A stretch of DNA of 17,751 nucleotides from an uncultured Erysipelotrichaceae bacterium. GTDB taxonomy: Bacteria > Bacillota_I > Bacilli_A > Erysipelotrichales > Erysipelotrichaceae. The notes beneath the pieces are model-generated. The model was not told where the DNA came from, made no database searches, and saw only the letters and a list, made by a program, of their open reading frames with translations. Positions 1-17,751 of this stretch are shown piece after piece. Position numbers and translations under genes: made by a program. The stretch is taken from NCBI GenBank assembly GCA_902782955.1, contig CACZPD010000036.1, forward strand, positions 1-17,751. Direction: 5' to 3'. The first letter of the stretch is position 1. Each line of letters starts with the position of its first letter.

Positions 1-1
1 G

Positions 2-358
2 AAGGGCATGTATCCTGTCATCAGTGAAACAAGCATCCTCGGAACGATCGAAACCCTGGATGTACGATTTGGCTCCTTATGGACCAATATATCCCGCGAA
101 CAGTTTGAAAAACTGGGAATCCGGCCCGGAGAATCCGCTGATGTGGCGATCCTCTGCGGCAAAACCACCAGGTTTCATTCTTTTGTACCGTTCAGCCACA
201 CATTTGCGGATGTGCAGATCGGGGAATATCTTCTCTATGTGAATTCCATGGATTATATCGGCCTTGCGATCAATCAGGGTAATTTTGCGAAGGCATACAA
301 TATCGGCACCCGTGATCCGTGGCATATCCGCATCGACAAGATCAGGACGCCGTTATGA
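2..358 (+). CDS. SAM hydrolase / SAM hydroxide adenosyltransferase (DUF62) family, C-terminal part only
   Basis: The reading frame is open from base 2, so this is the 3' part of a gene that starts outside the window; the ATG at 8 is probably internal. The visible ~118 residues resemble the C-terminal beta-barrel domain of the DUF62/SAM hydrolase family: a Gly-Thr-Ile-Glu strand, then DVRFGSLWTNI, and near the end NSMDYIGLAINQGNFAKAY, matching the family's conserved Asn-Ser and Asn-Gln-Gly substrate-pocket region. Known members split S-adenosylmethionine into adenosine and methionine, or use halide as nucleophile. The N-terminal catalytic Asp is not in view, so activity cannot be judged. The stop overlaps the start of the next gene by 4 bases (ATGA), which suggests translational coupling. 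The family call is by remembered motif only. Confidence 0.68.
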   Translation, partial: KGMYPVISETSILGTIETLDVRFGSLWTNISREQFEKLGIRPGESADVAILCGKTTRFHSFVPFSHTFADVQIGEYLLYVNSMDYIGLAINQGNFAKAYNIGTRDPWHIRIDKIRTPL

Positions 359-621
359 ATTATCTGATCCTGATATGGGGTGTTCTGAATCTGATCAGTT
401 TCGCGGCATTCGGACTGGATAAAATGTATGCCATACAAAATCACTGGAGGATCCCTGAAATTCATCTGATCGTCCTGTCAGCGGCCGGCATATTCGGCGG
501 CCTGCTCGGCATGGTGATGTTCCGCCACAAGATCCGCAAGCCAAAGTTTACCATCGGTCTTCCCGTTATTGCCATGCTGGAAGTATTCCTGACAGCGCTG
601 GCGACCGGAAGGCTGTCCTGA
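355..621 (+). CDS. DUF1294 small membrane protein
   Basis: An 88-residue protein with two or three predicted membrane segments (about residues 2-18, 38-56 and 66-84). It carries the DUF1294 pattern: FGLDK after the first helix, WRIPE, then a Gly-rich stretch (GIFGGLLGMVMF) and RHKIRKPKF. The function of the family is unknown; it is found alone or fused to cold-shock domains. I chose the ATG at 355 over an upstream in-frame ATG at 319 because it forms a 4-base ATGA overlap with the preceding stop and gives the usual family length, with hydrophobic residues right after Met. It is probably co-transcribed with the SAM hydrolase-like gene before it. Confidence 0.8.
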   Translation: MNYLILIWGVLNLISFAAFGLDKMYAIQNHWRIPEIHLIVLSAAGIFGGLLGMVMFRHKIRKPKFTIGLPVIAMLEVFLTALATGRLS

Positions 622-641
622 AAAAATGATAAGGAGGAAAT

Positions 642-1043
642 ATGACAAACATTGAAAGAGTATGCACATTCTTAAAAGAAGCAGGTACGTACTACCTGGC
701 AACAGCTGACAAGGACCAGCCCCGAGTCAGACCGTTCGGCACAGCACATATCTTTGAAGACAGACTGTATATCCAGACCGGTCTTTCCAAAGACGTCGCA
801 AAGCAGATGGCTGCCAATCCCAAAATTGAGATCTGCGCGTTCAAAGACGGGGTATGGGTCAGAGTGGAAGCGGAAGCAGTGCTGGATGAAAGGATCGAAG
901 CACAGGAATCCATGCTGGATGATTACCAGTCGCTCAGAAGGATGTATGCGCCCGGTGACGGCAATACTGCTGTCTACTGGCTGAAGAATGCCAGAGCGAC
1001 TTTCTCATCATTTACAGCAGCACCGGAAACAGTTGAATTCTGA
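642..1043 (+). CDS. pyridoxamine 5'-phosphate oxidase-like FMN-binding split-barrel protein
   Basis: A 133-residue cytosolic protein of the pyridoxamine-phosphate-oxidase-like split-barrel superfamily. The start is set by a strong AAGGAGG site just upstream. The diagnostic opening is FLKEAGTYYLATADKDQPRV (residues 10-29) followed by RPFG; strands around residues 37-47 (FEDRLYIQTG) and 62-84 build the barrel. Family members bind FMN or other flavins/haem and act as reductases or oxidases; a specific substrate cannot be assigned. It is not the pathway enzyme PdxH, which is longer (about 200 residues). The 20-base gap to the previous gene allows co-transcription. Downstream lies only the regulatory region of the his operon. 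Confidence 0.85.
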   Translation: MTNIERVCTFLKEAGTYYLATADKDQPRVRPFGTAHIFEDRLYIQTGLSKDVAKQMAANPKIEICAFKDGVWVRVEAEAVLDERIEAQESMLDDYQSLRRMYAPGDGNTAVYWLKNARATFSSFTAAPETVEF

Positions 1044-1048
1044 TTGTC

Positions 1049-1086
1049 TGAAAACGATTTCATTTTTTGAAAATCATTTTCAAAAA
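1049..1086 (+). promoter_or_regulatory. two AT-rich dyads upstream of the his promoter, candidate operator
   Basis: Two inverted repeats sit between the split-barrel gene and the his promoter. The downstream one (1064-1086) has perfect 11-base arms, TTTTTGAAAAT and ATTTTCAAAAA, around a single C at 1075. Its core TGAAAATCATTTTCA (1068-1082) matches the 7-1-7 Fur-box pattern TGATAATNATTATCA at 12 of 14 positions. The upstream one (1049-1062) is an imperfect TGAAAACGATTTCA. Their centres are about 19.5 bp apart, close to two helical turns, and the downstream repeat ends 3 bases before the -35. An operator is inference. A weak terminator of the preceding gene is the alternative for 1064-1086. 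Confidence 0.5.
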
Positions 1087-1089
1087 TGA

Positions 1090-1118
1090 TTGACAACATG
1101 CTGTATTTTTTCTAATAT
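1090..1118 (+). promoter_or_regulatory. sigma-A promoter of the his operon
   Basis: TTGACA at 1090-1095, a 17-base spacer and TAATAT at 1113-1118 make a near-consensus vegetative promoter. Transcription should begin around 1125, just before the T-box leader. Confidence 0.88.
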
Positions 1119-1127
1119 ACTGGTAAA

Positions 1128-1374
1128 TGCAGTGAAGGGAAAAAGTAGGCAGAAAGCGGTGGAAAAAGAGAGCTTCATCCGGTGAAAAGAAGCCGATCCG
1201 TCCTGTTGAAACACATCCCGGAGCAGCGTTTCCGAACCATACAGTAGGAAACGACGCAAGTACCCGTTAACGTACAGAAGTATGTTTGTACTTCATGAGG
1301 CTGTGTCTGTGAGGGCATGGCGAATTTGGGTGGAATCACGTTATGAAAGACGTCCCTTGGCGGGGCGTTTTTTT
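1128..1374 (+). ncRNA. T-box leader, histidine specifier (CAC)
   Basis: This untranslated leader matches the T-box layout. Stem I starts around GCAGTGAAGG and carries AGTAGG (1145-1150) and AAAGAGAGC. Its 3' side reads GAAA-CAC-ATCCCGGAGC, which parallels the glyQS specifier side (GAAA-GGC-AUUCUUGAGC) and puts the His codon CAC at 1212-1214. The T-box bulge is TGGAATC (1331-1337), flanked by GGG (1328-1330) pairing with CCC (1354-1356), and by ACG (1338-1340) pairing with CGT (1351-1353). The competing terminator pairs ACGTCCC (1350-1356) with GGGGCGT (1362-1368), followed by T1368-T1374. Uncharged tRNA-His is expected to stabilise the antiterminator and let the his genes be read. Oddity: the bulge reads UGGA, not the UGGG expected for a C73 tRNA. 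Confidence 0.92.
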
Positions 1375-1394
1375 GGATACAGGAGAAAAAGGAT

Positions 1395-2483
1395 ATGAAA
1401 CAGATACAGCTTCCGCAGGGTATGCAGGACTTGTTTCCGGAAGAATGCCGGGAAAAGGAAAGACTCAGATCGGTATTTCTGGATGTGTTCAGAAGATATG
1501 GTTATCGTCAGATCGAGACCCCTCTGATCGAATACTACGCGACATATCAGAATGCGTATGAGGAACTTGAAGAAACAAAAATGTACAAACTGACTTCCTC
1601 CGAAGGCAAGGTTATGACCCTGAGAGGGGATATGACGCTGCCGATCGCAAGGCTCTGTGTGACAAAGTTCAATACCACAAAGCCTCCGTACCGATTTGCC
1701 TACTGCGGGGATGTTTACCGGATCAATGAGTCGTTTGCCGGCAAGCGGAACGCTGTTACCGACTGCGGGATCGAACTGGTAGGAATGGATGAAAGCGGTG
1801 ACCTGGAAGTTCTGTGCTGCGCCCTTGATGTGCTGGAAGCTTCCGGCTGCGAAGGCTATATTCTTGAGATCGGCACGAGTGCCGTATTCCTGATGGCATG
1901 CAGGGAAGCGGGGATCGATGAAGAGACCGGAAAGGAACTTGCCGGCCTGATCGATAAGAAGTCCATACCGGATATTGAAAAGATGGTAAAAGGTCTTGGC
2001 CTGACCGCAAAGCAGGAACTGTTCTTTCAGAAACTCGCACTGATGTCCGGCATAGATGTATTTGCCCGTACGGAAGAACTTTGTTTCTCTGATTCACTCC
2101 TGCAGGAGATCCGCAAGCTGGAGCGCCTGAAAACCATGCTGGAAGAACTGGGATACGGTGAACATGTACGCTTCGATCTCGGCAAAGCCGCCCAGCTGGA
2201 TTATTATACCGGTATTATTTTCCAGGCCTATGTCAACGGGGCAGGGACGGCTGTACTCAGCGGCGGCCGGTATGATGATCTTCTGAATAAACTCGGAAGA
2301 CAGCTCCCTGCGATCGGTTTCAGCATCAAGCTGGATTATCTCCTGGATGCGGTAAAGACGGAAAAGAAGGAGATCCGGAAACTCTTCTTTAAGAAGGATG
2401 ATCTCGTTTCTGCCATGCGCATGGCAAAAGAAATGCAGAAAGACGGACCGGTGGAACTGATGCCGGAAGAAGGCGGTGAGTGA
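1395..2483 (+). CDS. hisZ: ATP phosphoribosyltransferase regulatory subunit HisZ
   Basis: A 362-residue HisRS-like protein that partners short HisG to form the feedback-regulated ATP phosphoribosyltransferase octamer, the first step of histidine synthesis. It opens LPQGMQDLFPEE like a histidyl-tRNA synthetase. It has the class II motif 2 region (TLRGDMTLPIAR then YRFAYCGDVYR) and the histidine-binding LDYYTGIIFQAY, followed by GGRYDDLLNKLG. The HisRS anticodon domain is missing and the motif 3 arginine region reads GFSIKLDYLL, so aminoacylation is unlikely and HisZ is preferred over HisS. The start at 1395 has AGGAG at 1381-1385. It is the first gene after the T-box terminator, and its stop precedes the hisG ATG by one base. 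Confidence 0.95.
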   Translation: MKQIQLPQGMQDLFPEECREKERLRSVFLDVFRRYGYRQIETPLIEYYATYQNAYEELEETKMYKLTSSEGKVMTLRGDMTLPIARLCVTKFNTTKPPYRFAYCGDVYRINESFAGKRNAVTDCGIELVGMDESGDLEVLCCALDVLEASGCEGYILEIGTSAVFLMACREAGIDEETGKELAGLIDKKSIPDIEKMVKGLGLTAKQELFFQKLALMSGIDVFARTEELCFSDSLLQEIRKLERLKTMLEELGYGEHVRFDLGKAAQLDYYTGIIFQAYVNGAGTAVLSGGRYDDLLNKLGRQLPAIGFSIKLDYLLDAVKTEKKEIRKLFFKKDDLVSAMRMAKEMQKDGPVELMPEEGGE

Positions 2484-2484
2484 T

Positions 2485-3126
2485 ATGCTGTCGATAGCAC
2501 TGACAAAAGGAAGACTGGAAAAAGCAACAGTCAAACTCCTGAAAGAATGCGGATACGGAACGGAAGCGCTGGAAAACAAGGGAAGAAGCCTCGTTTTCCA
2601 GGATTCCGTAAAGGATATACGTTATTTTCTGGCAAAAGCGGCAGACTGCATCACCTATGTGGAACATGGTGTTGCGGACGCGGCAGTGACTGGGAAGGAT
2701 ACGCTGATCGAAAATCCGGGAGAATATTATGAACTGCTGGATCTGAAGATCGGACAATGCCGCTTCATACTGGGCGGGCTGCCGGGGCGGAATCCGCTTG
2801 CGAAGAACGGACTGGTACGGATCGCTTCCAAATATCCGGAAGTGGCGAGAAAATACTTCCATAACAAAGGAATGGATGTGGAGATCATCCGGATCGAAGG
2901 ATCTGTTGAACTGGCCCCGCTGCTTGGATTATGCGATGGAATTATCGATATTATGGAGACCGGTACGACCCTGAAGGAAAACGGTCTTGTGGTATTTGAT
3001 ACCGTTGAAGAAATCAGTGCCCGCCTGATCGTGAATAAAGCCAGTTTCCGGCTGAAACAGGATGAGATCATGGCACTGCTGGAAGACATGAAAGGAATGG
3101 TGGAAAAAAGATGCTCAGAAGAATAG
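2485..3126 (+). CDS. hisG: ATP phosphoribosyltransferase, short form HisG
   Basis: A 213-residue catalytic subunit that joins ATP and PRPP to give phosphoribosyl-ATP. It has the short-form opening MLSIALTKGRLEK, a periplasmic-binding-like fold, and the PRPP-binding stretch EGSVELAPLLGLCDGIIDI followed by ETGTTLKENGL. It lacks the C-terminal ACT-like regulatory domain, which fits with HisZ next door. I chose ATG 2485 rather than an in-frame GTG at 2476: the sequence AAGGCGGTGA just upstream is a good ribosome site for 2485 and includes that GTG, and the family begins at this Met. The end overlaps hisD by 16 bases. Confidence 0.96.
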   Translation: MLSIALTKGRLEKATVKLLKECGYGTEALENKGRSLVFQDSVKDIRYFLAKAADCITYVEHGVADAAVTGKDTLIENPGEYYELLDLKIGQCRFILGGLPGRNPLAKNGLVRIASKYPEVARKYFHNKGMDVEIIRIEGSVELAPLLGLCDGIIDIMETGTTLKENGLVVFDTVEEISARLIVNKASFRLKQDEIMALLEDMKGMVEKRCSEE

Positions 3127-4394
3127 ATGCGAAGGATAAGGAAAAACTGAAAAACTACCTCCTTGCCAGAAGGAAGGGAATCGGTCTGGATATCCTGACC
3201 CAGGCGCAGGCGATCATTGACCGGGTCATCATGAACCAGGACGCAGCGCTTCTGGCATATACCGAACAGTTCGACGGTGTGCATCTGGAAACCCTGCGGG
3301 TGAGCGACGCGGAGATCAAAGCTGCGGAAAAATTCTGCAGGCCCGCATTCCGGAAAGCTCTGCAGAATGCCGCAAAAAACATTCTTTCATTTCATGAAGC
3401 ACAGAAACAGAACAACTATATCCTGCAGAGGGAAGACGGCATCTATCTCGGTCAGAGAGTCCTGCCGCTGGAATCGGTGGGTGTCTATGTGCCCGGCGGA
3501 AGGGCGCAGTATCCGAGTTCTGTATTGATGAATGTGATCCCGGCAAAAGTCGCCGGTGCTTCCCGGATCGTCATGGTGACGCCGCCGCAGAAGGACGGAT
3601 CCCTGTCACCGAATATCCTCTATGCCGCAAAACTGGCAGGTGTGGATGAGATCTATAAAGTCGGCGGGGCACAGGCGATCGCGGCGCTGGCATACGGGAC
3701 AGAAACCATCAAACGGGTCGACAAGATCGTCGGTCCGGGAAATATCTATGTAGCGGCATCCAAGAAGCTTGTTTACGGGACGGTCGATATTGATATGATC
3801 GCCGGTCCTTCTGAAATACTGGTCGTAGCGGACAGTTCCGCGGATCCCGCCTATGTCGCGGCAGACCTGCTTTCACAGGCGGAACATGACCCGATGGCCA
3901 GCGCGATCCTTCTGACAGACTGCGCGGAGCTTGCGGACAAGACGGACGCATGCATCAAAGAACAGATGATGAAGCTGCCGAAAAAGGAGATCGTGGAAGA
4001 TTCCCTGGCAGATTACAGTGCCTGCATCGTATTTGATTCCATAGAAGAATGCATTGACTGTGCCAATGAGATCGCGCCGGAACATCTGGAACTGGCGGTT
4101 GAGGATCCGATGCGTTATCTCAGCAGCGTCCGGAACGCCGGCTCGGTATTCCTCGGCAGATATACGTGTGAAACGATAGGAGATTACTATGGAGGCACCA
4201 ACCATGTCCTGCCGACCAGCGGGACAGCGCGCTTCTCCAGCGCACTGGGCGTGGATGCCTTTATCCGGAAATCATCCTTCCTGCACTATACGGAAGAAGC
4301 GCTCAGAAAAGCGGCTGACGATATTATCACGCTGGCGGAAGAGGAAGATCTGGAAGGACATGCGAACGCTGTAAAAGTGAGGGTCAAAGCATGA
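3111..4394 (+). CDS. hisD: histidinol dehydrogenase
   Basis: A 427-residue zinc enzyme that oxidises L-histidinol twice with NAD to L-histidine, the last two steps of the pathway. Length is normal for the family. Conserved blocks in order: YVPGGRAQYPSSVLMNVIPA, GGAQAIAALAYGT, VDKIVGPGNIYV, DMIAGPSEILV, the zinc/active-site stretch QAEHDPMASA, APEHLEL, and ETIGDYYGGTNHVLPTSGTA near the C terminus, which supplies the late catalytic histidine. It starts inside the hisG end (16-base overlap) and ends with an ATGA overlap with hisC, so translation is likely coupled. Confidence 0.97.
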   Translation: MLRRIDAKDKEKLKNYLLARRKGIGLDILTQAQAIIDRVIMNQDAALLAYTEQFDGVHLETLRVSDAEIKAAEKFCRPAFRKALQNAAKNILSFHEAQKQNNYILQREDGIYLGQRVLPLESVGVYVPGGRAQYPSSVLMNVIPAKVAGASRIVMVTPPQKDGSLSPNILYAAKLAGVDEIYKVGGAQAIAALAYGTETIKRVDKIVGPGNIYVAASKKLVYGTVDIDMIAGPSEILVVADSSADPAYVAADLLSQAEHDPMASAILLTDCAELADKTDACIKEQMMKLPKKEIVEDSLADYSACIVFDSIEECIDCANEIAPEHLELAVEDPMRYLSSVRNAGSVFLGRYTCETIGDYYGGTNHVLPTSGTARFSSALGVDAFIRKSSFLHYTEEALRKAADDIITLAEEEDLEGHANAVKVRVKA

Positions 4395-5413
4395 AACAGG
4401 TGGAAAGCTATACCGCACATGAACAGAAGGGCATCCTGCTCAACGCGAATGAATGCTGGCACGGACTCGATCGTGAACTGGCGGAAAAGATCATTGCGGC
4501 TCTGGCGGAGATCCCGTCAAACCGATATCCGGATACTTCGATGCATGCGCTTCTCTGCGCATATGCGCAGTATGCCGGACTGAAGGAAGAAAACCTCCTG
4601 GCAGGCAACGGATCCGACCAGATGCTGGGATATCTGATCGGCACATATCTCGGAAAAGGCAAAGTTCTGTTTACGCTGGAACCGGACTTCTCCATGTATG
4701 ATTATTATGCGAGTTCCTATGAAGCGGATGTCAGGAAATACCGGACGGAACCGGACGGGACATGGGATGTGCAGGATTTTATAAATACCGCAAAAGAACA
4801 GAATGCCGCCATGATCATGTTTTCCAACCCGAACAACCCTACCGGCGGCTATATACCGGATGAGAAGGTCCTTGCCATCGTACAGGCATGTTCTGACATT
4901 CCCGTTGTAATTGACGAGGCATATATTGAGTTTTCCGGTGAAAAGAGTGTTTCCGCATATTGTGAGCAATATGATAATCTGTTTGTAACAAGAACACTTT
5001 CAAAAGCTTTCGGCATCGCGGCTGCCCGCGTCGGATTCCTGTGCGGGAAAGCATCTGTCATGGAAGAACTGAAAAGGGATTTTGTGCCATACGCACTGAA
5101 CGCATACAGCCAGACGATCGGACGCATTGTCCTCGAAAACAGTGAAAAAGCAGCGGAAACCGTAAAGGAGATCATGGCGGAAAGAGACAGGATGTATGAC
5201 CTGCTTAAAACATTTCCGGATCTGACCGTTCTGGAAAGCCATGCGAATTTCCTGTACTGCCGCTCTGAAAAGCGCAGTGAGCTGCTGGAAGCGCTGCAGA
5301 AAAAAGGAATCGTGATCCGCAGTTACCGTGATGAAACATCATTCCGGATCACGATCGGAAATAAAGAAGAGAACGGGCAGGTGGCTGCCGTCCTGAAGGA
5401 GGTATTTCAATGA
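4391..5413 (+). CDS. hisC: histidinol-phosphate aminotransferase
   Basis: A 340-residue fold-type I PLP enzyme that transfers an amino group from glutamate to imidazole-acetol phosphate. Visible residues: the substrate-side motif LNANE (17-21), AGNGSDQML, SNPNNPTG (145-152), the PLP-nitrogen Asp in VVIDEAY (D175), the Schiff-base Lys in TLSKAFG (K205), the phosphate-binding Arg in AARVGF (R213), and the carboxylate Arg in SFRITIG near the end. It is slightly shorter than average. The ATGA overlaps at both ends (with hisD and hisB) show tight coupling. Some aminotransferases of this family act on aromatic acids; the context makes HisC by far the best call. Confidence 0.95.
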   Translation: MKQVESYTAHEQKGILLNANECWHGLDRELAEKIIAALAEIPSNRYPDTSMHALLCAYAQYAGLKEENLLAGNGSDQMLGYLIGTYLGKGKVLFTLEPDFSMYDYYASSYEADVRKYRTEPDGTWDVQDFINTAKEQNAAMIMFSNPNNPTGGYIPDEKVLAIVQACSDIPVVIDEAYIEFSGEKSVSAYCEQYDNLFVTRTLSKAFGIAAARVGFLCGKASVMEELKRDFVPYALNAYSQTIGRIVLENSEKAAETVKEIMAERDRMYDLLKTFPDLTVLESHANFLYCRSEKRSELLEALQKKGIVIRSYRDETSFRITIGNKEENGQVAAVLKEVFQ

Positions 5414-5991
5414 GAGAAGCAGAGCTGAGAAGGGAAACAAAAGAAACGGTCATTGACTGCAGGATCGATCTGGACGGGTCGGGAGATGCGGAAATATCCA
5501 CCGGCATCGGTTTTTTCGATCACATGCTGACGCTCTTTGCATACCATGCGGGGATCGATCTGAAACTGTTTGCGGACGGTGATCTGGATGTGGATGACCA
5601 TCACACGGTTGAAGACTGCGGGATCGTTCTGGGAAAGGTGATACGGGAAGCTCTGGGTGACAGAAAAGGAATCGCCCGATATGGTTTTTTCCTGCTTCCG
5701 ATGGATGAAGCACTGGCGGAAACAGCCCTTGATATTTCCGGACGCCCGTATCTTGTGTTCCAGTGTGACTGGAAACGTGATCAGATCGGTATGCTGAGCA
5801 CAGAGATGGTTGAAGAATTTTTCAGGGCACTGGCAGTGCATGCCGGCATCACCCTGCATATCAACGTACGCTGGGGACAGAATGAGCATCATAAAGCCGA
5901 AGCGATCTTCAAATCATTTGCCCATGCGTTCCGGGCGGCGATTGCCGTTCAGGGAGATGAGGTTCTGAGTACGAAAGGATCTCTGGAATGA
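5410..5991 (+). CDS. hisB: imidazoleglycerol-phosphate dehydratase
   Basis: A 193-residue metal enzyme that dehydrates imidazole-glycerol phosphate to imidazole-acetol phosphate. The two-fold internal repeat is visible as the metal-ligand motifs DDHHTVED in the first half and NEHHKAEA in the second, with GFFDHMLTLFAYHAG near the N terminus. The length matches monofunctional HisB; there is no N-terminal phosphatase domain as in enterobacterial HisB. A strong AAGGAGGT at 5396-5403 precedes the start inside the hisC end. The 4-base overlap with hisH continues the coupling. Confidence 0.97.
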   Translation: MREAELRRETKETVIDCRIDLDGSGDAEISTGIGFFDHMLTLFAYHAGIDLKLFADGDLDVDDHHTVEDCGIVLGKVIREALGDRKGIARYGFFLLPMDEALAETALDISGRPYLVFQCDWKRDQIGMLSTEMVEEFFRALAVHAGITLHINVRWGQNEHHKAEAIFKSFAHAFRAAIAVQGDEVLSTKGSLE

Positions 5992-6596
5992 TCGGAATCA
6001 TCGATTACGGAAAAGGAAATCTTCGCAGTGTCGAGAATGCGCTGAAAAAACTGGGAATACCCTGTGTGATCAGCAGTGATGCATCTGTGCTGGATGCCTG
6101 TGAAAAACTGATCCTGCCGGGAGTGGGTGCTTTCCGCGACTGTATGGAAGAGATTCAGAACAGAGGGCTGTTTGAACCGGTCCGCAGGATGACGGAGCAG
6201 GGAAAGCCGCTGCTCGGTATCTGTCTCGGTATGCAGATGCTGTATGAAGAGAGCGAAGAAAACGGATATACCGAAGGATTCGGTTTCCTGCAGGGTAAGA
6301 TCCGGCTTATGCAGACGGAACTGCCGGTACCGGAGATCGGATGGAATGATCTGGAATGGCAGACTGATCATCCGCTGAAGAAGATCCTGCCGGAACACGC
6401 ATGTATGTATTATGTACATTCCTACTGCGCGTCGGATATCCGGGATGAGGAATGTCCTGCGTATTCATGGTACGGGGAAGTTAAAGTGCCGGGTCTTGTG
6501 CAGAAAGACAATGTTATGGGATGCCAGTTTCATCCGGAGAAGAGCAGTGATGACGGATTGAAAATACTGAAGTATTTCGCGGAGGAATTCAGATGA
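5988..6596 (+). CDS. hisH: imidazole glycerol phosphate synthase, glutaminase subunit HisH
   Basis: A 202-residue class I glutamine amidotransferase that feeds ammonia to HisF. The catalytic triad is visible: Cys79 in GICLGMQML, and His182 and Glu184 in CQFHPEKSS. The N-terminal DYGKGNLRSVENAL and the PGVGAF oxyanion loop (44-49) are typical of HisH. It overlaps hisB and hisA by 4 bases each. HisH and HisF form a dimeric complex; here hisA lies between their genes, the usual H-A-F order. Confidence 0.97.
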   Translation: MIGIIDYGKGNLRSVENALKKLGIPCVISSDASVLDACEKLILPGVGAFRDCMEEIQNRGLFEPVRRMTEQGKPLLGICLGMQMLYEESEENGYTEGFGFLQGKIRLMQTELPVPEIGWNDLEWQTDHPLKKILPEHACMYYVHSYCASDIRDEECPAYSWYGEVKVPGLVQKDNVMGCQFHPEKSSDDGLKILKYFAEEFR

Positions 6597-7306
6597 TCAT
6601 TTTGCCTGCAATAGATGTGATCGGCGGACAGCCGGTCAGACTGTATCAGGGAGATTACGGCAGGAAGGAAGTTGTCGGAACATCCATTCTGGATGTGGCT
6701 GCGTCATTTGAAGCGTCAGGTGCTTCCTATCTGCATATCGTCGATCTGGACGGTGCCAAAACAGGACGTCCGGTAAACCGTGAGGAAATATTCAAAGCAG
6801 CCAGGTCAGTTTCCATGCCGGCTGAACTGGGCGGCGGCATCCGGACAATGGATGATATCGACCAGTGTCTTTCCTCGGGAATCGACAGGGTGATCCTCGG
6901 AACAAGCGCAGTAAAAGATGAACGGCTTCTGATCGAAGCAGTCCGCAGATACGGGGAAAGAATAGCCGTAGGCATCGACTGTCTGGACGGATATGTCAAG
7001 ATCGACGGATGGCTGGAAGGCAGTTCGCTGTACTATACGGACTTTGCGAAACACATGGAAGAGATCGGTGTAAGAACCGTGATCGTTACGGATATTTCCA
7101 GAGACGGAACACTGACCGGTCCGGCTTTTGACATGCTGGAAACACTGCGTAAGAGCACAGGCCTGCAGATCATAGCCAGCGGCGGGATCCATCATATCGA
7201 TGATATCCGGCGTCTGCGCAGTATGGATCTTTACGGGGCAATTATCGGAAAAGCGCTGTATGCGGGAAGGATCGATCTGAAAGAAGCGCTGAAGGTGGCT
7301 GTATGA
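6593..7306 (+). CDS. hisA: ProFAR isomerase HisA
   Basis: A 237-residue TIM-barrel enzyme that opens the aminoaldose ring of ProFAR to give PRFAR. The catalytic base Asp8 is in LPAIDVIGG, and the second catalytic Asp is in the half-barrel repeat [11 protein letters not shown]. Phosphate-binding loops are LGGGIRT and [11 protein letters not shown]. The length is normal. It is related to HisF by an ancient half-barrel duplication. It overlaps hisH and hisF by 4 bases each, and GGAGGA in the hisH end serves as its ribosome site. Confidence 0.97.
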
Positions 7307-8064
7307 TTAAAAAACGTATTATTCCCTGTCTGGATGTAAAGAACGGCAGTGTTGTAAAAGGAATTCATTTTGTGGGACTGAAGACAGTCGGAGACCCGGT
7401 CGAACTGGCGGAAACATACAACCGCCAGGGAGCGGACGAACTCGTCTTTCTTGATATATCCGCGACACAGGAAGCACGCAAGACCATGATCTCGATCGTT
7501 GAAAAAACAGCGGAAAAGGTGTTTATTCCGTTTACGGTCGGCGGCGGCATATCCGAGACAAAAGACATCGTGGCACTGCTGCGGGCAGGCGCGGATAAAG
7601 TCAGCCTGAACTCGGCGGCGATCAAGAATCCCGACCTGATCTCGGAAGCGGCTTCCATGTTCGGATCGCAGTGTGTTGTACTGGCAGTCGATGGAAAACT
7701 TCGTCCTGACGGAAACGGCTGGACCGCGTATATCCACGGCGGCACGATCGATACCGGTATCGATGCGCTCGACTGGATCGAGGAAGGTGTCAGAAAAGGT
7801 GCCGGCGAGATCCTGCTTACCAGCATGGATGCGGATGGAACAAAAGCGGGTTTTGATATCCCGTTTCTCAAAGCAGTCCGCAGCAGGGTGCATGTGCCTG
7901 TCATCGCAAGCGGCGGGGGCGGAACACTGGAACACTTTGCGGAAGTATTTCAGGAAGAAGCCGCAGATGCGGCCCTGGCTGCCAGCCTGTTCCATTACGG
8001 GGAATATACAGTTAGAGATGTCAAGGAATATCTCAGCGGGAAAGGAATACCGATGCGATTATGA
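7303..8064 (+). CDS. hisF: imidazole glycerol phosphate synthase, cyclase subunit HisF
   Basis: A 253-residue TIM-barrel cyclase that uses ammonia from HisH to turn PRFAR into imidazole-glycerol phosphate and AICAR, the latter linking to purine synthesis. Asp11 lies in PCLDVKNG and the second catalytic Asp in [14 protein letters not shown]. Phosphate loops are TVGGGISE and [11 protein letters not shown]. The C-terminal [15 protein letters not shown] is typical of HisF. ATGA overlaps connect it to hisA and hisI. Confidence 0.98.
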
Positions 8065-8399
8065 TCCGTCCTGATTTTGAAAAAGGAAACGGACTTGTTC
8101 CGTGCATCGTCCAGGACTGTGAGACGAAGGAAGTTCTCATGCTGGCGTATATGAACGAAGAAGCGTTCGTGAAAACGCTTGAGACCGGCCGGGGCGTATA
8201 CTGGTCCCGCAGCCGGCAGTCTCTCTGGATCAAAGGTGAGACCAGCGGACACTTTCAGTATGTGAAGGAAATGGATATAGACTGCGACAACGATACGATC
8301 CTTCTGAAAGTGGAACAGGTCGGCGCGGCATGCCATACGGGGCATCACAGCTGTTTTTACAGAACGATAGAAGGAGATGAAACAGATGCAGGGAATTGA
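8061..8399 (+). CDS. hisI: phosphoribosyl-AMP cyclohydrolase
   Basis: A 112-residue zinc enzyme that opens the adenine ring of phosphoribosyl-AMP, step three of the pathway. It has the magnesium motif DCDNDT and the zinc-ligand cysteine pattern [13 protein letters not shown], with the substrate-side [14 protein letters not shown] before them. It is the stand-alone form; step two (hisE) is a separate gene that starts within its last 14 bases. The ATG overlaps the hisF stop. Confidence 0.97.
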
Positions 8400-8709
8400 A
8401 AATATGTACCAGGTCGCCATGGCAAGAAAAAAAGAACCCATGGAAGGCAGCTATACGAACTATCTGTTTGACAAAGGCCTTGAAAAAATACTGAAAAAGC
8501 TCGGCGAGGAAAATACCGAGGTGATCATTGCGGCAATGCAGGGATCAAAAGAAGAACTGATCGGCGAGATCAATGATTATCTGTATCATCTTGTTGTCCT
8601 GATGGCAGAAAAGGGTATCACGCCGGAAGAGGTCGACGCTGTCATGCTGAAAAGAGAAAGCAAAACAGGCAACCTGAAGCCTGAAAGAAAAGAGATCAAA
8701 CAGCTTTGA
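8386..8709 (+). CDS. hisE: phosphoribosyl-ATP pyrophosphatase
   Basis: A 107-residue all-alpha MazG-like enzyme that removes pyrophosphate from phosphoribosyl-ATP. Metal-binding helices read [14 protein letters not shown] and [15 protein letters not shown] chose ATG 8386 over an in-frame ATG at 8377 because AAGGAG (8371-8376) touches 8377 directly but sits 9 bases before 8386. It overlaps hisI by 14 bases. Its last codons, for EIKQL and the stop, form most of the operon terminator. Confidence 0.95.
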
Positions 8710-8719
8710 TCTCGTTTTT
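8692..8719 (+). terminator. his operon terminator embedded in the hisE 3' end
   Basis: GAGATCAAA (8692-8700), loop CAGC, then TTTGATCTC (8705-8713), followed by G and TTTTT. The 9-bp perfect stem spans the hisE stop codon at 8707-8709. Confidence 0.9.
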
Positions 8720-8721
8720 CT

Positions 8722-8750
8722 TTCATATGCATGCGTGAATTTGATATACT
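8722..8750 (+). promoter_or_regulatory. possible promoter of the diadenylate cyclase-like gene
   Basis: TATACT at 8745-8750 is a good -10. The hexamer 17 bases upstream, TTCATA (8722-8727), matches TTGACA at 4 of 6. It lies directly after the his terminator and 18 bases before the next ATG. Confidence 0.5.
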
Positions 8751-8767
8751 TTTTATGGAGATAATCT

Positions 8768-10111
8768 ATGAAAAAGAATTACTGGAACCGCCTGGCGGAA
8801 GAGGACGGTACAACAAGAGACGAACTGTTTCTGAAACTCCGTGATCTTTATCATGCTTACATGAAACATCTTTATAATGATCCGAAGGATGTTCCGGATT
8901 TCCGGATTCATTTTTCACTGGTCAAAAGAAGTCCGGATGAAGGGATCAGAAAAGGATACAAGATCGCGACCGTCACAAAAAGTTCAAATGAGATTCTTTT
9001 GTCAAAAGTCGGCGACGCGGCGGAAATCGAGAATTTTGAGAATTCCTATACATGTTACCATGACGGTTATTTCATCATGGTCGACTTCCGGGAGGACAAT
9101 ATTTCGCCGCTGCAGTTTATTACGGAGCAATTCTGCCGGGAGCTTCTGCACCAGCTGACTGCTTACGGCATCAGGCGGCTGAAGATCGCATATATGTTCG
9201 AATTGCTGATATCTTCGGGTGTGACGGAATTCTTCTACGGGTTTTACCGGCTGGATATCAATTTCATACAGAATCTGTGCGCTCTGACATATGAAAAAGC
9301 CTATGCCAACAGCAAACTTTACATACCGCGCTTCGATGTTACAAGGGACAGGAGAACGCGGAAAAACGGACTGGATGTCGCATTCAGCGATCCGGTCCTG
9401 TTTGTGCCTGATAATCTCAGACAGATCCGCAAACTGCTGGAATTATCAGACAAATCTGTTGCGCTTGTCATCGGTACAGGCAATAAAGTTATCGGGCTGA
9501 CAAGGGAAGAGGAAAATCCGACGGAATGTAAAGTACGGATGTGGGGGCATATGTCCTGGACCATTACCTATGAAGGCGGGAAAAAGCTGTCCTACTACAA
9601 TGCACGTTACCATATCCACGTACAGAAAACAGAATCCGGACTTCACAGGGAAATGCAGAATCTATTCCGCGGACTGGATGAAGACAGGATCCTGCGGCTG
9701 GAAACTGTCGTGCGTACGGCAGGAAGACAGCGCCACGGAACGATACTGATCATCGGATCTCCTGAAGAGATCAAACAGGAAACGCATCGGATCTGCACCA
9801 TGAAAAGCGGGACCGGGATCGCAGGCATTGATCTTTCAGGGGATGCGGAGATCGTCTCATATCTCACATCGATCGACGGCGCAGTCATCATGGACACTGA
9901 CTGCACCTGTGCCTGCATCGGTGCGATTCTGGACGGTGACGCTGTCACGAAGGGCAGTCTCGCCAGGGGAGCCAGATTCAATTCGACGCTCAATTACATC
10001 AAGCGAAAGGCAGAACTCGGCAGTATATTCATCGGGATCGTCGTTTCCGAAGACGGAACAGTGGATGCGGTGACCAAAGACCGTGTGATCCGGCTGAATC
10101 TCGGCAGTTAG
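8768..10111 (+). CDS. sensor-linked diadenylate cyclase (DAC/DisA_N)-like protein
   Basis: A 447-residue soluble protein with no signal peptide or membrane segment. The last ~135 residues look like a DAC domain, the fold that condenses two ATP to c-di-AMP: RQRHGTILIIGSPEE (320-334) as the opening strand, the catalytic DGA (370-372) in SIDGAVIMD, a glycine-rich AILDGD, GARFNST (401-407) where DisA has the RHR motif, and IVVSEDGTVDAV (424-435). Residues 1-310 match no domain I know and probably form an N-terminal sensor. The RHR position reads RFN, so it may belong to a DAC branch with a GARxNS-type motif, or be an altered-activity member. GGAG sits 7 bases before the ATG. Ten bases separate it from the cysteine desulfidase gene, so the two are probably co-transcribed. 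Family call is from memory of motifs. Confidence 0.65.
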   Translation: MKKNYWNRLAEEDGTTRDELFLKLRDLYHAYMKHLYNDPKDVPDFRIHFSLVKRSPDEGIRKGYKIATVTKSSNEILLSKVGDAAEIENFENSYTCYHDGYFIMVDFREDNISPLQFITEQFCRELLHQLTAYGIRRLKIAYMFELLISSGVTEFFYGFYRLDINFIQNLCALTYEKAYANSKLYIPRFDVTRDRRTRKNGLDVAFSDPVLFVPDNLRQIRKLLELSDKSVALVIGTGNKVIGLTREEENPTECKVRMWGHMSWTITYEGGKKLSYYNARYHIHVQKTESGLHREMQNLFRGLDEDRILRLETVVRTAGRQRHGTILIIGSPEEIKQETHRICTMKSGTGIAGIDLSGDAEIVSYLTSIDGAVIMDTDCTCACIGAILDGDAVTKGSLARGARFNSTLNYIKRKAELGSIFIGIVVSEDGTVDAVTKDRVIRLNLGS

Positions 10112-10121
10112 GAGAAGGAAT

Positions 10122-11408
10122 ATGGATAAAAACATCGAAACATCATTTCTGCAGATCATGGAAGAAGAAATGATCCCGGCAATGGGATGTACGGAACCGA
10201 TCGCCCTGGCGTATGCGGCGGCACTTGCGCGCAGGGAACTCGGGGAAAAGCCCGACAGCATTACGGCGGAATGCAGCGGCAACATGATCAAGAATGTCCG
10301 CTGTGTATTCATTCCCAATTCCCATGGTCTGACCGGTATTGAAACAGCCTGCGCAATGGGCGCTTTCGGCGGTGATCCCGGGAGGGTCATGGAAGTGCTG
10401 GCCGGTGTGACGGAGGAAGACCTTGCCGAGGCATCTGCGTTTGTAAAAGCCGGGAAATGTGAAGTGATCTATCTAGAATCCGATATCCCACTTCATTTCA
10501 TCATCACTCTGAAGAAAGCGGAGGATACTGTCAGCGTGGAAGTGCGTTATGATCACACAAATATTTATCAGATCACCAAAAACGGAGAAGTGTTATTCCT
10601 GAATGACAAGGTAGCGGAAAAAAGCGAATCGGCGGACCGTTCAGGACTGAATCTGCAGAATATCAAGACATTTGCGGATGAAATTGACCTTGCAAAGGTA
10701 GAACCTGTCATCTCCCGCCTGATCCGGTGCAATATGGCGATCGCGAGGGAAGGCATGAAAGGGACATACGGTATCGGGATCGGAAAACTGATCCTTGACC
10801 AGTATGAAGATGATATTTTTCATGAGATGCGGGCTTATGCTTCCGCTGCTTCGGAAGCACGGATGGGCGGATGTGATATGCCGGTCATCATCAATTCCGG
10901 ATCCGGCAACCAGGGCATCTCGTGTTCCGTACCGCTGATCGTCTATGCGGAAAAGAAGGGAATCGATGAAGAAAAACTGTATCGTTCGCTTGTTTTCTCC
11001 GCGCTCCTGACGATCTACCAGAAAGAATATATCGGCAAGCTCTCCGCTTTCTGCGGCGCGATTTCCGCAACGTGTTCTTCGGGTGCTGCCCTGACATATA
11101 TGCTGGGCGGGGACATCGATGCGATCGCCCATACGATCGACAGTACGCTGGCGATCACGCCCGGCATCATCTGCGACGGCGCAAAGATCTCCTGTGCCGC
11201 CAAGATCAACAGCGGTCTGGAGGCTTCGCTTCTTGCCCACCGCATGGTCATGAGCGGTAAACACTATCTTCCCGATACGGGAATCATCCGCACCCTGACC
11301 GACGAAACTGTAACCACTGTCGGCAATATCGGCAAAGAGGGAATGAAATATACCGACCAGGTGATCATTGCTTCCATGCTCAAGAAAAAAGAGAATTCTC
11401 AGACATGA
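10122..11408 (+). CDS. cyuA: L-cysteine desulfidase, CyuA/UPF0597 (serine dehydratase alpha-like) family
   Basis: A 428-residue cytosolic iron-sulfur enzyme of the CyuA (YhaM) family. Known members split L-cysteine to pyruvate, ammonia and sulfide using an oxygen-sensitive [4Fe-4S] cluster and no PLP. The signature MGCTEP is at 21-26 (Cys23). Further conserved cysteines are at FCGAISATCSSGAAL (Cys311) and GIICDGAK (Cys351), which together with Cys23 are the likely cluster ligands. SGSGNQG (259-265) is the glycine-rich substrate loop. The length is typical. It follows the diadenylate cyclase-like gene with GGAGAAGG as ribosome site. Its 3' end overlaps the facing methyltransferase gene by 10 bases. 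A different small substrate, such as serine, is possible. Confidence 0.87.
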   Translation: MDKNIETSFLQIMEEEMIPAMGCTEPIALAYAAALARRELGEKPDSITAECSGNMIKNVRCVFIPNSHGLTGIETACAMGAFGGDPGRVMEVLAGVTEEDLAEASAFVKAGKCEVIYLESDIPLHFIITLKKAEDTVSVEVRYDHTNIYQITKNGEVLFLNDKVAEKSESADRSGLNLQNIKTFADEIDLAKVEPVISRLIRCNMAIAREGMKGTYGIGIGKLILDQYEDDIFHEMRAYASAASEARMGGCDMPVIINSGSGNQGISCSVPLIVYAEKKGIDEEKLYRSLVFSALLTIYQKEYIGKLSAFCGAISATCSSGAALTYMLGGDIDAIAHTIDSTLAITPGIICDGAKISCAAKINSGLEASLLAHRMVMSGKHYLPDTGIIRTLTDETVTTVGNIGKEGMKYTDQVIIASMLKKKENSQT

Positions 11409-11418
11409 TAATTCTCTT
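11385..11418 (-). terminator. terminator of the methyltransferase gene, inside the cyuA 3' end
   Basis: Arms AAGAGAATT (11389-11397) and AATTCTCTT (11410-11418) are perfectly complementary over 9 bp with a 12-base loop. Read on the minus strand, the hairpin runs into TTTTTT (complement of 11385-11390). The plus strand has no T-run after it, so it should work one way only. It spans both stop codons. Confidence 0.72.
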
Positions 11419-12187
11419 CGATTGATTCAGCATTTTCATCCGTGATGACAGAGGCGTCATCCAGATCATACTTCAGCATTCCTTCTGCTTTATCATAGCG
11501 GTCGGAAGCTACGACAATATAATTGCATGTATAGCTGCCGGCAAATCTGCCGGAAGCGCGTATCACGATAACAGATCGGAATACAGTCTGCAGGGATGCA
11601 ATGACATCCAGCATGTATTTCGATTTTTTCATGCGCTTATACCCGGGAACATTGATGACATACATCCCGTTTTCCCGCAGATGGTCTTTTACGGTCCTGC
11701 ATGCTTCGGCAGTGACGAGTGATACAACAGGGACAATGCCGTTATACGCGTCATTAATAATGACATCATATGTTTTTTCAGCTGTTTCCAGATAATGCCG
11801 GCCGTCATCTGTCACAGGGATCAGCCTCCGGTTATTCTCAAGGTCAAATTCCCGGATCAGCTCATCCAGATAGAAATACATCTTTGCGGTCTCATATGCC
11901 ATGGGATCGATATCCACGACATCCATCCGGACTTCAGGATAATGGCTGATGACATATTTCGGATAGGAGTATCCGGCACCGCCGATCAGGAGGATATCAT
12001 GGATGTCATCAGAAAGATCAAACATTACATTCATGGTCTTCATGTAGTCGAAGACAAGATCATAATGACAGCCTTCTTCCGTATAGGCGGCGGAATGCAT
12101 CACTTCGCCGTTCTCATATATCCTTGCCTGTCTGCCGTCTGCGTATTCCATTTCATACAGACGGATCTCCTGATCTTCCTGCCGCAT
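11399..12187 (-). CDS. spermidine synthase-fold SAM-dependent methyltransferase-like protein
   Basis: A 262-residue class I Rossmann protein most like SpeE-type spermidine synthases. It has a short N-terminal beta region, the SAM/dcSAM-binding loop LLIGGAGYSYPKY (66-78), the acidic strand end VVDIDP (90-95), TDDGRHYL (126-133) and the proton-acceptor-like strand DVIINDAY (141-148). The polyamine-pocket residues cannot be confirmed, and no speD or speA partner lies nearby, so aminopropyl transfer is unproven; such orphan proteins are common. I chose ATG 12187 because AAAGGA lies 8 bases before it; an in-frame ATG at 12214 has no ribosome site. It is convergent with cyuA and divergent from thiT. 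Confidence 0.78.
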   Translation of the reverse strand: MRQEDQEIRLYEMEYADGRQARIYENGEVMHSAAYTEEGCHYDLVFDYMKTMNVMFDLSDDIHDILLIGGAGYSYPKYVISHYPEVRMDVVDIDPMAYETAKMYFYLDELIREFDLENNRRLIPVTDDGRHYLETAEKTYDVIINDAYNGIVPVVSLVTAEACRTVKDHLRENGMYVINVPGYKRMKKSKYMLDVIASLQTVFRSVIVIRASGRFAGSYTCNYIVVASDRYDKAEGMLKYDLDDASVITDENAESIEENYHV

Positions 12188-12239
12188 ATCTCCGTTCCTT
12201 TCCTCATTGGACATTCTGTTTTTATTTTAGCACAAAACA

Positions 12240-12248
12240 TGCTATAAT
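12240..12248 (+). promoter_or_regulatory. extended -10 promoter of the thiT leader
   Basis: TGC precedes TATAAT (12243-12248), giving an extended -10. No good -35 lies at the right spacing (TTTTAT at 12220-12225). The expected start near 12255 falls just before the riboswitch P1 stem. Confidence 0.7.
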
Positions 12249-12257
12249 ACTTTTCGT

Positions 12258-12362
12258 GAACAGGGGTGCTGTTATGCTGAGAAATACCCTTATCACCTGA
12301 TCTAGTTAAGACTAGCGTAGGGAGTTCCAATACTCTTTGCGCCTTCGAACGGAGGTGTTTTT
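12258..12362 (+). ncRNA. TPP riboswitch (THI element) controlling thiT
   Basis: The aptamer shows the thi-box consensus: P1 arms GAAC (12258-12261) and GTTC (12324-12327), GGGGTGCT, then GCTGAGAAATACCCT, and ACCTGATCTAGTT followed by GACTAGCGTAGGGA. The expression platform is a hairpin, GCGCCTTC (12339-12346) with GGAGGTGT (12351-12358), loop GAAC, then Ts running to the ATG at 12363. It contains the ribosome site GGAGGTG, so thiamine pyrophosphate binding could block translation, transcription or both. Confidence 0.95.
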
Positions 12363-13070
12363 ATGTCTAAGAACAGTCTGACCAGAAAACTTGCCTATAT
12401 GGCCATCTACATTGCTTTATATGTTGTGCTTAAATTTGCCGGAGATCTGATACCGATCCTGAAAATGCCGAACGGCGGATCGATCGAGCTGGAACTGATC
12501 GCGGTATTTATCGCTTCATACCATCTCGGCTGGAAGGACGGCGCATGTGTCGCGGTATTATCCTGGATCATGACGATCGTCATAGGCTTCCCGATGTATT
12601 TCGTCCATCCTGTCCAGATCGCGCTGGACTATCTGCTGCCGCTGCTTGTCTGCGGTCTCGCGTCGCTGCTGTGGCCGCTCAGGGAAACCGGGAATGTCCT
12701 CTCCGTCTGCATGTCTCTTGCGACAGGACTGCTTTCCTTTGCGGGAATCCGGTACAGTTTTCCTGCTTCCGTCATAACCACAATAGCGGCCGTGTTGTTT
12801 GCGATCGGAACGTTCGTATTTACCTACTGGTATCTGAAAGAAAAGAAATCCTACGGCATCGTGCTGTCCATGCTGCTGAAGTACCTCTGCACTGTGCTGT
12901 CAGGCGCATACTACTGGGCAGAAGGGACTGCTGCCGGAAGTGTGGAAGCGTGGACATTCTCACTGTCCTATAATCTCGGATACAATTTTGTCACAATGAT
13001 CGTCTGTATCTTCGCGGTCCCGTACCTGATTCAGCAGCTGAACAAAACACATACGGCTATCAATGTATAA
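12363..13070 (+). CDS. thiT: thiamine ECF transporter substrate-binding subunit ThiT
   Basis: A 235-residue integral membrane protein with about six transmembrane helices. It matches ThiT (YuaJ), the S-component that binds thiamine and docks with the shared EcfT-EcfAA' energising module, which is not encoded here. Diagnostic stretches are the loop LKMPNGGSIEL near residues 36-46, HPVQIALDYLLPLL, and YLCTVLSGAYYWAEG, which carries thiamine-pocket aromatic residues. It is somewhat longer than the usual 190-200 residues. The TPP riboswitch directly upstream independently supports thiamine as substrate. A terminator follows at once, so it is a single-gene unit. Confidence 0.92.
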   Translation: MSKNSLTRKLAYMAIYIALYVVLKFAGDLIPILKMPNGGSIELELIAVFIASYHLGWKDGACVAVLSWIMTIVIGFPMYFVHPVQIALDYLLPLLVCGLASLLWPLRETGNVLSVCMSLATGLLSFAGIRYSFPASVITTIAAVLFAIGTFVFTYWYLKEKKSYGIVLSMLLKYLCTVLSGAYYWAEGTAAGSVEAWTFSLSYNLGYNFVTMIVCIFAVPYLIQQLNKTHTAINV

Positions 13071-13096
13071 AAGGGGTTCATATGAATCCCTTTTTT
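13069..13096 (+). terminator. thiT terminator
   Basis: AAAAGGGGTTC (13069-13079) pairs with GAATCCCTTTT (13084-13094) around loop ATAT, with one G-T pair, followed by more Ts. It begins in the stop codon TAA. Confidence 0.85.
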
Positions 13097-13130
13097 AGCA
13101 TACGGAAAATATGTCTGCTAATATAAAAAC

Positions 13131-13145
13131 CCCTTTAATTAAGGG
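13131..13145 (-). repeat. small inverted repeat, terminator-like on the minus strand
   Basis: CCCTT (13131-13135) and AAGGG (13141-13145) flank TAATT. On the minus strand it is followed by G and TTTTT. No minus-strand gene ends here, so a role is unclear. The rest of 13097-13190 is AT-rich and shows no gene. Confidence 0.35.
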
Positions 13146-13190
13146 ATTTATTGGGATTGTTGAGATGATTAAGAAAGCATTAATAATTAC

Positions 13191-13225
13191 ATAATTAGCA
13201 CTTATGTATTGACAGTGCTAATTAT
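13191..13225 (+). promoter_or_regulatory. CIRCE operator (HrcA binding site)
   Basis: Perfect 12-base arms ATAATTAGCACT (13191-13202) and AGTGCTAATTAT (13214-13225) are separated by 11 bases. This matches the CIRCE consensus TTAGCACTC-N9-GAGTGCTAA except for the innermost C-G pair. It covers the -35 of the hsp20 promoter, so HrcA should repress by blocking polymerase and release on heat stress. Confidence 0.92.
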
Positions 13226-13236
13226 TGCGGTATAAT
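13209..13236 (+). promoter_or_regulatory. sigma-A promoter of the hsp20 pair
   Basis: TTGACA at 13209-13214, a 16-base spacer and TATAAT at 13231-13236. The -35 lies inside the CIRCE element. Confidence 0.88.
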
Positions 13237-13270
13237 GATATCGTAAACAAAAAGAAAAGAGGTACACAGT

Positions 13271-13678
13271 ATGAGATTTATTCCTGAAAGAAAAGATTTT
13301 ATGGACGCACTGCTGGAAGATACCGTTAATATGCCGGCTGCGCGCAGTGATCTGATGCGTACGGATATCCGCAAGACAAATGATGCGTATTTCCTGGACA
13401 TTGAGATGTGCGGGTATGCGAAAGAAGAGATCGAGATCAGCCTGTATAACGGAAATCTGACAGTCCGCGCACTTCATAAGGCAGATTCCCCGAAGAAAGA
13501 AGGCAGCGTTGTCCGGCAGGAGAGATATCACGGAACATGTTCCAGGACATATTATGTCGGATCTGCGTTAAGGGAAGAAGATGTCAGGGCATCTTATGAG
13601 AACGGTATTCTGACAGTTGAGATTCCGACTCCTGAAAAACGGGAAGCGGAACAGAAAAAATATATATCGATTGAATGA
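13271..13678 (+). CDS. Hsp20/alpha-crystallin small heat-shock protein, copy 1
   Basis: A 135-residue ATP-independent holdase chaperone. The alpha-crystallin domain runs from about residue 28 to 120: TDIRKTNDAYFLDIEMCGYA, the YAKEEIEISLYNGNLTV strand pair, and the hallmark GILTVEIP (112-119). The C-terminal tail KKYISIE carries an I-x-I element used for oligomer assembly. The N-terminal arm is short (about 27 residues). AAAGAGGT lies 8 bases before the ATG. It is the first gene under the CIRCE-controlled promoter and is followed 13 bases later by a paralogue. Confidence 0.93.
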   Translation: MRFIPERKDFMDALLEDTVNMPAARSDLMRTDIRKTNDAYFLDIEMCGYAKEEIEISLYNGNLTVRALHKADSPKKEGSVVRQERYHGTCSRTYYVGSALREEDVRASYENGILTVEIPTPEKREAEQKKYISIE

Positions 13679-13691
13679 GGAGGTATGAACT

Positions 13692-14114
13692 ATGAAATTC
13701 TCACCGGTAAACAGAACAGCTAACAGCGTATTTGATCTTTTTGATGATGTATTAAGCACACCGTTTTTCACGGCCAATCAGATGATGAAGACAGATATCC
13801 GTGAAAAAGACGGCAAGTATTACTTCGATATCGATCTGCCGGGTTATGCGAAAGAAGACATCGAGATCAGCCTGTACAACGGCAATCTTTCGATCAAAGC
13901 TGCACGCAATACATCGAACGAGGAAAAGGATGACAAAGGAACAGTCATCCGTCAGGAAAGATATACAGGTACATGTGAAAGAAGTTTCTATGTCGGCGAC
14001 GCGATCCGCGAAACCGATATCCACGCTTCCTTCAGCAACGGTATCCTGACGCTCGAGATCCCGACAGCTGAACAGAAAGAAAAAGAAGAGAAGAAATATA
14101 TCGACATTCTCTGA
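13692..14114 (+). CDS. Hsp20/alpha-crystallin small heat-shock protein, copy 2
   Basis: A 140-residue paralogue of the preceding gene. The alpha-crystallin domain (about 33-125) has the blocks TDIREKDGKYYFDIDLPGYA, YAKEDIEISLYNGNLSI and NGILTLEIP (116-124), with the C-terminal I-x-I in KKYIDIL. The N-terminal arm differs from copy 1 and contains FDLFDDVLSTPFF, an amphipathic segment typical of client-binding arms. The ribosome site GAGGAGGT (13677-13684) begins in the copy 1 stop codon, so both come from one transcript. The pair may form mixed oligomers (inference). Confidence 0.94.
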   Translation: MKFSPVNRTANSVFDLFDDVLSTPFFTANQMMKTDIREKDGKYYFDIDLPGYAKEDIEISLYNGNLSIKAARNTSNEEKDDKGTVIRQERYTGTCERSFYVGDAIRETDIHASFSNGILTLEIPTAEQKEKEEKKYIDIL

Positions 14115-14129
14115 GAGATCAGACACATG

Positions 14130-14157
14130 GCAGACGTCCGGTTGAACGTCTGCTTTT
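14130..14157 (+). terminator. terminator of the hsp20 pair
   Basis: GCAGACGT (14130-14137) pairs perfectly with ACGTCTGC (14146-14153) around an 8-base loop, followed by TTTT and CATTT. Confidence 0.87.
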
Positions 14158-14170
14158 CATTTGGTATGAT
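14142..14170 (+). promoter_or_regulatory. possible promoter of the phosphatase gene, overlapping the terminator
   Basis: TTGAAC (14142-14147), a 17-base spacer and TATGAT (14165-14170). The -35 lies in the loop and right arm of the hsp20 terminator. Confidence 0.55.
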
Positions 14171-14192
14171 GGCGGAAAGAAAGGGGTCCATT

Positions 14193-14978
14193 ATGCCCTC
14201 AGAAAGAGTAATTGAATTATCCGGAGCCACGAACTGCCGCAGTCTCGGCGGAATGAAAACCGCGGATGGCAGAAAGATCCGGAACCATGTCCTTCTGCGC
14301 TGCTGTGAGATATGCGGCATCAGCGATGAGGACTGCAGGATACTGAAAGATCAGGCAGGACTTGCGGCTGTTATCGATCTGCGTACACCGTCAGAAGCTG
14401 CACAGAGGCCTGACCGCAGGATACCGGGTGTGCGGTATTATTCCATGCCTGTATTTACCGAAGCGAAAGTCGGCATAACGCATGAAGAAGAGACCAGGAA
14501 GCAGGGGACAACACTGATCGGGATGGAATGGCTGTACCGGATGATGGTCTGTGATGAATCATGCCGTAAAGCATTTTCAGATGTACTTCATTTCCTGATC
14601 GGGTTTGATTACACAGAAGGGTCTGTTCTGTGGCACTGTTCGGAAGGAAAAGACAGATGCGGTCTTACAGCGGCGTTTACCGAGGCACTGTTAGGTGTAC
14701 CTGAAGAAGATATCCTGGCGGACTATCTGTATACCAACATAAGGAACGGCCCGAGAAATAAAGCTGAACTGGAGAATGCAGTCCGGAGCGGAAGGATCAC
14801 AAGGGAAGAAGCAGATCAGGCATGGCTGCTGTACTCAGCCCGTAATGAGTATCTTTTTGCGGCACAGAAAGGCATACAGGAATTGTTTGGAAATATAGAT
14901 TCATTTCTGCGGGACGGACTGATGATCACGGAGGAGGAAAAGCAGATCTTCCGGAAGAAAGTACTGACAGACAGCTGA
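14193..14978 (+). CDS. tyrosine/dual-specificity protein phosphatase (Y_phosphatase3 / IphP-like)
   Basis: A 261-residue cysteine-dependent phosphatase. The P-loop is HCSEGKDR (148-155): nucleophile Cys149 and phosphate-binding Arg155, with the Lys-Asp pair typical of the IphP/Y_phosphatase3 branch. The N-terminal NCRSLGG (14-20) corresponds to that family's NFRDLGG, and VIDLRTPSE (60-68) supplies the second conserved block. Family members remove phosphate from phosphotyrosine proteins and in some cases phosphoinositides; the target here is unknown. No signal peptide is seen. I chose ATG 14193 with AAAGGGG 6 bases upstream; an in-frame ATG at 14127 would start translation inside the preceding terminator. 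It appears to be a single-gene unit. Confidence 0.87.
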   Translation: MPSERVIELSGATNCRSLGGMKTADGRKIRNHVLLRCCEICGISDEDCRILKDQAGLAAVIDLRTPSEAAQRPDRRIPGVRYYSMPVFTEAKVGITHEEETRKQGTTLIGMEWLYRMMVCDESCRKAFSDVLHFLIGFDYTEGSVLWHCSEGKDRCGLTAAFTEALLGVPEEDILADYLYTNIRNGPRNKAELENAVRSGRITREEADQAWLLYSARNEYLFAAQKGIQELFGNIDSFLRDGLMITEEEKQIFRKKVLTDS

Positions 14979-14987
14979 TCGTTTCCG

Positions 14988-15016
14988 TTGACATTCCCTT
15001 TATAGAAGGATACTAT
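14988..15016 (+). promoter_or_regulatory. sigma-A promoter of the cysKE operon
   Basis: TTGACA (14988-14993), a 17-base spacer and TACTAT (15011-15016). A start near 15023 leaves a ~150-base leader. A TATAAT at 15028-15033 lacks a matching -35. Confidence 0.82.
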
Positions 15017-15048
15017 TAGGACAAGTTTATAATTGGAAAGGGGTCCGT

Positions 15049-15093
15049 ATGTTTCTGTTGTCTGTACAGAGCGGCTGCTGCCGCAAAGAATAG
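15049..15093 (+). CDS. cysteine leader peptide, MFLLSVQSGCCRKE
   Basis: A 14-codon reading frame in the cysK leader, preceded by AAAGGGG with 5-base spacing. Codons 10 and 11 are tandem TGC (15076-15081), followed by Arg-Lys-Glu and TAG at 15091-15093. Cysteine is normally rare, so two adjacent Cys codons directly before cysK-cysE are unlikely to be chance. The stop lies one base before the antiterminator arm, the spacing seen in trp- and his-type leader peptides. The peptide itself probably has no role beyond placing the ribosome. No homologue search was possible. Confidence 0.85.
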   Translation: MFLLSVQSGCCRKE

Positions 15094-15154
15094 GAAACCG
15101 GGCTCAAGTTTCAGAATTCAATCGTCGAGTCCGGTTTCAATGACCGGGCTTTTT
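15071..15154 (+). promoter_or_regulatory. ribosome-mediated cysteine attenuator of cysKE
   Basis: Two mutually exclusive structures follow the leader peptide. The antiterminator pairs AAACCGGGCTC (15095-15105) with GAGTCCGGTTT (15127-15137): 11 bp with one G-T pair. The terminator pairs GTCCGGT (15129-15135) with ACCGGGC (15143-15149), loop TTCAATG, then TTTTT. A small hairpin GCGGC-TGCT-GCCGC (15071-15084) covers the Cys codons. If Cys-tRNA is scarce the ribosome stalls at 15076-15081, leaving 15095-15105 free, and transcription continues. If the ribosome reaches the stop it covers that arm and the terminator forms. Confidence 0.86.
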
Positions 15155-15173
15155 ATAAAGCAGGAGGTATTAT

Positions 15174-16112
15174 ATGGGCAGGATCTATACTTCAGCCGCA
15201 CAGCTGATCGGAAGCACTCCGCTTCTGGAACTGGTCAATCTTGAGAAAAAACTGAATCTGAAAGCAAAACTGCTTGCGAAAGTAGAACTCTTTAATCCGG
15301 CCGGGTCTGTCAAGGACCGTGTGGCGGATAAGATGGTCCGGGACGCAGAGGAAAGAGGCATTCTGAAGCCCGGAGGAACGATCATTGAACCGACAAGCGG
15401 CAATACCGGCATAGGTCTCAGTATGATCGCTGCTGTAAAAGGATACCGCATGATCGTAGTCATGCCGGACACCATGTCTGCGGAGAGAATTGCCCTGATG
15501 AGGGGATACGGCGCGGAAGTGGTCCTGTCGGATGGCAAATACGGCATGAGCGGCGCAATCCGGAAAGCGGAAGAGATCGCAGAAAAAACACCCGGAAGTC
15601 TGATCGCCGGCCAGTTTGTCAATCCGGCAAACTGGAAGGCGCATTATGAAACAACAGGTCCTGAGATCTGGCAGGATACAGACGGGAAAGCGGATGTATT
15701 CGTTGCCGGAGTCGGAACCGGCGGAACGATTACCGGGACAGGCAGATATCTGAAGGAAAAGAATCCGGATATCCGGATTGTCGCGGTGGAACCGGACACC
15801 AGCGCAGTCCTGTCAGGAGATCCGGCAGGTGCCCACAAGATCCAGGGTATCGGTGCGGGATTTATCCCGGAAGTGCTCGATACCGGCATCTATGATGAGA
15901 TCATCCGGGTCCGGAATGAAGATGCTTTTGAGACAGGAAAGATGCTGGCAGTAACGGAAGGTCTTCTGACAGGTATTTCTTCCGGGGCCGCATTATGGGC
16001 TGCTGTTCAGCTTGCGGAACAGGAAACGTATGCCGGAAAGAATATCGTGGTGCTTCTCCCGGATTCCGGGGACCGCTATCTGTCTACGCCGCTTTACGGG
16101 AGTGGATCATGA
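15174..16112 (+). CDS. cysK: cysteine synthase A (O-acetylserine sulfhydrylase)
   Basis: A 312-residue fold-type II PLP enzyme that replaces the acetyl group of O-acetylserine with sulfide to form cysteine. The Schiff-base Lys47 lies in NPAGSVKDRV, the substrate/PLP loop is TSGNTGI (74-80), the phosphate loop is GVGTGGTITGTG, and GISSGAA holds the Ser near the PLP nitrogen. The length and motifs favour CysK over cystathionine beta-synthase, which carries CBS domains, though O-phosphoserine use cannot be excluded. AGGAGGT lies before the ATG, just after the attenuator. It overlaps cysE by 4 bases (ATGA). Confidence 0.95.
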   Translation: MGRIYTSAAQLIGSTPLLELVNLEKKLNLKAKLLAKVELFNPAGSVKDRVADKMVRDAEERGILKPGGTIIEPTSGNTGIGLSMIAAVKGYRMIVVMPDTMSAERIALMRGYGAEVVLSDGKYGMSGAIRKAEEIAEKTPGSLIAGQFVNPANWKAHYETTGPEIWQDTDGKADVFVAGVGTGGTITGTGRYLKEKNPDIRIVAVEPDTSAVLSGDPAGAHKIQGIGAGFIPEVLDTGIYDEIIRVRNEDAFETGKMLAVTEGLLTGISSGAALWAAVQLAEQETYAGKNIVVLLPDSGDRYLSTPLYGSGS

Positions 16113-16921
16113 ACCGCTACATTCAGCTGATCCGGGAACTGGATGAGGTTACAGATGAAGACCTGATCCACGGCGGTATGTTCCCGCAGAGGAAACAGGT
16201 CATCCGTCTGATGAAGGAGATCCAGGCACTGATGTTTCCGGACTACTATCAGTATCATGATCTTTTCGGGGAAGAACTGGTCCGGAGCCTTGAGACAGAT
16301 GTCAGGGAAACCATGATGTCCGAATTGTACCACAGCAATGAAAATGTAAATTTTATCGAGAAGAACGTGAATGCGTTTCTCCAGCAGCTGCCGGAAGTGA
16401 AGGGCAGGATCCTGACCGACATCCAGGCAATATACGACGGGGATCCGGCCGCGAAAAGCAAGGCACAGGTCATCCTCTGTTATCCCGGATTCTATGCGAT
16501 CTTTATTTACAGGATCGCACATATCCTCTATGTGGAAGGATTCTATTATATCGCGCGCATCATGTCGGAATATGCCCATGAAAAAACCGGGATCGATATC
16601 AATCCCGGAGCCAAGATCGGTGAGTATTTCTGCATTGATCACGGAACCGGCATCGTAATCGGTGAAACTGCCCGGCTGGGACATCACGTCAAACTGTATC
16701 AGGGCGTAACGATCGGCGCGAAGAGCTTTGAGATGGATGAGAATGGTTTTCCGGTCAAAGGCGGGAAACGTCATCCGGATATCGGGAATCATGTGGTCGT
16801 ATACGCAAACGCTACGATCCTCGGCGGAACGACCGTGATCGGAAACAATTCGGTGATCGGTGCCAACACATGGATCACTTCCTCAGTCGCGGATAACACC
16901 ACGATCTACTATACAAAGTAA
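16109..16921 (+). CDS. cysE: serine O-acetyltransferase
   Basis: A 270-residue enzyme that acetylates L-serine with acetyl-CoA to give O-acetylserine, the substrate of CysK. It has an N-terminal helical region (to about 150), then a left-handed beta-helix built from hexapeptide repeats: GIDINPGAKIGEYFCI, the active-site IDHGTGIVIGETA (His178), GVTIG, and RHPDIGNHVVVYANATILGG. The N-terminal part is longer than in the shortest forms. The C terminus ends IYYTK, without the terminal Ile that docks into CysK in the classical complex. I start it at 16109, where ATG overlaps the cysK stop; an earlier in-frame start lies deep within cysK. It is the last gene of the operon. Confidence 0.93.
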   Translation: MNRYIQLIRELDEVTDEDLIHGGMFPQRKQVIRLMKEIQALMFPDYYQYHDLFGEELVRSLETDVRETMMSELYHSNENVNFIEKNVNAFLQQLPEVKGRILTDIQAIYDGDPAAKSKAQVILCYPGFYAIFIYRIAHILYVEGFYYIARIMSEYAHEKTGIDINPGAKIGEYFCIDHGTGIVIGETARLGHHVKLYQGVTIGAKSFEMDENGFPVKGGKRHPDIGNHVVVYANATILGGTTVIGNNSVIGANTWITSSVADNTTIYYTK

Positions 16922-16946
16922 AAACCGCTGTTCAAACAGCGGTTTT
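16921..16946. terminator. bidirectional terminator between cysE and the LCP gene
   Basis: AAAACCGCTG (16921-16930) and CAGCGGTTTT (16937-16946) form a perfect 10-bp stem with loop TTCAAA. The T-run on one strand and A-run on the other allow use from both sides. It begins at the last base of the cysE stop. Confidence 0.9.
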
Positions 16947-16951
16947 CTTCA

Positions 16952-17751
16952 TCAGTAATGGACGCCTTCAGGGATCTCCTGCTGTTCCATGATATTGCCG
17001 TTGATGACATTATCCATGACGGAACTGACGAAATCCACCTGGTTTTCATAAGGGAATACAACGGACAGTTTCTGACCCGGCGCTGCCGCACAGACTGCTC
17101 CGCCGGTCGTACCCAGAACACCATACCGTACGGTGTTCCATGTGACCTGTTCATCCAGCTGCTTCTCGCAGATGCCGTAGATGGCACTGTCGGACAGGTC
17201 TGTCACGAAGGTTCCTTTCATTGCGGAAAGCAGTTTATCGAACTTCGTTATGACTTCCGGGGAAGTGACTTTATCCAGGATCGCGCTCATAACGATCTGC
17301 TGGTGCATGTTGCGGCCGAAGTCACCGTCCGGCAGGGTATAACGCTCCCTGACGTAATACAGCGCAGCCTGGCCGTCCAGATGGATATTGCCTTCTTCGA
17401 ACTGGTAATTCTTATCCCAGGTATAGCGGAATGCGTATGGGTTGTATACATCAATGCCGCCCAGCGCATCAATGATCTTCTTATATGTTGTGAAGTTGAT
17501 CAGGACATAATGATCGACCGGAATTCCGAAATAATTGCTGAGACCGCTTAATGTATTCTCGATCCCGTTGATGCCCAGATGCGTCAGTTTGTCATTGCCG
17601 TATCCGAGCGCCGGATTTGGAATGTAGGAATCACGCGGCACGGAAACGATGGAGATCTGATGCGTATTCGGATTGACCGTTACGAGCATATTTACATCGG
17701 TCCTGCCGATCAGACTGAGTTCGCCTTCCTGGTCATTTCCGCCGAAGAATA
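16952..17751 (-). CDS. LytR-CpsA-Psr (LCP) family cell-wall ligase, C-terminal part
   Basis: The reading frame stays open to the window edge, so the N-terminal cytoplasmic tail and membrane anchor lie outside; the first internal Met is at 17689. About 265 residues are seen. LCP features in order: GRTDVNMLVTVNP, VSVPRDSYIPNP, NDKLTHLGINGIENTL, FGIPVDHYVLINF, LGGIDVYNPY, and the Arg-bearing DGDFGRNMHQQIVMSAI. Family members transfer teichoic acid or polysaccharide from lipid carriers to peptidoglycan outside the membrane. The visible Arg and Asp residues of the pyrophosphate-lipid pocket are kept. The family's second Arg in GR-x-x-RQQ reads His here. It is convergent with cysE. Confidence 0.9.
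   Translation of the reverse strand, partial: FFGGNDQEGELSLIGRTDVNMLVTVNPNTHQISIVSVPRDSYIPNPALGYGNDKLTHLGINGIENTLSGLSNYFGIPVDHYVLINFTTYKKIIDALGGIDVYNPYAFRYTWDKNYQFEEGNIHLDGQAALYYVRERYTLPDGDFGRNMHQQIVMSAILDKVTSPEVITKFDKLLSAMKGTFVTDLSDSAIYGICEKQLDEQVTWNTVRYGVLGTTGGAVCAAAPGQKLSVVFPYENQVDFVSSVMDNVINGNIMEQQEIPEGVHY

Follow-up and report, generated by a model that had tools for sequence, protein, structure and literature searches.

A putative ribosome-sensed cysteine attenuator ahead of cysK–cysE in Erysipelotrichaceae, and similar leaders with other codon runs

How a member of the Bacillota might adjust its cysteine synthesis genes to the charging of Cys-tRNA is the question raised by a 17,751-nucleotide stretch of DNA from an uncultured Erysipelotrichaceae bacterium, hereafter the window. 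In this phylum, control of cysteine genes is commonly attributed to CymR or T-boxes. The window encodes, on the plus strand, the cysteine synthase A gene cysK (15174–16112, stop included; TIGR01139, 432.8 bits against a cut-off of 350.95) and a cysE-like gene for a serine O-acetyltransferase of the EpsC type (16109–16921; NF041874, 154 bits against a cut-off of 150), which overlaps the cysK stop with its start (ATGA) and falls below the general cysE model TIGR01172 (168.2 bits against a cut-off of 210.65). The leader ahead of cysK has a phosphatase-family gene (14127–14978; PF13350) as its upstream neighbor. The initial annotation had proposed a peptide-based cysteine attenuator here, a reading supported by recurrence of the leader frame, covariation of its hairpins and the geometry of stall site and stop codon. 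From its sequence, we put at roughly 90% the probability that the leader is a ribosome-mediated, Cys-specific transcription attenuator of cysK–cysE.

Several other features of the window were recorded alongside. A serine dehydratase alpha-chain family protein (PF03313), which we presume might be a cysteine desulfidase, is encoded at 10122–11408, 3.8 kb before cysK. Between its gene and the his operon sits a gene (8768–10111) whose product matches a DACNH sensor and comes narrowly short of the cut-off for DAC (diadenylate cyclase-like). A tandem pair of small heat-shock (Hsp20-type) genes occupies 13271–14114, and a TPP riboswitch (12252–12340) precedes a gene that resembles ThiT (56 bits, below cut-off).

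The promoter, ribosome site, 14-codon tandem-Cys frame and two hairpins that had been claimed for the leader are all found in the sequence, on the plus strand. A promoter-like pair (14988–15016), presumably setting the transcription start, consists of TTGACA (14988–14993) and TACTAT (15011–15016) 17 nt apart; the promoter scan that detects it is weak by itself, with 5 found in 14000–17000 against 3.4 expected. An SD-like AAGGGG (15038–15043) leads the putative leader frame MFLLSVQSGCCRKE (15049–15093), which runs from the ATG at 15049 to a TAG at 15091–15093 and holds the candidate regulatory codons TGC TGC (Cys-Cys) at 15076–15081. Four segments can be distinguished by duplex energy (segment 1) and by folding together with covariation (segments 2–4, with that of the family terminator for segment 4). 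Segment 1 (15033–15057) is the SD/start region of the frame and is complementary to segment 2; its core GTCCG-tat-GTTTC (15043–15055) pairs with GAAACCGGGC (15094–15103). Segment 2 (GAAACCGGGCTC, 15094–15105) adjoins the stop codon and forms the left arm of the antiterminator, segment 3 (GAGTCCGGTTTC, 15127–15138) is at once the antiterminator right arm and the terminator left arm, and segment 4 (GACCGGGCTT, 15142–15151) is the terminator right arm. The two hairpins are thus mutually exclusive through segment 3, and not, as had been claimed, through a left arm common to both. The antiterminator (15094–15105 with 15127–15138; −18.1 kcal/mol) was likewise correctly recognized as a hairpin, but it comprises 12 bp rather than 11.

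Both hairpins are more stable than expected by chance. The antiterminator has a z of −5.5 and the 10-bp terminator (15127–15136 with 15142–15151; −15.2 kcal/mol) a z of −4.3, each with 0 of 200 dinucleotide shuffles as good, values that are flattered by trimming the segments to the hairpins. The full leader (15023–15156) folds with a z of −3.7 (0/200 shuffles as good) and the sub-stretch 15093–15156 with a z of −2.4 (7/200). The window terminator is absent from the output of a generic terminator scan, in our view because its stem consumes part of the T run (15150–15154).

Attenuators of the E. coli trp/his type combine tandem codons for the product amino acid with a 2:3 antiterminator, a 3:4 intrinsic terminator and a 1:2 alternative. 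In the corresponding mechanism proposed here, RNA polymerase would make the leader with a ribosome translating MFLLSVQSGCC... close behind. If Cys-tRNA is sufficient, the ribosome would reach the stop codon and its leading edge would mask roughly 12 nt downstream, corresponding to segment 2; segment 3 would then pair with segment 4, and transcription would end before cysK. If Cys-tRNA is scarce, the ribosome would stall on the two Cys codons, from where it would not cover segment 2, and the free segment 2 would pair with the emerging segment 3, allowing read-through into cysK–cysE. Were the frame left untranslated, segment 1 would pair with segment 2, freeing segments 3 and 4 for termination. 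The claimed trp-type spacing from Cys codons and stop to the left arm agrees with this geometry. That the frame is translated, that ribosomes stall on it, and which way and how strongly cysteine acts are predictions made from the sequence.

If the frame serves as a cysteine sensor, its Cys codons would be expected to recur before cysK in relatives. An initial CysK scan covered 80 loci, among which several Solobacterium/Erysipelotrichaceae metagenome-assembled genomes had Cys-rich frames before cysK; the search was then extended to 272 genomes from the family to which one such Solobacterium genome belongs (Erysipelotrichaceae, we infer), 224 of which had a CysK match. Our set of 91 cysK upstream regions comprises the window and 90 listed matches (30 loci and 60 regions), mostly top-ranked, from 82 genomes. 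Under a strict rule (ATG, SD, 6–40 codons, CC, at most 250 nt from the gene), a frame with tandem Cys codons is present in 50 of the 91, and one with CCC or longer in 35. Forty rounds of dinucleotide shuffling gave CC frames at a mean of 0.75 (maximum 4) and CCC frames at a mean of 0.00. No CC frame occurs on the reverse strand of the 91 regions, nor in 15 upstream regions of the control gene cysS. Cys runs use TGT (118) and TGC (45), and therefore the amino acid, not the codon, is conserved. A lack of Cys codon conservation in relatives had been named beforehand as a refuting outcome; what we find instead is Cys runs kept by amino acid in mixed codons, with two Cys codons in the window leader and three to six in many relatives. 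A promoter match of at least 9/12 precedes the frame in 34 of 42 leaders, the window included, against a fraction of 0.20 among mononucleotide shuffles.

The strict rule finds no frame in 41 of the 91 regions. Eleven of these were inspected: three have Cys runs whose start or SD the rule missed (L141, L163, L176), one has C-M-C (L158), and seven have no Cys run. The closest relative among the matches listed is genome G074, with a CysK 95% identical to that of the window and an identical leader peptide. Its −35 and −10 elements, SD, arms 2 and 3 and all 45 nt of the frame are those of the window; the differences fall in the upstream gene end, between the two promoter hexamers, in the 2:3 loop and in the spacer that leads to cysK, along with one T fewer where arm 4 meets the T run. 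In genome G015, a frame about 280 nt before cysK (L198; MHAFLLSVQSRRCRCMSVKTL) has FLLSVQS in common with the window peptide.

Cys-containing frames were also seen before cysK in more distant bacteria. Four Synergistaceae/Synergistales loci (L045, L050, L058, L075) have leader frames with CCC to CCCCC, and our script found no terminator in the 79–127 nt of G-poor sequence after the frame; their output is perhaps Rho-type or translational. Two Lachnospiraceae loci (L035, L073) have VMCCCC frames 38 and 100 nt from cysK, again with no terminator found. Having no terminator, these Synergistaceae and Lachnospiraceae poly-Cys frames were left out of the family set. In five Clostridia loci (L013, L014, L015, L016, L022), cysK is preceded by a short frame in which Arg and Cys form motifs (RRC, RCC, CRCR), and in all of these except L016 the frame follows a promoter-like pair and, by eye, an AACC..AAGGTNGG-like repeat that is perhaps an Rrf2-type operator.

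Paired structures were compared across the leaders found by the strict rule, with terminator loops of up to 20 nt permitted; with a limit of 10 nt, several relatives were wrongly assigned or overlooked. Terminator and antiterminator are present in 44 of the 50 strict leaders (the terminators of L136 and L190 were added by hand), and the six without such a terminator (L150, L164, L169, L174, L188, L196) were left out of the alignment, as were a second frame of L128 and also L168 and L184, neither of which belongs to the 50. In the MAFFT alignment of these 44 leaders, on which covariation was computed, the antiterminator with its internal hairpin is paired in 78.2% of cells and has a covariation of 0.325 against 0.181 in shuffles that ignore relatedness (0/500 reach it; slid versions at most 0.157). 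Its two-sided pair changes (14 against 11.9 shuffled; 36/500 reach 14) and further pair types (46 against 41.0; 13/500 reach 46) lie moderately above the shuffles. The terminator is paired in 82.4% of cells with a covariation of 0.295 against 0.162 in the same kind of shuffles, relatedness again ignored (0/500; slid versions at most 0.109), and the same two stricter measures are reached by 10/500 and 0/500 shuffles, respectively. In three leaders (L129, L139, L140), columns 25/126/147 change from C-G-C to U-A-U, so that arm 3 has A for G and both partners have U, as expected of an arm common to both helices. In arm 4 the window and L111 are offset by one column and count partly against the terminator there. 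Covariation of both alternative hairpins in relatives, a test put forward with the original proposal, is thus borne out in the 44-leader alignment.

Complementarity of segment 1 to segment 2 was assessed within 42 leaders, including both window-type copies and leaving out L136 and L190. In the SD regions, GACGGCG and similar sequences ahead of the SD are matched by ones such as CGCCGTC after arm 2. Duplexes of the SD region with the 50 nt that follow the Cys run have a mean energy of −21.2 kcal/mol within a leader and −16.4 kcal/mol across leaders, and 0 of 10,000 permutations reach the observed mean. The property varies, a leader's own pair ranking 37th or lower of 42 in three leaders; in the window, the SD/start region and arm 2 form a duplex of −18.0 kcal/mol. 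This complementarity completes the trp-type 1:2/2:3/3:4 layout.

The window leader is a divergent variant with textbook timing and the odd one out in its family. Its stop codon, like that of G074, lies 9 nt after the Cys run, against 24–63 nt in 40 other measured leaders, in which the stop falls beyond the core of arm 2; the window-type leader also has no internal hairpin, whereas most relatives have a nested one. We built two models, R1 trained on the 44 Cys leaders only and the wider R2 on 56 sequences that include His and Met leaders, and the G074 leader was not recovered by genome-wide searches with either, its three weak R2 matches not lying at its leader. These differences, together with an SD context unlike that of the relatives, would fit an independent origin of the window-type leader, a reading that is compatible with attenuation and under which the family evidence would apply by analogy. 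We regard this as unlikely though by no means negligible. Window-type leaders and relatives precede the same gene with the same four-segment order, their CCGG-centred arms align in register for 2:3, and the window leader scores 32.6 bits with R1, of which it is itself a training row.

Attenuators of this family may not be confined to cysteine. R1 has a match at E ≤ 0.01 in 78 of the 272 family genomes, many of the weak ones probably due to chance (few of these were inspected), and R2 has one in 39 of 40 chosen genomes. Across the order, R2 at E ≤ 1e-4 matches 49 of 315 genomes, all from the family; the scaffold was not seen outside it in this search, the stricter filters of which also missed the G074 leader. 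Cys runs were found before an MFS transporter operon (L281 and L282; MFS_2 tested in L281), before a protein without a family match (L280) and before an ATC hydrolase (L273; PF14196), this last leader scoring only 29.6 bits with R2. Runs of HHHHH (L279) and HHHHHH (L278) precede an amino-acid ABC transporter, with SBP_bac_3 in L279, where all listed NCBIfam matches of the binding protein and ATPase are below cut-off. An MMM run precedes MetN-MetI-MetQ (L283; MetI over cut-off, MetN and MetQ below), and a Met-Met-Cys-Cys run precedes metY (TIGR01326, over cut-off) and then a cysK-like gene (L284).

Searches that began from the genes gave a similar picture. A poly-His frame stands before 7 of 14 ABC binding-protein matches, one more of which begins at a contig edge, and a Met run before 3 of 30 MetN matches (L332, L338, L358); L318, L330 and L332 are the same loci as L279, L278 and L283. 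The poly-His leaders (L318, L320, L322–L325, L330) lie about 175–220 nt before the binding-protein gene and combine a terminator-like hairpin with arms of the CCGG type (CCGTACT in L323). The leader frames before metN contain MMM or MMMM, and two have a scaffold unlike the Cys one: L338 and L358, with terminators different by eye, look like separate inventions. Repeated ATG codons in Met runs can, moreover, represent alternative starts.

Model scores require care in this comparison. L254 (G051:C8), which scores 34.2 bits with R1 and has hits on both strands but no visible codon run, was judged a chance terminator, as were L257, L258, L259, L274–L277, L286 and L287, in which no codon run was seen. 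Because chance terminators reach such scores, an R1 or R2 score of about 25–34 bits is by itself no proof of membership, and it is therefore chiefly the codon run and the gene that speak for homology of the MMM leader (L283; 29.4 bits with R1). The codon run of L272 (G133:C80) is unreadable, as this locus starts right at the edge of a contig. Outside the model, His leaders L318 and L330 and Cys leaders L138 and L166 have the SD context AAAGGAGACGGGATATG in common, which argues for common descent; convergence of the Cys and His leaders is a possible alternative. On balance, we lean slightly toward a single family-wide attenuator scaffold that acts as a re-codable amino-acid sensor cassette, in which the SD region and the 1-2-3-4 arms are kept and the codon run is exchanged. 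Examples of such a cassette would be Cys at cysK, the ATC hydrolase and the MFS transporter; His at the amino-acid ABC transporter; MMM at metNIQ; and Met-Met-Cys-Cys at metY-cysK.

The cysteine leaders occur alongside T-boxes. The window's only T-box over cut-off (RF00230, 1123–1360) lies ahead of hisZ, the first gene of the his operon, as the initial annotation had stated. That annotation saw in the pairing of this T-box with a leader peptide an unusual mix of two tRNA-charging sensors, and the relatives take the observation further, with T-boxes of TGC specifier at cysS. Thirteen relatives have 13–23 T-box matches each at E ≤ 0.001. G074 has 17, of which 9 are over cut-off, and none precedes cysS or cysK as judged by eye from the downstream genes, its cysS being a fragment. 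A T-box core is present upstream of cysS in 6 of 15 loci (G001, G002, G006, G058, G059, G082), and the Rfam gathering score is reached at 3 of 16 cysS loci scanned. In the register used to read specifiers, all seven G074 T-boxes tried gave the expected codon, including CAC at hisZ, with a second match in the stretch for the metG and serS T-boxes. The specifier is TGC in five of the six cysS T-boxes (G002, G006, G058, G059, G082). At the cysS of G001 (L294), the same register reads AGC (Ser). Four genomes (G002, G006, G059, G082) have a Cys leader at cysK together with the TGC-specifier T-box at cysS, and G058 combines such a T-box with the MMCC leader at metY-cysK. An Rfam scan of 18 MetN loci also found T-boxes at 8 of them, about 0.9 kb ahead of metN, where they probably stand before a preceding gene.

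Given that the window contains other RNA sensors, namely this T-box and the TPP riboswitch, the leader might be a genuine RNA switch with an incidental frame and another input, be it a metabolite, tRNA read by a T-box, or a protein. We consider this very improbable. The leader has no Rfam family at threshold, its only match up to an E of 5 being Trp_leader (RF00513; 14 bits against a cut-off of 41, E 3.4), and membership was rejected; identity as a T-box was rejected as well, the leader containing neither an RF00230 match nor the T-box core TGGNACC. That the amino acid is kept in mixed codons, and that runs match gene function at the His and Met loci, points instead to translation as the input. 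That this translation might report a general slowdown, from starvation or antibiotics, rather than cysteine is barely credible: the antiterminator would be favored by a stall anywhere on the frame ahead of arm 2, but as many as six Cys codons precede cysK, and these, like the His or Met runs before matching genes, imply specificity. Also scarcely tenable is an ordinary intergenic terminator, ending the phosphatase gene or acting constitutively and in part, with an accidental short frame, for although a terminator-like hairpin does sit between two genes and short frames are common, a promoter-like pair and SD-led frame separate the upstream gene from the terminator, the antiterminator arm covaries in relatives, and the recurrence of the Cys frame (50/91 against 0.75 by shuffling) was our ground for rejecting it.

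Our analysis would thus place a ribosome-sensed, terminator-based Cys attenuator in Bacillota, in dozens of genomes of one family. Some of these apparently retain a Cys T-box at cysS, so two mechanisms that read the charging of the same tRNA could be compared within one cell. Common ancestry of the Cys, His and Met leaders, if real, would mean that leader peptides can be re-targeted by a few codon changes and are not always invented anew; such ancestry would make the evolution of an RNA regulator directly testable and offer a possible scaffold for amino-acid biosensors.

Ribosome-mediated attenuation is itself already known in Bacillota from His and Leu leaders, and the cassette idea would be the new part. 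Among the matches listed from the open PMC literature, we saw neither an attenuator with a Cys leader peptide in Bacillota nor a Met leader peptide. His leader-peptide attenuators are predicted at the his operons of six Erysipelotrichales species (PMC9413887), in the same mechanism class and order as the leaders described here but for histidine; the word 'cysteine' is absent from the main text of that report. The His leader peptides described at Bacillus hisZ/hisS paralogues (PMC2965389) are likewise of the same class and concern histidine. The S. aureus ilv operon has a Leu-rich attenuator peptide with genetic evidence for ribosome-mediated attenuation (PMC5794164); as described there, it shares with our leaders the mechanism and the Bacillota host but differs in amino acid (leucine), genus and genes. 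Outside this phylum, the uORFC-8-2 motif before cysS of Rhodobacterales has a short tandem-Cys frame and an intrinsic terminator, and ribosome-mediated attenuation is proposed for it (PMC8632094). By that description it is set apart by its gene, cysS, its alphaproteobacterial host and the position of its Cys codons inside the first stem, unlike those of the window leader. Poly-Cys leaders are known at actinobacterial cys operons (PMC1262725), and cysteine-dependent attenuation has been reported in M. smegmatis (Canestrari et al. 2020, cited in PMC9031893). Runs of Cys codons are common to the actinobacterial leaders and ours, but no conserved terminator hairpins were found in the former (PMC1262725), whereas here a terminator is accompanied by a covarying antiterminator. 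There is also a likeness to the trp/his-type attenuators (RF00513, RF00514), with which the window leader shares the four-segment design; what differs is the input, here cysteine, the occurrence of its relatives in the Solobacterium family and, in most of them, a nested hairpin with arm 2 inside the frame.
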